DNA of 64,000 nt from Gordonia spumicola (GTDB taxonomy: Bacteria; Actinomycetota; Actinomycetes; Mycobacteriales; Mycobacteriaceae), in assembly GCF_009932475.1 (NCBI RefSeq), contig NZ_BJOV01000002.1, forward strand, positions 186,001 to 250,000, in the 5' to 3' direction. Below, piece by piece: positions 1 to 64,000 of the stretch (positions are counted from its first letter, which is position 1; the number at the start of each line of letters is the position of its first letter). Position numbers and translations under genes: made by a program. Below the pieces are notes generated by a model. It worked only from the letters and a program-made list of their open reading frames with translations. It ran no database searches and had not been told where the DNA came from.

Positions 1-32
1 CCAGCTAGTCAGCTCTCTCCTAAGAGGAAATC

Positions 33-569
33 GTGAAGCCCCAAATCAAATGGGCGCTCGCAGCGGCGGCGGTTCTGCTGGTGGGATTCTTCTCCCTCCA
101 GCAGACCGGCGCCCTCTGGCGTTCGGAAGCATCCGCACCCGGCGGCACCGTCACCGCGGGAACACTCGAGATCTCGGCGGGCCAGAGCGGCGTCAAGAGC
201 TTCAATCTCGATGGATTGACCCTCACTGACGCCGACGCAGGTCAGAGCGTCCAGAAGCCGCTGCCGGTCATCAACTCGGGCAACGTCACCATGCGGTACA
301 AGCTCAACAGCGTCGCCGTGAACGGCTCCGCGCCGCTCATGCTCCGCGTTGCGAAGGTCGCCGATCAGGCAGCCTGCACGGCAACCGGGACTCCCGGCAC
401 CGAGCTCTACAACGGTGCGGCGAACACCGCGTTCACGGCACCGCAGAACGTCTCCGCTGGAACCACCGAGGTGCTGTGCCTGAAGGTGACCATCGCCGAC
501 AACGCGCAGACCGCGCAGTCGAGCAACGCCACCTTCACCTTCGGCGCTGAGTCGGTCTCGAACTCATGA
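33..569 (+). CDS. SipW-type (alternate signal) exported protein A
   Basis: A 178-aa small exported protein. The N-terminus has a hydrophobic segment (residues 8-22) followed by GALWRSEASA (26-35), which resembles the cleavage region of SipW-dependent proteins such as TasA and camelysin. The rest is a beta-rich Thr/Asn/Gly domain with one Cys pair (in QAACTA and EVLCLK) that may form a disulfide. It looks like the RER_14450 family of alternate-signal exported proteins; this is recalled, not searched. The GTG start at 33 follows GAGGAA at 24-29. The stop overlaps the start of the signal peptidase at 566 by 4 bp, so the two are translationally coupled. Likely a surface or extracellular subunit; function unknown. 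Confidence 0.75.
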   Translation: MKPQIKWALAAAAVLLVGFFSLQQTGALWRSEASAPGGTVTAGTLEISAGQSGVKSFNLDGLTLTDADAGQSVQKPLPVINSGNVTMRYKLNSVAVNGSAPLMLRVAKVADQAACTATGTPGTELYNGAANTAFTAPQNVSAGTTEVLCLKVTIADNAQTAQSSNATFTFGAESVSNS

Positions 570-1587
570 TTTCGGGTCGCGGAACACACCACGTCGACGA
601 GGCTCAGCCCTCGCCGGACACCGACGACGTCGAGCACGGTGTCGACGACGATGAGAAGACTCCACTCCTGTGGTGGGTCAAGACCATCGCCTCGTGGACC
701 CTGCTCGCCGCCGCCGTCGCGCTGCTCGCAGCACTCGTGGTGGTTCCGCGACTGACCGGCTCGACCGCGTACACCGTCCTGACCGGTTCGATGGAGCCGA
801 CGTCCCCCCGGGGACGTTGATCGTCGTCAAACCGACTCCGGGCGACCAGTTGAAGGCCGGCGACGTGATCACGTTCCAGCCGAAGTCGGGCGACCCGTCC
901 GTCACGACGCACCGCATCATCAGCATCGTGTACGACGCATCCGGCACCCGCCGGTTCATCACCAAGGGCGATGCGAACAACTCCACCGATCCGGTTCAGC
1001 TGGTCGAGGAGCAGATCCGCGGCAGGCTCATCTACTCGATACCGAAGCTCGGCTATCTGAACAACGTGATGTCCGGCAACTCGCGGAGCATCGCTGTGTT
1101 CCTCATCGCGGGAGCGCTAGGTCTCTACGCGCTCTGGATGTGGATCGGCAGCATCCGGGACCGCAAGAAGCCCAAGGACGGCGACCCCGAACCCACCGAC
1201 AAGGCCGATGCGCCACCACCGGGTCCGGAGTCCGGGGAGACCAGTTCGTCCGAGTGGCCCGCAGCCGATCCCGGCACCCTCGGTTCGCTGGTCGTCACTG
1301 CCGCACCGGCGACGGACGTCGTCGCGACACCTGCCGTCGTCGCACCCCAGCCCGATCCCTACGAATACGCCTCGGCACCGTCACCGGCTCCCACCCCGGT
1401 CCAACCGCTCGGCGGCCACGCGGGATCGCCGAGCGCAAGAATGTTCCCCGCCCAACAGATGGCCGTGCCGCATGCGTACTCGCCATCGCCATGCCACGTG
1501 TGTGGCGCGCCGGCCCCTCCCCCGGCTGAACCCCTCGCGGACGTGCCGTCGACCGCGACCACCCGACCGATCCCCATCATCAAGTGA
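566..1587 (+). CDS. SipW-type signal peptidase I, apparently frameshifted
   Basis: Membrane signal peptidase of the S26B (ER/SipW) type. Residues 1-84 in the first frame hold a transmembrane segment (about 44-62) and the catalytic-serine motif TGSMEPT (Ser75), then run into a stop at 818-820. The continuation DVPPGTLIVVKP, the catalytic-His region VTTHRII, a second transmembrane segment and a Pro-rich tail are all in the -1 frame, ending at 1587. The break falls at a run of six C (804-809); one extra C would give T-S-P-P-G-T-L in frame. It may be a sequencing error, a real mutation, or slippage on CCC/CCC. If joined the protein has about 340 residues. The natural client is the exported protein just upstream. 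Confidence 0.7.
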
Positions 1588-1600
1588 CATGAGGCAACAG

Positions 1601-2230
1601 ATGTCTACTCCCACCGAATCCCGCCTGCGCGGTCGCCTCGGCGCGACCGGCTGGACCCGCGCCCGTGCCATCGCATCCCTAGGCATGGTCTTCGGCCTCG
1701 GCGCCGTCGGCACGATGGCCGCCTGGTCCGACACCGCGACCGCCACCACCGGCATGTTCTCGACGAACGCGGTCAACATCAAGATGACCGTCAACGACAA
1801 CCGCCCGGTCTACAACTTCGTCGGCTTGAAGAAGATCAACATGGCGCGCGGCGCTACGACGGCCGGTCTGCTCACCGTCAAGAACACGGGCTCGGATGCC
1901 TTCACCTACGCCATGGGCGTCGATATCGCGAACAACGGCACCGCCACGTACGGCGGTGCCAGCGCAGCGATCTTCGCGCAGAATCTCCTGGTCACGGTCC
2001 TCAAGAACGGTACGGTGAGCGGCGCCACCTGCACCGGCGGCACCGTCGTCGGCACCGCCGACACGCCGCTCCTGATCGGGTCCAAGGCGCTCGTGCCGAC
2101 CACCGCTCCGCTGGCCGTGAACGGCACCGAGAATCTGTGCATCCAGGTGAAGGTCAACGCCAACGCGCCGAAGGAGGCCCGCATGGCCGCGGTCTCCGCC
2201 AAGTTCAAGTTCACCGCGACCAAGGCCTGA
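1601..2230 (+). CDS. SipW-type exported protein B
   Basis: A 209-aa exported protein and a second member of the alternate-signal family. A basic N-terminus precedes a hydrophobic stretch (about 24-42) and the motif MAAWSDTATATTG, matching the aromatic-Asp cleavage context seen in SipW substrates. The beta-rich body has one Cys pair (GATCTG and NLCIQV), as in protein A. The ATG at 1601 was chosen because GAGG (1591-1594) lies six bases before it; an in-frame ATG at 1589 has no Shine-Dalgarno. It lies 13 bp after the first peptidase and 6 bp before the second. Probably secreted by one of these peptidases; possible pilin- or fibre-like subunit, by analogy only. Confidence 0.72.
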   Translation: MSTPTESRLRGRLGATGWTRARAIASLGMVFGLGAVGTMAAWSDTATATTGMFSTNAVNIKMTVNDNRPVYNFVGLKKINMARGATTAGLLTVKNTGSDAFTYAMGVDIANNGTATYGGASAAIFAQNLLVTVLKNGTVSGATCTGGTVVGTADTPLLIGSKALVPTTAPLAVNGTENLCIQVKVNANAPKEARMAAVSAKFKFTATKA

Positions 2231-2236
2231 CCTCAG

Positions 2237-2815
2237 ATGAGTCGACTCACCGATACCGCCTCCGGTCATCACTCACGACGTGAGCTGCTGCTCAATGTCG
2301 GTGCGATCCTCGGTTTGGCCTGCATCGTCGTGGCGATCGGATCGATGGTGTTCGGGGTGACCCCGCTGGTGTTCCGCTCCGGTTCCATGTCCCCCGACAT
2401 CCCCACCGGTTCACTCGCCCTGGCCCGGACCGTCGATGCCGCCGACCTCCGAGTCGGCGACGTGGTGAGCGTCGACAACGAAGTCGGCACTCGGATCACT
2501 CACCGGGTGATCGGCATCGAGAACGTCGGCGACGGTTCGGTGTCGTTGACTCTGAAAGGCGACGCCAATCGCGTTCCCGACCCCTCTCCCTATGTCGTGA
2601 CACGTGCCGATCGGGTCATCACCAGTGTCCCCGTCCTCGGCTATGTCGCAGCCTGGCTCTCGAGCAAGACAGCCATCTTCATCGGCGGAATCATCGCCGG
2701 CGCCCTTTTGATGCTCGCGTTCGGCCCGATTCGCCGCCCGAGCGACCGCACCCTTTCGACCGACGAGCCCGCCGAGAGCAGCGAGCCGCAACTCCAGGAG
2801 GCAGACCATGCCTGA
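2237..2815 (+). CDS. SipW-type signal peptidase I (intact)
   Basis: A 192-aa membrane signal peptidase. A transmembrane segment (about 17-40) is followed by the nucleophile motif RSGSMSPDIPTGSL (Ser50) and the general-base region TRITHRVIGI (His89). A Ser-His arrangement without the bacterial Lys is the mark of S26B/SipW enzymes. A second transmembrane helix (about 140-163) precedes an acidic cytoplasmic tail. The KGDANRVPDP box (KGDaN) is also typical. It overlaps the next gene by 8 bp, indicating an operon. It is intact, unlike the peptidase at 566, and could serve all exported proteins of the cluster. Confidence 0.82.
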   Translation: MSRLTDTASGHHSRRELLLNVGAILGLACIVVAIGSMVFGVTPLVFRSGSMSPDIPTGSLALARTVDAADLRVGDVVSVDNEVGTRITHRVIGIENVGDGSVSLTLKGDANRVPDPSPYVVTRADRVITSVPVLGYVAAWLSSKTAIFIGGIIAGALLMLAFGPIRRPSDRTLSTDEPAESSEPQLQEADHA

Positions 2816-3785
2816 ACTCTTCCAGTCCGTCCGGGGCAAGATCCCGTCCACGCGCGCACTCCTCGCCATCGGCGGGGCCGCGGCCGTAGCCGTCGGCGCG
2901 CTGTCCACCACCGACACTCTCGCCGCGAACAACGATGCGGTCAGCGCCAACACGTCGCAGATCGCCAGCCAGAACTTCTTCCCGGTGCGAGCCCCGGTCA
3001 ATCCGAGCTACTCCACCCCAGGTACTTGTTTCGGCGGCAATGCGACCCTGAAGTGGCAGGCGGCTTCTGGAACCCCCGCCGACCAGCTGTGGCAGATCGA
3101 AGAATGGGGCAACTCAGGAACCCTGTTGATGTGGACCAGCCCAAACCTCGTGGCGTCGACCCGCGAGCGCCAAACTGGCATGGAGAACAACGGCGGCTCC
3201 ACCCATGAGTATCGAGTCTACGGCGTGAACGCCACGACAAACGAACGATCCACAGGCTACGTGTCCATCTACTTCTACCGGGATGGCGGTCGCTGCAACT
3301 ACTCGAAGGGTACGGCGACCGAAGGCCCGGTGAACATCACCACCTGGCAGGAGACGACGGACTACACCCCGTTCGACTCCGAAGAAGTGATCAACGTTCA
3401 GCGGAGCAACCGCGCGGCGTTCGAACCGCCTGCCGACGCCAGTACTTCGCCGTCGTCGACCGCTCCGACGACGTCGAGCAAGCCGTCGTCGACCGAGGCT
3501 CCGTCGTCCACCTCGTCGACGCCGTCCGCGCCGTCGAGCGAAGCACCCACGTCCACCGAGGAGTCGAAGGCACCGACGACGTCCTCCGCTGAGGCCGACA
3601 AGATCACGTACGGCGTTGGTATCGCGGGCACCACGAAGAAGCTGATCATCTACAAGAACGGCACCGAGATCTGCGACTTCGACATGGCCGAAGGCGATAC
3701 GCCGTCGAGCAACGGCAACACCGTCTCGGTGACGAACGGCAGCACGGTGAAGACGGTCAATCCCAAGACCTGCACCCTGAGTTGA
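2808..3785 (+). CDS. Secreted Ser/Thr-rich protein of the SipW cluster
   Basis: A 325-aa secreted protein. A hydrophobic signal (about 17-36, ending DTLAANN) precedes a domain of about 165 residues with aromatic residues and two Cys (TCFGG and GRCNYS). Next comes a Ser/Thr/Pro/Glu linker (about 205-265) of the kind that is often glycosylated or spans the cell wall, then a short C-terminal domain with two Cys (EICDF and KTCTLS). It is the last gene of the cluster and overlaps the peptidase by 8 bp. No sortase motif or hydrophobic tail is visible, so attachment would have to be non-covalent or indirect. I do not recognise the family; an accessory or anchor protein for the small subunits is a guess. 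Confidence 0.7.
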   Translation: MPELFQSVRGKIPSTRALLAIGGAAAVAVGALSTTDTLAANNDAVSANTSQIASQNFFPVRAPVNPSYSTPGTCFGGNATLKWQAASGTPADQLWQIEEWGNSGTLLMWTSPNLVASTRERQTGMENNGGSTHEYRVYGVNATTNERSTGYVSIYFYRDGGRCNYSKGTATEGPVNITTWQETTDYTPFDSEEVINVQRSNRAAFEPPADASTSPSSTAPTTSSKPSSTEAPSSTSSTPSAPSSEAPTSTEESKAPTTSSAEADKITYGVGIAGTTKKLIIYKNGTEICDFDMAEGDTPSSNGNTVSVTNGSTVKTVNPKTCTLS

Positions 3786-3798
3786 TCCCCTGAACGGA

Positions 3799-3837
3799 AG
3801 CGCCCGGCCGAAATCCCCGACGGCCGGGCGCTTTCTT
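3799..3837 (+). terminator. Rho-independent terminator of the SipW cluster
   Basis: A perfect 12-bp GC-rich stem, AGCGCCCGGCCG (3799-3810) with CGGCCGGGCGCT (3821-3832), has a 10-base loop and is followed by TTCTT. It sits 13 bp after the last stop of the cluster. Confidence 0.9.
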
Positions 3838-3858
3838 CATGCCCGGAATCGCAACCGT

Positions 3859-3864
3859 TAGAGT
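3859..3864 (+). promoter_or_regulatory. -10 box for a leaderless DivIVA-domain gene
   Basis: TAGAGT (TANNNT) ends six bases before the ATG at 3871. This spacing places transcription start at or next to the start codon, as in many actinobacterial leaderless genes. A weak -35 candidate TTCATG (3836-3841) lies 17 bp upstream and overlaps the terminator tail. Confidence 0.5.
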
Positions 3865-3870
3865 GCGGTC

Positions 3871-4026
3871 ATGTTGACCCCCGAAGAGATTCATGACGTC
3901 GCGTTCAGCAAGCCGCCGTTCGGCAAGCGTGGGTACAACGAGGACGAGGTCGACGCGTACCTCGATCTCGTGGAAGCCACGGTCTCGGAACTCCGCACTC
4001 GACTGTCGAAATACGAGAAGATCTGA
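3871..4026 (+). CDS. DivIVA-domain microprotein (51 aa)
   Basis: A 51-residue protein starting [20 protein letters not shown] and continuing [20 protein letters not shown]. This is the signature of the DivIVA/Wag31 N-terminal domain: the F-x-K-x-P-x-G-K-R-G-Y loop, then E-D-E-V-D-x-Y-L-D entering a coiled coil. It stops after about one turn of coiled coil, so only the membrane-curvature-binding head is kept. Full Wag31 proteins exceed 250 residues; short single-domain versions do occur in actinobacteria. The start is supported by the -10-like box at 3859. It could modulate polar growth by pairing with full-length DivIVA proteins (inference). Confidence 0.8.
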
Positions 4027-4060
4027 CCGGCCCCCGTTGGTCTGGTGTCGCGTTCGGCCG

Positions 4061-4639
4061 CTACCGGCCGTCGACGTGACGAGTGGTCGGGCGGTCGGCG
4101 ATCTCCATCGCCCAGGCGTAGAAGTCCCTGGCCCGGCCCCGCAGAACCAACAGATCGGGCCTCCACGCCGCGGCGGTGAGGAGGTCTGCGAGGCCGAGGT
4201 CGGCCCAGTCCCACATGATCGCGTTGTAGGCGAGCATCATTCGCCCGACACGGCGTCGGACGCGGCGCGCCTCGTCACGTCCGACGCCCATCTCGGCGAG
4301 CGCGTCGATGCTCGCCCGAGCGTCCTCGTCAGTGAACGACGTGTCGAGGAACGGTTCGAGCAGCAGTCCCCACGCGTCGGGTCGTCGGACCTGGGGAATC
4401 CCGTTCCGTTCGGCGAACGCGGCGAGATCCGGCTCCAACGCCTTCACGATGAACAGCGTCTCGCCGTCGACGGTCCTGATCTCCGGAGGGCACGCCGCCG
4501 GGTCGACGTCCCGAATCCGCGCCACGTGCAGCACCGGCCTGTCGACCACCGACGCCGCCGGAAACGGATACTCCCGCAGCGTGACCACACCATCGCCAAA
4601 TGTCACGTCCGCGCACGCGACATTCCCGAGCATCGTCAT
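4061..4639 (-). CDS. Hypothetical protein, divergent from a crotonase
   Basis: A 192-aa soluble protein I do not recognise. It has no signal peptide or transmembrane helix. The N-terminal half is beta-rich (GVVTLREYPFPAASVVDRPVL); the C-terminal half is helical and Arg-rich (DEARRVRRRVGRMML), ending DRPTTRHVDGR. The ATG at 4639 is preceded on the minus strand by TAGTCT six bases upstream, which fits a leaderless transcript. It is transcribed away from the crotonase at 4772, with the palindrome at 4688-4728 between them, so the two may share a regulator. The reading frame is favoured over the opposite strand by its clean start and G/C-rich third positions. Confidence 0.6.
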   Translation of the reverse strand: MTMLGNVACADVTFGDGVVTLREYPFPAASVVDRPVLHVARIRDVDPAACPPEIRTVDGETLFIVKALEPDLAAFAERNGIPQVRRPDAWGLLLEPFLDTSFTDEDARASIDALAEMGVGRDEARRVRRRVGRMMLAYNAIMWDWADLGLADLLTAAAWRPDLLVLRGRARDFYAWAMEIADRPTTRHVDGR

Positions 4640-4687
4640 GTGCCGAGACTACGACCACGGGATCGGTCGATGCCCGTGAAGGCTCTA

Positions 4688-4728
4688 ACCTGTCGTTTCC
4701 TGTCGCCTGGTGACAGCAAACGACAGGT
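4688..4728. promoter_or_regulatory. Nested palindrome in a divergent promoter region
   Basis: Perfect 11-bp arms ACCTGTCGTTT (4688-4698) and AAACGACAGGT (4718-4728) enclose a second inverted pair CTGTC (4700-4704) and GACAG (4712-4716) on the same centre. There is no T-run, and it lies upstream of the -35 of the crotonase and beyond the start of the divergent gene. It therefore looks like a double operator rather than a terminator. Confidence 0.6.
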
Positions 4729-4736
4729 CAGTGATG

Positions 4737-4765
4737 TTCACACGCACAGACACCCGCGCTACCCT
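4737..4765 (+). promoter_or_regulatory. Promoter of the crotonase gene
   Basis: TTCACA (4737-4742) and TACCCT (4760-4765) are separated by 17 bp. The -10 box ends six bases before the ATG at 4772, so the transcript would be leaderless. The palindrome at 4688-4728 lies just upstream of the -35. Confidence 0.5.
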
Positions 4766-4771
4766 TCGCCC

Positions 4772-5566
4772 ATGAGCGACATCAGCTACGAGGTCCGCGA
4801 CCAGGTCGCGTACGTGAGCCTCAACCGGCCCGAGAAGCACAACGGCCTCACCCTCGACATGCTCGACGACCTTGCCGCCGCGGCTCGTCGCGCCTCGAGC
4901 GACCGGAGTCTGCGCGCGGTGATCATCTCCGGCGAGGGAGACTCGTTCTGCTCCGGCCTCGACTTCGCGTCCGCGGGCAAGGAGCAGGGCCGGATCATGC
5001 GGATGCTGGTCCCGAAGAAGTCGTCGGCCGCCAACAACTTCCAGAACGCGGGCTGGGCGTGGCGCAACGTCCCGGTCCCGGTTATCGCCGTGCTGCACGG
5101 GCACTGCTACGGCGGCGGACTGCAGATCGCACTCGCCGCCGACTTCCGTTTCGCCTCCACCGGCACCGATCTGTCGATCCTCGAAGCGAAATGGGGACTG
5201 ATCCCCGACATGTCGCTCACCGCGAGCATCGCACAGCTCACCACCATCGACGTCGCGAAACGCCTGACCATGACCGGCGAGATGTTCAACGCAGCCCAAG
5301 CGCTCGACTGGGGCCTAGTGTCCGGAGTCTCCGACGATCCACTGGCCGACGCCGAAGCACTCGTCGTCGCGATCAAGGAACGCTCCCCGGACGCCGTCGC
5401 CGCGTCGAAGGCCCTGTTCGAGAACACCTGGTACAACGGCTCGCGACTCTCGTTCCCCGTGGAACAGGCACTTCAGGTCCGGCTTCTCCGCGGACGCAAC
5501 CACGCGATCGCCCGGAAGGCCGGACTGTCCAAAGAGAAGCCGGTCTTCGAAGAGCGGCAGATCTGA
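4772..5566 (+). CDS. Enoyl-CoA hydratase/isomerase (crotonase) family protein
   Basis: A 264-aa cytoplasmic crotonase-fold enzyme acting on acyl-CoA thioesters. The oxyanion-hole region SGEGDSFCSGLDF and the second segment GHCYGGGLQIALAADFRFA are present. Of the two glutamates of classical hydratases, the second is kept (Glu138 in ILEAKWGLIPD), whereas the first is Gln118 (GGGLQ), and Asp146 follows. This points to an isomerase or another crotonase reaction rather than textbook hydration; the substrate is unknown. The start at 4772 is set by the -10 box and by similarity to family N-termini; the open frame continues far upstream without coding character. It is divergent from 4061-4639 and probably controlled through the palindrome between them. 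Confidence 0.85.
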   Translation: MSDISYEVRDQVAYVSLNRPEKHNGLTLDMLDDLAAAARRASSDRSLRAVIISGEGDSFCSGLDFASAGKEQGRIMRMLVPKKSSAANNFQNAGWAWRNVPVPVIAVLHGHCYGGGLQIALAADFRFASTGTDLSILEAKWGLIPDMSLTASIAQLTTIDVAKRLTMTGEMFNAAQALDWGLVSGVSDDPLADAEALVVAIKERSPDAVAASKALFENTWYNGSRLSFPVEQALQVRLLRGRNHAIARKAGLSKEKPVFEERQI

Positions 5567-5690
5567 GCTTCCACGTCTGACCGTCACTGCTTACAGCAGG
5601 CAACCCTCCACACTCCATTGCTCCCCCGCTCCGGTGACGGTTACGCGAACACGCACCTCGACGGGCGGGTTGTATCGCTACGGTCGGTGC

Positions 5691-6872
5691 ATGGAACGCA
5701 GCGACAGGCGCACGCCGCAGATCGTGCAGAGCTGGCGCGAGATTCAGGACCGCGATCCGGTTGGGCCGTTGTGGCGGGCCGCGCAGATCTTCCGACTGCT
5801 GTCGTTCGTGTACGCGCTCGGCTTCCAGATCGCCGTCAACGGCGACCTGACAAGGCCCGGCCTCACGTGGGCCCTGTTCGGCGTCATGACCGTCGCCAAC
5901 ATCTGGTGGACCGTCGGCTACCTCGTCGGGTTCGGGCGACGCCCCTGGTTCGTCGCCGTCGAGGTCGCGGTGTCTGCCGCGATGATGATGTCCACGTCGT
6001 TCGTCGCCGACGGCTCGTGGATCTCCGCCAACCAGACTTGGCCCACCACCCTGTGGATGACGAACGCGGCGCTCTCGACGGCCGTCATCGGCGGCACCCT
6101 GTGGGGTGCCGCGGCGGCCCTCGCCATCGCGTGCGCGAACTACTACGTGAAGGGCGAGGTCTACCTCAACTTCGGCCGCAACGCGACGGCCATCCTCCTC
6201 GTCTCCGCGGCGGCAGCCGTCGGCATGGCGGCGTCGCGCGCTCGGAAAGTCCACGGCGAACTCGTCGCCGCCGTCGCTGTCGCCGCCCGATCGGCCGAAC
6301 GCGAACGACTCTCCCGCGAAGTCCACGACGGCGTCCTCCAAGTCCTCGCGCTCATGGCGAAGCGGGGACGTGAGATCGGCGGCGACGCTGCACAGCTCGC
6401 CGAACTGGCCGCTGAACAGGAACGACGCCTCCGTGCCCTCATCGCCGATACCCCCGACACCGCTCTCGAGCCCGCCGAACGCGACCTCGCCGCCGTCCTG
6501 CGAACCGTCTCCGGCCCCCGCATCCACGTCAGCGCACCCGCCGAACCGGTCACCGTCTCCGCCCTCGTCGCCGACGAACTCGTCGCCGCCGTCGACAACA
6601 TCCTCGACAACGTCACCCACCACGCCGGCCCCGGAGCCGAAGCGTTCATCCTGCTGGAAGATCTCGGCGACCAGGTGATCGTCAGCGTCCGAGACGACGG
6701 CGTCGGCATCCCCGACGGGCGCCTCGCCGCCGCCGAAGCCGAAGGCCGCCTCGGCATCTCGAGGTCGGTGATCGGCCGTGTCGAAGCGCTCGGCGGAACC
6801 GCGCGCTTGGAGTCCGGGCCCGATGCCGGGACAGAATGGGAACTGTCCGCACCGAAGGAGAGCCGCACATGA
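5691..6872 (+). CDS. Sensor histidine kinase, MacS-like
   Basis: A 393-aa membrane sensor kinase. The N-terminal half carries about five hydrophobic helices (about 30-175) with almost no extracytoplasmic domain, so it likely senses the membrane itself. The HisKA_3 dimerisation box ERERLSREVHDGVLQ has the phosphorylated His at residue 212. A HATPase_c domain follows, with N-box NILDNVTHHA and G1 box DDGVGIPDG. The layout matches MacS-family kinases of actinobacteria (recalled). The start at 5691 is supported by TACGGT six bases upstream. Its stop overlaps the response regulator start (ATGA), so kinase and regulator are co-translated. Confidence 0.88.
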   Translation: MERSDRRTPQIVQSWREIQDRDPVGPLWRAAQIFRLLSFVYALGFQIAVNGDLTRPGLTWALFGVMTVANIWWTVGYLVGFGRRPWFVAVEVAVSAAMMMSTSFVADGSWISANQTWPTTLWMTNAALSTAVIGGTLWGAAAALAIACANYYVKGEVYLNFGRNATAILLVSAAAAVGMAASRARKVHGELVAAVAVAARSAERERLSREVHDGVLQVLALMAKRGREIGGDAAQLAELAAEQERRLRALIADTPDTALEPAERDLAAVLRTVSGPRIHVSAPAEPVTVSALVADELVAAVDNILDNVTHHAGPGAEAFILLEDLGDQVIVSVRDDGVGIPDGRLAAAEAEGRLGISRSVIGRVEALGGTARLESGPDAGTEWELSAPKESRT

Positions 6873-7510
6873 CACTGCGAGTGATGGTGGTCGACGATCA
6901 CCCCATGTGGCGCGAGGGGGTGGCCCGCGACCTCACCGACAACGGGTTCGACGTCGTCGCCACCGCGGACAGCGTCGCCGCCGCAGGCACACGCGCCGCG
7001 ACGGTCCTGCCCGACGTGGTGCTCATGGACATGAATCTGCCCGACGGCACCGGCGCCCAGGCGACGGCCGCCGTGCTCGCCGTCCATCCGGGTGCTCGTG
7101 TGCTGATCCTGTCGGCGTCCGACGAACGCGATGACGTCCTCGACGCCATCAAGGCCGGCGCCACCGGGTATCTCGTGAAGAGCGCCCAACAGTCGGAGCT
7201 GATCGCCGCCGTCACCGCCACCGGCGACGGCCAGCCCGTGTTCACCCCGGGGCTCGCCGGACTCGTCCTCGGCGAGTACCGACGCATGTCGGCTTCTCCC
7301 CGGGCGGACGCCCCCGTCCTCACCTCCCGCGAGACCGAGGTCCTGCGGCATGTCGCCAAGGGGCTGTCGTCGCGCCAGATCGCGACCCGGTTGGAGATCA
7401 GCCCGAGGACCGTCGAGAACCACGTCGGCTCCGCCCTCCGAAAACTCCAACTCGGCAATCGCGTCGAACTCGCCCGCTACGCCATCGAACACGGCCTCGA
7501 CGCCGACTGA
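6869..7510 (+). CDS. NarL/FixJ-family response regulator
   Basis: A 213-aa two-component response regulator. The receiver domain (1-120) has the acidic pair Asp9-Asp10, phospho-acceptor Asp54 (VVLMDMNLPDG) and the conserved Lys in GYLVKSA. A LuxR-type helix-turn-helix follows (about 148-210, LTSRETEVLRHVAKGLSSRQ). The start is the ATG overlapping the kinase stop, preceded by AAGGAG (6855-6860). It partners the kinase encoded immediately upstream. Targets are unknown; the membrane protein downstream is a candidate by position. Confidence 0.93.
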   Translation: MTLRVMVVDDHPMWREGVARDLTDNGFDVVATADSVAAAGTRAATVLPDVVLMDMNLPDGTGAQATAAVLAVHPGARVLILSASDERDDVLDAIKAGATGYLVKSAQQSELIAAVTATGDGQPVFTPGLAGLVLGEYRRMSASPRADAPVLTSRETEVLRHVAKGLSSRQIATRLEISPRTVENHVGSALRKLQLGNRVELARYAIEHGLDAD

Positions 7511-7622
7511 CCTCCTCGCTCCGCTCGTCGAACTCACAGCCGGGTGCGCACGAGCAAGTGACCATGCGGTCTGAGTAGTTCCACTCATGATCGGGACCGC
7601 GGTTCGGACGAGTGTTGAAGGC

Positions 7623-9272
7623 ATGAACCAGACGCCGCAGTTCCAGCCCCACGTCCAGTACCAGACCAACACGTACACGCCGTATCCCCTACCGCCGTTG
7701 CCGCCGAGGAAGACTCTCGGGCAACGGCTTTCCGCTGCCGCCGAGTCCGGTCTCATCGGGCGGATCCTCGCCGGTGTCGGCGTCGCGATCACCCTGTCGG
7801 GCATGGTGATGCTGCTTGTCCTCGCCGCACAGGCCGGACTCCTGCGCCCCGAGGTCCGCGTCGCGGGCGGCGGGGTCCTCGCGGCCGCGCTCGCCGCGCT
7901 CGGCATCTGGATCGGACGGGCCCCGGCCAAACGTCCCGGTGCCGTCGCCCTCGTCGCGACCGGCATCGCCGGACTCCTCTTCGACGTCCTCGCCACCAGC
8001 ACGATCTACCACTGGATCCCGGTCCCCGCGGCGCTCGCCGCGACCGGCGCGATCGCGGGCGTCGGGCTGACCGTCGCCCACCGGTGGGACTCCCAGACCC
8101 TCGGCCTGATGGTCTCGATCCCCGTCTTCATCCTCTCCGCGATCGTCAACGGCGGTATCGACGACACGCTCGTCGCCTTCCTGATCGTCTACGTCGCCGC
8201 AAGCACGTGGATCCAGGTGGGACGCGGCTGGACGCCCATGTTCCTGGTCAACACCGCGGCCGTCGTTCTGCCCGCGATCGTCTACGGCGCATACCCGGCG
8301 GACCCGTGGATCGCGGCGTCACTGGCACTGGCCGGCGCGGCCGTGATCGTCGGATCGTCGGTCCTGCTGGCCCGCACCAATGCGTACCCCGAACTGATCG
8401 CACTCGTGGCGGGCGCCGCCGCCCTCCCGCTGATCTTCGCGGTCAGCGAACTCGGCGCCCCGGCGGCCGCCATGCTCGCCGCGGGAGCAGCGATCTACGG
8501 TGCGGCGGCCTTCGGGACGGTGCGCGTGGCCGCCCGCGACGTCCGCGTCATGTGGCTGCTGCCCTCCGCGGTCCTGCTGATGCTCGCCACCGGGTACGCC
8601 GTCGACACCGCGTACCAGCCGTCGTCGATGCTCGCCGCGAGCGTCGTCCTCGCGGGCGCCTCGTACGCGGCGCGTGACCTCGCCTTCGTCGTCCGGATCC
8701 TCGCCACCGTGTTCGGCGTCATCGGCGTCCTCATGCTCAACGGCTACGGCGCCGCGGCCCAGGTGTTCTCCCCCGAACTCGACTCGCGTTCCACCTACGC
8801 CTCGCTCGTCATGGGCACCGTCCTCGGGCTGATCGCCGTCGGGCTGATCACCTGGTCGTGGGCCACCGCCTACCGCAAGGACGCACTGCCGATCACGATG
8901 GGCGGCGCGATCATGTCGCTCTGGCTGGTCACGACCGGCAGCCTGAGCGTCGCGCACCTCGTCACGTCGGACGCCGACGCCGCCTTCCGTTCGGGTCACG
9001 CGGCCGCGACGATCATCTGGGGCGCGGTCGCCGTGATCGCCCTGCTCGTCGCACGCAGGCTGGCCGGGTCCGACCGCGCCGTCGTCCTCACCGCAGGTCT
9101 CGCAGTGATGGCCGCCGCGATCGGCAAGCTCTTCCTCTTCGACCTCGCGACGCTCGACGGCGTCTACCGGGTCATCGCGTTCATGGTGGTCGGCCTCATG
9201 CTCCTCGGCCTCGGCGTCTCCTACGCCCAGACCCTCACCACGTCGGACGACGAACTCGCGCACACCTCGTGA
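7623..9272 (+). CDS. DUF2339-like polytopic membrane protein
   Basis: A 549-aa integral membrane protein. A Pro/Gln/Tyr-rich cytoplasmic N-terminus (about 1-40) is followed by a long series of hydrophobic helices, about 14, rich in Ala, Val and Leu, ending in a short acidic tail. Topology and composition match the DUF2339 family of predicted membrane proteins; function is unknown. The start is uncertain: the ATG at 7623 has only a close GAAG, and an in-frame ATG at 7587 is also possible. It follows the two-component pair by 112 bp with no obvious terminator, so it could be part of the same unit. Confidence 0.75.
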   Translation: MNQTPQFQPHVQYQTNTYTPYPLPPLPPRKTLGQRLSAAAESGLIGRILAGVGVAITLSGMVMLLVLAAQAGLLRPEVRVAGGGVLAAALAALGIWIGRAPAKRPGAVALVATGIAGLLFDVLATSTIYHWIPVPAALAATGAIAGVGLTVAHRWDSQTLGLMVSIPVFILSAIVNGGIDDTLVAFLIVYVAASTWIQVGRGWTPMFLVNTAAVVLPAIVYGAYPADPWIAASLALAGAAVIVGSSVLLARTNAYPELIALVAGAAALPLIFAVSELGAPAAAMLAAGAAIYGAAAFGTVRVAARDVRVMWLLPSAVLLMLATGYAVDTAYQPSSMLAASVVLAGASYAARDLAFVVRILATVFGVIGVLMLNGYGAAAQVFSPELDSRSTYASLVMGTVLGLIAVGLITWSWATAYRKDALPITMGGAIMSLWLVTTGSLSVAHLVTSDADAAFRSGHAAATIIWGAVAVIALLVARRLAGSDRAVVLTAGLAVMAAAIGKLFLFDLATLDGVYRVIAFMVVGLMLLGLGVSYAQTLTTSDDELAHTS

Positions 9273-9282
9273 CGAGAGAATC

Positions 9283-9320
9283 GAAGGACCCCTCTGCTTC
9301 CGCGAGCAGAGGGGTCCTTC
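9283..9320. terminator. Bidirectional terminator between convergent genes
   Basis: A 16-bp perfect stem, GAAGGACCCCTCTGCT (9283-9298) with AGCAGAGGGGTCCTTC (9305-9320), has a 6-base loop. It lies between the stop at 9272 and the stop of the minus-strand gene at 9337. The T content is weak on both sides. Confidence 0.85.
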
Positions 9321-9336
9321 GTGTGCAATGCGTGGA

Positions 9337-9921
9337 CTACTTCTTCAGGAGCGACATCACGAGTCCGCCCGCGAGCGCGATGATCGCACCGACGAGGGCC
9401 AGGTACAGGCCGCTGCCTGCCTTGAAGTCGCTGCCGAGGCTGATGTAGGTGAAGCCCGCGCTGAGGATGGCGAGCACTCCGAAGATGATCGGCAGGCGCT
9501 TGAGGTTCTCGCTGAACTTGCCCATCAGCCGGGCGAGCGCGACACCGATGAGGCCGAGCATCGCGACGCCGGCCAGCCAGTGCAGTCGGCCCATCGACAC
9601 CTCGGTGATCTGGAAGATGCTGCCGTTGGTCTTGGTGCCGAAGCCCGTGACGGTCGCACCCGAGTCGAGCTTCGCGACCGCCCACACCATCGGGTAGCTG
9701 GCGAGGACGAGGACCGCGCCGAGCATCGTGACGACGGCGCCGATCGAGAACCCGGTGTACTCGTTCGCCGGAGCCGCGGCGGGAGCGTAGCCTGGCCCAC
9801 CGACCGGCTGCTGCTGCGCGTAGTTCGGCGCCTGCGGCGGAACGCCTCCGGGCTGCTGGAAGTTCGGCTGCTGAGGCTGCTGCGGCGGCGGGAAGTTTCC
9901 GGGCTGCTGAGGCTGAGTCAT
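9337..9921 (-). CDS. Small membrane protein with Pro/Gln-rich N-terminus
   Basis: A 194-aa protein starting MTQPQQPGNFPPPQQPQQPN. The first 55 residues are a low-complexity Pro/Gln/Asn/Ala region of the type common on cytoplasmic faces of mycolata membrane proteins. Four hydrophobic helices follow (about 57-77, 112-132, 142-160 and 170-190). No recognised catalytic motif. The ATG at 9921 begins at the low-complexity tail; no clear Shine-Dalgarno, so it may be leaderless. It is convergent with the DUF2339-like gene across a shared terminator. Function unknown. Confidence 0.72.
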   Translation of the reverse strand: MTQPQQPGNFPPPQQPQQPNFQQPGGVPPQAPNYAQQQPVGGPGYAPAAAPANEYTGFSIGAVVTMLGAVLVLASYPMVWAVAKLDSGATVTGFGTKTNGSIFQITEVSMGRLHWLAGVAMLGLIGVALARLMGKFSENLKRLPIIFGVLAILSAGFTYISLGSDFKAGSGLYLALVGAIIALAGGLVMSLLKK

Positions 9922-9982
9922 GCGAAAGAACGTAGCGCACCCGCGCAGGACGCTGCGCGGGTGCGTCGTTCGATCAGATGAT

Positions 9983-11107
9983 CTACCAGTCGGCCTCGTC
10001 GAAGACGACCATGCCACGGATGTTGTTGCCGTCGAGCATGTCGTCGTAGGCGCGGTTGATGTCTTCGAGACGGTACGTCTGGGTCACGAGGTCGGCCAGG
10101 TTGAGCTGTCCCGCCCGGTACTCGTTGCAGAGTTTCGGGATCTGCGTGCGAGGGCCAGCCCCGCCGAAGATCGCGCCCTGGATGCGTTTCTGCAGGAGTG
10201 TCAGCTCGAACAGGTTGAGCTTGACGTCCATCGCCGCGTAGTCGCCCATGCCGACGACGATCACCTGACCGCCCTTCGCGGTCATCGCGGCGGCGGGCGC
10301 GATGTATTCGCCCTTCATCTCACCGACGGTCAGGACGACGGTGTGCGCCATCTTTCCCCACGTCAGCTCGTTGACGACCGGGGTGGCCGCCTCCATCGAC
10401 TCGAACGTGTGGGTGGCGCCGAGCTTCTCCGCCATGTCACGTTTGAACGCCACCGGGTCGATCGCGATCACATGACGCGCACCCGCGGCCTTCGCGCCCT
10501 GCACCGAGTTGATGCCGACGCCGCCGATGCCGACCACGACCACCGTGTCACCGGGCCGCGTTCCGCCGATCTCCGACGCCGAGCCCCATCCGGTGGCGAC
10601 GCCGCACCCGAGGAGCGCGGCCGCCTGCAGCGGGATGTCGTCTTCGATCTTCACGAGGGACGCTTCGTTCACCGTGATGTACGGCGAGAAGGTCCCGAGC
10701 AGGCACATCGGAGTCAGTCCCGTGTCGCCCTGCGTGATGCGGTGGGTCTTGTCGGAGATCGAGAGGCCCGTCAGCAGGCCCGCACCCTCGTCGCAGATGT
10801 TCTGCGCGCCGCGAGAACACGGCTCGCACACGCCGCACGCGGGAATGAACGCGGTGACGACGTGATCGCCCTCCGCGAATCGAGTGACGCCCTCACCGAC
10901 CTTGACGACGACACCCGCGCCCTCATGTCCACCGACAACCGGGAACGGCGCGGGCGACTGCCCGGTCCGCAGGTGATGATCGGAATGGCACAGGCCGGAC
11001 GCGGCCAAGCGAACCTGGACCTCGCCTGCGACGGGATCACCGAGCTCGACCTCCTCGATCTGCCACTCTTGGTTGGGGCCGTGCAGGACAGCGGCTTTCG
11101 TCTTCAT
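9983..11107 (-). CDS. NDMA-dependent-type zinc alcohol dehydrogenase
   Basis: A 374-aa medium-chain dehydrogenase. The catalytic-zinc ligands sit in SGLCHSDHH and GGHEGAG; the structural zinc lobe is CGVCEPCSRGAQNIC. The Rossmann motif is GIGGVGINSVQGAKAAGA, followed by IAIDPVAFKRDMA. The sequence resembles the actinobacterial group whose tightly bound NAD is recycled with the artificial acceptor NDMA (TIGR03989-like, recalled). In vivo it would oxidise alcohols and pass electrons to an unknown partner, often mycofactocin-linked, although no mycofactocin genes are visible here. The ATG at 11107 was chosen; a GTG at 11113 is an alternative. Divergent from the acyltransferase at 11304. Confidence 0.88.
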   Translation of the reverse strand: MKTKAAVLHGPNQEWQIEEVELGDPVAGEVQVRLAASGLCHSDHHLRTGQSPAPFPVVGGHEGAGVVVKVGEGVTRFAEGDHVVTAFIPACGVCEPCSRGAQNICDEGAGLLTGLSISDKTHRITQGDTGLTPMCLLGTFSPYITVNEASLVKIEDDIPLQAAALLGCGVATGWGSASEIGGTRPGDTVVVVGIGGVGINSVQGAKAAGARHVIAIDPVAFKRDMAEKLGATHTFESMEAATPVVNELTWGKMAHTVVLTVGEMKGEYIAPAAAMTAKGGQVIVVGMGDYAAMDVKLNLFELTLLQKRIQGAIFGGAGPRTQIPKLCNEYRAGQLNLADLVTQTYRLEDINRAYDDMLDGNNIRGMVVFDEADW

Positions 11108-11291
11108 GCGCACATCACTCTCTTCGCGGAGTCGTTGACGAGGCCACCCGACACCGGAGTGACCACGGTCTCATCCTGCCCCGCGTCGAGCCCCCGGCGT
11201 GGGCGTATGTCGATTTACGGTGGACGTCCACTGCTCCGATCGGACGACACGACACGCCGACGCGGAATGGAATCCGGCACGCGATTGCACG

Positions 11292-11297
11292 TACCAT
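11292..11297 (+). promoter_or_regulatory. -10 box for a leaderless acyltransferase gene
   Basis: TACCAT (TANNNT) ends six bases before the GTG at 11304. No Shine-Dalgarno precedes this GTG, so transcription probably begins at the start codon. Confidence 0.5.
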
Positions 11298-11303
11298 CCC
11301 GCT

Positions 11304-13436
11304 GTGACGAATGCCCGAAGCAGTGCGAGTGGCGCGTCGCCGCAGAAGACGGCGGACGTCGGCTACCGCCTCGACCTCGACGGGCTTCGCGGAATCGCGA
11401 TCTTCCTGGTCGCCGTGTTCCACGTCTGGTTCGGCAGGGTGTCCGGCGGCGTCGACGTCTTCCTCACCCTGTCCGGGTACTTCTTCGTGGCGTCCCTGCT
11501 CAAGCACGTCATCGTCACCAACCCGTCGGACGTCGGATGGTCGGTCGCGATCAACCCGTGGCCTCGACTGTCGCGCATGCTGCGGCGGCTCGTCCCCGCC
11601 CTGTTCCTCGTGTTGGCCGCCATCGCCGCCCTCACGTGGTGGCTGATGCCGTCGACCCGGTGGGGTCCGCTCGGTCGGGAACTCATCGCGTCCGCCCTGT
11701 ACTACCAGAACTATCATCTGGCGTTCGCGTCGCAGGACTACGGTGCGGCAGACTCCGCGATAAGCCCGATGCAGCACCTGTGGTCGATGGCGATGCAGGG
11801 CCAGTTCTTCTTCATCACCATCATCACCGCGTTCGCGCTCGGCGGCCTCCTCAAGCTCGGCGCGCGCTGGTGGCCCGCCCTCGGCAGACGCACGGTGATC
11901 ACGGGGATCGTCGGCGGGTCCCTCGCCCTGGTCGCGGCCGTCTCGTTCGCGTGGGCCAACTACCGCCACGGCGTGCATCAGACGTTCAACTACTACGACA
12001 CGATCGCCCGCCTCTGGGAGCCGATCACCGGTGGGCTGCTCGCGATCTGGATGCCGCGGCTCGCTCTCCCGAACTGGCTGCGATCCCTCCTGAGCATCGG
12101 CGCCGTCGCATTGATCGCGTCGTCCGGCTTCTGGATCGAGGGTGTTCAGGAGTATCCGGCCGCGATGGCGCTCGTCCCCGCCGGATCGACGCTGCTCCTG
12201 ATCTGGCTCGGTTCGGCGGCGTCCGCGGCGACACCGGAGTCGGGCCTGTCGCCCGCGGGCAAGCTGCTCGCCCACCGGCACATCGTCTGGCTCGGATCCA
12301 TCGCATACGCCCTCTACCTGTGGCATTGGCCGCTGCTGATCTTCTACATGACCTGGCGTTTCGAAGACAGCGTGTCGTTCGTCGAGGGCACCGGCATCCT
12401 GCTGGTGTCGCTCGCCATCGCCTGGTTCACCTCCACCTACGTCGAGACTCCATTGCGCGCGGGACGCGGCGGCGGCTTCTCCACCCGCTACCGCAGGCTG
12501 ATGGCGGTGTTCCTCGTGGTGGTGTCGGTGTTCGCGTTCGCGAGCGCCGGGTACTGGCAGTACCGGGAGTCGAAGCAGTACATCGACACGTCGAACCTCG
12601 ATCCCCGGCTGTACCCGGGCGCGAGGGCGTTCCTGGACGACGCCCCCGTCCCCGCCGTCGACCCGGTGCCGTCCCCGGAAGCGGTCGTCGACGAATGGCC
12701 GATCAACCACGGACCGCACTTCTCCAACTTCGGCGATCCCCGCGTGAAAGTGGGCGTCTACGGCGACCGCCGGGCCAAGCGCACCGTCGCCGTCGTCGGC
12801 GGCTCGCATTCGGAGCACTGGATGAACGCCATCGACGCCCTCGGCAAACGTCGCGGCTTCCGCGTCACCACGTACATGAAGGCGGGCTGCGCGCTCAGCA
12901 CCGAGGCGTCCGTCGAGATCGACGGTCGGCTCCTCACCGAGTGCAATGAGTGGACGGAGGCGGTGATGGACAGGCTCGCCGTCGACGAACCGGACGTTGT
13001 GTTCACCACGGCCACCCGGCCCGTGTCCGACGGCCGGGGCGACACCACGCCGCGCGGCTACCTCGACATCTTCGACGAGTTCCGGGCCCGCGGGCAGAAG
13101 GTGATCGCCATCCGCGACACCCCGTGGACCCACGGCCCGATGCTTCCGCGCGACTGCGTCGCCGCGGGCAAGAACCCCGAGGTGTGCGGCGTGTCGCGGG
13201 ATCGCGCGCTGTCGCCGGTCAACCCTGTCGACGCGTTCGCCGACCAGTTCCCGAACATGACCTTCCTGGACTACTCCGACGGCTTCTGCCGCGACGGGTA
13301 CTGCCCGGCCGTGGTCGGCAACATCCTCGTCTGGCACGACGGCCACCACATCACCAACGCCTTCGCGCTCAGCTTCCTCCCCCACCTGGACGCCGACTTC
13401 GGACGCGCCACCGGGTGGTGGAAGCCCGCACCGTAG
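11304..13436 (+). CDS. OafA/YrhL-type acyltransferase with SGNH domain
   Basis: A 710-aa membrane O-acyltransferase. After a short N-terminus comes the acyltransferase-3 start DLDGLRGIAIFLVAVFHVW, and about ten transmembrane helices run to about residue 410. A C-terminal extracytoplasmic SGNH-like domain (about 470-710) has the nucleophile block VVGGSHSEHW and the Asp/His block WHDGHHITNAF. Such fusions move acyl groups across the membrane onto cell-wall or surface glycans. The GTG at 11304 is supported by a -10 box; the open frame extends 105 bp upstream without coding character. It ends 3 bp from the convergent gene at 13440. The acceptor glycan is unknown. Confidence 0.87.
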   Translation: MTNARSSASGASPQKTADVGYRLDLDGLRGIAIFLVAVFHVWFGRVSGGVDVFLTLSGYFFVASLLKHVIVTNPSDVGWSVAINPWPRLSRMLRRLVPALFLVLAAIAALTWWLMPSTRWGPLGRELIASALYYQNYHLAFASQDYGAADSAISPMQHLWSMAMQGQFFFITIITAFALGGLLKLGARWWPALGRRTVITGIVGGSLALVAAVSFAWANYRHGVHQTFNYYDTIARLWEPITGGLLAIWMPRLALPNWLRSLLSIGAVALIASSGFWIEGVQEYPAAMALVPAGSTLLLIWLGSAASAATPESGLSPAGKLLAHRHIVWLGSIAYALYLWHWPLLIFYMTWRFEDSVSFVEGTGILLVSLAIAWFTSTYVETPLRAGRGGGFSTRYRRLMAVFLVVVSVFAFASAGYWQYRESKQYIDTSNLDPRLYPGARAFLDDAPVPAVDPVPSPEAVVDEWPINHGPHFSNFGDPRVKVGVYGDRRAKRTVAVVGGSHSEHWMNAIDALGKRRGFRVTTYMKAGCALSTEASVEIDGRLLTECNEWTEAVMDRLAVDEPDVVFTTATRPVSDGRGDTTPRGYLDIFDEFRARGQKVIAIRDTPWTHGPMLPRDCVAAGKNPEVCGVSRDRALSPVNPVDAFADQFPNMTFLDYSDGFCRDGYCPAVVGNILVWHDGHHITNAFALSFLPHLDADFGRATGWWKPAP

Positions 13437-13439
13437 GCC

Positions 13440-13946
13440 TCACATCAGGCAGCGGACGGACGCGCCGTCCGAGCCGGGCGCGACGAGCAGCACGTCCGCG
13501 TGCCCTCCGTCGCGGCTCGACAGCAGCGCGCGGACCGGCGACGACGCCCGCACGACGAACGGCTCCGCGGAGTACTCCGCGGACGACGCGGCCCCGGTGA
13601 GCACGAGGGACGCGGCGCCGTCGTCGTCGGTCTCGGTGATCAACACGCCTCTGCCCTCCGCGAGGAGCGACGCCCCGACCGCGAGGGCCGACACGAATCC
13701 GGCGGGTCCGCCCCCGACGTCGTAGGTGAGTCGGCACGTCGACGCCCCCAGTCCGTCGCGGACCGCGGCGGCGACGGCCGCCGATTCGTCGCCGCCGACG
13801 TGGATGACCGCGCCGATGTCGGACGGGCGCAGACCCGCATCGTCGAGCGCGGCGTACGCCGCTCGGACGGGGAGCAGCGGTCCGGGCCAGTCTCCGCTGG
13901 TCACAGCCATTCCGGCCACGTTGAGGCCGGGTCGTCCGGAGGTCAT
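13440..13946 (-). CDS. Thiolase-fold (KAS III-like) protein lacking the active-site Cys
   Basis: A 168-aa protein that looks like the N-terminal half of a 3-oxoacyl-ACP synthase III. The helix AAYAALDDAGLRPSDIGAVI matches the usual aLedAGl-p-DId-vi segment. The nucleophile elbow, normally a Cys followed by SGF, reads DVGGGPAGFVSALAVGASL here, and GRGVLITETDDDGAASLVLTG matches the following strands. The Cys and the whole C-terminal half with its His/Asn are absent. It could be a degenerate remnant, a non-catalytic partner subunit or a ligand-binding protein. The ATG at 13946 has TAGCCT six bases upstream. Convergent with the acyltransferase. Confidence 0.6.
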   Translation of the reverse strand: MTSGRPGLNVAGMAVTSGDWPGPLLPVRAAYAALDDAGLRPSDIGAVIHVGGDESAAVAAAVRDGLGASTCRLTYDVGGGPAGFVSALAVGASLLAEGRGVLITETDDDGAASLVLTGAASSAEYSAEPFVVRASSPVRALLSSRDGGHADVLLVAPGSDGASVRCLM

Positions 13947-13981
13947 ACGCCAAGGCTACGGTGCAGCAAACGAAAATCTAT

Positions 13982-14605
13982 TCATTCGAATGACGCGGCG
14001 GACGTCAACGCGTCCAGCACCGCGCGTGGACGCGACAGCAACGCCTCGCGGAACTGGTTCCGCACCTTGCTGTAGAGGGAGCAGTGGCCGCACGGCGCGA
14101 TGACGCCGATCGCGTCGAGACCGTATGCGTCGCACAGCATCACGGCCCGTCCCGCGTGGAAGTCCTGCGTGACGATGAGCGCCGAACGCAGCCCGAACTC
14201 GCGCACCGCACGACGGCAAGTGGCGGCCGTGTTGAGGCCGAACCGATCGTCGACGATCCGTTCGGCGGGCACCCCGTTGTCCTCCAGGTAGGCGCGCATC
14301 ACGTGGACTTCGTTGCCCGCGTCGTCGGCGTCATTGCCGGAGACGAGGATCCGCGTCACGCGGCCGGTGCGGTACAGGTCGAGGGCGACGTCGAGCCGAG
14401 CGCGAACGTAGTCGCCCGCCTCACGGTCCTCGACCTTCGCCCCGAGGACGATGAGCGTCGTCGGGGCGTCATCGGGTATCTCGGACGGTTGCACCACCCG
14501 CCCGCGCGAGGCGATCGCCACCCATGACGAGGTGACCACGACAAGCGCCTCCACCGCGATCAGCAGTATCAGCACGAAGAGCCGACACCGGCGACGAGTG
14601 AACAC
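13982..14605 (-). CDS. SanA/YdcF-family (DUF218) membrane-anchored protein
   Basis: A 207-aa protein with one N-terminal transmembrane helix (about 8-30) and a DUF218 domain outside the membrane. Typical blocks are LIVLGAKVEDREAGDYVRARL, ILVSGNDADDAGNEVHVM, IVDDRFGLNTAATCRRAV and ALIVTQDFHAGRAV. The family includes E. coli SanA, which affects envelope barrier function, but the biochemical role is uncertain. The GTG at 14605 was chosen because TACAGT lies six bases upstream (leaderless); the frame is open further upstream without support. Divergent from the WS/DGAT gene with 113 bp between. Confidence 0.8.
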   Translation of the reverse strand: MFTRRRCRLFVLILLIAVEALVVVTSSWVAIASRGRVVQPSEIPDDAPTTLIVLGAKVEDREAGDYVRARLDVALDLYRTGRVTRILVSGNDADDAGNEVHVMRAYLEDNGVPAERIVDDRFGLNTAATCRRAVREFGLRSALIVTQDFHAGRAVMLCDAYGLDAIGVIAPCGHCSLYSKVRNQFREALLSRPRAVLDALTSAASFE

Positions 14606-14718
14606 CCGTACACTGTAATCTCCTTGACGCCGACCGCGGCATGAGGCACCCGACGCCCGCAAGTGTGCGTCATGTCATAATCATTCGCGCACCATCACAC
14701 CCGCCGAGGAGACCCGCC

Positions 14719-16107
14719 ATGCAGTACATGCCCGTCACCGAATCGATGTTCCTCGTCGCCGAGACACGAGATCAGCCCATGCACGTCGGCGGACTCCAGC
14801 TGTTCATCCCCCGCGAGGGCCAGACATCCGACGAGCTCGCGGAAGAGATGGCGGCCACGTTCACCTCCGCCACCGACATCGCGCCGATGTTCCGCAAGCG
14901 CCCGGCGACACCCGCCCAGCTGGCCGGATACACGGCGTGGTCGTTCGACGACACCGTCGACTTCGACTACCACCTGCGCCGCATCATCCTGCCGCGCCCC
15001 GGAGCCATCCGGGACCTGCTGCGCTACGTCTCGCTGAATCACGGCGCACTCCTGGACCGTCGTCGGCCCATGTGGGAGGTCCACATCATCGAGGGTCTCG
15101 CCGACGGACGCGTCGCCCTGTACACGAAGGTCCACCATTCCGTGGTCGACGGCGTCACCGCGCTCCGGCTGCTCCAACGCACCCTGTCGACCGATCCGGC
15201 CGACCGCGCAGGCACCGCGTTCTGGGACTCGCGCCTCAAGCGCCGTCGTTCCGCGCCGACCGAGCCGAAGGGACTCCTGTCGTCCCTGACCAGCGCCGCC
15301 GGGCAAGTTCTCGACGTCGCCGACCAGGTCGTCGGAATGGCGCCCGCCGCCGCGAAGATCGCCGTCGCGGGCGTCACCGACAGCGACTACTTCGCCCCGA
15401 TGCAGCAGGCTCCGCAGACCATCCTGAACGTTCCGATCGGTTCGGCGCGACGTTTCGCCGCGCAGGACTGGCCGGTGGAACGCCTCCGCGCCGTCGGCAA
15501 GGCGCAGGGCATGACGCTGAACGACGTCGTCGTCGCCATGTGCTCGGGTGCGCTCCGCCGGTATCTCGCCGACAACGACGCCCTGCCCGACGAGTCGCTG
15601 GTCGCGTTGATGCCCGTGTCGCTGCACGCGGACGGCGACTCCGACGGCAACGCGGTGACGGCCATCTCCGTCCGGATGGCGACCGATGTGGAGTCCACGG
15701 CCGACCGTGTCACCGCGATCAAGGCGTCGACGGCCGCGGCGAAGAAGGCCGTCCGAGGCCTGCGCCCGCTCCAGGCGTTGGCGCTGGGGGCCGCGACGAT
15801 CTGGCCGCTGGCGTTCAACACCGTCCCCGGCTTCGTGCAGTACACCCCGACCGGCTTCAACCTGATCATCTCGAACGTCCCCGGCCCGGACGACGAGCTG
15901 TACTGGAACGGCGCCCGTCTCGACGGCTGCTACCCGGTGTCGATCCCGATGGAGGGTCTGGCGATGAACATCACCGTCACCACCGTCGGAGGCAAGGCCA
16001 ACTTCGGCATCATCGGCGCCCGCGCCGAACTCCCCCGCCTCCAGCGGATCCTCGATCATCTCGAGACCACCCTCGCCGAGATGGAGACCATCGAGCCGCA
16101 GGCCTGA
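14719..16107 (+). CDS. Wax ester synthase / diacylglycerol acyltransferase (WS/DGAT)
   Basis: A 462-aa acyl-CoA-dependent acyltransferase of the WS/DGAT family, which makes triacylglycerols or wax esters at the inner membrane surface. The catalytic motif HHxxxDG is present as HHSVVDG (His139, His140, Asp144). The family start MQYMPVTESMFLVAETRDQP and the second conserved block FNLIISNVPGP are also clear. Length matches the usual 450-480. The ATG at 14719 follows GAGGAGA (14707-14713). Mycolata carry many paralogues, so its specific share in lipid storage cannot be told. It is convergent with the secreted-protein gene at 16182 across a terminator. Confidence 0.93.
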   Translation: MQYMPVTESMFLVAETRDQPMHVGGLQLFIPREGQTSDELAEEMAATFTSATDIAPMFRKRPATPAQLAGYTAWSFDDTVDFDYHLRRIILPRPGAIRDLLRYVSLNHGALLDRRRPMWEVHIIEGLADGRVALYTKVHHSVVDGVTALRLLQRTLSTDPADRAGTAFWDSRLKRRRSAPTEPKGLLSSLTSAAGQVLDVADQVVGMAPAAAKIAVAGVTDSDYFAPMQQAPQTILNVPIGSARRFAAQDWPVERLRAVGKAQGMTLNDVVVAMCSGALRRYLADNDALPDESLVALMPVSLHADGDSDGNAVTAISVRMATDVESTADRVTAIKASTAAAKKAVRGLRPLQALALGAATIWPLAFNTVPGFVQYTPTGFNLIISNVPGPDDELYWNGARLDGCYPVSIPMEGLAMNITVTTVGGKANFGIIGARAELPRLQRILDHLETTLAEMETIEPQA

Positions 16108-16133
16108 TCCACCGACGACACGCCCGAAACCGA

Positions 16134-16169
16134 AAGACCCTGCCCGACAACGTGTCCGGGCAGGGTCTT
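16134..16169. terminator. Terminator between convergent genes
   Basis: A 13-bp perfect stem, AAGACCCTGCCCG (16134-16146) with CGGGCAGGGTCTT (16157-16169), has a 10-base loop. The position between stops at 16107 and 16182 suggests use in both directions. Confidence 0.88.
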
Positions 16170-16181
16170 CGTGGATGCCGG

Positions 16182-17468
16182 TCAGGCGGCGGCCGGAGCC
16201 TCCACCGCGGGCTGGTCGGCAGCGGGAGCCTCATCGGCGGCCGGGGCGTCCGATGCCGGGGCCTCCGCAGCGGGAACCTCCGCTGCCGGGGCCTCCGAAA
16301 CGGGCGCCTGCACGGCGGGCGCCTCGACTGCGGGAGTCTCCACAGCGGGGGCCTCCGTTGCGGGCGCCTCCACGACAGGCGCCTGCGCGGCCGGGGTCTC
16401 CGGGGCCGCAGGCTTCGTGGCGACGCCGGCCGCCGGGGTCACGTCAGCCGTGGCCGCAACGGGCGCGGGCTCCGACGAGCCGGTGGAGCCGAGGCCCTTG
16501 AACAGGTCCGACTCGATCTTCGGGCCACTGTCGGTCATGACGACGCGGATGAGGTCGTCATTGAACTTCGGGATGATGTTGCCGCCGAGGAGGTTCATGA
16601 CCTCCTTCGGGATCGGCAGTTTGATGCCCATCGACTCCTGGACCGAGCTGAAGTCGGCGAGCAGCTTGAGCGGGTTGGCGAGCGCCAGCGACAACGGGTT
16701 CTTGATCGCGTAGACGACCGGCCCGTCGCCCTGCTGCGACTTCTGGAAGACGAACATCACGCTGGTGCACGAGCTCAGGGTCTTGCCGGTCGCCGGGTCG
16801 GTGACGGTCGCCGAACCGTAGACGGCGGTGCAGATGGTCTGGACCGAGGCCGGATCGTCCAGGCTTCCGGACGCCGCGGTGACACCGCCGAGGGCGACGG
16901 CCTTCACGTTGTTGCCGAGTCCGACCGCCAGTGCGATGCCGCCGGGGAGAGCGACGGCGTCGGCCTTGGAGTCGCCGATACCCGCGGCGAGCGCGAAGCC
17001 GCCGAGGTTGGCGTGTGCGAGGCCGACGCCGCCGAGTCCGCCGATGCCGATCGCGCCGCTGAGGACGTAGTCGGCGATCGCGATGCCGGTGCCGCCTGCG
17101 CCGATCGCCGACGCGAAGCCGCTGCCGGAGATGGTGGCGTTTCCGGGGAAGAGGAGGTCGGGGTTCCACTGGGATCCGAGGTCGAGAGGGAGCGCGATGG
17201 CCTTGTTCAGATCGCCGAGCTTGATGCCGGGTGCGATCAGACCGAGGATCGCGTCGGCGCCTGCCGCGATGACGGACGGTGTCGCGGTGGAGCAGTCGGT
17301 CGACCACTTGAGTACGGGATCACCCGCGGGCGCGTCGCCGGGATTGCAGGTGAAGGTGGGGAGGTCGTCCGCGGCATGCGCGGGGGCGACCGGGACCAGG
17401 GCTCCGGTGGCGAGGGTCGCGGTGGCGAAGCCTGCGACGAGCGCTTTGCGGAATGTCGACTTTTTCAC
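16182..17468 (-). CDS. Secreted Ala/Pro-tailed protein, paralogue 1
   Basis: A 428-aa secreted protein of unknown function. A classic Sec signal (MKKSTFRKALVAGFATATLA, cleavage after APAHA) leads into a domain with four Cys: FTCNPGD, STDCSTATPSV, QTICTAVYG and LSSCTSVMF. In the middle (about 85-200) Gly/Ala/Ile pairs repeat as in beta-solenoid or hexapeptide-type structures. The block VMFVFQKSQQGDGPVVYAIK and the block RVVMTDSGPKIESDLFKG are shared with the paralogue at 17821. The last ~100 residues are Pro/Ala/Glu/Val repeats (VEAPA-type), a likely cell-wall spacer. The GTG at 17468 was chosen to place Lys-Lys at the signal start. Its promoter region contains the dyad at 17556. Confidence 0.75.
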   Translation of the reverse strand: MKKSTFRKALVAGFATATLATGALVPVAPAHAADDLPTFTCNPGDAPAGDPVLKWSTDCSTATPSVIAAGADAILGLIAPGIKLGDLNKAIALPLDLGSQWNPDLLFPGNATISGSGFASAIGAGGTGIAIADYVLSGAIGIGGLGGVGLAHANLGGFALAAGIGDSKADAVALPGGIALAVGLGNNVKAVALGGVTAASGSLDDPASVQTICTAVYGSATVTDPATGKTLSSCTSVMFVFQKSQQGDGPVVYAIKNPLSLALANPLKLLADFSSVQESMGIKLPIPKEVMNLLGGNIIPKFNDDLIRVVMTDSGPKIESDLFKGLGSTGSSEPAPVAATADVTPAAGVATKPAAPETPAAQAPVVEAPATEAPAVETPAVEAPAVQAPVSEAPAAEVPAAEAPASDAPAADEAPAADQPAVEAPAAA

Positions 17469-17555
17469 GTCAACTCTTTCTGGGAGGAGTTCTTGTCCGG
17501 AACACGGAGATCGCACGAAGTGGGGATGCGATCGACCCCGACGCTAAACCCGAAA

Positions 17556-17571
17556 CCTACTGACGAGTAGG
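17556..17571. promoter_or_regulatory. Operator-like dyad before secreted paralogue 1
   Basis: CCTACT (17556-17561), GACG, AGTAGG (17566-17571) is a perfect palindrome apart from the 4-base centre. It lies about 90 bp before the GTG at 17468. Dyads of this size and spacing are typical of TetR-type operators. The regulator is unknown, and the other paralogue has no matching site in its upstream region. Confidence 0.45.
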
Positions 17572-17760
17572 CAGCCCCTCGACATGATGTGAACCACGGC
17601 ACAACAGCAGCCGAGTGTGATCAAAATCGTGCCACCGAGTCAGTCGTCGGCCGCGGCGGCGTCGAAGTATCGATATCGGCCGCATCGCTATACCCGCAGG
17701 CCACAGCTTCCCACGCCAAGCAAATGTCCAGCGAACGAACGACAGACGGATAGAGACAAG

Positions 17761-17811
17761 AAACGTTGGTGACGTTTCCGTCGCCGAGACCGGAAAACGT
17801 CACCAACGTTT
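17761..17811. repeat. Palindromic AACGTTGGTGACGTT element, copy 1
   Basis: Perfect 17-bp inverted arms AAACGTTGGTGACGTTT (17761-17777) and AAACGTCACCAACGTTT (17795-17811), with a 17-base loop. Each arm itself contains the dyad AACGT-N5-ACGTT. It starts 9 bp after the stop of the minus-strand gene 17821-19110, where it could act as its terminator. Related copies lie at 32340 and 33198. Confidence 0.75.
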
Positions 17812-17820
17812 CTAGAACTG

Positions 17821-19110
17821 TCAGGCAGCCGCGTCGACCACCGGCTCGTCTGCTGCCGGAGCATCGTCCGCAAGAGCCGCGTCCGAGGACGCGTCGGCCG
17901 CCGGGGCCTGCGCGGCGGTCGTCTCGGCAGGCTCGTCGGCGACCGGAGCCTCGGTGGCGGGAACCTCGGTCGCGGGAGCGTTCGTAGCGGGAGCCTCGAC
18001 CACAGGCGTCACGTCAGCGGACGGCGTGGTCGTCACCGCGGGAGCCTCGTCTTCCTCGGCAACGGCGGCCGCCAGGGCGGGATCCGCATCGGCCTTCGCC
18101 GCGACGACGGGTGCGGCATCGGCCTTCGGAGCCTCCTCGGCGGGAGCCTTCGGCTTGAACAGATCACTCTCGAACTTCGGCCCCTGATCCGTCATCACCA
18201 CACGGAACAGGTCCTCGGAGAAGTACGGGACGAACCCCGTCTTGATCAGGCCGAGAGCCTCGGCCGGGATCGGAAGATCCATGCCCAACGACGCACCGAG
18301 TTCCAGGAACGGCGCGAGTAGGGCGAGCGGCGCCGCGAGCTGTGCGGAGAACGGGTTCTTGATCGCGTAGACGACCGGACCGTCACCCTTCTGCGACTTC
18401 TGGAAGATGAACATGACGCTGGTGCAGTTGTCGACGTTCTTGCCCTTGTCGTCGGTCACCGACGCGGTGCCGTACAGCGCGGTGCAGTAGGCGTAGGCGG
18501 CGTCCTTGTCGTCGACGACGCCCGAGACCGCGGTGGTGATGCCTCCCAAGGCGACCGCGTCGACGTTCTTGCCCGAACCGACGGCGATGGCGACACCTCC
18601 CGGCAGGGCCTTGGCGTTGGCGACCGCGTCGGCGCCGAGCGAGGTCGCGAGTGCGAGGCCGCCGAAGGAGGCGTTCGCGTTCGCGGTGCCCTGCATGAGC
18701 CCGAGTGCGATGGCACCGCTCAAGGCGCTCGGCGCATTGGCATGGGCGTCGCCGCCCGCGCCGACGGCCATGGTGAAGCCGTCTCCGGCGATCGACGCGT
18801 TGCCCGGGAGGAAGCCGAGGATGTTGAGCGCGATCGCGCGGTTCATGTCGGCCAACTTGATGCCGAGGTCGGGCGCGACTATCGCGAGAATCGAATCGGC
18901 GACAGAAGCCACCACGGACGGCGACGCCTTGGTGCAGTCCGCGGTCCAGCCTTCACCGGACTTGACCTCGGCGTCGCCGGGCACGCACGACGTCGGGAAC
19001 GGGTCCGGGACCGGCTCGGCGGCGGCCGCGTGCACGGGTGAAATCGAGAAGCCGATCATCGCCGACACAGCGGTTGCCGCGACGGCGGATCGGAGGAGGG
19101 ACTTCTTCAC
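17821..19110 (-). CDS. Secreted Ala/Pro-tailed protein, paralogue 2
   Basis: A 429-aa paralogue of the protein at 16182. It has a Sec signal (MKKSLLRSAVAATAVSAMIG, cleavage near SPVHA), the same four Cys positions (TSCVPGD, TADCTKASPSV, AYCTALYG, DNCTSVMF), the Gly/Ala-rich middle region, and the conserved blocks VMFIFQKSQKGDGPVVYAIK and RVVMTDQGPKFESDLFK. The Ala/Glu/Pro-rich tail is longer and more acidic, ending VVDAAA. The tandem arrangement suggests local duplication, but the genes are 352 bp apart with their own promoters and tails that have diverged most. Envelope location is inferred from the signal and tail; function unknown. Confidence 0.75.
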   Translation of the reverse strand: MKKSLLRSAVAATAVSAMIGFSISPVHAAAAEPVPDPFPTSCVPGDAEVKSGEGWTADCTKASPSVVASVADSILAIVAPDLGIKLADMNRAIALNILGFLPGNASIAGDGFTMAVGAGGDAHANAPSALSGAIALGLMQGTANANASFGGLALATSLGADAVANAKALPGGVAIAVGSGKNVDAVALGGITTAVSGVVDDKDAAYAYCTALYGTASVTDDKGKNVDNCTSVMFIFQKSQKGDGPVVYAIKNPFSAQLAAPLALLAPFLELGASLGMDLPIPAEALGLIKTGFVPYFSEDLFRVVMTDQGPKFESDLFKPKAPAEEAPKADAAPVVAAKADADPALAAAVAEEDEAPAVTTTPSADVTPVVEAPATNAPATEVPATEAPVADEPAETTAAQAPAADASSDAALADDAPAADEPVVDAAA

Positions 19111-19515
19111 TGGTGACTCACTTCCTCGGGCGTCGATGGCATATGACCTGAGCCATTCCTCAAGGCCGTAGTGATACCCGTCTCAGCGGACGCTACAACC
19201 GGCCGCGGTGTCGGCCGAACAAATGAATGCAAAGCGACAGTAAAGACATCGTCACACCGGCAAACCTGGCACTGAATTGCACTCTCGAGGCGTCCGGCAC
19301 ATCTCGCCACCCCTTGGCAGTTCAAGTTACCGATAAGTAACATATGGGCACGAGGTTCTGGAACCCGTTGCAACCAGGGAAGTTAGGTAAACCTTGGCGG
19401 CGCCGAACGGGCCCGAAGCCTTACGGTTACCTGAAGAAAATTGTCGACATCGTCGTGAGCATCGGCCGCCCACGACGAGTCGTAGTACTTTCCTGGAGAA
19501 AGGCCGGTACTTCCC
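19111..19515. other. 405-bp divergent intergenic region
   Basis: No gene seen. It must contain promoters for the secreted paralogue (minus) and the Fe-S oxidoreductase (plus). Visible words are GTTAC-CGATAA-GTAAC (19326-19341), TTAGGTAAACCTT (about 19384-19396) and GGTTACCT (about 19425-19432). The last two are imperfect inverted partners. A ribosome site GGAGAAAGG precedes the ATG at 19516 at a rather long distance. Confidence 0.5.
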
Positions 19516-22500
19516 ATGACGACGACGACCGTCACCATCGGAACGATCGCCGCATTGATCAGCCTCGTCTGCTGGGCGCTGTTCCTGCGCGGTGTGTTCA
19601 CGATGGTCCGGACCATCGCCCAAGGTCAGAAGGTCGATTCGGGACGGTTCGCCTACCCCGGCAAGCGCCTCGTGACGATGATGAAGGAATTCGTCGCGCA
19701 CACCCGGATGGTCAAGTTCCGCACCGTCGGCTGGGCCCACTGGCTGGTGATGTTCGGCTTCCTGATCGGTGCGATCTTCTGGTTCGAGGCCTACGGACAG
19801 ATCTTCGACCCCGAGTTCCACTGGCCGATCTTCGGCGCGTGGCACATCTACATCTTCGCCGATGAGGTCCTCGGACTCGGCACGGTGATCGGTATCACGG
19901 CGATGATCATCATCCGCCAGCTGAACCATCCGAGGCTGCCGGGCCGCCTGTCGCGCTTCTCGGGGTCGCGCTTCGGCGCCGCGTACTTCGTCGAACTCGT
20001 CGTCCTCATCGAGGGCCTCGGCATGATCTTCGTGAAGACCTTCAAGATCGCGTCGGGCATCGAGAACCCGCCGATCTGGACGTCGTTCTTCACCCACTAC
20101 TTCGCGCAGCTCTTCGACGGCATCTCCGTGTACGCCGTCACCGCGGCCGCGGTCGTGAAGCTGATGTCGGGCATGATCTGGCTCGCCGTCGTCGGTCTGA
20201 ACATCGACTGGGGCGTCGCATGGCACCGCTTCGCCGCGTTCCCCAACATCTTCTTCAAGCGTGAGTCGGACGGCGGTGTCGCCCTCGGCGCCGCAAAGCC
20301 GATGATGAGCCAGGGCAAGGTCCTGGACATGGAGACGGCCGACCCCGACGTCGACGCGTTCGGCGCGGGCAAGATCGAGGACTTCAGTTGGAAGGGCTGG
20401 CTCGACTTCACGACCTGTACCGAATGTGGTCGCTGCCAGAGCCAGTGCCCCGCCTGGAACACCGGCAAGCCCCTGTCGCCGAAGCTGATGATCATGTCGC
20501 TCCGCGATCACGGTCAGGCGAAGGCCCCGTACCTGTTCGCCGGTGGACGCAAGGACGTCGGCGGCGAGGAGATCGGCCTGGTGGACGCCGACGGCAACGT
20601 CGACGAGGCGAAGCTCGCCGCGATCCCGGAGGCCGCACGTCTGGAGTCCGAGCGCAAGCTGGTCGGCGAATCGCTCGGCGGCGATCCGGCCGGCGCCGTC
20701 ATCGACGTCGAGGCCCTGTGGAGCTGCACCACGTGCGGCGCGTGCGTCGAGCAGTGCCCGGTCGACATCGAGCACGTCGACCACTTCATCGACATGCGCC
20801 GCTACCAGGTCCTCATCGAGTCGGACTTCCCGTCCGAGCTCGCGGGCATGTTCAAGAACCTCGAGAACAAGGGCAACCCGTGGGGCCAGAACTCGTCGGC
20901 GCGCACCGCGTGGATCGATGAGATCGACATCGACATCCCGGTCTACGGCAAGGACGTCGAGTCGTTCGAGGGTTACGAGTACCTGTTCTGGGTCGGCTGC
21001 GCAGGCGCCTATGAGGACCGTGCGAAGAAGACGACGAAGGCCGTCGCCGAACTCCTCGACATCGCCGCCGTCGACTTCCTCGTCCTCGGCGAGGGCGAGA
21101 CCTGTACCGGCGACTCCGCTCGTCGCGCGGGCAACGAGTTCCTGTTCCAGATGCTGGCGCAGCAGAACATCGAGACGTTCAACGAGCTGTTCGCGACCGC
21201 GCCGACGCAGCGCAAGAAGATCGTCGTCACCTGTGCGCACTGTTTCAACGCGCTCGGCAACGAGTACCCGCAGGTGGGCGGCGAGTACGAGGTGGTCCAC
21301 CACACGCAGCTGCTGAACCGCCTGGTCCGCGAGAAGCGTCTGGTTCCGGTGGCCCCGATCGGCGGCGGCGAAGCCGTCACCTACCACGACCCCTGCTACC
21401 TGGGACGTCACAACAAGGTGTACGACGCCCCGCGCGAACTGATGGATGCCGCGGGCGGCGAACTCACCGAGATGCCTCGCCACGGCGAGCGGTCGATGTG
21501 CTGTGGCGCGGGCGGTGCCCGCATGTGGATGGAAGAGCAGATCGGCAAGCGCATCAACGTCGACCGCGTCGACGAAGCGCTCGACACGCTCACCGCTGCA
21601 CCCGCAGGCGAGACGACCAAGAAGATCGCGACCGGCTGCCCGTTCTGCCGCGTGATGCTCACCGACGGTGTGACCGCCCAGCTGAGCGGCACCGAGGACG
21701 AGGGCAAGGTCGAGGTGATCGACGTCGCGCAGATGCTGCTCGAGGGCGTGAACCGCGGTCGCCAGGAGGTGAAGCGCGGAGGAAACTTCCTCGGCCCGAT
21801 CCCCGTGGCGGCCCCCGCAACCGTGCCCGCTGCTGTTGCGGCCCCGGCCGCCAAGCCTGCCGCTGCGAAGCCCGCCGCAGCAGCTCCGGCCGCCGGTGGT
21901 CTGGCTCCGGCAGGCGGCCTGAAGAAGCCCGGCGGCCTCAAGAAGCCCGGCGGCGCCCCCAAGCCCGGCGGCGCCGCGGCTCCCGCTGCTGCACCTGCGG
22001 CTCCTGCCGCCGGTGGTCTCGCGATGGGCGGCGGAATGAAGAAGCCCGGCGGCCTCAAGAAGCCCGGCGGCGCTCCCAAGCCCGGCGGCACTGCCGCTCC
22101 GGCCACGCCCGCCGCGGCTCCCGCCGAGACCGCGACCGCGGCCACCGAGGGCAAGGCCAAGGGATTCGGCATGGCAGGCGGCTTGAAGAAGCCCGGCGCC
22201 AAGAAGCCCGGCACCGCTGCTCCGGCAGCTGCTGCTCCCGCCACTGAGGTCGCTCCCGCAGCTCCGCCCGCTGAGGCCGCCGCAGTCGCCGAGGTCACGT
22301 CGGGCACCGAGGGCAAGGCCAAGGGATTCGGCATGGCAGGCGGGCTGAAGAAGCCCGGCGCCAAGAAGCCCGGCGCCGTTGCTCCGGCAGCCACCGCGGC
22401 TCCGGCCGCCGAGGCCCCGGCTGCTGAGGCCCCGGCCGAAGCCGCTCCGGTCGCTGAGGCCGAGCCGACCTCGGTCGCCGCAGTCACCGAGGGCACCGAA

Positions 22501-22773
22501 GGCAAGGCCAAGGGATTCGGCATGGCGGGCGGCTTGAAGAAGCCCGGCGCCAAGAAGCCCGGCGCCCCGAAGCCCCTCGGCGGAGCTCAGGAACCACCCG
22601 CTGCCGCGACTCCCGCTCCGGCCGTCGAGGCCGAGTCCGACGTCGAGGCCCCGGCCGCTGAGGAACCGCAGGCCGCTCCGACCGCGGACTCGCGGACGAT
22701 CACGGAGACCGGTGCATCGAAGGCGAAGGGCTTCGGCATCGCCGCAGGCAAGAAACGCCCCGGCGCGAAGTAG
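19516..22773 (+). CDS. Large membrane Fe-S oxidoreductase (HdrD/GlpC-like), KPG-repeat tail
   Basis: A 1085-aa membrane Fe-S protein, probably the counterpart of M. tuberculosis Rv0338c (recalled). About six hydrophobic helices (1-245) resemble a cytochrome b/NarI-type quinone-facing subunit. Two 4Fe-4S motifs follow: CTECGRCQSQCPAWN (about 300) and CTTCGACVEQCPVD (about 405). Two CCG-type Cys-rich domains (WVGCAGAYEDRAK; ERSMCCGAGGARMWMEEQIG near 660) complete a heterodisulfide-reductase-like module. The last ~330 residues are Ala/Pro-rich and carry GGLKKPGG and KAKGFGMAGGLKKPGAKKPG repeats, a basic tail that may bind acidic partners. Likely passes electrons between a soluble donor and the quinone pool; the partner is unknown. 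Confidence 0.85.
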   Translation: MTTTTVTIGTIAALISLVCWALFLRGVFTMVRTIAQGQKVDSGRFAYPGKRLVTMMKEFVAHTRMVKFRTVGWAHWLVMFGFLIGAIFWFEAYGQIFDPEFHWPIFGAWHIYIFADEVLGLGTVIGITAMIIIRQLNHPRLPGRLSRFSGSRFGAAYFVELVVLIEGLGMIFVKTFKIASGIENPPIWTSFFTHYFAQLFDGISVYAVTAAAVVKLMSGMIWLAVVGLNIDWGVAWHRFAAFPNIFFKRESDGGVALGAAKPMMSQGKVLDMETADPDVDAFGAGKIEDFSWKGWLDFTTCTECGRCQSQCPAWNTGKPLSPKLMIMSLRDHGQAKAPYLFAGGRKDVGGEEIGLVDADGNVDEAKLAAIPEAARLESERKLVGESLGGDPAGAVIDVEALWSCTTCGACVEQCPVDIEHVDHFIDMRRYQVLIESDFPSELAGMFKNLENKGNPWGQNSSARTAWIDEIDIDIPVYGKDVESFEGYEYLFWVGCAGAYEDRAKKTTKAVAELLDIAAVDFLVLGEGETCTGDSARRAGNEFLFQMLAQQNIETFNELFATAPTQRKKIVVTCAHCFNALGNEYPQVGGEYEVVHHTQLLNRLVREKRLVPVAPIGGGEAVTYHDPCYLGRHNKVYDAPRELMDAAGGELTEMPRHGERSMCCGAGGARMWMEEQIGKRINVDRVDEALDTLTAAPAGETTKKIATGCPFCRVMLTDGVTAQLSGTEDEGKVEVIDVAQMLLEGVNRGRQEVKRGGNFLGPIPVAAPATVPAAVAAPAAKPAAAKPAAAAPAAGGLAPAGGLKKPGGLKKPGGAPKPGGAAAPAAAPAAPAAGGLAMGGGMKKPGGLKKPGGAPKPGGTAAPATPAAAPAETATAATEGKAKGFGMAGGLKKPGAKKPGTAAPAAAAPATEVAPAAPPAEAAAVAEVTSGTEGKAKGFGMAGGLKKPGAKKPGAVAPAATAAPAAEAPAAEAPAEAAPVAEAEPTSVAAVTEGTEGKAKGFGMAGGLKKPGAKKPGAPKPLGGAQEPPAAATPAPAVEAESDVEAPAAEEPQAAPTADSRTITETGASKAKGFGIAAGKKRPGAK
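22144..22760 (+). repeat. In-frame KAKGFGMAGG-LKKPGAKKPG repeats
   Basis: Nearly identical DNA of about 65 bp recurs three times inside the oxidoreductase gene, at about 22147, 22309 and 22498, with a diverged fourth copy near 22720 (KAKGFGIAAGKKRPGAK). The copies are separated by Ala/Pro linkers of different length, so copy number may vary between strains. Confidence 0.75.
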
Positions 22774-22787
22774 ACGGTTCGACCGCG

Positions 22788-22823
22788 AGAACGGCCCGGA
22801 AGCGAAAGCTTCCGGGCCGTTCT
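22788..22823 (+). terminator. Terminator of the Fe-S oxidoreductase gene
   Basis: A 16-bp perfect stem, AGAACGGCCCGGAAGC (22788-22803) with GCTTCCGGGCCGTTCT (22808-22823), has a GAAA tetraloop followed by TCTTCC. Confidence 0.92.
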
Positions 22824-23245
22824 TCTTCCCCCGCATCTTAAGAAAAGCGACGTTTTCGTGCCACCGAACAGATCTGAGGTTGGCACATCTTCCTGGCGTT
22901 CCCGCACTTGAAGGCCCATATTCGGGACACCGTGCTCGACCGACCGAGAATCCGGGACCGCTTTGCTGAATTTCGTCCCACGCCCGAACCGCCGAGTCTC
23001 TCGAAACATGATTCGTCCGTTCGAGCTACACGATTCAGGTAGCGGAGTTGTGACTCAAGGCACTCAGAAGGTGGATTGTGTGCCTACTTATGGCCGCTTG
23101 GCACACGCTTGAGTCGATTGGCAACACCAGTCACACGCGCAACACTCGTTCTTAGGCGATGGCTTACGTTTTCCTGAGCAATCGATCAACAGCAGTTCGC
23201 TGTCGTGCTGTCGTTCGTCGCAACGATCTAAGGGGAAAACGAATC
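22824..23245 (+). other. 422-bp leader/promoter region of the Ig-repeat genes
   Basis: No gene supported. The GC content is visibly lower than around it, with AT-rich words such as CTTAAGAAAAGCGACG near 22838. It ends with AAGGGGA (23230-23236) before the ATG at 23246. A long 5' leader is possible; I see no clear -10/-35 pair or riboswitch fold. Confidence 0.45.
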
Positions 23246-25192
23246 ATGCTCAGCCGGAGAAGCGCGGCCACAGCCGCGACGATCGCCACCGCGGTCGGTT
23301 CACTCGTCGCCTTCGCGCCGACGCCGACCGCATCGGCGGCCGACATCGTCACGACCACAACCTTCACGCACGCCTGCGCCGTCGACGGCTCGTTCAGCGA
23401 CTGGACGTCGAACTACAACGACACCATGGTCGTGAGCGCGCCGGCGACCGTCGCACCGGGTGAACAGTTCACCATCAAGATGCAGGCCGGCCCGCTCGTC
23501 ATGCCCGACGCCGCCATCGGCCGACTGAAGTACGACTTCAAGGTCCCCGACAACGCGACAGTCGTCTCGGCACAGTTGGTCGCGGGCACCGCCGTCGGCC
23601 TCGGCGGCCAGACTCCGACGCTGTTCCGCGTGAACGCCGCAGGCCAGGTCGACGCGAACGGCCAGTATCTTCGCATGACCGGCGACGGCCACCTCACGAT
23701 CAACAACGGCCCCAACGGCAAGGACAACGACCCGGGCAAGGGCCTGCAGGTCGCGAAGAACGTCCAGTGGAAGACCCCGCAGATCGCCATCGTCGTCAAG
23801 GCGCCGATGACCGAGGGCACCCACATCACGACGGGCATCCGCACCGGTGCCGAGACCGCGGCGATCAAGGTCGACGAGACCAGCATCAGCTTCGGCGACA
23901 CCCGCAATGTCGTCGACAAGACCGCTTCGTACTGTGTCGCAGCAGGAAACGGACGCGGCGCGCTGTCGAGCACCGAAGTGGTCGACCCGGCCGTCCGTAC
24001 CACCGTCACCCTCGACGTCCCCGACAACGCGGGCGCCGGCCAGGAAGTGACCCTCAAGGCGAACCTCGATCCCGACAACGCCGAGGGCAAGGTCCAGTTC
24101 AAGGACGGCGACGACAACATCGGTTCGCCGATCACCGTGACGGGCGGTGTCGCCACCCTCGACCACACGTTCACCACACGTGGCGATCACGACATCAAGG
24201 CCGTGTTCACCGCCGACCCCGGTTTCCGCGACGCGACCTCCGGCGTGAAGACCGTCGTCGTCAAGTCCGCGACGACCACCGCCCTCGACGCCCCGGCGAC
24301 CGCGCGCGTCGGCGAAGAGGTCACGTACACCGCGAACATCGATCCCGATGACGCGACCGGCACCGTCCAGTTCAAGGACGGCGACGACGACCTCGGCGCA
24401 CCGGTGCCAGTCGTCAACGGCAAGGCCACCCTGGACCGCAAGTACGACGAGGCCGGGACGCATCACATCAAGGCCGTCTTCAACGCCACCGGGCACTTCG
24501 CCGACTCCGAGTCCGACGCCAAGACCGTGACCGTCAAGGACGCCGACTTCGCGACCACCGCCGTCGTCATCGACCCGATGGACGCGGTGACCGGCGAGTC
24601 CACCTCGCTGCGTGCGACCGTCCGCCCGATCCCGGACGGCGGCAAGGTCGAGTTCTTCGTCGACGGCAACTCGGTCGGTGAGGCGAACGTCGGCACCGCC
24701 GACGGCGTGGCAGTTCTGGCCCACACCTTCACCACCGCAGGTACGGCTGCCGTGACCGCCAAGTTCCTCGGCGCGGACGGCTTCGCCGCATCGGACGTGT
24801 CCGCTCCTCGCAATGTCACCGTGAAGAATCCCGACACCCGCACGAACACCAGCACCAAGCTGTCGGTTCAGGGTGCACCGAACGTCGGCAAGACCGTCAC
24901 GTTCACCGCGACCGTCGATCCCGGCACCGCGGGCGGATCGGTCCAGTTCCGCGCCGGCACCCAGGAGCTCGGCGCCCCTGTCGCCATCGTGAACGGCGTC
25001 GCAACGCTGACCCACACGTTCACCGAGGAGGGCACCTACGCCGTCACCGCCGAGTACCTGGGCGACGACGACAACCGCGCCTCCGAGTCGGGTCCGACCA
25101 TCATCAAGGTGACCACCGCGTCCACCCCGGTCGACCCGGGCGGCAACGGCTCCCTCGACACCGGCTCCCTCAGCGGCCTCCTCGGCAACTGA
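23246..25192 (+). CDS. Secreted protein with four bacterial Ig-like repeats
   Basis: A 648-aa secreted protein. The Sec signal (about 1-33, ending ASAADI) precedes a ~220-residue beta-rich N-terminal domain with one Cys pair (HACAVDG and SYCVAAG). Four Ig-like repeats (Big_3-type, about 90 residues each, from about 255 to 620) follow. Each has the pattern T-x-T-x-L-x-x-P ... G-x-V-Q-F-K-D-G ... G-x-A-T-L-x-H-x-F ... H-x-I-K-A-V-F. The C-terminus is GNGSLDTGSLSGLLGN. There is no LPxTG or membrane tail. The ATG at 23246 follows AAGGGGA. It shares the architecture of the next gene; adhesion or surface structure is inferred from the domains only. Confidence 0.82.
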   Translation: MLSRRSAATAATIATAVGSLVAFAPTPTASAADIVTTTTFTHACAVDGSFSDWTSNYNDTMVVSAPATVAPGEQFTIKMQAGPLVMPDAAIGRLKYDFKVPDNATVVSAQLVAGTAVGLGGQTPTLFRVNAAGQVDANGQYLRMTGDGHLTINNGPNGKDNDPGKGLQVAKNVQWKTPQIAIVVKAPMTEGTHITTGIRTGAETAAIKVDETSISFGDTRNVVDKTASYCVAAGNGRGALSSTEVVDPAVRTTVTLDVPDNAGAGQEVTLKANLDPDNAEGKVQFKDGDDNIGSPITVTGGVATLDHTFTTRGDHDIKAVFTADPGFRDATSGVKTVVVKSATTTALDAPATARVGEEVTYTANIDPDDATGTVQFKDGDDDLGAPVPVVNGKATLDRKYDEAGTHHIKAVFNATGHFADSESDAKTVTVKDADFATTAVVIDPMDAVTGESTSLRATVRPIPDGGKVEFFVDGNSVGEANVGTADGVAVLAHTFTTAGTAAVTAKFLGADGFAASDVSAPRNVTVKNPDTRTNTSTKLSVQGAPNVGKTVTFTATVDPGTAGGSVQFRAGTQELGAPVAIVNGVATLTHTFTEEGTYAVTAEYLGDDDNRASESGPTIIKVTTASTPVDPGGNGSLDTGSLSGLLGN

Positions 25193-25217
25193 CACCCCAC
25201 TTCTCTAGGAGATCTTC

Positions 25218-26957
25218 GTGAAGAAGTCAGCACGCCGGATCCTCGCGATCGGCGCAGCTACCGCCGCCGGGCTGACGGTCCTCCCGACCGTTCCCGTCGC
25301 CAACGCTGAAACCACAACAACAACGTTCGACGTGATGTGCCTGGCGACCCCGTCGTCATCGCTCGCGGGCGGACCGCAGAACATCGGCAACCCGGGCGCT
25401 CAGATCACCGTCGACGCCCCCGCCACGGTCAATGCGGGCGACGAGTTCGACGTCCTCATCTCGCCGCCGCCGATCACGATCCCGAACGGCATCACCGCAT
25501 CGGGCATCACGGCCACGATCGAGGAGTCGTCGCGCATCAAGATCGACGTCATGATGCCCGACAACGCCACCTACCTCAGCGGTGAAGTCGTCCCCGGCAC
25601 CTCGATCGGCCTGAGCGGCACCGCGCCGAACATGCTGCGCGTCAACGAGGCGGGCACGGTCGATCCCAACGGCACCATCCTGCGCCTGTCGGGCAACAAC
25701 CAGGTCATCGGCAACGGTCCGTCGTCGAGCAAGAACTCGTCGGGCGGTATCGTCGCCAAGAACGTCGGCGGCAGCAGCGCGTCAACCACGTTCAAGCTCC
25801 CGCAGGTCAAGGCGCGTCTGAAGGCAGGCACATCGGGCGCCATCAACCTGAAGCTCCGCACCGCGGGCGACGCGGGCACGTTCGGCAACGACAAGAACCC
25901 GATCACGCTCCTCCCGAAGGCGAGCGCGCCGCTCGTCGGCACCATCTGGGCGCCCGCGCAGTGCACGCCGCGCACCGGTGCGGGTGATCCGCTGAACAAC
26001 GGCGCGGGCCCGCTCGCGACGGTGAACATCACCGAAGCCGACAAGCAGACGACGACGACGCTCGCCGTGCCCTCGACGGTCAAGAACGGCGACACCGCCA
26101 CGCTGACCGCGAACATCGCACCTGCCGCGAACGGCGGCACCGTCCAGTTCTCGCTGAACGGCGACGATCTCGGCGCGCCGGTCGACGTCGAGAACGGCAA
26201 GGCGTCGATCGAGCACAAGTTCGAGACCGACGGCGACTTCGACGTGAAGGCCGTCTTCTCCGGCACGAACGGTTTCGAGGGCTCCACGTCGAGCACCAAG
26301 ACGATCAAGGTCACGACCGACGACGTCACCACATCGGTTCGCACCACGGGCCCGAACGACGCGTACGTCGACGAGGACGTCAACCTGACCGCGCAGGTCA
26401 CCCCTGCAATCCAGGGCGGCACCGTGACGTTCACCGTGGACGGCGCTTCCGGCCCGACCGCCGAGGTCGGCTCGGACGGCACCGCAGTGGCTCCGTACAA
26501 GTTCACGACTCCCGGCACGCACCGCGTGCTGGCCCGCTACTCGGGTCGTGCGGGCGTCGCGGGTTCGGTCGCCCCGATGTTCCCGGTCAGCGTCACCGCT
26601 GCCCCGGCGGCTGCCGTCCAGACGACGACCACGTTGTCGCCGGTCGGCACCGTGAACAAGGGCGAGTCGGTCACCCTGAAGGCCACCGTCGATCCGTCGA
26701 ACGCCAACGGCACCGTGCAGTTCAAGATCGGTGACAAGCCGATCGGCCGTCCGGTCCGTGTCGTCAACGGAGTCGCCACCCTGACCACGACCTTCGCGAC
26801 CGGCGGAGAGTTCGCGATCAGCGCCCAGTTCACGGGCGACAACGGGTTCATCGACTCCGCGTCCGATCCCGAGACCCTGAAGGTCCCGGGCGGCGAGGAT
26901 CCCGGCACGCCCACCGATCCGGGCACCGGATCGCTCGGCAACATCTTCGGCAGCTGA
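25218..26957 (+). CDS. Secreted protein with three bacterial Ig-like repeats
   Basis: A 579-aa paralogue of the upstream protein. The signal peptide MKKSARRILAIGAATAAGLT (cleavage near VANAET) precedes an N-terminal domain containing MMPDNATYLSGEVVPGTSIG, which aligns with KVPDNATVVSAQLVAGTAVG of its neighbour. Three Ig-like repeats follow (about 262-350, 351-440 and 455-550). The C-terminus GTGSLGNIFGS resembles the neighbour's GSL tail. The GTG at 25218 follows AGGAG (25207-25211). The gap of 25 bp between the genes implies one operon. Likely an extracellular surface protein; ligand unknown. Confidence 0.82.
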   Translation: MKKSARRILAIGAATAAGLTVLPTVPVANAETTTTTFDVMCLATPSSSLAGGPQNIGNPGAQITVDAPATVNAGDEFDVLISPPPITIPNGITASGITATIEESSRIKIDVMMPDNATYLSGEVVPGTSIGLSGTAPNMLRVNEAGTVDPNGTILRLSGNNQVIGNGPSSSKNSSGGIVAKNVGGSSASTTFKLPQVKARLKAGTSGAINLKLRTAGDAGTFGNDKNPITLLPKASAPLVGTIWAPAQCTPRTGAGDPLNNGAGPLATVNITEADKQTTTTLAVPSTVKNGDTATLTANIAPAANGGTVQFSLNGDDLGAPVDVENGKASIEHKFETDGDFDVKAVFSGTNGFEGSTSSTKTIKVTTDDVTTSVRTTGPNDAYVDEDVNLTAQVTPAIQGGTVTFTVDGASGPTAEVGSDGTAVAPYKFTTPGTHRVLARYSGRAGVAGSVAPMFPVSVTAAPAAAVQTTTTLSPVGTVNKGESVTLKATVDPSNANGTVQFKIGDKPIGRPVRVVNGVATLTTTFATGGEFAISAQFTGDNGFIDSASDPETLKVPGGEDPGTPTDPGTGSLGNIFGS

Positions 26958-26985
26958 CCCCTCCGAGGTAGGCCCCGACAACGGC

Positions 26986-27019
26986 GGCCCCGAACACTCC
27001 TACGAGAGTGTTCGGGGCC
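26986..27019. terminator. Terminator between convergent genes
   Basis: A 14-bp perfect stem, GGCCCCGAACACTC (26986-26999) with GAGTGTTCGGGGCC (27006-27019), has a 6-base loop. Flanking CGGC/GCCG bases lengthen it. It lies between the stops at 26957 and 27068. Confidence 0.88.
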
Positions 27020-27067
27020 GTCGCCGTTCTCCACCGGAAACGCTGGTGGCGCTCGGCCGCGTTACAG

Positions 27068-28669
27068 TCAGTCAGGCCTGCCGGCCACGTACGTGTGGGC
27101 CACCGCCGCGGTCAACAGCGTGTCGACGCCGTCGATGAACGGGTCCCGTTCGAGCACCACGAAGTCCGCCGACATCCCCGGCACCAGGCTGCCGATCGTG
27201 TCGTCCCAGCGGCACGAGTACGCCGCGTCCGCCGTCCCGTGCACGATCGCCTCCGCCAACGGGAGCGCATACTTCGGCAGATTCGGTTCCAGTCCGTCCA
27301 CCAGCGCGGACCTTCTCGTCGACGCGATGTACATGTTCGGCAGCGGAGGATACGGAGCCGTCGGCGCATCCGTCCCGAACGCCACGACGGCGCCTGCCGC
27401 ACCGAACTCCGGCCACGGATAGCCGCGGTCGGCCCGATCGTCGCCGAGCACCGCCCGCCACTGTTCCTGGATCGCCGGGTCACAGTGCACCGGTTGCATC
27501 GATGCGACGAGACCGAGCCGCGCGAGCCGAGTCACATTCGCCTCGGTGACGGTCTCCAGGTGCTCCAGCCGATGGCGTCTCGGGATGTCGCCGTTCACCT
27601 CGATCGCATGCTCGACGGCGTCGAGTGCGATGTCGGACGCCTCGTCGCCGATCGCGTGCATGGCGACCTGCAGGCCCGCCGCATCGGCCGCGGCGACGAC
27701 GGGGGCAAGCGCGTCCGCATTCCAGATGGGTCCGGGATGGCTGCCGTCGGTGAACGGGTGCTTCATGGCCGCGGTGCAGCTGTCGATGACACCGTCGACC
27801 ATGATCTTGACGCCGACGATCCGCAGCCACGGGCCTGACAGTCGGTCGCGCAAGGCCGCGGCCTCGGCGACCTGAGCCAGACTCGTCTCGAGCTCGGACG
27901 ATCGCTCGATCAGCCAGTGTCCCGCCACCCTGATCGGAAGTCGGCCGCCGCCCGCCTCCAAGGCACGCTCCAGCGCCTCCAGATCGGGGCGGTTCAACGA
28001 CATGTCGACGACGGCTCCCACCCCCGAGGCCCGGTAGCGGGCGAACGCCTCGGCGAGCGCGGCGTCGCGGTCGGCGTCCGTGGTCACCGCGTCGAGATGA
28101 TCGCGCATCCGGCCGAGCGCGGCCGTCTCGTAGAGCATTCCGTCGGCGACCCCCGACTCGTCTCTGCTGATCTCGCCGCCGATCGGATCCGGGGTGTCGT
28201 CGTCGATTCCGAGTTCGCGAAGGGCCGCGGTGTTCACCCACGCCGAGTGGACGTCGTTCGAGGTCAGGTAGACGGGCCGGTCGGCGACCGCCGCGTCGAT
28301 CATGTGCCGGTCCGGGGTGGAGCCGTCGAGCGCACCGTACAGCCAGCTCCGGCCGATGATCCGCGGCGCGTCCGGCGCGTCGGCCACCGCTCGCCGCAGC
28401 CGTTCTTGGATGTCAGCGAGATCCTCGGCGTCGACCAGGTCGACCTGCCCGAGCGACTCGCCCAGTGACACGAGGTGAGTGTGAGCGTCGACGAAGGCCG
28501 GCAGCACCAGGGCTCCGCCGAGGTCGACCGTCCGATCCGCACCCCAGGTGTCCGCGGTGTCGGTGTCCCCGACGTAGGCGATCGTGTCGCCGTCGACGAT
28601 CAGCGACGACACCCATCCCGTGTCCGCGGCCGTGAACACACGCCCGTTCCGGTAGTGGACCGTGCTCAT
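27068..28669 (-). CDS. YtcJ-like metal-dependent amidohydrolase
   Basis: A 533-aa amidohydrolase-superfamily enzyme. Metal ligands are visible: HxH (His63, His65 in VDAHTHL), the carboxylated-Lys candidate in VGVKIMVDGVID, His in MHAIGDEA, His in HRLEHLE and Asp in FGTDAP. This is the full set for the YtcJ-type group, which hydrolyses amide or cyclic amide bonds. The ATG at 28669 overlaps the stop of the upstream C45 gene (ATGA), with GAGG eight bases before it. It is the third gene of an operon with an NCS1 permease and a C45 hydrolase, so it probably completes breakdown of the imported compound. Substrate unknown. Confidence 0.87.
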   Translation of the reverse strand: MSTVHYRNGRVFTAADTGWVSSLIVDGDTIAYVGDTDTADTWGADRTVDLGGALVLPAFVDAHTHLVSLGESLGQVDLVDAEDLADIQERLRRAVADAPDAPRIIGRSWLYGALDGSTPDRHMIDAAVADRPVYLTSNDVHSAWVNTAALRELGIDDDTPDPIGGEISRDESGVADGMLYETAALGRMRDHLDAVTTDADRDAALAEAFARYRASGVGAVVDMSLNRPDLEALERALEAGGGRLPIRVAGHWLIERSSELETSLAQVAEAAALRDRLSGPWLRIVGVKIMVDGVIDSCTAAMKHPFTDGSHPGPIWNADALAPVVAAADAAGLQVAMHAIGDEASDIALDAVEHAIEVNGDIPRRHRLEHLETVTEANVTRLARLGLVASMQPVHCDPAIQEQWRAVLGDDRADRGYPWPEFGAAGAVVAFGTDAPTAPYPPLPNMYIASTRRSALVDGLEPNLPKYALPLAEAIVHGTADAAYSCRWDDTIGSLVPGMSADFVVLERDPFIDGVDTLLTAAVAHTYVAGRPD

Positions 28670-29748
28670 CGAAGAACCTCCGTCGTCGCGGGCGCCGCCA
28701 GTCGGCGCCATTCGCCGGTCCCGGCGGAGGTCGGCGGGCCGTCGAGCACCGACACCGCGCGGGTCGCCGGGTGCAGGCGCACCGTGGCGAGGGTGCGCCA
28801 TCTGGCCCCGAGAGCGGCGTCCGGCGACGGGACGCAGCACAGTTCCGCCTCGCCGGGCCCCGACGACAACCAACCGGGCAACGCGTCGACGTCGGCGACC
28901 GAGCCGGAGCGCGGCAGTCGGGACCGGACGAGGTCGAATCGGGCGCGCGAGTCCGGAACGTCGAGCCACCACTTCTCGCCGATGCTGTTCACCCGGTCGA
29001 GGAAGTGGTTCGTGTGAAGCAGGTAGCCGTCCACCGGGGTCAGGTCCGCGACGCGCCCCGGCGACAGCTCCGCGCACACCGCGCTACGCGCGTCGAAGAC
29101 GGTCAGCGCGCTCGACGAGGTGATCGTCGCCGAAGCCAGGAGGTCGAGTGCGGCCTCGACCGAACCGCAGTCGGCGAGGATGGTCGCCGCCAGCACGTGC
29201 ACCGGCACTCCGCCGGGGGCGTCGTCCACATGGCCGAGGATGTTGAAGTGCACGGCGAGGCCGGCCTCGTTGACGCCGATCTTGCCGAGGACGCCCGCCT
29301 CGCTCAACCCGACGTGCGCGAACCGAGTCCCGGAGGCCGAGTACGTGTGCCAGAACGGGTCCAGTTCCTCGTGCCAGTCCCACGTCTGGATACCGAAGGG
29401 CTCCGCGCCGTCCGGCGCCACGACGAGGGTCGTGCACTCCGGCGACGGCGCGGGGGCGAGAGTCAGGATCTCGGTGCGCGCGTTGAGCATGAGGACCTCG
29501 TCGACGCCGATCTCGGCGCCCCGTGCGATCCCTTCGAGCTCGTCGAAGACGTCGGGGCGCCAGTCGGTCAACGCCCGCGCCGTCTCGGCGACAGCGACGT
29601 CGATCTGCTCCGTGGACACGCCGAGGGCGTCGAACAACCGCCGGTACTCGACTGACGCGTCCGACATCACCGCGCGCAGTGCGCGACCGCGCTGCCTGCC
29701 GCGCTCGGCGGGGTCGTCGGAGTCGACGACGACGTGCGGTCGCTTCAC
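28666..29748 (-). CDS. C45 family (acyl-CoA:6-APA acyltransferase-like) hydrolase
   Basis: A 360-aa Ntn-hydrolase of the C45 group. The presumed self-processing nucleophile is Cys105 in PSPECTTLVV, followed by FGIQTWDWHEELDP, ALTVFDARSAVCAEL and YLLHTNHFL, all typical of this family. Members cleave or transfer acyl groups on amide bonds, and most are amidases rather than penicillin acyltransferases. The first ~100 residues would be the propeptide. The GTG at 29748 overlaps the permease stop (GTGA); the stop overlaps the amidohydrolase start (ATGA). Such tight coupling indicates a single pathway. Confidence 0.82.
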   Translation of the reverse strand: MKRPHVVVDSDDPAERGRQRGRALRAVMSDASVEYRRLFDALGVSTEQIDVAVAETARALTDWRPDVFDELEGIARGAEIGVDEVLMLNARTEILTLAPAPSPECTTLVVAPDGAEPFGIQTWDWHEELDPFWHTYSASGTRFAHVGLSEAGVLGKIGVNEAGLAVHFNILGHVDDAPGGVPVHVLAATILADCGSVEAALDLLASATITSSSALTVFDARSAVCAELSPGRVADLTPVDGYLLHTNHFLDRVNSIGEKWWLDVPDSRARFDLVRSRLPRSGSVADVDALPGWLSSGPGEAELCCVPSPDAALGARWRTLATVRLHPATRAVSVLDGPPTSAGTGEWRRLAAPATTEVLR

Positions 29749-31172
29749 GCCGCAACACCGATCTGGCGACGGATCGTCGACGCCATCATCGTCCCGTAGA
29801 TCACCGATGCGAGCACCATGCCGACGGGGAGAGACAGGTCGACGTCGCTCATCGCGGACGCGACGGGCCCGGTGAAGTCGGGCGCGCTCACGCACAGGAT
29901 CGCGGCGGCGCTCGACACGATCAGCGCGACGAATCCCGCCGGATTCACGCCGCCCACGTACCAGAACGGGCTCGCGCTCGTCTCATCGCTCACCTGCAGG
30001 CCGTCGTACCGGTTGCGGCGCAGGACCAGGTCGGTCGTGTAGATGGCGATCACCGGACCGGTCACCACCACGATGAACTGCATGAGGTTGCTGATGGTGT
30101 CGATGAAGTTGGAGACCAGGAGCGCGTAGAGGGTGAGCGCGATCCCGACCGTGCCGTCGAGCAGCACGCTCACCGATCGTCGCAGTCGTAGTCCGACGGC
30201 CTGCAGGGCCAGACCGGAGCTGTAGGCGGTCATCGCGTTGTTGGCGACGGTGCCGACGATCACCGCGACGAGGAACACCGGCACGAACCAGTCGGGCAGA
30301 ACGCCTTCGAGACCGGTCTGCGGGTCGGTCATGTCGACCGCTGTCGCCGCGATCGAACCGATCGAGGTGAACAGGACGCTCGGAACGAACATGCCGATCG
30401 TGGTCCACCAGGTGATCGACGCGACGGACGTGTTCGACGGCAGGTACCGCGCGAAGTCGGCCGAGTTGGAGTACGAGAGCGGTCCGGACGCCACGAGAGC
30501 GGTGCCCGCGGTGAGGGTGCCGAAGAGTTCGACGCCGGTCAACGGCGGCGGATCGTACGACCAGACGGCGTGACCGATGACGAAGTAGGCGAGCATCGCG
30601 AAGACGGTGATCAGCGCCAGGGTGAGCGGAACGTAGACGCGGACGATCGTGGCGTGACCGTAGACGGCGAGCACGAGGGTCACCGCCGCGATGGCGACGA
30701 TGATGACGATCTTCGTGACCGTGTTGACCGGGATGCCGAACCGGTCGGCGAGCGCGAATCCGGTGGCCGCGGCCGCGGCCCAGTTCATCGCGAGGTAGCA
30801 GACGCTGATGAGCCATCCGGTGATCGCGATGTTCACCCTGTTGCCGTGTACTCCGAACATGGCACGCATGATCACTTCGCTCGGCGTGCCCGACGCCGCT
30901 CCGCTCGCCGCGATGACGCCGACGGGGATGCTCACCAGGTTGCCGACGACGATGACGGCGATCGCCTGCCAGAGCTGGAGGCCCATGAGGACGAGCGCGC
31001 CGCCGACGACCAGGGCGAGGTAGCTGACGTTGGGCGCGGCCCACACCGCGAACAGATCACGGGCCTTGCCGCGACGTTCGCTCTCGGGGATGAAGTCGAT
31101 GCCGTGGGCTTCGATGCGTCCGACGCCGTCTACGTCCGGTGCCAGCTTGTCTGCCTCGGTAATCGTGCTCAT
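29745..31172 (-). CDS. NCS1-family permease (purine/cytosine/hydantoin type)
   Basis: A 475-aa transporter with about twelve transmembrane helices. The N-terminal cytoplasmic part IEAHGIDFIPESERRG leads into FAVWAAPNVSYLALVVGGAL, and the blocks GTPSEVIMRAMFGVHGN and SYSNSADFARYLP are typical of nucleobase/cation symporters. It would import a nucleobase, hydantoin or related small amide with a cation. The ATG at 31172 is preceded by GGAGA. First gene of an operon with the C45 hydrolase and the amidohydrolase, divergent from a LacI regulator with a dyad between. Confidence 0.88.
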   Translation of the reverse strand: MSTITEADKLAPDVDGVGRIEAHGIDFIPESERRGKARDLFAVWAAPNVSYLALVVGGALVLMGLQLWQAIAVIVVGNLVSIPVGVIAASGAASGTPSEVIMRAMFGVHGNRVNIAITGWLISVCYLAMNWAAAAATGFALADRFGIPVNTVTKIVIIVAIAAVTLVLAVYGHATIVRVYVPLTLALITVFAMLAYFVIGHAVWSYDPPPLTGVELFGTLTAGTALVASGPLSYSNSADFARYLPSNTSVASITWWTTIGMFVPSVLFTSIGSIAATAVDMTDPQTGLEGVLPDWFVPVFLVAVIVGTVANNAMTAYSSGLALQAVGLRLRRSVSVLLDGTVGIALTLYALLVSNFIDTISNLMQFIVVVTGPVIAIYTTDLVLRRNRYDGLQVSDETSASPFWYVGGVNPAGFVALIVSSAAAILCVSAPDFTGPVASAMSDVDLSLPVGMVLASVIYGTMMASTIRRQIGVAA

Positions 31173-31227
31173 TGTGTCTCCAACATCATGTGGTTCCCCC
31201 GCTATGGTGTAGATCACGCTAGATATG

Positions 31228-31239
31228 CAAATCGATTTG
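31228..31239. promoter_or_regulatory. LacI-type operator candidate
   Basis: CAAATCGATTTG is a perfect 12-bp palindrome with a central CG, the usual form of LacI-family operators. It lies 56 bp before the permease start and 59 bp before the LacI gene, in the middle of the 125-bp divergent region, so one site could control both directions. Confidence 0.6.
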
Positions 31240-31297
31240 GACAAGACGTTGTCGAACGTGGATTTCTCCGACCCTCCCCTCGACTAACGTCGGATCG

Positions 31298-32350
31298 ATG
31301 AAGGGTCAACGGTCCCGGCCGACGATTCACGACGTCGCTCGGCGAGCCGGCGTTTCGGCGACCACCGTCTCCCACACGTTCACCGGGAACGGCACCGTCG
31401 CCGCACGCACCCAGGAGATCGTTCGCGAGTCGGCCGCCGAACTCGGCTACCGGCCCGATCCGCTCGCGCGCGGACTGCGCAACACGCGGCACGGCGTCAT
31501 CGGGCTGGTGATCCGACAGCTCCACTCGTTCGACTCACTGCTGCCGACGGGCGTCGACTACTTCCTCCGCTTCGCAGGCGCCGCCGCCCTCACCGCCCTG
31601 GAGCACGACTACGCACTGATGCTCGTCCCCGATCCGACGGGCGAAGGCAGATCCGGAGACACGTCCCTGTGCGACGGATACCTCATCGCCGATCCCGTCC
31701 ACGGCGACCGACTCACCGATCTCATTCGCTCGCAACGTATTCCGCTCCTGACCATCGGATACGAACCCGGTGGTCCCACCGACGACGCGCTCAGCCTCGA
31801 CAACACCACGATCACCCTCGACGTCCTCGATCACCTCGCCGAGCGGGGCGCTCGGCGGATCGCCGTGGTCCTCGGCACGGATGAGAACGCGTGGAACATC
31901 GACACCGAACGCGCCTACCGAGACTGGACCGCCCGCCACGGGCAGCGGCCGATCATCAGCGCGCGCGCCGAATCGGACGGAACCGCGGGCGGCCGCAACG
32001 CCGCCGGCGAGTTGTTCGACGTCGCCGACGACCTCCGACCGGACGCCGTCTACGCCATGACCGGACGTCAGGCGGCGGGCGTCATGGAGGCGCTCGCCGA
32101 CCTCGGGCTCACCGTCCCCGACGACGTGCTGATCGCCTGCGGCTCCGACTCCGAGCACACGCGCACATCACGACCGGCCATCACATCGGTGCAGCTCCAT
32201 CCTCATCTGCTCGCGTCGGCGGCCGTCATCACGATGATCAACATGCTGGAGCACTCCGATCACCCGGTGCCCGAGACCGATCTCCGCCCGACCCTGGAGA
32301 TCCGCGGCTCGACTGCACGGCCCGAGAGGCCGACCGGCGAACGTTGGTGA
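31298..32350 (+). CDS. LacI-family transcriptional regulator
   Basis: A 350-aa regulator. The N-terminal helix-turn-helix TIHDVARRAGVSATTVSHTF (residues 8-27) and hinge region ELGYRPDPLARGLR (about 47-60) are canonical. A periplasmic-binding-protein-like sensor domain follows (about 65-335). The ATG at 31298 has TAACGT seven bases upstream, fitting a leaderless transcript. Divergent from the permease operon, it very probably represses that operon through 31228-31239. The inducer is presumably the transported compound or a product. Its last codons (Glu-Arg-Trp-stop) lie inside a repeat element shared with the next gene. Confidence 0.9.
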   Translation: MKGQRSRPTIHDVARRAGVSATTVSHTFTGNGTVAARTQEIVRESAAELGYRPDPLARGLRNTRHGVIGLVIRQLHSFDSLLPTGVDYFLRFAGAAALTALEHDYALMLVPDPTGEGRSGDTSLCDGYLIADPVHGDRLTDLIRSQRIPLLTIGYEPGGPTDDALSLDNTTITLDVLDHLAERGARRIAVVLGTDENAWNIDTERAYRDWTARHGQRPIISARAESDGTAGGRNAAGELFDVADDLRPDAVYAMTGRQAAGVMEALADLGLTVPDDVLIACGSDSEHTRTSRPAITSVQLHPHLLASAAVITMINMLEHSDHPVPETDLRPTLEIRGSTARPERPTGERW

Positions 32351-32386
32351 CGTTTCCAGGCTAACGGCGGCCGAAGCGGCCGGTTA
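32340..32386 (+). repeat. Half copy of the AACGTTGGTGACGTT element plus hairpin
   Basis: AACGTTGGTGACGTTTC (32340-32356) matches one arm of the palindromic element at 17761 and 33198, but the opposite arm is missing. It contains the stop codon of the LacI gene. Directly after comes a hairpin of TAAC/GTTA and CGGCCG-AAG-CGGCCG (32362-32386) that could terminate the transcript, without a T-run. Confidence 0.6.
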
Positions 32387-32390
32387 CGAA

Positions 32391-33209
32391 ATGACGGGCA
32401 GCGAGATCGAGGGGCGCGTCCGCGCTGGACTCTGGTCGCGGGAGGCGCGCACGGTGTTCATCTCGGTGGAACATCCGATGGGCGATGCGGCGCGGATCAG
32501 AATCGTCTCCGCCGCGTACGGCGGCGTCATCGACCGCGCTTCGGCCGCATGGTGGCACGGGTTGACGAAGGAACCACCTGTCGACGTCCAGATCGCTGTC
32601 GGCCGATCCGTGCGGGCGACGCGACAGATCGGCACGCCCGTCGACGCGAAGCGGCGGTCGTACCCGTCCGAGGACATCGTCACCTTCCGCGGCATCCAGG
32701 TCACCTCGCTCTCGCTGACGGTGCTGGAGGCATCCGCCGAGTTGGACGACGGCATCGCGCTGATGGACCGCGCACTCCAGACGAAGTGCGTCACGGTGGC
32801 ATCCCTGCGTGCGGCCTTGGACCGGAACTCGGGCGCTCACGGAATGAGGCGAGCGCGGTTCCTCTTGAATGCGGCAGCTGACCTGTCCGAATCGCAAGCC
32901 GAGCGACTGTTCATCAAGATTCTCCGAGAGTACGGGATCACCGGGTGGACGCAGCAGGTCTGGATCGCCGGGTTCAAATGCGATTTCGCGTGGGTCGTCG
33001 AGGGGGTCGCCGTGGAGATCCACGGCTGGGGCTGGCATCACCAACACGACCGCTGGGAACGCGACCAGAAGTGGATCAATGCGATGTACGGCGTCCAGTG
33101 CGTGCCGTTGGTCTTCACCTGGGAGCGCATGACGACCGATCCCGCCGGGTGCATGGCGGAGCTGATCGACGCCATCGAGCGCAGGCGCGCGGCAGCTGAA
33201 CGTTGGTGA
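32391..33209 (+). CDS. DUF559 / AbiEi-like domain protein
   Basis: A 272-aa protein. The C-terminal part (about 180-262) is a DUF559 domain of the restriction-endonuclease-like (Vsr) fold: CDFAWVVEGVAVEIHGWGWH followed by ERDQKWINAMYGVQCVPLVF. The putative metal/acid positions are Asp in CDFAW and Glu in AVEIHG. The N-terminal ~170 residues resemble the AbiEi-type antitoxin-like region often joined to DUF559 in mycolata, but there is no partner toxin gene beside it. The ATG at 32391 lacks a good Shine-Dalgarno. The protein ends Glu-Arg-Trp in the palindromic element at 33198. Function uncertain; nuclease activity is not proven for this group. Confidence 0.78.
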   Translation: MTGSEIEGRVRAGLWSREARTVFISVEHPMGDAARIRIVSAAYGGVIDRASAAWWHGLTKEPPVDVQIAVGRSVRATRQIGTPVDAKRRSYPSEDIVTFRGIQVTSLSLTVLEASAELDDGIALMDRALQTKCVTVASLRAALDRNSGAHGMRRARFLLNAAADLSESQAERLFIKILREYGITGWTQQVWIAGFKCDFAWVVEGVAVEIHGWGWHHQHDRWERDQKWINAMYGVQCVPLVFTWERMTTDPAGCMAELIDAIERRRAAAERW

Positions 33210-33248
33210 CGTTTTCCGGCTCTGCGCCGGATAACGTCACCAACGTTC
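33198..33248. repeat. Palindromic AACGTTGGTGACGTT element, copy 3 (terminator position)
   Basis: Arms of 23 bp with one mismatch, 33198-33220 and 33226-33248, enclose a 5-base loop. The left arm carries the last codons GAA CGT TGG TGA of the DUF559 gene, and the element ends 7 bp from the stop of the convergent exonuclease gene. Position and stem strength suggest a bidirectional terminator. Confidence 0.8.
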
Positions 33249-33255
33249 TCGCGCC

Positions 33256-34116
33256 TCAGTCGCGGTAGCGGACCATCAGCGGCGCGTGGTCGGAGAGTCG
33301 GGACTCCGGGGACGGTTCCTTGTCCACCCAGACGGCGTCGCAGCGGCGGGCGAGGGCCGGGGAGGACAGTTGGTGATCCACTCGCCAGCCGACGTCCTTG
33401 GTGAACGAGTCGCCCCGCCAACTCCACCAGGTGAGCGGGCCCGGCCGATCACCGTGCGTCGCCCTCACCACGTCGACGAGACGTCGCGGGGACAGCAGCG
33501 AGGAGAACCACTCCCGTTCCTCCGGGAGGAAGCCCTCCATCTTCCGCGCGGCCCGCCAGTTCGTGACGTCGTGCTCCACATGGGCCACGTTGAGGTCGCC
33601 GACGAGCGTGAAGTCGCGGCCCGCACGGGCGGCGGCCAATCGATTGCGGTCGAGTTCGCGCGCGAACCCGGCGAGGAACCGCATCTTGCGCTGATACTTG
33701 GCTCCGCCGTCCATCTCCTCCCGCATCCCGCCGGGACGCTGCAGATGTGCGGGCTGACCGCCTTTCGGCAGGTAGAGGCAGGCGACCGTCAGTGGCCTGT
33801 CGGCCAGATCCACTTCGATGTAGCGGCCGTGCGACGCGAAGGCTCCGAGGCCGCGGGCCTTCGGGGGATCGACGGCCCACGACCGCACCGCGGCGGGCTC
33901 CACCCGCGTCAGCAGGCCGACGCCGTTGCGCCCGAAAATCGATCCGACGTCCACCGACGCCGTGTATCCGGGGAACTCGCCGACCTCCGACAGCGGGCAG
34001 CGCAACTCCTGCAGACCCACGACGTCGGGCGACCGGTCGGCGAGCCACTCGTCGAACCCGCGCCGCCGAGCAGCGCGAATGCCGTTGACGTTGAACGATG
34101 CGACAGTGAAACCCAC
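33256..34116 (-). CDS. xthA: Exonuclease III family DNA-repair protein
   Basis: A 286-aa exonuclease-endonuclease-phosphatase enzyme; exodeoxyribonuclease III/AP endonuclease in base-excision repair. Catalytic blocks: SFNVNGIRAA (Asn), VVGLQELRC (metal-binding Glu), YLPKGG (Tyr), LVGDLNVAHVEHDV (Asp/Asn), WTWWSWRG-like TWWSWRGDSF, GWRVDHQL (Asp) and SRLSDHAPL (Asp-His pair). The GTG at 34116 puts the first strand at the N-terminus; the frame is open much further upstream but is non-coding there, opposite the aminotransferase. Convergent with the DUF559 gene and divergent from the aminotransferase with 57 bp between. Confidence 0.9.
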   Translation of the reverse strand: MGFTVASFNVNGIRAARRRGFDEWLADRSPDVVGLQELRCPLSEVGEFPGYTASVDVGSIFGRNGVGLLTRVEPAAVRSWAVDPPKARGLGAFASHGRYIEVDLADRPLTVACLYLPKGGQPAHLQRPGGMREEMDGGAKYQRKMRFLAGFARELDRNRLAAARAGRDFTLVGDLNVAHVEHDVTNWRAARKMEGFLPEEREWFSSLLSPRRLVDVVRATHGDRPGPLTWWSWRGDSFTKDVGWRVDHQLSSPALARRCDAVWVDKEPSPESRLSDHAPLMVRYRD

Positions 34117-34173
34117 ACCACAACAATGCACGGCCGGGCATTGTCGTCTGCTCGCGGCTGACAGAATGGACGC

Positions 34174-35427
34174 ATGAGCCGTCCCCACGTGTCGCACCAG
34201 AACCTCAATCTGCGCACTCTCGAGCAGTCCGAGAAGCTGCAGAACGTCTGCTACGAGATCCGCGGTCCGGTGCACGCGCACGCGTCGCGCCTCGAGGCGG
34301 AGGGACACCGCATCCTCAAGCTGAACATCGGCAACCCGGCACTGTTCGGTTTCGAGGCCCCGGACGTGATCCTGCGCGACATGATCCACGCCCTCCCCTA
34401 CTCGCAGGGCTACTCGGAGTCGGCGGGAGTCCTCTCGGCGCGACGCGCCGTGGTGACCCGCTACGAGCTGATCCGCGACTTCCCGTACTTCGACGTCGAC
34501 GACGTCCTGCTCGGCAACGGCGTGTCCGAGCTGATCACGATGACGATGCAGGCGCTGTTGAACAACGGCGACGAGGTCCTGATCCCGGCCCCCGACTATC
34601 CGTTGTGGACGGCGATGACGGCCCTGTCCGGCGGCACCCCGGTGCACTACAAGTGCGACGAGGACAACGGCTGGAATCCGTCGATCGAGGACATCGAATC
34701 GAAGATCACGCCGAACACCAAGGCGATCGTCGTGATCAACCCGAACAATCCGACGGGAGCCGTCTATTCGCGCGAGGTGCTGCAGCGCCTGGTCGACGTG
34801 GCTCGCAAGCATTCGCTGCTGATCCTGGCCGACGAGATCTACGACAAGATCCTGTACGACGACGCCGAGCACATCAACGTCGCCTCGCTGGCGCCCGACC
34901 TGCTGGTCTTCACGTTCAACGGCCTCTCGAAGGCGTACCGGGTGTGCGGTTACCGCGCGGGCTGGGTCGTCATGACGGGACCGAAAGATCACGCGCGCGG
35001 CCTGATCGAGGGCATGGGGATTCTCGCGTCGACGCGCCTGTGCGCCAACGTCCCGGCTCAGCACGCCATCCAGGTGGCGCTCGGCGGCTACCAGAGCATC
35101 GACGATCTGGTCCGCCCCGGCGGTCGCCTGCTGGAGCAGCGCAACGTCACGTGGGACAAGCTGAACGAGATCCCCGGCGTGAGCTGTGTGAAGCCGATGG
35201 GCGCCCTGTACGCGTTCCCGCGGCTCGATCCGGAGGTCCACGAGATCCACGACGACGAGAAGTTCGTGCAGGACCTGCTCCTGCAGGAGAAGATCCTCGT
35301 CGTGCAGGGTTCGGGCTTCAACATGCCCGACACCGAGCACTTCCGGATCGTGACTCTTCCGTGGGCGCGGGATCTGACCGATGCGGTGGAGCGGATCGGC
35401 AACTTCTTGTCCTCGTATCGCCAGTGA
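34174..35427 (+). CDS. PLP-dependent aminotransferase (AlaA/AspC type)
   Basis: A 417-aa class I aminotransferase, likely alanine-forming (pyruvate with glutamate or valine). The PLP lysine is Lys253 in FNGLSKAYRVCGYRAGWV. Other family positions are GNGVSELI, PAPDYPLWTA, NPNNPTGAVY and ADEIYDKI; the N-terminal RGPVHAHA and LNIGNPALFGFEAP match E. coli AlaA and M. tuberculosis Rv0337c (recalled). The ATG at 34174 has CAGAAT six bases upstream, a possible leaderless start. In M. tuberculosis its counterpart neighbours the Fe-S oxidoreductase Rv0338c; here the two are about 11 kb apart. Confidence 0.9.
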   Translation: MSRPHVSHQNLNLRTLEQSEKLQNVCYEIRGPVHAHASRLEAEGHRILKLNIGNPALFGFEAPDVILRDMIHALPYSQGYSESAGVLSARRAVVTRYELIRDFPYFDVDDVLLGNGVSELITMTMQALLNNGDEVLIPAPDYPLWTAMTALSGGTPVHYKCDEDNGWNPSIEDIESKITPNTKAIVVINPNNPTGAVYSREVLQRLVDVARKHSLLILADEIYDKILYDDAEHINVASLAPDLLVFTFNGLSKAYRVCGYRAGWVVMTGPKDHARGLIEGMGILASTRLCANVPAQHAIQVALGGYQSIDDLVRPGGRLLEQRNVTWDKLNEIPGVSCVKPMGALYAFPRLDPEVHEIHDDEKFVQDLLLQEKILVVQGSGFNMPDTEHFRIVTLPWARDLTDAVERIGNFLSSYRQ

Positions 35428-35442
35428 CCTGCGGAAACGCGG

Positions 35443-35466
35443 GCGCTAACTAGAGCTAGCGCTTTT
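35443..35466 (+). terminator. Candidate terminator or operator after the aminotransferase
   Basis: GCGCTA (35443-35448) and TAGCGC (35457-35462) form a 6-bp stem with an 8-base loop followed by TTTT. The short stem also resembles an operator, and it sits about 55 bp before the EphD-like start, so either role is possible. Confidence 0.45.
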
Positions 35467-35519
35467 ACTGTCACCGGTGGTACCGTGTCAACGAGCAATG
35501 GCACGATCGGAGACGGCAC

Positions 35520-37286
35520 ATGACTGATTGGCAGCGCAGCGACATCACGGCGGGCGCCGTGCGACTCGCGACGTACGCGTACGGCGACACCACCGACACG
35601 ACCCGCCCGGCGGTGGTGCTGGTGCACGGTTGGCCCGACACGCATCACCTGTGGGACAACGTGGCGCCGCAGCTCGCGGAGCGTTACCGCGTGTTCGCCT
35701 ACGACACCCGTGGCTTCGGCGAGAGCGACCGTCCGACCGACGTCCCGTCGTACGCGCTGCCCGGTCTGGCCGACGACCTGTTCGCGGTGATCGACGCCGT
35801 CACCGACGGCGGAGCCGCGCACGTCGTCGCCCACGACTGGGGTTCGGTGCAGACGTGGGAAGCAGTGACCACACCCGACGCCGAGAGGCGCATCAAGTCG
35901 TTCACGTCCGTCTCCGGCCCCAATCTCGACTTCCTCGGCGAGTGGGCTCGCGCTCAGCTCGCCACGCCGACCCCGCGCAACATCGGCCGTGCCCTCTCGC
36001 AGGTGGCGTCGTCGGCGTACACCGGCTTCTTCCAGGTCCCCGGGGTGTCGGACGCCTTCTTCCGCACCCTCGGCTCGGACAAGCTGTGGACCGAGTTCCT
36101 GCACTTCGTCGAGGGCACGCCGCGCGAGAACGTCTCGTTCGCGCCGACGCTGCGCGAAGACATGATCTCCGGCCTGAAGCTGTACCGCGCCAACATCCGC
36201 GGAAAGCTCGCCAAGCCCGAACCGCGTCCGACGAAGGTCCCCGTCCTCGAGGTCGTCAACGACCGCGACATCGCGCTGCGTCCGGCCATCTTCGACCTCA
36301 CGTACACGCACGCCGAGAAGCTGTGGCGCAAGAGCGGCACATCCGGCCACTGGCTGCCGTACACCAACCCCGACTACCTCGCGGAGACGGCGCGCGAGTT
36401 CATCGACTTCGTCGAGAACGGCACGTCGAGCGCACCGAACACCATCGACCGCGCCCGCCAGCTGACCGCTCCCCTGCCGCTCACCGGCAAGCTCGCCGTC
36501 ATCACCGGTGCGGGCAGCGGCATCGGCCGGGAGACCGCGTACGCGCTCGCCGCACTCGGCTGTGAGGTCGTCCTCGCCGACATCAACGTCGCGGGCGCCG
36601 AGGAGACGGCCACCGAGTGCAAGGCGAAGGGCGTGCTGACCAACGTCTACGAGCTCGACGTCTCGAAGCTCGCGGCCGTCGACGAGTTCGCCGAGACAGT
36701 CCGCGCCCGTCACGGGGTCCCGGACATCGTCGTCAACAACGCGGGCATCGCCCTCGCCGGCGGAGCGCTCGACGCGTCGGACGCGCAGATCGAGCGCCTC
36801 TTCGACATCAACGTACGCGGCGTCATCTCCGGCAGTCGCGCGTTCGCCAAGCAGATGGTGGCACGAGGCACCGGCGGCCACATCGTCAACCTGTCGTCGG
36901 CCGCGGCGTTCACCCCGTCTCGCGACCTCGGCCTGTACTCGGCGAGCAAGGCCGCCGTCCTCATGTTCTCGGAGAGCCTGCGCGCCGAGCTGGCCGAGCA
37001 CAACATCGGAGTGAGCGCGATCTGCCCCGGCATCGTCCACACGAACATCACGAACGCCACCGAGTACGCGGGCGCCGCCGATCAGGAGGCGACGCGCAAG
37101 AAGATCGACGGCTTCTACGAGAAGCGGAACTTCACTCCCGACCGGGTCGCGAAGGAGATCGTCGACGCCGTCGTCTCCAACAAGGCCGTGGTCCCGGTGA
37201 CGCCGGAGGCCAAGTTCGGGTACCGCGTGTACCGATTCATCCCGTGGGCGTCGCGCATCGCCGCACGTCAGAAGCTGAACGGATAG
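35520..37286 (+). CDS. ephD: EphD-like fusion: alpha/beta hydrolase + short-chain dehydrogenase
   Basis: A 588-aa two-domain protein. Residues 1-300 are an alpha/beta hydrolase of the epoxide-hydrolase type (HGWPDTHHLWD; nucleophile Asp106 in VAHDWGS). Residues 320-588 are a short-chain dehydrogenase (GAGSGIG from 330, NNAG, Tyr473-xxx-Lys477). Length and order match mycobacterial EphD (about 590 aa), linked to epoxy-mycolic-acid processing in mycobacteria (recalled). The ATG at 35520 follows GGAGAC (35509-35514). Ten bases separate it from the diiron-like gene and seven more separate that from a reductase, giving a three-gene operon for oxygenated lipids (inference). Confidence 0.9.
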   Translation: MTDWQRSDITAGAVRLATYAYGDTTDTTRPAVVLVHGWPDTHHLWDNVAPQLAERYRVFAYDTRGFGESDRPTDVPSYALPGLADDLFAVIDAVTDGGAAHVVAHDWGSVQTWEAVTTPDAERRIKSFTSVSGPNLDFLGEWARAQLATPTPRNIGRALSQVASSAYTGFFQVPGVSDAFFRTLGSDKLWTEFLHFVEGTPRENVSFAPTLREDMISGLKLYRANIRGKLAKPEPRPTKVPVLEVVNDRDIALRPAIFDLTYTHAEKLWRKSGTSGHWLPYTNPDYLAETAREFIDFVENGTSSAPNTIDRARQLTAPLPLTGKLAVITGAGSGIGRETAYALAALGCEVVLADINVAGAEETATECKAKGVLTNVYELDVSKLAAVDEFAETVRARHGVPDIVVNNAGIALAGGALDASDAQIERLFDINVRGVISGSRAFAKQMVARGTGGHIVNLSSAAAFTPSRDLGLYSASKAAVLMFSESLRAELAEHNIGVSAICPGIVHTNITNATEYAGAADQEATRKKIDGFYEKRNFTPDRVAKEIVDAVVSNKAVVPVTPEAKFGYRVYRFIPWASRIAARQKLNG

Positions 37287-37296
37287 GACGAAGACG

Positions 37297-38211
37297 ATGA
37301 CCGCTGTGCACGCCAACCGTTCCACCCCCGAGACCGATCCGGGCGAGGTGGAACTGCACGCCCGCAACGTCGAGTTCGACCTCTCCGGCACGCCGCTCCA
37401 CTGGATCCCGGACGCGCCGGTCTCGTCGAACATGATCACGGTGCTGAACCTGCTGCTGCCCGAGGGCGAGCGCTGGTTCGTGGAGACGTTCAACGAGGCG
37501 CTCCCGATGATCAAGGACGACAAGCTCGCCACCGCCATGCGCGGCTTCGTCGGTCAGGAGGCCATGCACGCCGAGGTCCACGACAAGGCCGTCGAGAACT
37601 GGCTGTCGCGCCACGGCGTGGACGCCACCGGCTACCTGGAGCAGATGGAGTGGATCTTCCGCAAGGTCCTCGGTCCCCGTGAGGGCCAGACGCCGGAGCA
37701 GGACCTCAAGCATCTCATCGAGCGTCTGTGGCTGATCGCCGCGATCGAGCACTACACGGCACTGCTCGGCGATTTCGCGTTGAACTGCACGTGGACCGAG
37801 AACGGCGCCGACAAGAACATGGCGGACATGTTCGTCTGGCACGGGGCGGAAGAGGTGGAGCACCGGGCGGTGGCGCACGACGCCGCGGCCTACTTCGGCG
37901 ACACCCCGATCCGTCGCGGCCGTGCGATGGCCCTGGCGATGCCGTTCCTCGCGATCCTGCTGGTCCGAGGGTTCCGGTTCATCAACAGCCAGGACCCGCT
38001 GTACGACGACATGAGCGTTCCGGCCAAGTACACGAAGTACGTCAAGGACTACTTCGTCGAGTCGCGTCGCGGCCTGTTCCCGAAGATCGGCGGCCTCGTG
38101 TGGGCGACGGCCACCTACTTCAAGCCCGGCTTCCACCCGAACGACATCGGCGACACCGCTCAGGCCGTCGCGTACCTGGCGTCGTCGCCGGGCGCTCGTC
38201 GCGCGGGGTGA
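37297..38211 (+). CDS. PF10118-type metal-dependent (ferritin-like) protein
   Basis: A 304-aa helical protein annotated in databases as predicted metal-dependent hydrolase. Its helices carry metal-ligand pairs typical of diiron ferritin-like proteins: Glu88-x-x-His91 (QEAMHAEVH), Glu-His in WLIAAIEHY and Glu186-x-x-His189 (GAEEVEHRAV). A hydrophobic segment near 208-226 suggests membrane contact. The ligand spacing and the neighbouring 2Fe-2S reductase fit an oxygen-activating enzyme better than a hydrolase (inference). The ATG at 37297 lies 10 bp after EphD with GGACGAAGACG upstream. Confidence 0.82.
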   Translation: MTAVHANRSTPETDPGEVELHARNVEFDLSGTPLHWIPDAPVSSNMITVLNLLLPEGERWFVETFNEALPMIKDDKLATAMRGFVGQEAMHAEVHDKAVENWLSRHGVDATGYLEQMEWIFRKVLGPREGQTPEQDLKHLIERLWLIAAIEHYTALLGDFALNCTWTENGADKNMADMFVWHGAEEVEHRAVAHDAAAYFGDTPIRRGRAMALAMPFLAILLVRGFRFINSQDPLYDDMSVPAKYTKYVKDYFVESRRGLFPKIGGLVWATATYFKPGFHPNDIGDTAQAVAYLASSPGARRAG

Positions 38212-38218
38212 TCCGGCG

Positions 38219-39340
38219 ATGAATCACGTGATGCACCCGCACACGACCGCGTTGTCCACCGAGCCGCCGCATCTTCACGGCCGGTGGCGACGCGATCCGC
38301 TGATGCGCATGATCACCGGTATCGGCAAGGTGTGGTTCCCGTTCTGGGGCCGTCTCGAGCCGCTGCGGGAGACCTCGGAGGACGACAACGTCCAGGTGCT
38401 GGAGATCGTCGGACGCGAGGTTGTCGCGCTCGACGAGAACGTGATCGCGTTGACGTTCGCCGCACCCGACCGGTCGGTGCTTCCCGAATGGCATGCCGGA
38501 GCCCACCTCGACCTGCTGCTGCCGTCCGGCCGCATGCGCGAGTACTCGCTGTGCGGCGATCCGGGCGATCGGACGACCTACCGCATCGCGGTCCGGCGCA
38601 TCCCCGACGGAGGCGGCGGGTCGAAGGAGGTCCACGACGACCTCAAGGTCGGCGACACCATCTCCATCAAGGGCCCGCGCAATGCGTTCCCGCTGGCGAT
38701 GCCCGGTTACGGGTCGCCCGTCGGCAAGTTGCGGTTCATCGCCGCAGGCATCGGCATCACTCCGATCCTGCCGATGGTCGCGATCGCCGACCGTTTCGGC
38801 CTCGACTGGTCGATGGTCTACACCGGCCGCTCGCTCGAGTCGATCCCGTTCCGCCGCGAACTCGCCCGATACGGCGACCGCGTCCAGATCCGCACCGACG
38901 ACGATCACGGTCTGCCGACGATGTCCGAGCTCGTCGGCGATGTCGGCGACGCCGGGCTGGCCGTGTACTGCTGCGGCCCCACCCCGATGCTCGAAGCGCT
39001 CCGCGTCCACCTCGTCGGCAGCGACGACGTCGAGTTGCACTACGAGCGCTTCTCGCCGCCGCCGATCGAGAACGGCACCGAGTTCGAGATCCGTCTGAGT
39101 TCGACCGGGGAGACCGAGACCGTCGCGGCGGACGAGTCGGTGCTGACAGCGCTGCGTCGTCTGCGTCCGAACACTCCGTACTCGTGCCAGCAGGGCTTCT
39201 GCGGCACGTGCAAGCTGCACGTGTCCGACGGCGTCGTCGAGCACCGCGACGGGAGCCTCATGGAACCCGAACGCCAAGCCGGCTACTTCCTCCCCTGCGT
39301 CTCACGCTGCGAGACCGACTCCCTGACGATCGACGCCTGA
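38219..39340 (+). CDS. Phthalate-dioxygenase-type ferredoxin reductase (FMN/FAD, NAD(P)H, 2Fe-2S)
   Basis: A 373-aa electron-transfer flavoprotein. The flavin-binding barrel contains REYSLCGDPGD; the nucleotide domain has FIAAGIGITPILPM and YCCGPTPMLEAL. The C-terminal plant-type ferredoxin has Cys323-x4-Cys328-x2-Cys331 (YSCQQGFCGTC) and Cys360 (LPC). Such proteins carry electrons from NAD(P)H to an oxygenase or desaturase. Position directly after the diiron-like protein makes that protein its most likely acceptor. The N-terminal ~50 residues are extra and basic, perhaps a membrane-proximal anchor. The start may be 38219 or the in-frame ATG at 38231. Confidence 0.88.
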   Translation: MNHVMHPHTTALSTEPPHLHGRWRRDPLMRMITGIGKVWFPFWGRLEPLRETSEDDNVQVLEIVGREVVALDENVIALTFAAPDRSVLPEWHAGAHLDLLLPSGRMREYSLCGDPGDRTTYRIAVRRIPDGGGGSKEVHDDLKVGDTISIKGPRNAFPLAMPGYGSPVGKLRFIAAGIGITPILPMVAIADRFGLDWSMVYTGRSLESIPFRRELARYGDRVQIRTDDDHGLPTMSELVGDVGDAGLAVYCCGPTPMLEALRVHLVGSDDVELHYERFSPPPIENGTEFEIRLSSTGETETVAADESVLTALRRLRPNTPYSCQQGFCGTCKLHVSDGVVEHRDGSLMEPERQAGYFLPCVSRCETDSLTIDA

Positions 39341-39359
39341 CCTCTCGACCTGCTCCGCC

Positions 39360-39469
39360 CTTGGAGCGCGTCCTCCCAGCCCTTCGAGCGCAGTCGAGAA
39401 GAGCTTCGAGCGCGTCCTCCCCGGTCTTCGAGCGTGTCCTCCCCGGTCTTCGAGCGCAGTCGAGAAGGT
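39360..39469. repeat. Five 22-bp tandem repeats
   Basis: Units begin at 39360, 39382, 39404, 39426 and 39448, exactly 22 bp apart, each starting CTTCGAGCG or CTTGGAGCG. Two unit types alternate: CGTCCTCCCCGGT-ended (units 1, 3, 4) and CAGTCGAGAAG-ended (units 2, 5). There are no spacers, so it is not a CRISPR. It fills most of the gap before the MerR gene. Confidence 0.85.
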
Positions 39470-39473
39470 CTTT

Positions 39474-39487
39474 GACAGAATGCTGTC
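39474..39487 (+). promoter_or_regulatory. Dyad at the start of the MerR gene
   Basis: GACAG-AATG-CTGTC ends directly before the GTG at 39488. CAGAAT inside it lies six bases from the GTG and could be a -10 box, so a bound regulator would block or distort the gene's own promoter. Autoregulation is inferred. Confidence 0.5.
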
Positions 39488-40255
39488 GTGACCGAGTACC
39501 GAATCGACGACCTTGCACAGGCCGCGGGGACCACGACGCGCAATGTGCGCGGCTATCAGGATCGTGGTCTGATTCCCCGGCCCGTCCGTCGTGGGCGGAT
39601 CGCGATCTACAACGACGAGCACCTCGCTCGACTCCGCGTGATCAACGACCTGCTCGGTCGGGGCTTCACGATGCAGCACATCGGCGAGTTCTTCGAGCGG
39701 ATGCGGCAGGGTGAGGACCTGGCCGAGGTTTTGGGTCTGCGGGAGATGGTGTCGGAGCCGTGGTCCCGGACGCCGTCGGAGACGATGTCGGCGGAGAGAC
39801 TGCACGAACTGCTCGGGACGGACGATCCCGAGCTCCTCGCCCGGGTGCGGGAGTCGGGTCTCATCGAACCGGTCGGCGACGACGACCCGCCGAGCCAGTA
39901 CACGGTCACCGACACCGAGAGCGTGGACGGATACATCCGCCTGATGGCGATCGGCGTGCCGTTGGAGTACATCCTCGGTCTGCAGCGCACCTTGGACGCC
40001 GACATGGATCGGGCGGCGCACACGTTGATATCGGCGGGTCGCCGGGCCATCACGGAGGGCCGCTTCGACGGCTGGATCCCGGAGAGCGACGAGGAGTCGG
40101 GCTGGGCGTCGTTGTTCCTCGGCGAACTGCGTCGAACGGGACGGGTGGCCGCCCACAACACCCTGTACCGCGCACTGGACCGCGAACTCTCACGCCAGTT
40201 GGACGACTATCTGGCGATCGCCCGCGAACGCAGGCACGCCGCAGACACAACCTAG
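39488..40255 (+). CDS. MerR-family transcriptional regulator
   Basis: A 255-aa regulator. The N-terminal winged helix EYRIDDLAQAAGTTTRNVRG continues YQDRGLIPRPVRRGRIAIYN and HLARLRVINDLLGRGF (residues 3-62), which is canonical MerR. The C-terminal ~170 residues are helical with no metal-binding Cys cluster, so it probably senses an organic ligand or protein. It includes a second region resembling a repeat of the helical part (DTESVDGYIRLMAIGVPLEY). The GTG at 39488 directly follows a dyad. It may control the upstream EphD operon (same strand, 147 bp away) and itself. Its stop overlaps that of the convergent gene by 4 bp (CTAG). Confidence 0.88.
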   Translation: MTEYRIDDLAQAAGTTTRNVRGYQDRGLIPRPVRRGRIAIYNDEHLARLRVINDLLGRGFTMQHIGEFFERMRQGEDLAEVLGLREMVSEPWSRTPSETMSAERLHELLGTDDPELLARVRESGLIEPVGDDDPPSQYTVTDTESVDGYIRLMAIGVPLEYILGLQRTLDADMDRAAHTLISAGRRAITEGRFDGWIPESDEESGWASLFLGELRRTGRVAAHNTLYRALDRELSRQLDDYLAIARERRHAADTT

Positions 40256-41385
40256 TTCACGACGATCGGCGGGAGTCCGGGGATCGGGTTGGGCACGGTC
40301 CTGCGCTTGTGGCCGGGGTCGGGGGTGCGGCCCGTCGACGGTTTCTTGGTCGTCTTCTTCGGCGGAGGCGGCGGCGGGGGCGTCGTGTAGGCGAGCATCG
40401 TCGACCGGGCCGCGGCCATCTCGGTGGGATCGGCCGTGGTGGGGATGCGTTCGGGTTCGGACGATGTGGTCGACGGCTTCTGGGCGGTGTCCGAGGCGCT
40501 TTCGGAGTCGAGGGCGGCCATCGTCGGGCCGCCGTGCTCGTGGACGTTCATGGCGACGGCCGTGCCCGCACCGGCCAGGCCGAGCAGCACGACGACCGCC
40601 GCGGCTGCCGTCCACCTGCGACGGCGCCGCGCCTGCAGTTCGCGTTCTTCGTCGGACGGACCGTCGACGGGCGCGGTCTCGTACTGGACGTCGCCGTTGT
40701 CGTCGAGCTCATAGTCGGCGGGATCGATGCCGGACGCGGTGAACGACATCGGGCCGCTCTCGTCGGACTGTTCCGTCCAGGCGAGGGTCGCGGGGGTCTC
40801 GTCGACCCGGTCGAGGAGTCCGGTCTCCCGATCGTCGCCGCCGAAGGTGGCGGGGAACGGGTCGCCGGGCAGCAGTGCGCTGAATCCGCGTTCGGTGAAC
40901 GCCTCCCACAGTCCCGGCCATCCGTCGGTGCCGGGGCCGAGGAGGATCGCGTCGACGGGCTGCGATCCGGCGAGTTCGATGAGCATGCCGTGCAGGCGGT
41001 TCACCTCGGGAACCGTCGCCTCGACCATGTCGACGCGTGTCACGGAGACGAAGCTGACGGCGCCGCGGCCCATCGCGAGGGCGCTGTCGCGGTCGCCGAT
41101 GGTGGTTCGCGTGTGCGCTGCGAGGGGTATGAGTTCGGCGAAGACCTCGGGGTCCTCGGCTTCGGGGACCTTCCCGTTCTCGACGAGTTCGCCCGCGATC
41201 CGGACGTCGAGCACCGCGGGTACGATGCGGGCCTCGCGGAGTTCGCCGATCACTCGACGAGTTCCGTCGACACGGCCCATCCACACGCCGTCGTCGCCGA
41301 AGGTGATGGCGAGCACGGCGCCGGTCGGGGCGGGCGGGATCGGGAAGTCCGCCAACCATCCGAGAGTGCCGTGTCCGCTTGTCAT
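40252..41385 (-). CDS. Single-pass membrane protein with possible Hsp70/actin-like remnant domain
   Basis: A 377-aa protein of unknown function. Residues 1-200 are cytoplasmic; AITFGDDGVWMGRVDG, ALAMGRGAVSFVSVTRVDMV and VDAILLGPGTDGWPGLWEAF recall the phosphate loop and C-lobe of Hsp70-type nucleotide-binding domains, but without clear nucleotide motifs. One transmembrane helix (about 263-285) is followed by an extracytoplasmic Ser/Thr/Pro tail with a run of seven prolines and Lys/Arg clusters. The ATG at 41385 lies 4 bp after the dcd stop, so the two are co-transcribed. The resemblance is my reading, not a search result. Confidence 0.62.
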   Translation of the reverse strand: MTSGHGTLGWLADFPIPPAPTGAVLAITFGDDGVWMGRVDGTRRVIGELREARIVPAVLDVRIAGELVENGKVPEAEDPEVFAELIPLAAHTRTTIGDRDSALAMGRGAVSFVSVTRVDMVEATVPEVNRLHGMLIELAGSQPVDAILLGPGTDGWPGLWEAFTERGFSALLPGDPFPATFGGDDRETGLLDRVDETPATLAWTEQSDESGPMSFTASGIDPADYELDDNGDVQYETAPVDGPSDEERELQARRRRRWTAAAAVVVLLGLAGAGTAVAMNVHEHGGPTMAALDSESASDTAQKPSTTSSEPERIPTTADPTEMAAARSTMLAYTTPPPPPPPKKTTKKPSTGRTPDPGHKRRTVPNPIPGLPPIVVN

Positions 41386-41389
41386 GGTG

Positions 41390-41956
41390 TCAGTTCCGGA
41401 AGTTCAGATACGCCTTGGAGGGCGTCGGACCGCGCTGGCCCTGATACTTGGATCCGACAGCGGCGCTGCCGTACGGATTCTCGGCCGGGCTGGACAGCCG
41501 GATCAGGCACAGCTGGCCTATCTTCATGCCCGGCCAGAGGGTGATCGGCAGGTTCGCGACATTCGACAGTTCGAGCGTGATGTGGCCGCTGAAACCGGGG
41601 TCGATGAAGCCTGCCGTCGAATGCGTGAGCAGACCGAGGCGGCCGAGGGACGACTTGCCCTCCAGACGGCCCGCGAGGTCGTCGGGGAGCGACACCACTT
41701 CGAGGGTCGACCCGAGAACGAACTCGCCGGGATGCAGCACGAACGGCTCGCCCGCGGCCGGTTCGACGAGCGTCGTCAGCTCGTCCTGCTGCTGCTTCGG
41801 GTCGATGTGCGTGTACTTCGTGTTGTTGAAGACGCGGAACAGCCCGTCGAGGCGCACGTCGACGCTCGACGGCTGGACCATGGCGTCGTCGAACGGGTCG
41901 ACGCCCAGTCGGCCCCCGCCGATCTCGGCACGGATGTCGCGATCAGATAACAGCAC
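41390..41956 (-). CDS. dcd: dCTP deaminase (probably dUMP-forming)
   Basis: A 188-aa nucleotide deaminase of the dUTPase superfamily. The sequence is near-canonical: [56 protein letters not shown] (Ser and catalytic Glu region), [14 protein letters not shown], then [20 protein letters not shown] (nucleotide lid). Mycobacterial homologues deaminate dCTP and hydrolyse the product directly to dUMP (established for M. tuberculosis Dcd); the same is likely here. The GTG at 41956 has TAACCT six bases upstream, a leaderless arrangement. Confidence 0.95.
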
Positions 41957-42002
41957 TCATAGAGGTTAACTGAACTTTGCTCACGCCCGGGCATCGGTCG
42001 CA

Positions 42003-43319
42003 TCAGATCACTCGTCGGATCGAGGCGTATCGGTCGAGGGCGTCGAGCCGTTCGGCGGCGTGGTCGACGATCGGTTCGGGGTAGTCCGCGGGCCGGTTGA
42101 CGCCGAGGCGGTGCACGAGCGTGCCGGGGACGCCGCGGAGTTCGGGCACCCAGCGACGGACGTAGTCGCCGTCGGGATCGAACTTCTCACCCTGCGTCGT
42201 CGGATTGAACACCCGGAAATAGGGCGCAGCATCGGTCCCGCAGCCCGCCACCCACTGCCATCCGTGCTGGTTGGACGCGAGATCGCCGTCGATGAGCCGA
42301 TCCATGAAGTGGCGGGCGCCCCACTGCCACGGCAGGTGGAGGTCTTTGGTCAGGAACGACGCGACGATCATCCGCACCCGGTTGTGCATCCACCCCTCGG
42401 CGTTCAGCTGACGCATGCCCGCATCGACGATCGGGTAGCCGGTGCGGCCGTCGCACCACGCCCGGAACGCGGATTGCGCGGCGGCCCCGGTGTCGTGCGG
42501 GAGGCGGCGGAACTTCTCGTCGTACTCGACGTACGCGGTGTCGGGGCGGTGATGCAGGACGTCGGCGTAGAACTCCCGCCAGCACAGTTCGCTGCGGAAC
42601 TTCGACGCACCGGAGTCGTTGCGGGTTCCGAGCTCGTGCAGGAGCGTCCGCGGATGCAGGCAGCCGGTCTTCAGGTATGCCGACATCCGGCTGGTGGCGT
42701 CGAGGTCGGGGCGGTCGCGGTCGGCGTCGTAGGTGTCGAGACGGTCGTCGACGAAGCTGCGCCATCTCGTCAGTGCGGCCCGTTCACCGCCGTTGCTGTC
42801 CGCGTCGACGACTGTCCGCCCGTCGAATCCCGACGGATCGATCCAGTCGACGGTCGTCTCGTCGGTCTGTGCGGGCGGCCGCCACCCGTGGTCGTTCCAG
42901 GAGCGCCGAAACGGCCCGAACACGCGGTACGGCGTGCCGTCGGCCTTGCGGATGCGGCCCGGCGCGACGGCGTACGGCGACCCGGTGCGGACGAGCGGCG
43001 TGTCGCCGAGGGCGTTCTCGACCTCACCGTCGCGACGTGCACCGTACGGCGTGAAGTCGGCCGACACGTGCACCGACGACGCCCCGAGTTCGGTGACGAT
43101 GCGCGGTACCTGGTCGACGGGGTCTCCGCGCACAACGAGTAGCCGTCCACCGAGAGTCTCGTCGAGTGCGGAGAGGCAGCCCAGGAAGAAGTCGGTCCGC
43201 GGACCCGGTCGCGCGACACGCTCGTCGAGCACGAACACCGCCACCGCAGCGTCCGACTCCCCCGCCGCCGTCAGCGTCGGCAAGTCGTGCACGCGCAGAT
43301 CGCGCCGGAACCACACCAC
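42003..43319 (-). CDS. phr: Deoxyribodipyrimidine photolyase (cryptochrome/photolyase family)
   Basis: A 438-aa FAD-containing, light-driven DNA-repair enzyme. The N-terminal antenna domain starts VVWFRRDLRVHDLPTL; the FAD-binding domain carries MSAYLKTGCLHPRTLL, ELCWREFYADVLHH, WCDGRTGYPIVDAGMRQLNA, GWMHNRVRMIVASFLTKDLH and WQWGARHFMDRLIDGDLASN, all typical of CPD photolyases. The start is probably the GTG at 43319; the frame is open upstream only because it runs antisense through tRNA-Gly. It ends 47 bp before dcd on the same strand. Confidence 0.92.
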   Translation of the reverse strand: MVWFRRDLRVHDLPTLTAAGESDAAVAVFVLDERVARPGPRTDFFLGCLSALDETLGGRLLVVRGDPVDQVPRIVTELGASSVHVSADFTPYGARRDGEVENALGDTPLVRTGSPYAVAPGRIRKADGTPYRVFGPFRRSWNDHGWRPPAQTDETTVDWIDPSGFDGRTVVDADSNGGERAALTRWRSFVDDRLDTYDADRDRPDLDATSRMSAYLKTGCLHPRTLLHELGTRNDSGASKFRSELCWREFYADVLHHRPDTAYVEYDEKFRRLPHDTGAAAQSAFRAWCDGRTGYPIVDAGMRQLNAEGWMHNRVRMIVASFLTKDLHLPWQWGARHFMDRLIDGDLASNQHGWQWVAGCGTDAAPYFRVFNPTTQGEKFDPDGDYVRRWVPELRGVPGTLVHRLGVNRPADYPEPIVDHAAERLDALDRYASIRRVI

Positions 43320-43415
43320 CGAAAGATCCGCGATCTCCGACTCCTGTCCTGGTCTGCGCACACCCGGGCCGCGTACGTTTGTTACGGTAGTCGTCGCACG
43401 GTCACACCGTGCAGC

Positions 43416-43486
43416 GCCGATGTAGTTTAGTGGTAGAACAGCAGCTTCCCAAGCTGCGAGTGCGGGTTCGATTCCCGTCATCGGCT
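43416..43486 (+). tRNA. tRNA-Gly(CCC)
   Basis: A 71-base cloverleaf: acceptor stem GCCGATG/CATCGGC, D-arm with TAGTTTAGTGGTAGAA, anticodon stem GCAGC/GCTGC around loop TTCCCAA (anticodon CCC at 43448-43450), and T-arm GCGGG-TTCGATT-CCCGT. Discriminator is T; CCA is not encoded. The prophage integrase lies directly downstream, so the 3' half probably contains the attachment core. Confidence 0.96.
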
Positions 43487-43496
43487 CAAATAACAG

Positions 43497-43584
43497 CAGG
43501 TCAGACGCGGTAAATGTGCGATAATCGCACCATGTCAACACTCCGTGTCAACACACACACGCAATTCGGCCAGGTCAGACGCGG
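43497..43584 (+). repeat. Direct repeats beside attL (possible integrase arm sites)
   Basis: The 14-mer CAGGTCAGACGCGG occurs at 43497-43510 and again at 43571-43584. TGTCAACAC occurs at 43533 and 43546 and a related GTGTCAACT near 43602. Clusters of short direct repeats between the tRNA and a tyrosine integrase gene are the usual form of arm-type binding sites. Confidence 0.55.
43516..43530. promoter_or_regulatory. Perfect 15-bp dyad near attL
   Basis: GTGCGATAATCGCAC is a perfect palindrome around a central A. It lies between the two 14-mer direct repeats and about 80 bp before the integrase start. It may be an operator for integrase expression or an excision-factor site. Confidence 0.5.
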
Positions 43585-43611
43585 GTGCACCATCCCGCGT
43601 GGTGTCAACTG

Positions 43612-44715
43612 ATGGCGTCGATCAGGCCACACCGGGCAGCCAACGGAGTCGTCACCTACCGCGTCCTCTGGCGACAAGACGGGCGACAACGCGGCCTCAC
43701 CTTCACCGACCTCACGTCGGCCGAGCGGCACCGCGGCAACATCGAGCGCATCGGAGCGTCCGCCGCCCTCGACATGCTCGGCATCGCCGACAGTGGCGAA
43801 TTGACCCTGCGGGAATGGCTCGACGATCACGTCGCCAACCTCCCCGGCATCATCGAGGGCACTCGGCGGCAGTACAGGCGGTACGTCGCACACGACCTTG
43901 CAGACCTCGGACGGCTCCCCCTCGCCGCCGTCACCGAGGCCGCCGTCGCACAGTGGCTCCAAGGCATGGAGCAGCCTGTCGGTGCCGACGGCAAGCCGGG
44001 TAAGCGGCCCAGCAGCAAGACCCTCCAGAACAAGCACGCCTTCCTCTCGGGCGCGATGAAGGCCGCCGTACGCGCCGGGAAGATTGACCGGAATCCGTGC
44101 GACGGACAGCGGATCATGCGGTCCGAACGCCGCGAAATGGTCATGCTCACGCGCGCCGAGTTCGACAAGGTGCACGCGACGATCGGGCGGGAGCTGTGGG
44201 CCGACCTCGCATTGTGGCTCGTGTCGACCGGCATGCGATTCGGAGAGGCGACAGCGCTCGCCCCGTCCGCAATCGACCTCGACGAGGGGACGTGCCGGAT
44301 CACGCGCGCATGGAAGCGAGGCAAGGACGGCTGGGAGATCGGACCGCCGAAGTCACGCCGCTCCGTGCGGACCATCAACCTACCGCCGCAGGCCGTCGAC
44401 ATCGCCCGCCGGAGGATCGCCGATGGTGGCGACCTGGTCTTCGTCGTGAGCACTGGCGCGCGCTGCCGTCAGCAGAACTTCTTCAACGAAGGGTGGGCGC
44501 CCGCCCGCGGCGTCTTGGGCACGGATCGTGTGCCGCGCATCCACGACCTGCGGCACACGTGCGCGTCGTGGATGATCGGTGCTGGCGTGCCACTGGTGGT
44601 GGTGTCGCGTCACCTTGGGCACGAGGACATCACGACGACGGCCAACGTCTATGGTCACGTGGATCGGGAGTCTGGCGCGGCGGCTGCCGCCGCGATCGGG
44701 AGAGTGCTCGGGTGA
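43612..44715 (+). CDS. int: Phage tyrosine integrase
   Basis: A 367-aa site-specific recombinase. An N-terminal arm-binding region (1-60), a core-binding SAM-like domain (about 65-170, LTLREWLDDHVANLPGIIEG) and the catalytic domain (about 180-365) are present. The catalytic residues are Arg209 (STGMRFGEA), His311 and Arg314 (HDLRHTCAS), His334/His337 (HLGHED) and Tyr347 (ANVYGH). The ATG at 43612 was chosen; a GTG at 43585 in frame is possible. It integrates the phage at the adjacent tRNA-Gly. It is transcribed toward, and ends before, the late-operon terminator. Confidence 0.93.
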   Translation: MASIRPHRAANGVVTYRVLWRQDGRQRGLTFTDLTSAERHRGNIERIGASAALDMLGIADSGELTLREWLDDHVANLPGIIEGTRRQYRRYVAHDLADLGRLPLAAVTEAAVAQWLQGMEQPVGADGKPGKRPSSKTLQNKHAFLSGAMKAAVRAGKIDRNPCDGQRIMRSERREMVMLTRAEFDKVHATIGRELWADLALWLVSTGMRFGEATALAPSAIDLDEGTCRITRAWKRGKDGWEIGPPKSRRSVRTINLPPQAVDIARRRIADGGDLVFVVSTGARCRQQNFFNEGWAPARGVLGTDRVPRIHDLRHTCASWMIGAGVPLVVVSRHLGHEDITTTANVYGHVDRESGAAAAAAIGRVLG

Positions 44716-44758
44716 CGGAGGGTATCCTCGGGCGTCCGTGCGGGGTCGTGCAACGACG

Positions 44759-44797
44759 AAAAGCCCCCGACCTCCGCGTGATGCGGAAGCCGGGGGC
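44759..44797 (-). terminator. Terminator of the prophage late operon
   Basis: A 15-bp stem with two mismatches, 44763-44777 against 44783-44797, with loop GTGAT; on the minus strand it is followed by TTTT (44762-44759). It lies 26 bp after the stop of the last late gene and also faces the convergent integrase. Confidence 0.85.
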
Positions 44798-44822
44798 ATT
44801 GTCGTGCTTGGGGTCGACCAGA

Positions 44823-45170
44823 TCAGCTGTACTTAGTCTTCGGCGTCACGTCGACGGCGACCGGTCCGCCCGCGTTGACGGTGATCGTCGCGTCGAGCGC
44901 CTGCCCTCGCAGGAACGTTGACCCGTTCCAGATGCCGTAGTGCGTGACATTCGTCGACGCCGGGACCTGTAGGTTCACCGCTGACCCTTGAGCCGTGGCC
45001 TGTGTACCGTCGTCGGTCGCCGCCGCCCACGTCGTGTTGGCCGACGCCGGTGTCGTCGCGATCGCGTTTGCACCTGTCGTGCCGGGGTCCGCTGAGTGCA
45101 GGGTGATCTTTCCGCCCATGCCGCCGATCGCGTCTGCGACGGCCTTCCGGTGTGCTGCTGTCTTCGCCAT
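44823..45170 (-). CDS. Phage tail fibre-like protein
   Basis: A 115-aa protein, last gene of the late operon. It starts MAKTAAHRKAVADAIGGMGG, followed by a Thr/Ala-rich beta domain (ITLHSADPGTTGANAI, THYGIWNGSTFLRGQAL). The pattern, in which a small helical start precedes a domain describing values added to array-like fibres, occurs in small tail-fibre or tip proteins of actinophages. The ATG at 45170 lies one base after the previous stop, with AGAAGGA upstream. Exact role unknown. Confidence 0.65.
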   Translation of the reverse strand: MAKTAAHRKAVADAIGGMGGKITLHSADPGTTGANAIATTPASANTTWAAATDDGTQATAQGSAVNLQVPASTNVTHYGIWNGSTFLRGQALDATITVNAGGPVAVDVTPKTKYS

Positions 45171-45171
45171 G

Positions 45172-45441
45172 TCATTCCTTCTCTCGTGAGGTTCGGCCCG
45201 GACTGCTGATACAGGTGATCCCGCGGGCGATTGATGTGGAGCCGTCAGCGGCGACGCGGACGACGTCGGCGATGAACTCGAACGCCGGTGCGTCCGGGTC
45301 CGCGAACGGGGCGTAGTCGTAGTCGGCGAGATCCACGCCGATCACTGCGCCGTCAGCGCTCGCAGTCGCGCTCGTGATGGCTGACCCGGCCGGGACGATG
45401 ACTGCACCGGGGCGTGGGCTGGTGCGGGTTGTGTGGATCAT
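45172..45441 (-). CDS. Small tail-tip region protein
   Basis: An 89-aa phage protein, MIHTTRTSPRPGAVIVPAGS to SPGRTSREKE. It is beta-rich with an acidic segment (DLADYDYAPFADPDAPAFEF) and no known motif. The ATG overlaps the stop of the upstream glycine-rich protein (ATGA), and the stop is one base before the next gene. Coupled translation with tail-tip genes implies a structural or assembly role. Confidence 0.65.
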   Translation of the reverse strand: MIHTTRTSPRPGAVIVPAGSAITSATASADGAVIGVDLADYDYAPFADPDAPAFEFIADVVRVAADGSTSIARGITCISSPGRTSREKE

Positions 45442-46517
45442 GCGTATTGCTGCCTCGCTCGGATGAACACGCGGCCTGCTGCGCCTGCACCACCACGGGT
45501 GCGGGACCCGAAGATGCCGCCGTTGCCGCCCGCGCCCGCTGCTCCCGGTGCGGTCGCTGCACCGCCGTTTCCGGTGCCGCCGTTGCCGCCGGTGTGGGTG
45601 ACGCCCTGCCACGTGGTGTTCCCGGGAGCGGCGCCGTTCTGTGTCGACGTCTTCCCCGACCCGCCGGGCGACGTCAGCGCGAACGCCTGGCCGGTGTGGA
45701 CTACCGACGACGCTGTGCCGGGGTTCGGTGATGCGTGGTCGGAGTTCGCGGCCTGTGCGCCACCCGACCCGACCGTCACCTCGAGGGTGTCGGCGTACTC
45801 GCCGATCTGAGATACCGATGATCCCCAGCGGTTGACACGCTCGATCGTGGTCGTCGCCCACGCGGCTGCGTTGCCGCCCTTGCCTGCCGAGTTGATCGCG
45901 CCGTTGCCGGTCTGTCCCGATGCGCCGCCGCCGATCACGACGATGTCGAGGTGAGTGGCCCACGCCGGGATCGGGTACACGAACGAACCGGCGGTCGAGT
46001 ATGTGGCGTCTGCAGAGGCGTGCGACGTCCACCGCGCTGCGCCACTGTCCTCGCCTGCTGCGAGGTCGAGGCCGGACGTGTGCGCAAGGAGTGCAGCGAG
46101 GTCGAGGCCGGTCCCTGAATCGGCTCCCGCCAGGTACGCGAGGATCGTGGCGAGGTCGGTACCTGTGCCGGTGTCGACGCCGGTCGCTGCCCACTTCTCG
46201 ATCCACGACGCCGCATCGGACCCGAGACCGGCGTCGGTGCCGGTGACGATCGCTCGCAGGATCGCAGTGTCGAGGCTCGCCCCGGTGTCGGTTCCGCTGA
46301 GCGCGGCGACGATCAGCGCTACGTCCGTCCCCGTCGAGACATCAGTTCCGAGCAGGTGCGCGACGAGTTCGCCGACGTCTTCGCCGATGCCCCCGTCGAT
46401 CGCCGCACGAGCGATGACCGTTCTCCACCCTCGGACCGGGTCGCGGGTCGTCGGCCCGGCACTGCCCGCCCAGCCCTTGCGCGGGGTGAGCGTCGGGCCG
46501 GTGGGTGACCAGGTCAT
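45438..46517 (-). CDS. Glycine-rich minor tail protein 2
   Basis: A 359-aa protein. Residues 30-160 contain repeats of TDTG/TGTD with alternating helices (GTDVSTGTDVALIVAALSGT, then TDTGASLDTAILRAIVTGTD), seven or eight units of about 20 residues. The last ~190 residues are a Gly/Ala/Asn-rich domain (DIVVIGGGASGQTGNGAINS ... GGAGAAGRVFIRARQQYA) similar to the tail of the upstream protein and to glycine-rich phage tips. The ATG at 46517 overlaps the previous stop (TGATG). Probably a receptor-binding or tip protein. Confidence 0.72.
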   Translation of the reverse strand: MTWSPTGPTLTPRKGWAGSAGPTTRDPVRGWRTVIARAAIDGGIGEDVGELVAHLLGTDVSTGTDVALIVAALSGTDTGASLDTAILRAIVTGTDAGLGSDAASWIEKWAATGVDTGTGTDLATILAYLAGADSGTGLDLAALLAHTSGLDLAAGEDSGAARWTSHASADATYSTAGSFVYPIPAWATHLDIVVIGGGASGQTGNGAINSAGKGGNAAAWATTTIERVNRWGSSVSQIGEYADTLEVTVGSGGAQAANSDHASPNPGTASSVVHTGQAFALTSPGGSGKTSTQNGAAPGNTTWQGVTHTGGNGGTGNGGAATAPGAAGAGGNGGIFGSRTRGGAGAAGRVFIRARQQYA

Positions 46518-48616
46518 CAGGCGACCGGTCGGAACATCGCGCACACGTCGACCTGGCCGCGTCCGCCATTCCCGCCTGCGCCAGCTGATTGTCCGAGCGC
46601 CGCGTTCCAGTCACCGGCCCCACCGCCACCGCCACCCGGCGCGCCACCGTTGCCGCCGCGCTGCTGCCCAAAGAGCCCATAGACTGCGCCGCCACCACCG
46701 CCACCGGCACCGCCCGTGGTGTAGTTGCCCTTAGTAATGCCGTGCGCACCGTTTCCTGCAGGTGTGACAGATCCCCAGTACCCAGAGTCGCCAATACCCG
46801 CAGACCCACCCGCAGCCCCAGAGGACGACTCACCAACCCCGCCCGGCGAGATCCGCCGGTCATGCGAGATCGAGTGACTATGACTCCCAGTCGAGGACGT
46901 GCTGCCCGTATTCGCGGAGATTCCGACGACGATCAGCAGGCCGCCGTCGCCGCCCGACCCCGGTGCCGCCGACGACGCCAGGTCGCCGAAGATAGTGGGG
47001 ATCGCCGAGGTACCGGGGACCGAGACGACTAGGTTTCCAAACTTCGATACGCCGCCGTCAGAACCCAACCCGGTACTGTTCGCCGGACACCCAGCACCGC
47101 CCTGCCCGACAATGATGGTCTGAGACGTACCCGCATCGGTCGGCGAGATTCGGTCGCAGATTCGGCCGCCGCCTTGACCTCCTGTGCCGCCGTCCGTGGA
47201 GCGAGCACCACCGGTTCCGCCGCCGTAGACAGTCACGAGGTAGTGATCGACTTCGTATCCAGTGGGTACGACGTGCGCCGCTGGTGTCCACGTCGTGGTT
47301 CCAACTGACGTGTAGGAGACGAGGTGGTAGGCCATGTCGTCGAGGACACCGACGGTGATCGCCTGACCACCGAGGCCTGTCGACACCTGCTGCTGCGTCG
47401 TCTCGGTAGTGTCCTTGAGTCCACCCAGATCGGAGATGATGTCGGCGAGCGTGCCGCCGACGACCGGGATACCGCGCAGTGCACGGAGCAGCGCGTCGAT
47501 CAAGTCCTGCACGAAGTCGTCGATCCCGGCGAGCGCGGACTCGAGCCCGGCGACCATCGCCTTGGGGATCGAGCCGAGGACAGCGGCCGGATCGTGCAGC
47601 AGCTTGTCGAGCAGTGTGTCGAGCCCTGCGGCGTTGTCCTCTCCGAGGCCGAGCAGGTCGCCGATCGCGTCGGCGAAGTCGCCGATCCGGTCGCCGATCT
47701 CGCCGACCGATGGGATACCGAGCGCGGTGAGAGCCTGGTCGATGAGGTGCTCGATCCAGTCGCCGAGGTTGCCGAGCGCGTCGAGGAGTCCGGTCACCCA
47801 CTGCTGCGGGATCGACGTCGCCGGCTTGCGCAGTGCGGCGTCGTCCCACCAGATCGATCCGGCTGTGACGACGTCCTCGGTAATCAGCGTGAGCGTCGCC
47901 AACGTCGCACCAGCTGGTGTAGTCGCCGACCCGGACAGCTTCACCCAGTCCGACGACGCGGCCGGCGACGTCTTCGACGCGATCACGGTCTCAGCGAGCA
48001 TCGTCTCGCCGTCCCACCACCGGACCGCGAGCTTCCACGCAGCAGCCGACGACGACGTCGCCACACCGGACCACTTCGCCCACACCTCAGCGTCCAGCTC
48101 CTGGCCCTCGGCGACCTGCACCGGCGTCGACTGCTGCAGACCACGCACGCCCGCACCCGTGAACCGAGCCGATCCGGCCTTCGTGCGGCCGACAGCAGCG
48201 TCGTACAGCCAGCCCTCGCCGACAACCATCGAATCGGCGCCGTCAAAGTCAGGATTGGCGAGCAGATTCGGTGTGTCCGTGGACAGCCAACCGATCGGAA
48301 TGACGCCTTGTAAGAGCGCCTGCGCCCCCTTCGCGATGTCGCCCAGAATCGGAACCTCGCCGATCAAGTCGATGAACGGGTCAAAGTCCCCAGTCAGCGC
48401 GGACGTCACCGCATGGACAAGTTCACGAATGATCTCCAGCGGATCACCCAGCGGCAGCAGCTTGCCGTTCCAGTCGCCCTCAATCAGGGCTTCCCAGTCT
48501 TCCCTCGTCATCCCCGAGAAGTCCGCGAGACCACCAGTGACGCCGTTCGACAGATTGGCCGGGATAAAATACTGGCCGAAATTGGTGCCCGCAGCGGGCA
48601 GATTAGGTGTGGTCAT
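46517..48616 (-). CDS. Minor tail protein with jelly-roll-like domain and glycine-rich tip
   Basis: A 699-aa tail protein. The N-terminus (1-110) is helical. Residues 115-265 look like a carbohydrate-binding-module-type jelly roll (NLLANPDFDGADSMVVGEGW to AGSIWWDDAALRKP). A helical region with amphipathic repeats (270-420) follows, then a Gly-rich domain (450-699) ending GGRGQVDVCAMFRPV. The order of binding module then Gly-rich tip suggests host recognition. It overlaps its neighbours by 4 bp (ATGA) and 1 bp (TGATG). Unusually, it lies downstream of the lysis genes rather than before them. Confidence 0.78.
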   Translation of the reverse strand: MTTPNLPAAGTNFGQYFIPANLSNGVTGGLADFSGMTREDWEALIEGDWNGKLLPLGDPLEIIRELVHAVTSALTGDFDPFIDLIGEVPILGDIAKGAQALLQGVIPIGWLSTDTPNLLANPDFDGADSMVVGEGWLYDAAVGRTKAGSARFTGAGVRGLQQSTPVQVAEGQELDAEVWAKWSGVATSSSAAAWKLAVRWWDGETMLAETVIASKTSPAASSDWVKLSGSATTPAGATLATLTLITEDVVTAGSIWWDDAALRKPATSIPQQWVTGLLDALGNLGDWIEHLIDQALTALGIPSVGEIGDRIGDFADAIGDLLGLGEDNAAGLDTLLDKLLHDPAAVLGSIPKAMVAGLESALAGIDDFVQDLIDALLRALRGIPVVGGTLADIISDLGGLKDTTETTQQQVSTGLGGQAITVGVLDDMAYHLVSYTSVGTTTWTPAAHVVPTGYEVDHYLVTVYGGGTGGARSTDGGTGGQGGGRICDRISPTDAGTSQTIIVGQGGAGCPANSTGLGSDGGVSKFGNLVVSVPGTSAIPTIFGDLASSAAPGSGGDGGLLIVVGISANTGSTSSTGSHSHSISHDRRISPGGVGESSSGAAGGSAGIGDSGYWGSVTPAGNGAHGITKGNYTTGGAGGGGGGAVYGLFGQQRGGNGGAPGGGGGGAGDWNAALGQSAGAGGNGGRGQVDVCAMFRPVA

Positions 48617-48972
48617 CGCCGGTCCTCCTTCTGTGCACGCACCACAGTCCAGATCAGATGCGCGATCGTCACAGCCAAACCGAAGTACAAGACGAACCGA
48701 ATCTCATTGCGTCCCCAGTACGCCGAGCCGATCCACACCGACACCGCGACCTGAGTCGTGAACGCAGCCAGCGCGAACGCGAGATACAGCACCGCCCGTC
48801 CGCCGCGGGTGGCCTGCCATCGAGACCTCAACCCGTACAGGGCGACCAACACCCACGACAGGGAGGCGATGACAACGATCGCCACGTTCGCCCCGATACG
48901 CTCGGGAAACATCGGCATGATCGCGAGGGCCGCGGCCGTCGTAGTCACAGCGCCAGCAATAGCGCGCCTCAT
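48613..48972 (-). CDS. Phage membrane protein (four TM)
   Basis: A 119-aa integral membrane protein with four hydrophobic helices (about 5-22, 28-46, 60-80 and 90-110) and a charged tail (RAQKEDRR). It overlaps both neighbours by 4 bp. It lies just after the lysis genes, so it could assist lysis (holin-like) or change the host membrane; no motif decides. Confidence 0.68.
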   Translation of the reverse strand: MRRAIAGAVTTTAAALAIMPMFPERIGANVAIVVIASLSWVLVALYGLRSRWQATRGGRAVLYLAFALAAFTTQVAVSVWIGSAYWGRNEIRFVLYFGLAVTIAHLIWTVVRAQKEDRR

Positions 48973-49172
48973 GCATGCCTCCTCTTCATCGCCAGATCGA
49001 TCGACTCGCCGAAGTGGTTTCGTGCCCGCTGCTCGCGGCCTTTCGCTGCCAACGCGAACGCCTCCGGCCCGCGGGCATGGATCGCATCGCGTTTCTGCTC
49101 TGCAAGGTCGGCGGCTTCACGCGCATGCTCAACCTCCGGCGGCGAGCCCTCGCAACTCCACGGCCACCTCAT
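48969..49172 (-). CDS. Small charged phage protein
   Basis: A 67-aa protein starting MRWPWSCEGSPPEVEHAREA, then a helix rich in Ala, Glu, Arg and Lys. Short MRWPW-type proteins occur beside lysis genes in other actinophages (recalled). ATGA overlaps with both neighbours support that it is translated. Function unknown. Confidence 0.6.
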   Translation of the reverse strand: MRWPWSCEGSPPEVEHAREAADLAEQKRDAIHARGPEAFALAAKGREQRARNHFGESIDLAMKRRHA

Positions 49173-49447
49173 GACTGAGGTTCCCGATCGAAGAGTCGCT
49201 GCACGGACTCGGCCACGGCGGTTCCAGTACGGGCCGCGTCGAGGAGCATCCCGTTCTGTCTCAGCAGTTCGGCGTTCGCGTCGTCATCGGCTGCCGACTT
49301 CCGCTTCAGTTCGACGATCTGCTCGTCCTTGAAGCGGATCTCTCGGTCGTGAGTGCGGCGAGGGATCAGCCAGCCCCTCAAGATCATGACAACCACCGCA
49401 GCCAAGAGTGCGCCCGATCCCAGGTCGGCCCATGGGAGCGGCGGCAC
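49169..49447 (-). CDS. Holin-like protein with one TM and coiled coil
   Basis: A 92-aa protein with one N-terminal transmembrane helix (about 9-27, GSGALLAAVVVMILRGWLI), then a charged helical region (DREIRFKDEQIVELKRKSAA) likely to form a coiled coil. The GTG at 49447 overlaps the stop of the upstream holin candidate (TAGTG). The size and topology fit a second holin, antiholin or spanin-like factor beside the endolysin. Confidence 0.68.
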   Translation of the reverse strand: MPPLPWADLGSGALLAAVVVMILRGWLIPRRTHDREIRFKDEQIVELKRKSAADDDANAELLRQNGMLLDAARTGTAVAESVQRLFDREPQS

Positions 49448-49647
49448 TACTCGCCCTTGCGGTGTCGACCGCCGCGGGTGTTGGCGGCGGCGAGTGCTGT
49501 ACCACCGCCACCGAGGAGGGCGGCAACCACAGCCAGCCAGAGGGACGCTTCGGTGTCTGACACGACGCCATAGACGACACCGATCGGCACGAGTGCAGTG
49601 AGGACGGCGTAAATCCGCTGACGAGCAGCGGGAGTCAGGGCGATCAT
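49447..49647 (-). CDS. Holin candidate (two TM)
   Basis: A 66-aa protein, MIALTPAARQRIYAVLTALV to GGRHRKGE. Two hydrophobic helices (about 12-31 and 37-57) and a basic tail give class-II holin topology. The ATG overlaps the endolysin stop (ATGA), the classical place for a holin. It would permit endolysin access to the wall. Confidence 0.75.
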   Translation of the reverse strand: MIALTPAARQRIYAVLTALVPIGVVYGVVSDTEASLWLAVVAALLGGGGTALAAANTRGGRHRKGE

Positions 49648-50672
49648 GCGGTCACCACCTTGATAGCGCCCGACGGATCCCACTCGAGGCGGCCGTGCTC
49701 GAAGTCCTGCACGCGCCCACCGGTGCCGTTGTCGCGCTCGTCCGACGTCGGCCAGCCAAGCGGCCCCGTCTCGAACCCCTCCTTCGCCCACCGGTCACCG
49801 ATCACACCACGCACCGGGAACCCCGGCTGGTCGCCCTGTCGGTAGATCACGCCGCCCTGGAACGCCTGCACCGCTCCGCCCTTGACGAGCGTGTGACGGC
49901 GGACCGGGTAGCCGAGGAACCCCGCCTCCCACCGGTGACCTGCCCACGTCTCGAAGATCCGCATCGGCACCGCGACAGCGCCAGTCTTCGGATTCCAGTA
50001 CACGTAGCCGTTCGCGAACTGAGCGAAACGACCCTCGCCGTCCGGCGTCTTGATCTCACCCTTGGTGACACGCTCCCCCAGCCACGATGCCGCGACCTTC
50101 GCCTCAGCGTCGATCGCGTTCACAACTGGCTTCACTACCTCAGTTGGTGCGCCCTTCGCGTAGCCGATGACCACGTCGTACGGGAAGTTCGGTCCGGGAT
50201 CCGCGTGGTCGGTGCCGCCCCACACGCGGGTGTCGACGTGACCGAGGATGCCTGGAAGTCCGGCGGCGGTCACCCTGCGAAGAGGAATCCGGTACTTGTC
50301 GGACCAGTAGCGGAGAACTCGGCCGACCGAGCGGAGCATCTTGTCCTGGGCGAGCCATTCAGCACGCGACTGCGATGCGTTGCCGACGACGCACAGGTTC
50401 AGCAGAATGTCGTTGCCCTTGTTGCCGGTCGACCAGGTCTGCCAGTCGTCGGTGTTCTCGCGGATCACCTTTCCGTCGACGCCGACCATCACGTTGTAGC
50501 TGCCGGACTGTGTACGAACCTGGTAGCTGACGACGTCGTCAGCGGTGCGCGAGGTAGCGGTCGCGGACTTCCCTGACTCGGTCGTGTGGATGCAGATTCC
50601 GACCAAGCCGGATGTCGGGCGCGGTCGCCCGAACCCGAACTCTTCTGACCTGTCGCTGTCGTAGTAGGTCAC
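49644..50672 (-). CDS. Endolysin: amidase_2 + three LGFP repeats (LysA)
   Basis: A 342-aa N-acetylmuramoyl-L-alanine amidase. The zinc-binding domain (about 18-175) has His29 in GICIHTTES and the block HVDTRVWGGTDHADPGPNFP. The C-terminus (about 195-340) has three LGFP-type repeats (SWLGERVTKGEIKTPDGEGR; GFLGYPVRRHTLVKGGAVQA; GPLGWPTSDERDNGTGGRVQ), a wall-binding module found in mycolata and their phages. The GTG at 50672 follows AGGAGG. A holin candidate follows with a 4-bp overlap. No LysB esterase gene is seen nearby. Confidence 0.92.
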   Translation of the reverse strand: MTYYDSDRSEEFGFGRPRPTSGLVGICIHTTESGKSATATSRTADDVVSYQVRTQSGSYNVMVGVDGKVIRENTDDWQTWSTGNKGNDILLNLCVVGNASQSRAEWLAQDKMLRSVGRVLRYWSDKYRIPLRRVTAAGLPGILGHVDTRVWGGTDHADPGPNFPYDVVIGYAKGAPTEVVKPVVNAIDAEAKVAASWLGERVTKGEIKTPDGEGRFAQFANGYVYWNPKTGAVAVPMRIFETWAGHRWEAGFLGYPVRRHTLVKGGAVQAFQGGVIYRQGDQPGFPVRGVIGDRWAKEGFETGPLGWPTSDERDNGTGGRVQDFEHGRLEWDPSGAIKVVTA

Positions 50673-50749
50673 TATGGCCTCCTGGATGAAATGGCCCGCC
50701 GAATCTCGGGGCCTATTTGATGTGAAGTGGTGTCTGGATCAGATGTCGG

Positions 50750-51136
50750 TCAGCGTTTCCGTGAAGCTCCGCGCTTCCCGCGACGGCGCTCCACCTCCGC
50801 CAAGTACTCCTCGTGTTGCTCACGCGCCAGCCGCTTTATCCGGTCGCGCGGATCCTCCACGCCCTCGACACCATCGCGGTACACCCACAGACCGGCTGCC
50901 GAATCCTTGTCGATCGACGTACCCGGCTGGTAGTCCTTGATCGGCTCGCAGCAGATCCGGATACCGACCTCGACCTGATGTCGTGCGACCTCGAGCCAGT
51001 ACTCCGGGCCCATCACCATCGGTGCGCCGACGACGAGCGGGAGCCCGACGAACGTCGCACTGATGCGGTCGATCTGATCGTTCAGTTGGTCTTCGGTCAG
51101 ATCCTTGTACGGGACACAGGCGTCGCACACTGTCAC
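50750..51136 (-). CDS. Phage minor tail-region protein
   Basis: A 128-aa protein with two N-terminal Cys (VCDACVPY) and a Cys pair later (IRICCEPIK), a hydrophobic strand region (FVGLPLVVGAPMVMGPEYWL) and a charged helical C-terminus (EEYLAEVERRRGKRGASRKR). The GTG at 51136 overlaps the previous stop (GTGA); a GTG at 51139 is also possible. Not recognised. The basic tail may contact nucleic acid or membranes. Confidence 0.6.
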   Translation of the reverse strand: MTVCDACVPYKDLTEDQLNDQIDRISATFVGLPLVVGAPMVMGPEYWLEVARHQVEVGIRICCEPIKDYQPGTSIDKDSAAGLWVYRDGVEGVEDPRDRIKRLAREQHEEYLAEVERRRGKRGASRKR

Positions 51137-52812
51137 CACACTCCCAGCATTGAGGCCGCCGAAGCGGTGTCGGAGATCATCTTGATGATCGTTTCGATCG
51201 GGTCGCGGTCAGCGGGTGCACCGAACTCGGCTTCCCACTGCGCGAAATGGTCTGCCGCCCAGTTGAATGTCGTCTTGCTGCAGCGCTCTACGTGGATCTC
51301 GCCGGACTCGTCGCCCGCGATCTCGAAGCTGCCGCGGTCACCCTTGTAGAAATGGCCCGAGCCTTTCCAGCCGACAACGTACGGGCCGCCAACCGATGTC
51401 ACCTTCCCGTGCCGTTGCCGCTCCGTAGCCTTCACGCCCGACCGGACCGCCATCAACGACGACAGCGTGTACGCCTTACCTGGCAGGTCAACGTGGTACT
51501 CGAGATAGTGCGACGAGCCTTGCTGCGCTATTCGATGCGGCAACTTCACCGAGATCCACGCAAGTACCGTGTCCGTATAGAACGGCTTCAACACCGCGTC
51601 TATCGCGCCACCCTGCGGCCCGATCCCGTACCCGCCGACATTCAGATTCGATGTCACCAAGTCGCCAAGCGCCTGCACCCCGGCGCTGATCGCCTCATTC
51701 ACGCCCGGCGCACTCTGTCCGCCGCAGTTGATGATGATGCCCTTCGATGGCGACGTCGTGAACTCAGTCTCGGTCGGATAGTCAGCCGGGAAGTGGGCGA
51801 ACGGGAAACCCTTCGGCGTCTCGAACATCGTGCTGTAGAACTGTGATGGCCACTGCGGTTCGCCGGTCAGCTCGACCTCGATGTCCTCGAACATGTCGCC
51901 GATCGATTCGCGAATCGTGCGAGTCATCCCGTCGAAGATCGTGCCGCCATTCGCAGCACCCTCGCGGTGTCCGGACTTGTCGACAATGTCGACGACCAGC
52001 GCACCGTCCTTGATGTCAGCGCCAGGCCACGGCTCCGGATCCCCGGCACGGTAGCGGCGAGTGACGACCGACATTTCCGCATCCGACATGATCGGCGATG
52101 CGATGTCGTGCCACTTCCCCCAGCGGGACATGAACAGCGCCCACGTCGTCCCGTCCGCCAAGTCCTGCAACAGCGTCGTCGGCTTGATGACGATGTCCCA
52201 GTTCGACATGTCCAACCCGTCCAACCAGGTCATCGGGTTCATCGGATCGTCAGGGATCTGCCAGATGCTCGAGTAGATCCGCAACAGATTCAGGAACAAC
52301 GCCGTCTTCAAAGTCCAGATCGCCGGCCCCGCCAACAGGAAGATCCGCGGGAACTGGAAGATCGCAGGCAAGAACGGATTCGACCAGCAGTCGACCCACT
52401 TCAGATTCTCGTAGTCGGTGAGGAACGTGACGACCAAGAGACGCTGCCCCTTCGCATCCTTCTTCACCGTCTTCGAGTCGTAACGCCCCGACAACCGGAC
52501 GCCGTTGTGCTCGACATCGACGTGGAAGTTCTCGCCCTCACCGCGCGACATGCGCCCGCGGTCGTCGTTCATCCACTGCGCGACCGGGTGATCAAACGCC
52601 AACGTGAGTTCAATGCTGCCGGTGTCGTTCTCGTTGTCCTCGGCGTGAATCGACACGACATCGAGCAGCAGATGTTGCAGTCGTTGCTGTCCGTCGAACA
52701 CGAACGTTCCGGGCGGCGTCTCCCGCATCGCCTCGACACGACGATCCTCAGCCTCGGTCGCCTCGCGGATTGCGTTGCACTGATCGAGCAGCGACATCGT
52801 TGGAGCAGTCAT
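51133..52812 (-). CDS. Phage tail hub / Gp37-like baseplate protein
   Basis: A 559-aa tail protein resembling the ReqiPine5 Gp37-like actinophage tail family. Marks are FVFDGQQRLQHLL, FLTDYENLKWVDCWSNPFLP, WALFMSRWGKWHDIASPIMS, VVDIVDKSGHREG and GKAYTLSSLMAVRSGVKATE. This type occupies the hub position after the distal tail protein. The ATG at 52812 directly follows the previous stop. It probably forms the tail-tip hub that opens on adsorption. Confidence 0.8.
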   Translation of the reverse strand: MTAPTMSLLDQCNAIREATEAEDRRVEAMRETPPGTFVFDGQQRLQHLLLDVVSIHAEDNENDTGSIELTLAFDHPVAQWMNDDRGRMSRGEGENFHVDVEHNGVRLSGRYDSKTVKKDAKGQRLLVVTFLTDYENLKWVDCWSNPFLPAIFQFPRIFLLAGPAIWTLKTALFLNLLRIYSSIWQIPDDPMNPMTWLDGLDMSNWDIVIKPTTLLQDLADGTTWALFMSRWGKWHDIASPIMSDAEMSVVTRRYRAGDPEPWPGADIKDGALVVDIVDKSGHREGAANGGTIFDGMTRTIRESIGDMFEDIEVELTGEPQWPSQFYSTMFETPKGFPFAHFPADYPTETEFTTSPSKGIIINCGGQSAPGVNEAISAGVQALGDLVTSNLNVGGYGIGPQGGAIDAVLKPFYTDTVLAWISVKLPHRIAQQGSSHYLEYHVDLPGKAYTLSSLMAVRSGVKATERQRHGKVTSVGGPYVVGWKGSGHFYKGDRGSFEIAGDESGEIHVERCSKTTFNWAADHFAQWEAEFGAPADRDPIETIIKMISDTASAASMLGVW

Positions 52813-53724
52813 CTACAGCTCCATTCCGATGAAGCGCGACCACAGTCGCGGCATGTGAACCTCAGCGCGGGCGCCCGACGACGGCGCACCGGTCACCGAG
52901 ATCGGGAGTTGAGTCAGCGGCGTGTACGGCGGGATGTCGAAACGGACCCAGTTGCCGTTCATGCGGCCCAACAGATTCGCACCGGTGAGCGTCGACGCAT
53001 GCAGCTTGCGGCGTTCACGCGTGATCCGCGCACCACCATCAGCGACCGTCACATCGACAGTCACCGTCCGCGTCGCCTGCTCGCCCGCCGGGACACGAGC
53101 ACCCTCCGGCCCTTGCCACGACGGATCCGGAAGCACCCACTTGCCCGGCGTCAGGATCCACGTGTGGCGGCACGGCGTATCCGTCGGATTCGACACAGTG
53201 ACAGTCCCACTGCCACTACTGTCTGACGTCTCAAAGAAATCCACTTCGGTGCCCGAAGTCGGCAGCGGTTGCGGGGCACGCAACTCGTACACGATGTCGA
53301 AGATCGCATTCGTATACGGGTCGCGCTCCATCTTCATCTCCGGTGCCGCCTTCAAATGGGCGTCCAGAGTGCGGACACCCGACAGTGTCGAGTTGACCTC
53401 CACCTGCGGAAGACGCGCAGCGGGGTTCCACGGATCGCGGCGTGACGAGAATGCACGCCGGAAGTCAGACTCAAGGCGACCCGCCTGCTTCGACCCGGAC
53501 AACTCCTCGGCGATGTACAGGCCGATCGTCATATCGCGCGGCTTGTACCGCTCGCCCGAGAACACTGCACCCTCAGTGTCCTCTATCCAATCCGTCTCCA
53601 TTGGTGCGTCCATCAAGCCATCACAACTCGACTCAGCGATGGTGATCCACGGATTACGCTGCGATCCCCACACTGGAAACCGTGTGCCGTCCCCCGCGAT
53701 GAACGTGACATCAAAACCGGGCAT
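52813..53724 (-). CDS. Distal tail (Dit-like) protein
   Basis: A 303-aa phage tail protein immediately after the tape measure, the normal place for the distal tail protein. The N-terminal domain has TWE-like features (DMTIGLYIAEELSGSKQAGR, SDFRRAFSSRRDPWNPAARL) and the C-terminal half is a beta-sandwich (TVTVSNPTDTPCRHTWILTP, FDIPPYTPLTQ). The ATG at 53724 shares one base with the previous stop (TGATG). Confidence 0.8.
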   Translation of the reverse strand: MPGFDVTFIAGDGTRFPVWGSQRNPWITIAESSCDGLMDAPMETDWIEDTEGAVFSGERYKPRDMTIGLYIAEELSGSKQAGRLESDFRRAFSSRRDPWNPAARLPQVEVNSTLSGVRTLDAHLKAAPEMKMERDPYTNAIFDIVYELRAPQPLPTSGTEVDFFETSDSSGSGTVTVSNPTDTPCRHTWILTPGKWVLPDPSWQGPEGARVPAGEQATRTVTVDVTVADGGARITRERRKLHASTLTGANLLGRMNGNWVRFDIPPYTPLTQLPISVTGAPSSGARAEVHMPRLWSRFIGMEL

Positions 53725-56700
53725 CAGACACGGCCCCCCTTACCGGCCGCAACCAGCCGTCGATTCTTCTGCCGTTGCTTATCGGCGAAATCGCGATCGT
53801 CCCGGGCAGGCTGAACGCCATTCGGACCCTGAGCGACGACCACCTTGATCAGTTGGTCGAGCTTCGCGACGATCGCATCCGTCCCGATCCCCGACTGGAA
53901 ATCACGACGCACCATCTGCTCGAACGCCGACGTCTGCCGCGGCGACAACACCCGCTCAGGCGTATTGATGTTCTTCAACATCAACCCCTTGCGAGGAGCG
54001 ATACCGCCCTGGTCGTACCAGTTGTTCGCCTCGTGAAACGCCTTCGCATCCACCGGCGTCTTGTACCGGCCATCCACGTACTTGTCGAAAGCCTTCGCCT
54101 GCAACGCCGGATCGGTCGTCTTCGGGTCGACACCAGCCGCCCGATACACGTCCTCACCAGCCTGAATCAGACCCCAGTACTTGCCGTTCTGCGCATCCGG
54201 CTTCCACGTCGACTCCTTGTTGACGATCCAATCCGTCGCCGACCACTGATCGCCCGACCGCCACGCCTCACGCAAACCGCCCTTGAACGCGGCCTTGATC
54301 GCATCCACCGACGACAGCTTCCCGACGCCCGTGTCCTCGCCACGCTTCGGTCGGTGAGTACCCGGATCACGGACACCCTTGCCAGGCGTGATCGTCGCCG
54401 TCGTCGTCTCCGACGCCTTCAGCTTCTCCAGGTCCTCCTTGGCCTGCTTCGCCTCCCGCTCAGCCTTCTCGGCCGCAGCCTTCGCCGCCATCCGCGACGA
54501 CTGTGACGACTTCTTGTTGGCCTCCACCTCCGCGAGCCGCTGCTTCGCGACCTTCAGCGCGGTCTCCTTGTCGGTGACCTTGTCCTCGGCCTCACGCAGC
54601 TTCTTCGGATCGACAGGCTTACCGGACGTCGTGTCCTTCACCGGCAGACCGGCCCACGCGGCCAATGCGCCGGGCGAATCATTGACGCCGAACACGTCGA
54701 GAATGTCCTTGATCTGACCCGACACGCCCGTCTTCACGACATCGCCGACCAGACCCGAGATCGTCGACTCCTTCGACACCGTGTCCGGTGTCGACGTTGT
54801 CGTCGGCGAATCGGTAGTCGCAGACGGAGCATCTGTCGTCGAATCGAGCGTCAGAGTGCCGACCGCATTATCCAGAGCCTGCGCCACCGTCAGATACCAA
54901 CGGTCAGTGAACTGCGGATGATCCGGCCCCACCGGACCGCCGACCATACCGCCGCCGTTCTGGCCGCCCATCTCAACATTCACGTCATCCGGCAGTCGAC
55001 CGATCGCATGGCCGCCACCCGGACCGCCGTTGTAGTACGCGACCCGCATGTCACCCGACTTGCCAGCGCCACGCTGGTATCCCATCGCCGGAAGATCTGA
55101 CCCCATCGACCCTGTCGACATGCGGCCGCCGAACGGCGGCAGGCCAGCAGCAGCACGCGCAGGCGCCGAAACAGCTCCGGAGCAGTCGCCCCAGTTCACG
55201 CCGCCCCAGACGTACGGTGCGCCTGTCAGAGGGCGTGACGCCCCGTGTCCACCGTCGACCAACTCCCTGAGTTGCTTGCCGTTGAACCCACCGTCAGCGA
55301 ACCGGGTGATTCCGTCGGCCCCTGCTGACTTGAGCAGCTTCGACACCGCACCGCCAGCGATCCCACCGAGCAGCCCCGAGACGGACCCGTCGCGCGGGAT
55401 CAGCTCGAGCCCGAACATTCGCGCGACCGCCGCCAGGATGTCCGTCGACCGACGGCGCTTCGACGGCGCGAGCGGGATGAAGGCTTCGCCATGCGTCGAC
55501 GGCTCCGCCCACTGCACCAGGCCGCCGCCAGGATCAGCCTGCTGAATCAGCGCACGGTCCGGGAGCGTGTCACGCACGCCGCCGTTCGCGTACGCCTCCG
55601 CTGCACGGATACCGCCCGCCGCATACCGACGGATCGACCCGTCAGCGTTGCCGCCATTGGCGGCCTGCGCTGCCGCCGCAGCGGCAGCAGCAGCCGGATT
55701 CAGCGCCCCCACCGCAGTCACGACACTGATGACGGCACTTCTTTCGCGCGCAATCTGATTCAGCTTGTTCTCGACAGTATCCGCACCCTGTTCTCGGACG
55801 AGAATCAATTTGTCATTGTCGTTCACAACCTTGAGGCCGATCTGCTCCAGCAGCGCATTCACACCGGGGGCGAGAGGGGCCGTGATCTCGATGTCCTTCT
55901 TGTTGTCCTTGTTGACCTTCACGCCCAATTCGTCGAGAAGAGTGCGGACTGCACCCGCACCCTGCGTCGTAACACTAATCGACTTCATAGGCGGAATCTG
56001 AGTAACCGCATCGATGACAGTCTGGAGCTTTGCTCCCGCTTCTCCGGTGACGTCAACCTTGATTGCCTTCTGGCCGTTCTCGATGACCTCCCGATACTTG
56101 ATCCCCAGCCTGTCCAACACAGGCAGGGCCGCCTTGATCTGGTCATAGCCAATAGCGACTTCCTTACGTCCTGGGGTCGCGATCATCGCCGCCCTAATCG
56201 CCCCCAGCCCCTGGACCGCCTCCGGTGCCCCAGTCAGCTTCACCATCAGATCGATGTTGTCGCCACCACCGAAGCTGCCGTACAACTCGCGGATCTTCTC
56301 GATCGGCTTGTTGGTCGCATCAGCGAGAGCCTGCAACGTCGCCTCGATCTCACGGTTCGTACGGGAGATCGCTGCACCGTCACCAGTGGACGCGACCTGC
56401 TGCTGCTTCTGCGCGAGATCATCGAGGATCGAATACAGCTTGCCGCCAGTCACCCCCATCTCGTCCAGATTTCCCTTGGCATCGAATGCCGCCGGACCAA
56501 TCTCCTTCGCAGCCTCGGCGGCCTGACGGATCGACTCACCCATCTGGCGCATTGCGTCGGCTTTGTTCCGCGCCGGATTCAAGGCGTCCATCGCAGTCTT
56601 GATCGCCTTCAGCTTCGACTCTGCGGTGGCCGACTTATCGCCGAGTACGTCGATTGCTTCTCCGAATTCGGCGACTCCATGCGTGGTCATCCTTGCGATC

Positions 56701-58877
56701 GCCTGCTGCTTCTCAAACTCAATCCTGTAGCCCTGCAAAGCAGCAATCGTGTCTGTGCCCACCCCTAGAGATTTCAGGGATGATACAAACTGATCCCACG
56801 ACTGTTTCGTGCCGGAAATCCTAGCAGTCAACTGGGACATTGAAAGGCCCATTGAATCCATAGCTTCCTTTATGGAAGTTGCTCCAACTCCGGTCTCTGC
56901 AAGAGGTTTCTTAAATGCGCCACTAAACATATTCGTGGTCAATTCAGAGACAGTATCCAGGCTCTTGACTGACATGTCGATCTGCTCCGACAATGCGCTG
57001 AATACGTTGTCGTCGACCTCGCCGCGCGAGGCCCTGAGGGCGACCTTGACGTTGGTGACTGCCGTGGCGTATTCATCAGCCCTCTGTTTCGCTTCGGCTG
57101 CCTGCTCCTTGTTCTTCTGTATGTGGGACGTGAGCGCCATGACGCCGACCGTTGCGCCAACCATTGCGACACCCCACGGGCCGCCCATCATGCCCATGAG
57201 GCCAGCGCCGGCCGAACGCATACCCGCCATGCCTGCGGAGGCCACCCCGGCGGTTCGCGAGAAACGCTGGGCACCCGCCGCACCCTGCGCGTACGCCTGC
57301 CGAACTGTCGAGCCGAACGTTTGCGTCTGCCGAGCCGCAGCAGCCTGAGCTGCCGTCATCCCCGCCTGGGCCGCTGTCGCACGAGTCGCAGCAGTCGTCG
57401 ATGCCAAACGGGCCTCGGCAACACGAGCCTCAGCCGCAGCAACCTGCCCGGCCGTCGCGCCAGCAGTCGCGCGAACACGCGCAAGGTTCTCTTCCGCGAT
57501 CAGCACCTTCGCGGCTGCCGTCGCCGCGACGTTCTGAGCCTGCGCCAGCCTGGTCGATGCCGCCGCCAGCGCGGACTCCGACTCGGCCGACAGTGCCGAC
57601 GCACGAACAAGGCCCGACAACTTCTGCGTCACGGTCGACGTCGCCGTCGACACCCTCGACATCAGGGTCGGCATCGTCTTGAAGGCCATCCACCCGATGA
57701 GCGCCGCGCCCACCAGGGCAGGCTGCGCTTCCATCAGGTCAGCGATCCCCGACAGCACGGGCTCCAGTGCCGATAGGACGGACGCGACACCCGATATCCC
57801 GGCCATCGCGACCTGCCACGTGCCGACGCCGAGGCTCGCGGACACGGATGCGATCGACGTCGCGATCCGGATCACCGTCGGCGCGAGCTGCTGCCCAGTG
57901 CTGATGAGCTGCATGAACGTGTCGCGCGTCTGATTGACGACGCCAGAGCCCTGGAGAGCCTTCCACGCCGCCATCGCCGACGCCTGGATCTTCGGCCCGA
58001 ACTCCGTGACCGCCTTCGACGAGATCGTCTGGACGAAGGCACCGACCTTCGGCTCAAGCTGGTCGATCGCATCAGTGATCCCGGAGAATCCGCCCGGCAA
58101 CGCCTTGAAGATCGGTTCGAGCGCCGTCGCGCCGATGCGGCCCGCCGCGGCCTTCATGTTCTCGAATGCGCCCTGGACCGTCTGGCCCATCTCCTCCGCG
58201 CCACCACCGACCTTCTCGGTCATCACCTTGGCGAAGTCCTCGAACGACACCTTGCCGTCGGAGACCATCTTGGACGCTTCTTCGGTGGTCACCCCGTAGT
58301 TCTTGGCGAGTTCGGGGAGGATGCCGATCTGGCGCTCCATGAGCTGGTCCAGGGTCTCGCCGTCGAGCTTGCCCTTCGCGGCGATCTTGCCCCAGATCAT
58401 CCCCATGTCGTTGAGGTCGGTGCCCGCGATCGCCGCGCTGTCGGCGACCAGGCGCAGCGTCGATTCGAGCTGCTGGCCCGGCTTGATACCGGCGGCCACC
58501 ATCGTCCCCGCCAGACCCGCGGCGTCGCCGAGACCGAAGGCAGTGCCCTTCACCGCGGCGAGGGCGTTCTTCATGATCGACTCGACTTCTTCGCCCGACG
58601 AGCCGAGCGCGCGCAACTTGGCCTGAGCCTGGTCGATGGTGTTGAGTCGGGAGAAGCCCTTCGTCAGCGCGAACCCGATACCACCGAGCGCGGCAGCCCC
58701 AGCGGTCGCCACCCCGCCCTTGAGTGCCGTGCCGAGCGCCGACGACATCTTCGAGCCCATCGACTTGCCAGCCGCCGCGGCGTCACCGTCAGCCTGACCG
58801 AGAGCCCGCTTGATCGCGGGCCCCATCTTCGACGTCTCGGCCACTAGGCTCACGTAACCCACTGCAAGCTCCGGCAT
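53724..58877 (-). CDS. Tape measure protein with NlpC-like and SLT-like domains
   Basis: A 1717-aa tail tape measure, setting a long flexible tail (about 250 nm at 1.5 A per residue, estimate). The tape-measure domain spans about 70-270 (QAQAKLRALGSSGEEVESIM, GTMVAAGIKPGQQLESTLRL); hydrophobic segments lie around 330-420 and 585-610. Near 1226 there is an NlpC-like block (GAPYVWGGVNWGDCSG with Cys; GGGHAIG with His), and near 1546 a lytic-transglycosylase-like block (WIVNKESTWKPDAQNGKYWG, catalytic Glu). These would locally open peptidoglycan during entry. The start at 58877 was preferred since GGAGG lies six bases before it. A stretch at about 55720-57000 is less GC-rich. Confidence 0.92.
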   Translation of the reverse strand: MPELAVGYVSLVAETSKMGPAIKRALGQADGDAAAAGKSMGSKMSSALGTALKGGVATAGAAALGGIGFALTKGFSRLNTIDQAQAKLRALGSSGEEVESIMKNALAAVKGTAFGLGDAAGLAGTMVAAGIKPGQQLESTLRLVADSAAIAGTDLNDMGMIWGKIAAKGKLDGETLDQLMERQIGILPELAKNYGVTTEEASKMVSDGKVSFEDFAKVMTEKVGGGAEEMGQTVQGAFENMKAAAGRIGATALEPIFKALPGGFSGITDAIDQLEPKVGAFVQTISSKAVTEFGPKIQASAMAAWKALQGSGVVNQTRDTFMQLISTGQQLAPTVIRIATSIASVSASLGVGTWQVAMAGISGVASVLSALEPVLSGIADLMEAQPALVGAALIGWMAFKTMPTLMSRVSTATSTVTQKLSGLVRASALSAESESALAAASTRLAQAQNVAATAAAKVLIAEENLARVRATAGATAGQVAAAEARVAEARLASTTAATRATAAQAGMTAAQAAAARQTQTFGSTVRQAYAQGAAGAQRFSRTAGVASAGMAGMRSAGAGLMGMMGGPWGVAMVGATVGVMALTSHIQKNKEQAAEAKQRADEYATAVTNVKVALRASRGEVDDNVFSALSEQIDMSVKSLDTVSELTTNMFSGAFKKPLAETGVGATSIKEAMDSMGLSMSQLTARISGTKQSWDQFVSSLKSLGVGTDTIAALQGYRIEFEKQQAIARMTTHGVAEFGEAIDVLGDKSATAESKLKAIKTAMDALNPARNKADAMRQMGESIRQAAEAAKEIGPAAFDAKGNLDEMGVTGGKLYSILDDLAQKQQQVASTGDGAAISRTNREIEATLQALADATNKPIEKIRELYGSFGGGDNIDLMVKLTGAPEAVQGLGAIRAAMIATPGRKEVAIGYDQIKAALPVLDRLGIKYREVIENGQKAIKVDVTGEAGAKLQTVIDAVTQIPPMKSISVTTQGAGAVRTLLDELGVKVNKDNKKDIEITAPLAPGVNALLEQIGLKVVNDNDKLILVREQGADTVENKLNQIARERSAVISVVTAVGALNPAAAAAAAAAQAANGGNADGSIRRYAAGGIRAAEAYANGGVRDTLPDRALIQQADPGGGLVQWAEPSTHGEAFIPLAPSKRRRSTDILAAVARMFGLELIPRDGSVSGLLGGIAGGAVSKLLKSAGADGITRFADGGFNGKQLRELVDGGHGASRPLTGAPYVWGGVNWGDCSGAVSAPARAAAGLPPFGGRMSTGSMGSDLPAMGYQRGAGKSGDMRVAYYNGGPGGGHAIGRLPDDVNVEMGGQNGGGMVGGPVGPDHPQFTDRWYLTVAQALDNAVGTLTLDSTTDAPSATTDSPTTTSTPDTVSKESTISGLVGDVVKTGVSGQIKDILDVFGVNDSPGALAAWAGLPVKDTTSGKPVDPKKLREAEDKVTDKETALKVAKQRLAEVEANKKSSQSSRMAAKAAAEKAEREAKQAKEDLEKLKASETTTATITPGKGVRDPGTHRPKRGEDTGVGKLSSVDAIKAAFKGGLREAWRSGDQWSATDWIVNKESTWKPDAQNGKYWGLIQAGEDVYRAAGVDPKTTDPALQAKAFDKYVDGRYKTPVDAKAFHEANNWYDQGGIAPRKGLMLKNINTPERVLSPRQTSAFEQMVRRDFQSGIGTDAIVAKLDQLIKVVVAQGPNGVQPARDDRDFADKQRQKNRRLVAAGKGGRV

Positions 58878-58935
58878 GGGCATCCTCCGATCAGATGAGG
58901 TGCGCCAACCGGCGCGGAATGTCGTGAAGCGCGAG

Positions 58936-58941
58936 TACTCT
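58936..58941 (+). promoter_or_regulatory. -10 box of the antisense-oriented prophage lipoprotein gene
   Basis: TACTCT (TANNNT) ends six bases before the ATG at 58948, again the leaderless spacing. The box lies in the only gap between the tape measure and chaperone genes and reads against the late operon, so expression would be independent of lytic growth. Confidence 0.5.
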
Positions 58942-58947
58942 CAGCGC

Positions 58948-59415
58948 ATGAAGAAGTGGCTCGCCGCGATCGCCGCGGTCATAGCAGTTGTCGGAATCCA
59001 GGGATGCGGCAGCGAATCAAGCGGGCCGGACCCGTTCACCATCAAGGCCGACGTGTCGATGATCTTCTCCGGATACGGAGTGCTCACGATGGAACCGGAG
59101 CATTGCGACACTGTGACCACCGAGAACGGTCGATGGCAGTCTGACGTGCCTGTGATCTTCAAGCAGGGCGAACGCGAGATCGGGACCGGCGGCGTGATCT
59201 CCGACCTCGCTGATATAGATCAGAGCACCGGATACCGTGTGTGCTCCTACACCGTTTCCGGCACCGTCACCCCGAAGGACAACAGCTCGATCACCGCCGA
59301 GTTCTCCGACGGTGGCGAATGGTCGCAATCGATCCACGACTGGCAGACAGGAGAGTCTGCGTTCATCTACCAGTCGTCGTTGGACGCCTCGGACACTACC
59401 GACGCTGGTTTCTAG
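58948..59415 (+). CDS. Prophage lipoprotein, moron-type, opposite to the late operon
   Basis: A 155-aa lipoprotein. The signal MKKWLAAIAAVIAVVGIQGC carries a lipobox with Cys20 as the lipidated residue. The mature part has two Cys (EHCDTV and RVCSYT), a beta-rich middle and an acidic/aromatic C-terminus (SIHDWQTGESAFIYQ). It is the only plus-strand gene inside the late operon, between the tail chaperones and tape measure, and has a leaderless promoter-like box. This is the usual form of a moron: a gene expressed from the prophage for the host's benefit. Surface lipoproteins of this kind often block superinfection (known for other phages); here that is inference. Confidence 0.82.
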   Translation: MKKWLAAIAAVIAVVGIQGCGSESSGPDPFTIKADVSMIFSGYGVLTMEPEHCDTVTTENGRWQSDVPVIFKQGEREIGTGGVISDLADIDQSTGYRVCSYTVSGTVTPKDNSSITAEFSDGGEWSQSIHDWQTGESAFIYQSSLDASDTTDAGF

Positions 59416-59448
59416 CCACCACCCGCAGCTTTCTGCCGGGCGCCCTCC

Positions 59449-60314
59449 CTACCCTCGCAGCGACTCTGCGACAGCCCGAGCGTCTTGAACCTCGGTGGAC
59501 TCGGCATTACCTCCGGCCGGACTGGCGCTAGCGCTGGGCCCGTACTCCGCTGGTAGATACCCTGCCAGCGCATCACCTTCGAGGTCGTCGAGCAGTCCCA
59601 TGCGCATGAGATCCCAGAACCGCAGCGAGGAGAGTGCGGTCGCCGACTTCGCCGCAAGCTGGGCGCCGATGTCGTTCCAGTACCAACCGTCCGGGTCAAG
59701 CGCCCGAGACAACGCCGAATCGTGCTTGCGGTGGTCGATGATGTCTCGCAGGTCCGACCATGAGAGCACGGTTGCGATGTCGCGGCGACTGTAGCCGCGG
59801 TCCAGGAGGTCCGAGTTCACGGCCCCGCCATGCTCCTTCAGGAGTCGGCAGAGCCCGAGGATTCCCCCTCGGTGATCTCCTCGCCAGCACCGTTGATCGC
59901 CTGGAAGATCTCATTCGCGAGACCCGACGGGATGCGCTGCACCTGCTCCCACTCGGCGTCGCTGCAGAAGTGCTTGAGCCAGCGGAGTTGGAACGTCTTC
60001 GGGGAGACGTTGAGATCTTCGGGATCGTGCGGAGGTTTCGCCGCGGGCTTACGTCCTGGCTTCGGCGCGTTCTCGGGGTCCTTCTCGAACTCGGCGACGG
60101 CCTTGGCGTGCGCGGCGACAGCTTCCTGCCATTCGTCGAACTCTGCGGCGCGCTTGGTGATGTCGGCGACGAACTCGTTGTAAGCATCGACGACGTCGGG
60201 GTCCATCCAGTCCATCGTCGGCATCGTCACCTCGACGACCTTGCCGCCACCGACAGGGATCGGCAGAGTGATCAGGTGGTCGTCGGTCGATCCGAGCTTG
60301 ATGATCTTGGGCAT
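59449..60314 (-). CDS. Tail assembly chaperone gpGT, made by -1 frameshift
   Basis: The long form of the tail assembly chaperone. Ribosomes slipping back one base at the G-run (59864-59868) leave the first frame after ...EEITEG and continue GILGLCRLLKEHGGAVNSDL then LDRGYSRRDIATVLSWSDLR to the stop at 59449. The frame geometry is exactly -1 and the second frame is open across the join. The second half could also start at the GTG at 59820 (123 aa), but G/GT fusion is the rule in long-tailed phages and the residues just before that GTG look coding. Product about 289 aa, acting with gpG on the tape measure. Confidence 0.8.
59838..60314 (-). CDS. Tail assembly chaperone gpG
   Basis: A 158-aa protein between the major tail protein and tape measure, the usual place of the first tail assembly chaperone. 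It contains TMPTMDWMDPDVVDAYNEFV, a Lys/Pro linker (APKPGRKPAAKPPHDPEDLN) and FQLRWLKHFCSDAEWEQVQR. The ATG at 60314 follows GAGAGG. Translation without slippage stops at 59838; with slippage the gpGT form is made. Confidence 0.85.
   Translation of the reverse strand: MPKIIKLGSTDDHLITLPIPVGGGKVVEVTMPTMDWMDPDVVDAYNEFVADITKRAAEFDEWQEAVAAHAKAVAEFEKDPENAPKPGRKPAAKPPHDPEDLNVSPKTFQLRWLKHFCSDAEWEQVQRIPSGLANEIFQAINGAGEEITEGESSGSADS
59862..59870 (-). other. Programmed -1 frameshift site
   Basis: On the minus strand GAG GGG GAA gives five consecutive G. A tRNA-Gly decoding GGG can slip back one base onto another GGG. It lies 22-30 bases before the gpG stop, and the -1 frame after it encodes the second chaperone. 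Confidence 0.75.
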
Positions 60315-60364
60315 CGGTCAGGAGCCTCTCGTGAGAAGTAGTTGGGGTGCGGTCGGAGCCTGGA

Positions 60365-60425
60365 CCTGGCCCGGTGGAGGCCACGGCTCCTGACCAAAGG
60401 GGTGAAGACACCCCACCGGGCCAGG
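60365..60425. promoter_or_regulatory. Large hairpin between major tail and chaperone genes
   Basis: A 13-bp perfect stem, CCTGGCCCGGTGG (60365-60377) with CCACCGGGCCAGG (60413-60425), encloses a 35-base loop. The loop holds a competing 6-bp stem GGGGTG/CACCCC (60399-60414). Without a T-run it is more likely an attenuator or RNA-processing site than a full terminator. It may lower expression of the chaperones relative to the abundant major tail protein. Confidence 0.6.
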
Positions 60426-60441
60426 TTGAAAAAGTCGCCTA

Positions 60442-61275
60442 TCAGGCGACGGTGACGGTGCCGCCGTTGCCAGTCGCGGTGACCGCGGTGACGGCGACCG
60501 AGAACGACGCAGTGAGCGGGCCGCCGGAAGAGCCGGTGACGGTGACGCCCGAGCTGCCGACGTTCGACAGTGCGCGGAGTGCGGTCTGCAGTGCCGCGGC
60601 GGTCATCGTCGAGACGGTCGCAGTGGTCTGGCCGTCGACCGTCGCGGTGTAGTCGGTGACACCGGAGCCGATGGTGAAGACCTTCGTGACCGGTGTCGGC
60701 ATGGTGATCTCGCCGTCGTCGATGAACGTGCGGAAGAACCGGCCCGCGTCATCCTTCGACGCCTTCACCGTCACCTCCACACCCGATGCATCCTGCGACT
60801 CGAGCTTGAACTCGGAGACATCCGAGACTCGAGCGATCTCGATGGTGTCGAAGCGGAGCTTGTCGCCCGACCTCGTGGTCGTCACGATCGCCACGAACGG
60901 CAACTGCTCGCCGGTGTGGTTGATCTCGGTGAGATTGCCGTGCGTTCCATCCGACGGAGTGTGGACCACGTTCTGCACGCCGTGCAGGAACGCGAGGACC
61001 TCTTCCTTGTCGACGTCGAGCAGCTTGAACTTGAACTCGCCCGAGTACTTGTTCTGGAAGGTGATGTAGTCGTTGCCGTCGAAGTCCTCGACAGTCTGCG
61101 ACTCGCGGGTCTCGCCGATCGACAGGCCGTCCTTGGCGAGGGTGCCAAGGTCGCCGAGCTTGATGGCCGGGTCGAGCGGCAGGACCGCCTGCGTCGGCAA
61201 CGTGGTGCCGAGCGGTACGACGTACACGACGCCGCCATCGACGGACTTCGCCACGAAAGTGTGCTTGATTGCCAT
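60442..61275 (-). CDS. Major tail protein with C-terminal Ig-like domain
   Basis: A 277-aa tail-tube protein. Residues 1-190 form the tube domain (KHTFVAKSVDGGVVYVVPLG, FQNKYSGEFKFKLLDVDKEE, KASKDDAGRFFRTFIDDGEI); residues 195-277 are a Gly/Thr/Val-rich Ig-like domain (FTIGSGVTDYTATVDGQTTA) typical of decorated tubes. The ATG at 61275 follows AAGGGGC. Position between the tail terminator and chaperones is canonical. Confidence 0.9.
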   Translation of the reverse strand: MAIKHTFVAKSVDGGVVYVVPLGTTLPTQAVLPLDPAIKLGDLGTLAKDGLSIGETRESQTVEDFDGNDYITFQNKYSGEFKFKLLDVDKEEVLAFLHGVQNVVHTPSDGTHGNLTEINHTGEQLPFVAIVTTTRSGDKLRFDTIEIARVSDVSEFKLESQDASGVEVTVKASKDDAGRFFRTFIDDGEITMPTPVTKVFTIGSGVTDYTATVDGQTTATVSTMTAAALQTALRALSNVGSSGVTVTGSSGGPLTASFSVAVTAVTATGNGGTVTVA

Positions 61276-61335
61276 AGTGGTTTGCCCCTTCTAGGCAGAG
61301 TGGTCAGGAGCCGTGAAGGGTCTATTCAGTTGTGG

Positions 61336-61683
61336 TCAGAAGGTGATGCAGTGCAGCGTCCCGTGGACCTGCCACTTCGCCGCACTGGTGTCGGGATCGC
61401 CATAGTCGACGATCGTCGCGTCGTCCCAGTCCGAGATGATCCGCGACCGGTTCGGCGAGTCCTGCAAGGCGGTGTCGACGTCGAGCGCATCCTGTTCGGC
61501 CTGCACCGAGTTCGGCGCGTAGCACTCCACCAGGAGCGACATGTGGTCCACAGATCGACTGCGGGTGCCGCCAACTCGTGAGACCCGGATGTACCGCGTG
61601 TCCTTCGGTGCCTTACCTGCAACATGCACGCCGGGAAACGCCTCCTTGAGAACGCGGATCGCCTCGGCCAGTGGAGTCGTCAT
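61336..61683 (-). CDS. Tail terminator protein
   Basis: A 115-aa protein, MTTPLAEAIRVLKEAFPGVH to WQVHGTLHCITF. The mixed alpha/beta layout, with an N-terminal helix, strand RYIRVSRVGG, strand LLVECYA and helix QAEQDALDVDTALQ, is that of siphovirus tail terminators (gpU-like). The ATG overlaps the previous stop (ATGA). It lies just before the major tail protein, as expected. Confidence 0.78.
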   Translation of the reverse strand: MTTPLAEAIRVLKEAFPGVHVAGKAPKDTRYIRVSRVGGTRSRSVDHMSLLVECYAPNSVQAEQDALDVDTALQDSPNRSRIISDWDDATIVDYGDPDTSAAKWQVHGTLHCITF

Positions 61684-61940
61684 GACCCGCCGGCCATCGC
61701 CCGAAGGAGGATGTTGTGCTTCCTGTCTGCGGCGATCGCGTGCGCATCCGCGGTCACAACCGATGCACGCCAACGACCCTGAGGCCGCTTGATGCCCTGC
61801 CGTGACCCGACAGCGAACATGCCCTTGCCCTGCGCGTTGGCGCGGGCAGCGATCTGCTCAGCCATCTTGTCGATCTCCCCCACCACCGCCGGAGCGCGAC
61901 GGAGATCGTAGAAGCCCTGAGGTTTGAACACGACCTTCAT
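61680..61940 (-). CDS. HK97 gp10-like neck / tail completion protein
   Basis: An 86-aa protein, MKVVFKPQGFYDLRRAPAVV ... RADRKHNILLRAMAGGS-like end. The pattern of strand, then helix EIDKMAEQIAARANAQGKGM, then strand GRWRASVVTADAHA, matches actinophage gp10-like neck proteins. The ATG at 61940 overlaps the stop of a 59-aa gene; the end overlaps the tail terminator start (ATGA). Confidence 0.75.
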   Translation of the reverse strand: MKVVFKPQGFYDLRRAPAVVGEIDKMAEQIAARANAQGKGMFAVGSRQGIKRPQGRWRASVVTADAHAIAADRKHNILLRAMAGGS

Positions 61941-62116
61941 TCCGTGCACCTCACCTTCTGCCAGTGGCCCGGCGCGTACGCCGCCCACACTGTCTTCGGC
62001 GTCTGCATGATCACCAGAGCGCCCGATGGTTCAGTCATGAACGTGGTTTCGGGGCCGTCGAACTGGTCGACCTCTTCCTCGCCGCCTTTGTCGACGCCGG
62101 TCACGATCTCGATCAT
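61937..62116 (-). CDS. Small phage connector-region protein (59 aa)
   Basis: A 59-aa open frame, MIEIVTGVDKGGEEEVDQFD ... MQTPKTVWAAYAPGHWQKVR, ending CTE. The start overlaps the previous stop (ATGA at 62116-62113) and the stop overlaps the next start (ATGA at 61940-61937), which strongly supports that it is translated. The acidic N-terminal half and aromatic C-terminal half show no known motif. Probably a head-tail joining factor. Confidence 0.72.
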   Translation of the reverse strand: MIEIVTGVDKGGEEEVDQFDGPETTFMTEPSGALVIMQTPKTVWAAYAPGHWQKVRCTE

Positions 62117-62463
62117 CCGTTCACAGCCTTCAGGTTGATGACGCCGCCGGGGTTCCAGCCGAACGGATTGTGGTCGAACATCTCCGGACCGCCGACCACC
62201 TCGAACTCGACGCCGTCGAGAACCATGCGGTCACGGTGCGAGCAGTCGAAACCGGGCGGCACGAGCATTTCGACCTCGACGATCTCGCGGTCATGGCCGG
62301 CCAACTTCGGTTCCGATGTCTGCGGTGCGCCCCACCCGTAGACGGGCTTCGGGACCGCGGGGAACCAAAACTCGACCGGGTTGCCGTGAGCATCCTCGGC
62401 CCCTTGATCGAACGCGCGGTGCCCGACGGTGAACAGCAGTGGGAACTCGTCCATCGTGCTCAT
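62113..62463 (-). CDS. Head-to-tail stopper/connector protein
   Basis: A 116-aa beta-rich protein, MSTMDEFPLLFTVGHRAFDQ ... GWNPGGVINLKAVNG, with VEVEMLVPPGFDCSHRDRMV and FEVVGGPEMFDHNPFGWNPG. The latter resembles the conserved G-x-P-x-x-Y/F-x-H-N-P motif of siphovirus head-closure proteins. The ATG at 62463 overlaps the previous stop (ATGA); in-frame starts upstream lie inside the previous gene. Confidence 0.75.
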   Translation of the reverse strand: MSTMDEFPLLFTVGHRAFDQGAEDAHGNPVEFWFPAVPKPVYGWGAPQTSEPKLAGHDREIVEVEMLVPPGFDCSHRDRMVLDGVEFEVVGGPEMFDHNPFGWNPGGVINLKAVNG

Positions 62464-62846
62464 CGTGTGTCGAAGCTCCATGCTCGGCCGCGGCAGCCGT
62501 ACCGCCGCAGGATCCGCTTGTCGTCCTTCGTCAACCACGGACTACCCGAGGTCGCGCCCTCGGTGTACGTCCCCGACTGCGAGTAGACACCCGCCGACCG
62601 GGAGAACTGGTCGAGGTGCTGCATCTGCGGAGGCGACGCGGGCGCACTCAGCACCCGCGCCACCATCCGCGACACCACCAGCGACACATCATCCGGCACA
62701 GGATCCGGGTCGTCCGCGCATGCCATCCACGCGCGGGCCGACGCCGAAGCCTCCACCAGAAGACCGGCCGCCTGCGTCTCCTCGTCAGTCGTCAGAGGAC
62801 GCCCGAGACGCGCTTGCACGTCCACGAGGTTTGCGAGCGGTGCCAC
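62460..62846 (-). CDS. Head-to-tail adaptor (Gp19/Gp15/Gp42-like)
   Basis: A 128-aa helical protein. LANLVDVQARLGRPLTTDEE followed by QAAGLLVEASASARAWMAC is the hallmark of actinophage head-tail adaptors, which form a ring under the portal. The C-terminus YSQSGTYTEGATSGSPWLTK and DDKRILRRYGCRG is also typical. The GTG at 62846 follows GGAG. It overlaps the preceding small gene by 62 bp, more than usual, so one of the two boundaries may be wrong. Confidence 0.82.
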   Translation of the reverse strand: MAPLANLVDVQARLGRPLTTDEETQAAGLLVEASASARAWMACADDPDPVPDDVSLVVSRMVARVLSAPASPPQMQHLDQFSRSAGVYSQSGTYTEGATSGSPWLTKDDKRILRRYGCRGRAWSFDTR

Positions 62847-62967
62847 TGGTCTGCTCCTTCACGGTCAGGTGGTCGCCGACTGTGACGCCATCAGGAACGG
62901 AGTCGCCCGCGGCGAGCACCACCCCGGCGACGAAGACGACGCCTTCGAGGTCGTCACGGATCCGCAT
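62785..62967 (-). CDS. Small protein after the capsid gene
   Basis: A 60-aa protein, MRIRDDLEGVVFVAGVVLAA ... GRASASRASSDD. A short beta-type segment (GVVFVAGVVLAAGDSVPDGV) and a basic tail. The ATG shares one base with the capsid stop (TGATG). Small genes at this position occur in many actinophages; function unknown. It overlaps the adaptor start by 62 bp. Confidence 0.6.
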   Translation of the reverse strand: MRIRDDLEGVVFVAGVVLAAGDSVPDGVTVGDHLTVKEQTSGTARKPRGRASASRASSDD

Positions 62968-64000
62968 CAGGACAGGACCGTGGCGACCATCGACGCGACC
63001 GGGTTCACCAGGACCGGGAGTGCGATCGCGTTGGAGTGCACCCACAGTCCGATCGGGTCCTTGGTCTTGTATGCGCCGACCGCGATGCCGGGCTGCTCAC
63101 CGGCGCCGATGCCGTACTCCGGCTCGTCCGCTTCAAGCGTTGGGCCGAAGAATGTGGCACCGAGGATGTTGCTGCCGCCGGTCGGAGCGACCTCAGCCGG
63201 GAGCAGGAACACCTTCTTGTCGGAGGTGGTGCGCTGGCCCTTGACCTTGCGGTCGTAGATGTAGATCGGGGGCAGCGAGTGCGCCGACAGGGTCGCATTG
63301 AGGACGTCGACCGACACGATCTGCGGGGAGCCTGCCGCAGTTGCGACGAGCGCACGCACAGCCGGGTCGCGCAGCATCACGTTCAGCACCTTGCGCGACA
63401 TGACGAGCGCGCCAGGAGCCTCACCATCGTTGGCGTCGGCGTAGGCGTCGACCCACGTCAGGAGATCCTCGAGGATCTTGGTCCCCGAAGCCGCGTCCCA
63501 TAGAACGGCCGCGGTGACCGTGTTGCCAGCGGGCCGGAGGAAATCCGCAGTCTGGACAAGGTTGTTTTCGTTGATCGACAAGACGCCGGTCTCGAGGGCC
63601 TGCCCACGTGCGACCTCGAGTCGATCCGAGATTGCACGAATGGTTCGGACTGTGGCCGCCTCGATGCCTCCAAGGGCGATTGCTGCCCCGTCTGCTCCCC
63701 GCGTGCGAAGCTGGCTGTATTCGCTGATGTGCTCTTTCAGGCCCAGTGGGATCAGGTCGAAGACCTTCCGCTCCGCCTGTCCGCCCGAACCGATCGGAGT
63801 CTCCGAGTCAAAAGAGCGGAACTTGGCAAGCTGCCCGGCACCGTTCTTGCCGACGACCGTGCGGACGACGACGTCGTTCACGGCGGTGTTCGGCAGCCAG
63901 CGGGCGAGGGTGCCCTGCTTGGCTTCGATGTCTTCCTGCGCGGCGCGGGCGAACCCGGTCAGCTCGGCGGGAGTGATGGTCTCGGTGTAGAGAGTCGCCA
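62967..64000 (-). CDS. Major capsid protein (first base outside the window)
   Basis: About 344 aa; the start codon ATG is cut by the window edge after its last two bases (TG at 64000-63999). It begins MATLYTETITPAELTGFARA, then RWLPNTAVNDVVVRTVVG, DLIPLGLKEHISEYSQLRTR, helical ISDRLEVARGQALETGVLSI, and PPIYIYDRKVKGQ. The blocks RWLPN near the N-terminus and lGlkehiSEy-qlr are characteristic of actinophage capsids of the lambda gpE/HK97-fold group. It heads the leftward operon of connector and tail genes. Confidence 0.88.
   Translation of the reverse strand, partial: ATLYTETITPAELTGFARAAQEDIEAKQGTLARWLPNTAVNDVVVRTVVGKNGAGQLAKFRSFDSETPIGSGGQAERKVFDLIPLGLKEHISEYSQLRTRGADGAAIALGGIEAATVRTIRAISDRLEVARGQALETGVLSINENNLVQTADFLRPAGNTVTAAVLWDAASGTKILEDLLTWVDAYADANDGEAPGALVMSRKVLNVMLRDPAVRALVATAAGSPQIVSVDVLNATLSAHSLPPIYIYDRKVKGQRTTSDKKVFLLPAEVAPTGGSNILGATFFGPTLEADEPEYGIGAGEQPGIAVGAYKTKDPIGLWVHSNAIALPVLVNPVASMVATVLS

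Follow-up and report, generated by a model that had tools for sequence, protein, structure and literature searches.

The start of the analysed DNA of Gordonia spumicola, a stretch of 64,000 nucleotides (the window), falls inside a likely operon on the + strand, which probably encodes a multi-subunit surface filament working like the Bacillus TapA-SipW-TasA system. This reading is based on the SipW-type signals of the substrates B and C, the motifs of the S26B signal peptidases, the predicted fold of B, the homology of A and B, the gene order, the two clades of peptidases and the fusion of peptidase and D. In the proposed mechanism, Sec would export C, A, B and D as precursors that carry SipW-type signals and are held in the membrane. 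As motif, clade and linkage suggest, a pair of S26B peptidases, of which one goes with A and the other with B, would cut them before a conserved aromatic residue. With an invariant Trp at the place of TasA Phe29, the N-terminal strand released by the cut would then complete the beta-sandwich of the next subunit, as the predicted TasA fold suggests, whichever of the subunits may be the major one, and D, whose gene adjoins or is fused to that of the second peptidase, would be a TapA-like initiator or anchor. Gordonia, Rhodococcus and their kin have a mycolic-acid envelope, and the hosts of the cluster should carry such an outer layer, unlike B. subtilis. A conserved, separately organised version in these genera would extend the TasA mechanism to mycolic-acid-envelope bacteria and would point to a possible matrix material of their cell aggregates.

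The series X, C, A, first S26B peptidase, B, second S26B peptidase and D lies entirely on the + strand (Table 1), and from A to D neighbouring genes overlap or nearly so, so that the close packing described in an earlier note on this DNA holds, as does the larger Ser/Thr-rich secreted protein, D. The analysis confirms four of the genes that it outlined (A, B, the second peptidase and D), but the first peptidase is split over two frames. The note's arrangement of two substrates falls short, since C, a third SipW-type substrate, was missed because it sits 24 bp before A, beyond the window edge, and so was the secreted protein X before it. Upstream of the cluster lies a divergent gene pair, which by eye we take to be dnaK-grpE. 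The source genome comprises 4.89 Mb in 10 contigs, and relatives of the cluster proteins found in protein searches are from Gordonia.

Table 1. Features of the cluster. Positions are those of the window, or of locus L003 where marked (L003 position = window position + 10000).
Feature	Position	Strand	Remarks
X, secreted protein, AHA-type signal	ends L003:9294, before C	+	
C, third SipW-type substrate	L003:9499-10008, outside the window, 24 bp upstream of A	+	TIGR04089, 133.8 bits
Substrate A, exported beta-rich protein, 178 aa	33..569	+	signal ...TGALWRSEA, two conserved Cys; homologue of B
First S26B peptidase, 5' fragment	566..820	+	N-terminal membrane segment and Ser motif GSMEP; out-of-frame stop
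First S26B peptidase, 3' fragment	805..1587, whole open frame 670-1587	+	-1 frame; His and Asp motifs, C-terminal membrane segment, Pro-rich tail
Substrate B, exported, predicted TasA-like beta-sandwich	1589..2230, alternative start 1604	+	signal ...GTMAAWSDTATATTGMF
Second S26B (SipW-type) signal peptidase	2237..2815	+	Ser/His/Asp motifs intact
D, secreted Ser/Thr-rich protein	2808..3785	+	worn SipW-like signal motif; 8-base overlap with second peptidase gene

The gene order is kept far beyond this strain. We examined 102 loci (L003, L004 and L035-L134), most of them picked for matches to A, B or C, and a contiguous one-strand order C-A-S26B-B-S26B is present in 76 of them, from 65 genomes in 13 genera, which argues against a chance association. 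The window's own locus is counted among the 26 other layouts owing to its split first peptidase; these also include loci with separate C-B-S26B and C-A-S26B modules (L055, L066, L076-L080) and loci in which one strand has the A module and the other the B module (L060, L072, L073, L075). Of 59 genomes of the genus, 17 have C and 21 the second peptidase. In a family sample of 251 genomes, profile matches were obtained for A in 83, for B in 103 and for C in 84, and all 83 A-positive genomes are also on the B and C lists; since the profile of A also picks up B and vice versa, the locus layout is sounder evidence than these counts. B without either A or C was noted in 19 of the 251 family genomes. 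Across the class, 25 of 345 genomes gave an A-like match, 23 of them outside the family (best E per genome 8.8e-31 to 9.0e-13).

The SipW-type signals assigned to A and B by the earlier note fared unequally. B (29.3 bits) and likewise C (24.8 bits) exceed the cut-off of 19 bits of TIGR04088, the model for SipW-dependent signals, but A is not a member and bears just a weak resemblance to the alternate-type signal family TIGR04089 (19.1 bits), of which C is a full member with 133.8 bits against a cut-off of 60 bits; neither A nor D of the window matched TIGR04088 at E<=1. Database searches gave 59 relatives of C, 77 of A and 83 of B, and the named ones include Gordonia, Rhodococcus, Prescottella, Dietzia, Tomitella, Skermania and one Nocardioides; four relatives of B already bear TasA or CalY family names. 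In alignments of the query and part of these relatives, all 56 rows of B match TIGR04088, 24 PF12389, 16 TIGR04089 and, weakly, nine TIGR04090 (BsaA) and three the TasA model, whereas among the 47 rows of A 36 match TIGR04089, four TIGR04088 and one, weakly, the TasA model. This model of the TasA biofilm matrix protein, NF046066 (cut-off 450 bits), gave no match to A or B of the window at E<=0.01. A and B are homologous along their length (profile comparison, 99.7%, E 4e-27), and C has the signal and the following region in common with both. The Trp directly after the A-x-A type motif is invariant in the alignments of A, B and C (39 rows for the latter), and those of A and B show a Cys pair with no or almost no variation.

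A search of solved structures with sequence profiles was not decisive: TasA and the archaeal AbpX appeared for A and B at E 0.15-0.73 amid other weak rows, and for C a glucanase alone at E 0.57. Therefore, folds were predicted. The predicted fold of B, a beta-sandwich with low model confidence at residues about 13-55, matches TasA best, and as A is the homologue of B, the supposed counterpart of TasA gains from this comparison; the model of C matches many kinds of Ig-like folds about equally well (VIA). Neither unrelated folds nor a gene order confined to this strain, which the earlier note had named as counter-evidence, was observed. It can be argued that the cluster encodes SipW-type secreted proteins that do not polymerise, such as monomeric coat, adhesin, antimicrobial or signalling surface proteins with dedicated export peptidases. 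Many relatives are indeed named just “ribosomally synthesized peptide with SipW-like signal peptide” or hypothetical protein, Pfam assigns no family above cut-off to A or B of the window, and similarity of fold is no proof of polymerisation. However, B finds its two closest folds in TasA and an archaeal bundling pilin, both of them donor-strand filament subunits, with type 1 and CS20 pilins among the next, weaker matches, and the homologous A and B together with the conserved D are better explained by a multi-subunit filament, so that we regard proteins without polymerisation as rather unlikely.

The 24 of 56 rows of the B family that match PF12389, the camelysin metallo-endopeptidase (Peptidase_M73), raise the question whether A, B and C are camelysin-like metalloproteases instead of structural subunits. 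PF12389 gave no match in B of the window at E<=0.01 and, in the Pfam search, none in A or B at E<=1, and no HExxH motif was seen when the sequences of A, B and C were read by eye. TasA, the closest fold, is a structural protein, and its metal site is described as a possible ancestral remnant of camelysins (PMC9674648). Protease activity as main function is therefore rejected as extremely improbable.

The earlier note placed a dedicated S26B signal peptidase behind each of its two small substrates. For the second peptidase this stands, as it reaches 73.6 bits with TIGR02228 (cut-off 51.85) and has Ser, His and Asp in one frame. The first one is not one open frame: the Ser motif GSMEP lies in the frame 566-820, those of His and Asp in the -1 frame, which runs to 1587, and the break coincides with, or lies close to, six consecutive C (804-809). 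Its downstream piece still reaches 60 bits with TIGR02228, but Ser and His are in different frames. The Bacillus SipW model NF046067, with a cut-off of 190 bits, is reached neither by the second peptidase (64.1 bits) nor by this piece (54.1 bits). A search with the second peptidase detected just these two S26B genes in the source genome at E<=0.01, and as the first is disrupted as sequenced, the second would have to do the work. In all five other loci of the window's cluster type (L004, L035, L036, L037 and L038) the gene is uninterrupted, and programmed frameshifting is therefore thought unlikely. A sequencing error at the C run may be the simple cause of the break. A real loss in the window strain is possible as well, since in locus L049 the first-peptidase gene has kept both ends and lacks the catalytic middle, an internal deletion that is independent of the frameshift. 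The two events could mean that the whole cluster is decaying in the window strain, with the first peptidase as a pseudogene and the other genes as remnants or partly functional; yet the other five genes from C to D are open frames, each with a counterpart in related clusters, and the break itself may be a sequencing error, which makes decay quite improbable. The nearest full-length relatives of C, A and B elsewhere are 83-94% identical according to protein searches. A piece of 138 residues identical to part of B (P0147) was found on a record of 1,489 bases.

Whether each peptidase is matched to its substrate, as the earlier note suggested, was addressed with a tree of 197 S26B domains (203 matches minus six fragments, both halves of the window's first peptidase among the latter). 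It splits in two (SH-aLRT 98), one clade holding all 99 peptidases nearest behind B and the other all 89 nearest behind A; eight of the nine domains labelled neither A nor B fall on the A side and one on the B side. All three patterns, Ser, His and GDxN, occur together in 93 of the 99 B-type and 79 of the 89 A-type peptidases, and the link between clade and substrate also holds where the A and B modules are split. A fixed ancestral gene order would explain most of this linkage without enzyme specificity, and a mirror-tree (distance-matrix) test with 73 loci spoke against matched pairs, as cognate pairs were not favoured (partial correlations with first, P1, and second peptidase, P2: A-P1 0.24, A-P2 0.46, B-P2 0.11, B-P1 0.23). 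Thus linkage and two clean clades remain, without co-evolution of rates and with a first peptidase that is broken here and reduced in L049: the peptidases are matched to their substrates by inheritance, and specificity goes beyond the evidence.

The D family is present in 97 of the 102 loci. Peptidase and D form one open frame without a stop in between for 65 of the 99 B-type peptidases, in 11 of 14 genera, and for the other 34 D is a separate downstream gene, with 47-201 bases between the matched domains in 32 of them; D is never in one frame with any of the 89 A-type peptidases. A hydropathy scan predicted at least three membrane segments in 59 of the 65 fusions, as expected for a peptidase, a return segment and an internal signal. 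By our own pattern, the aromatic place of this internal signal is filled in 38 of the 65 fusions (by F, L, Y or W) and, among 40 separate D frames, in 13 (by F, W or L). A typical fusion signal reads GTSAAFTDTA against GTMAAWSDTA of B, and in D of the window the motif is worn (TLAANNDAV). The SipW-like signal of D rests on this motif and on profile comparison of the N-termini, which gave 96.4% against B, 95.9% against A and 93.2% against C; these scores need care, since the ordinary secreted family X reaches 93% against C, with 36% against B and 47% against A. TIGR04088 gave no match in eight D proteins tried, and Pfam and NCBIfam gave no relevant match to D. In Bacillus subtilis the stop codon of tapA overlaps the start of sipW, similar to the overlap of the second peptidase gene and D here, and the formation of TasA filaments begins with the N-terminus donated by TapA (PMC10151520). 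By this analogy D is a candidate for the TapA role as initiator or anchor, and the earlier statement that no assembly factor is visible becomes doubtful. Tentatively, the B-type peptidase in a large part of the family could be a natural polyprotein, consisting of membrane segment, S26B domain, second membrane segment, internal SipW-type signal and D, which would either process D in cis or keep it membrane-bound, the freed strand of D starting a TasA-like filament where the subunits are cut. If true, export, trimming and nucleation would be one machine, and trimming and filament initiation could be studied in one polypeptide.

TasA-like systems are called widespread, with TasA fibres characterised mostly in Bacillus and related filaments in archaea (PMC10903470). 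In the open-access literature (titles and starts of abstracts), we found nothing on this actinobacterial cluster, on a fusion of signal peptidase and substrate, or joining SipW and Gordonia. The individual proteins are already known to annotation pipelines, one by one: TIGR04089 and TIGR04088 name single proteins, and the five-gene order, the two peptidases and D are not described in these models. As in tapA-sipW-tasA of B. subtilis, a SipW-type peptidase adjoins exported substrates, B has the predicted fold of TasA, and in an alignment read by eye the N-terminal aromatic residue and a PGD region lie at the places of the TasA donor strand and proline box. Different from that operon are the two S26B peptidases from two clades, the four proposed SipW-type substrates and the fusion of D to the peptidase in many relatives. 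The sipW-tasA/capP/calY region of Bacillus cereus similarly has two TasA-type subunits and a third exported assembly protein, which are SipW-processed and sortase-independent; the relevant passages of that source describe one SipW and mention no peptidase fusion (PMC13082335). Clostridium perfringens sipW-bsaABCRSD also combines SipW with several exported proteins, of which BsaA forms filaments (PMC7395162), but contains one peptidase and has the regulators BsaR and BsaS inside the operon, whereas here a two-component pair lies outside the cluster, 1.8 kb past D (5634-7510).

The first S26B peptidase, which usually sits behind the exported substrate A, is found elsewhere in L042, L045 and L104, where the gene order is C-S26B-A-B-S26B, and the relocated peptidase still groups on the A side of the S26B tree. 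In L049 the loss within the corresponding gene is in frame, and the membrane ends are retained on both sides. L084 contains nearly identical tandem repeats with a spacing of about 3226 bp, the units of which hold the SipW-type substrates C, A and B as well as the secreted Ser/Thr-rich protein D; no S26B peptidase was detected within these repeated copies. The repeats could represent an amplification or an assembly effect.

Relatives of the secreted family X are present in 54 of the 102 loci, in a number of these on the opposite strand. In many non-Gordonia loci an additional C-like protein is located past the second peptidase or flanks the cluster, as in L061 and, at similar places, in L063, L064, L067, L071, L074, L081, L082, L083, L086, L088 and L093. 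Beyond D, the longer L035 counterpart of the short DivIVA-domain ORF seems to carry two such domains. A putative sensor kinase/LuxR-type pair, a possible regulator, also follows the cluster, and a similar putative pair is found past that of L035.

Coordinates of the variant and neighbouring features
Feature	Position	Remark
First-peptidase gene	L049:5511-5799	catalytic middle absent
Tandem repeats	L084 (G434:C1:2192001-2211999)	
X, secreted family	L003:8571-9294	upstream of window; ordinary AHA-type signal
Additional C-like protein	L061:8906-9394	
51-aa ORF	window 3871-4026	single DivIVA domain
153-aa version of this ORF	L035:9582-10043	same place as in window
Putative sensor kinase and LuxR-type response regulator	window 5634-7510	1.8 kb past D; recognised by eye only
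Similar putative pair	L035:10975-12812
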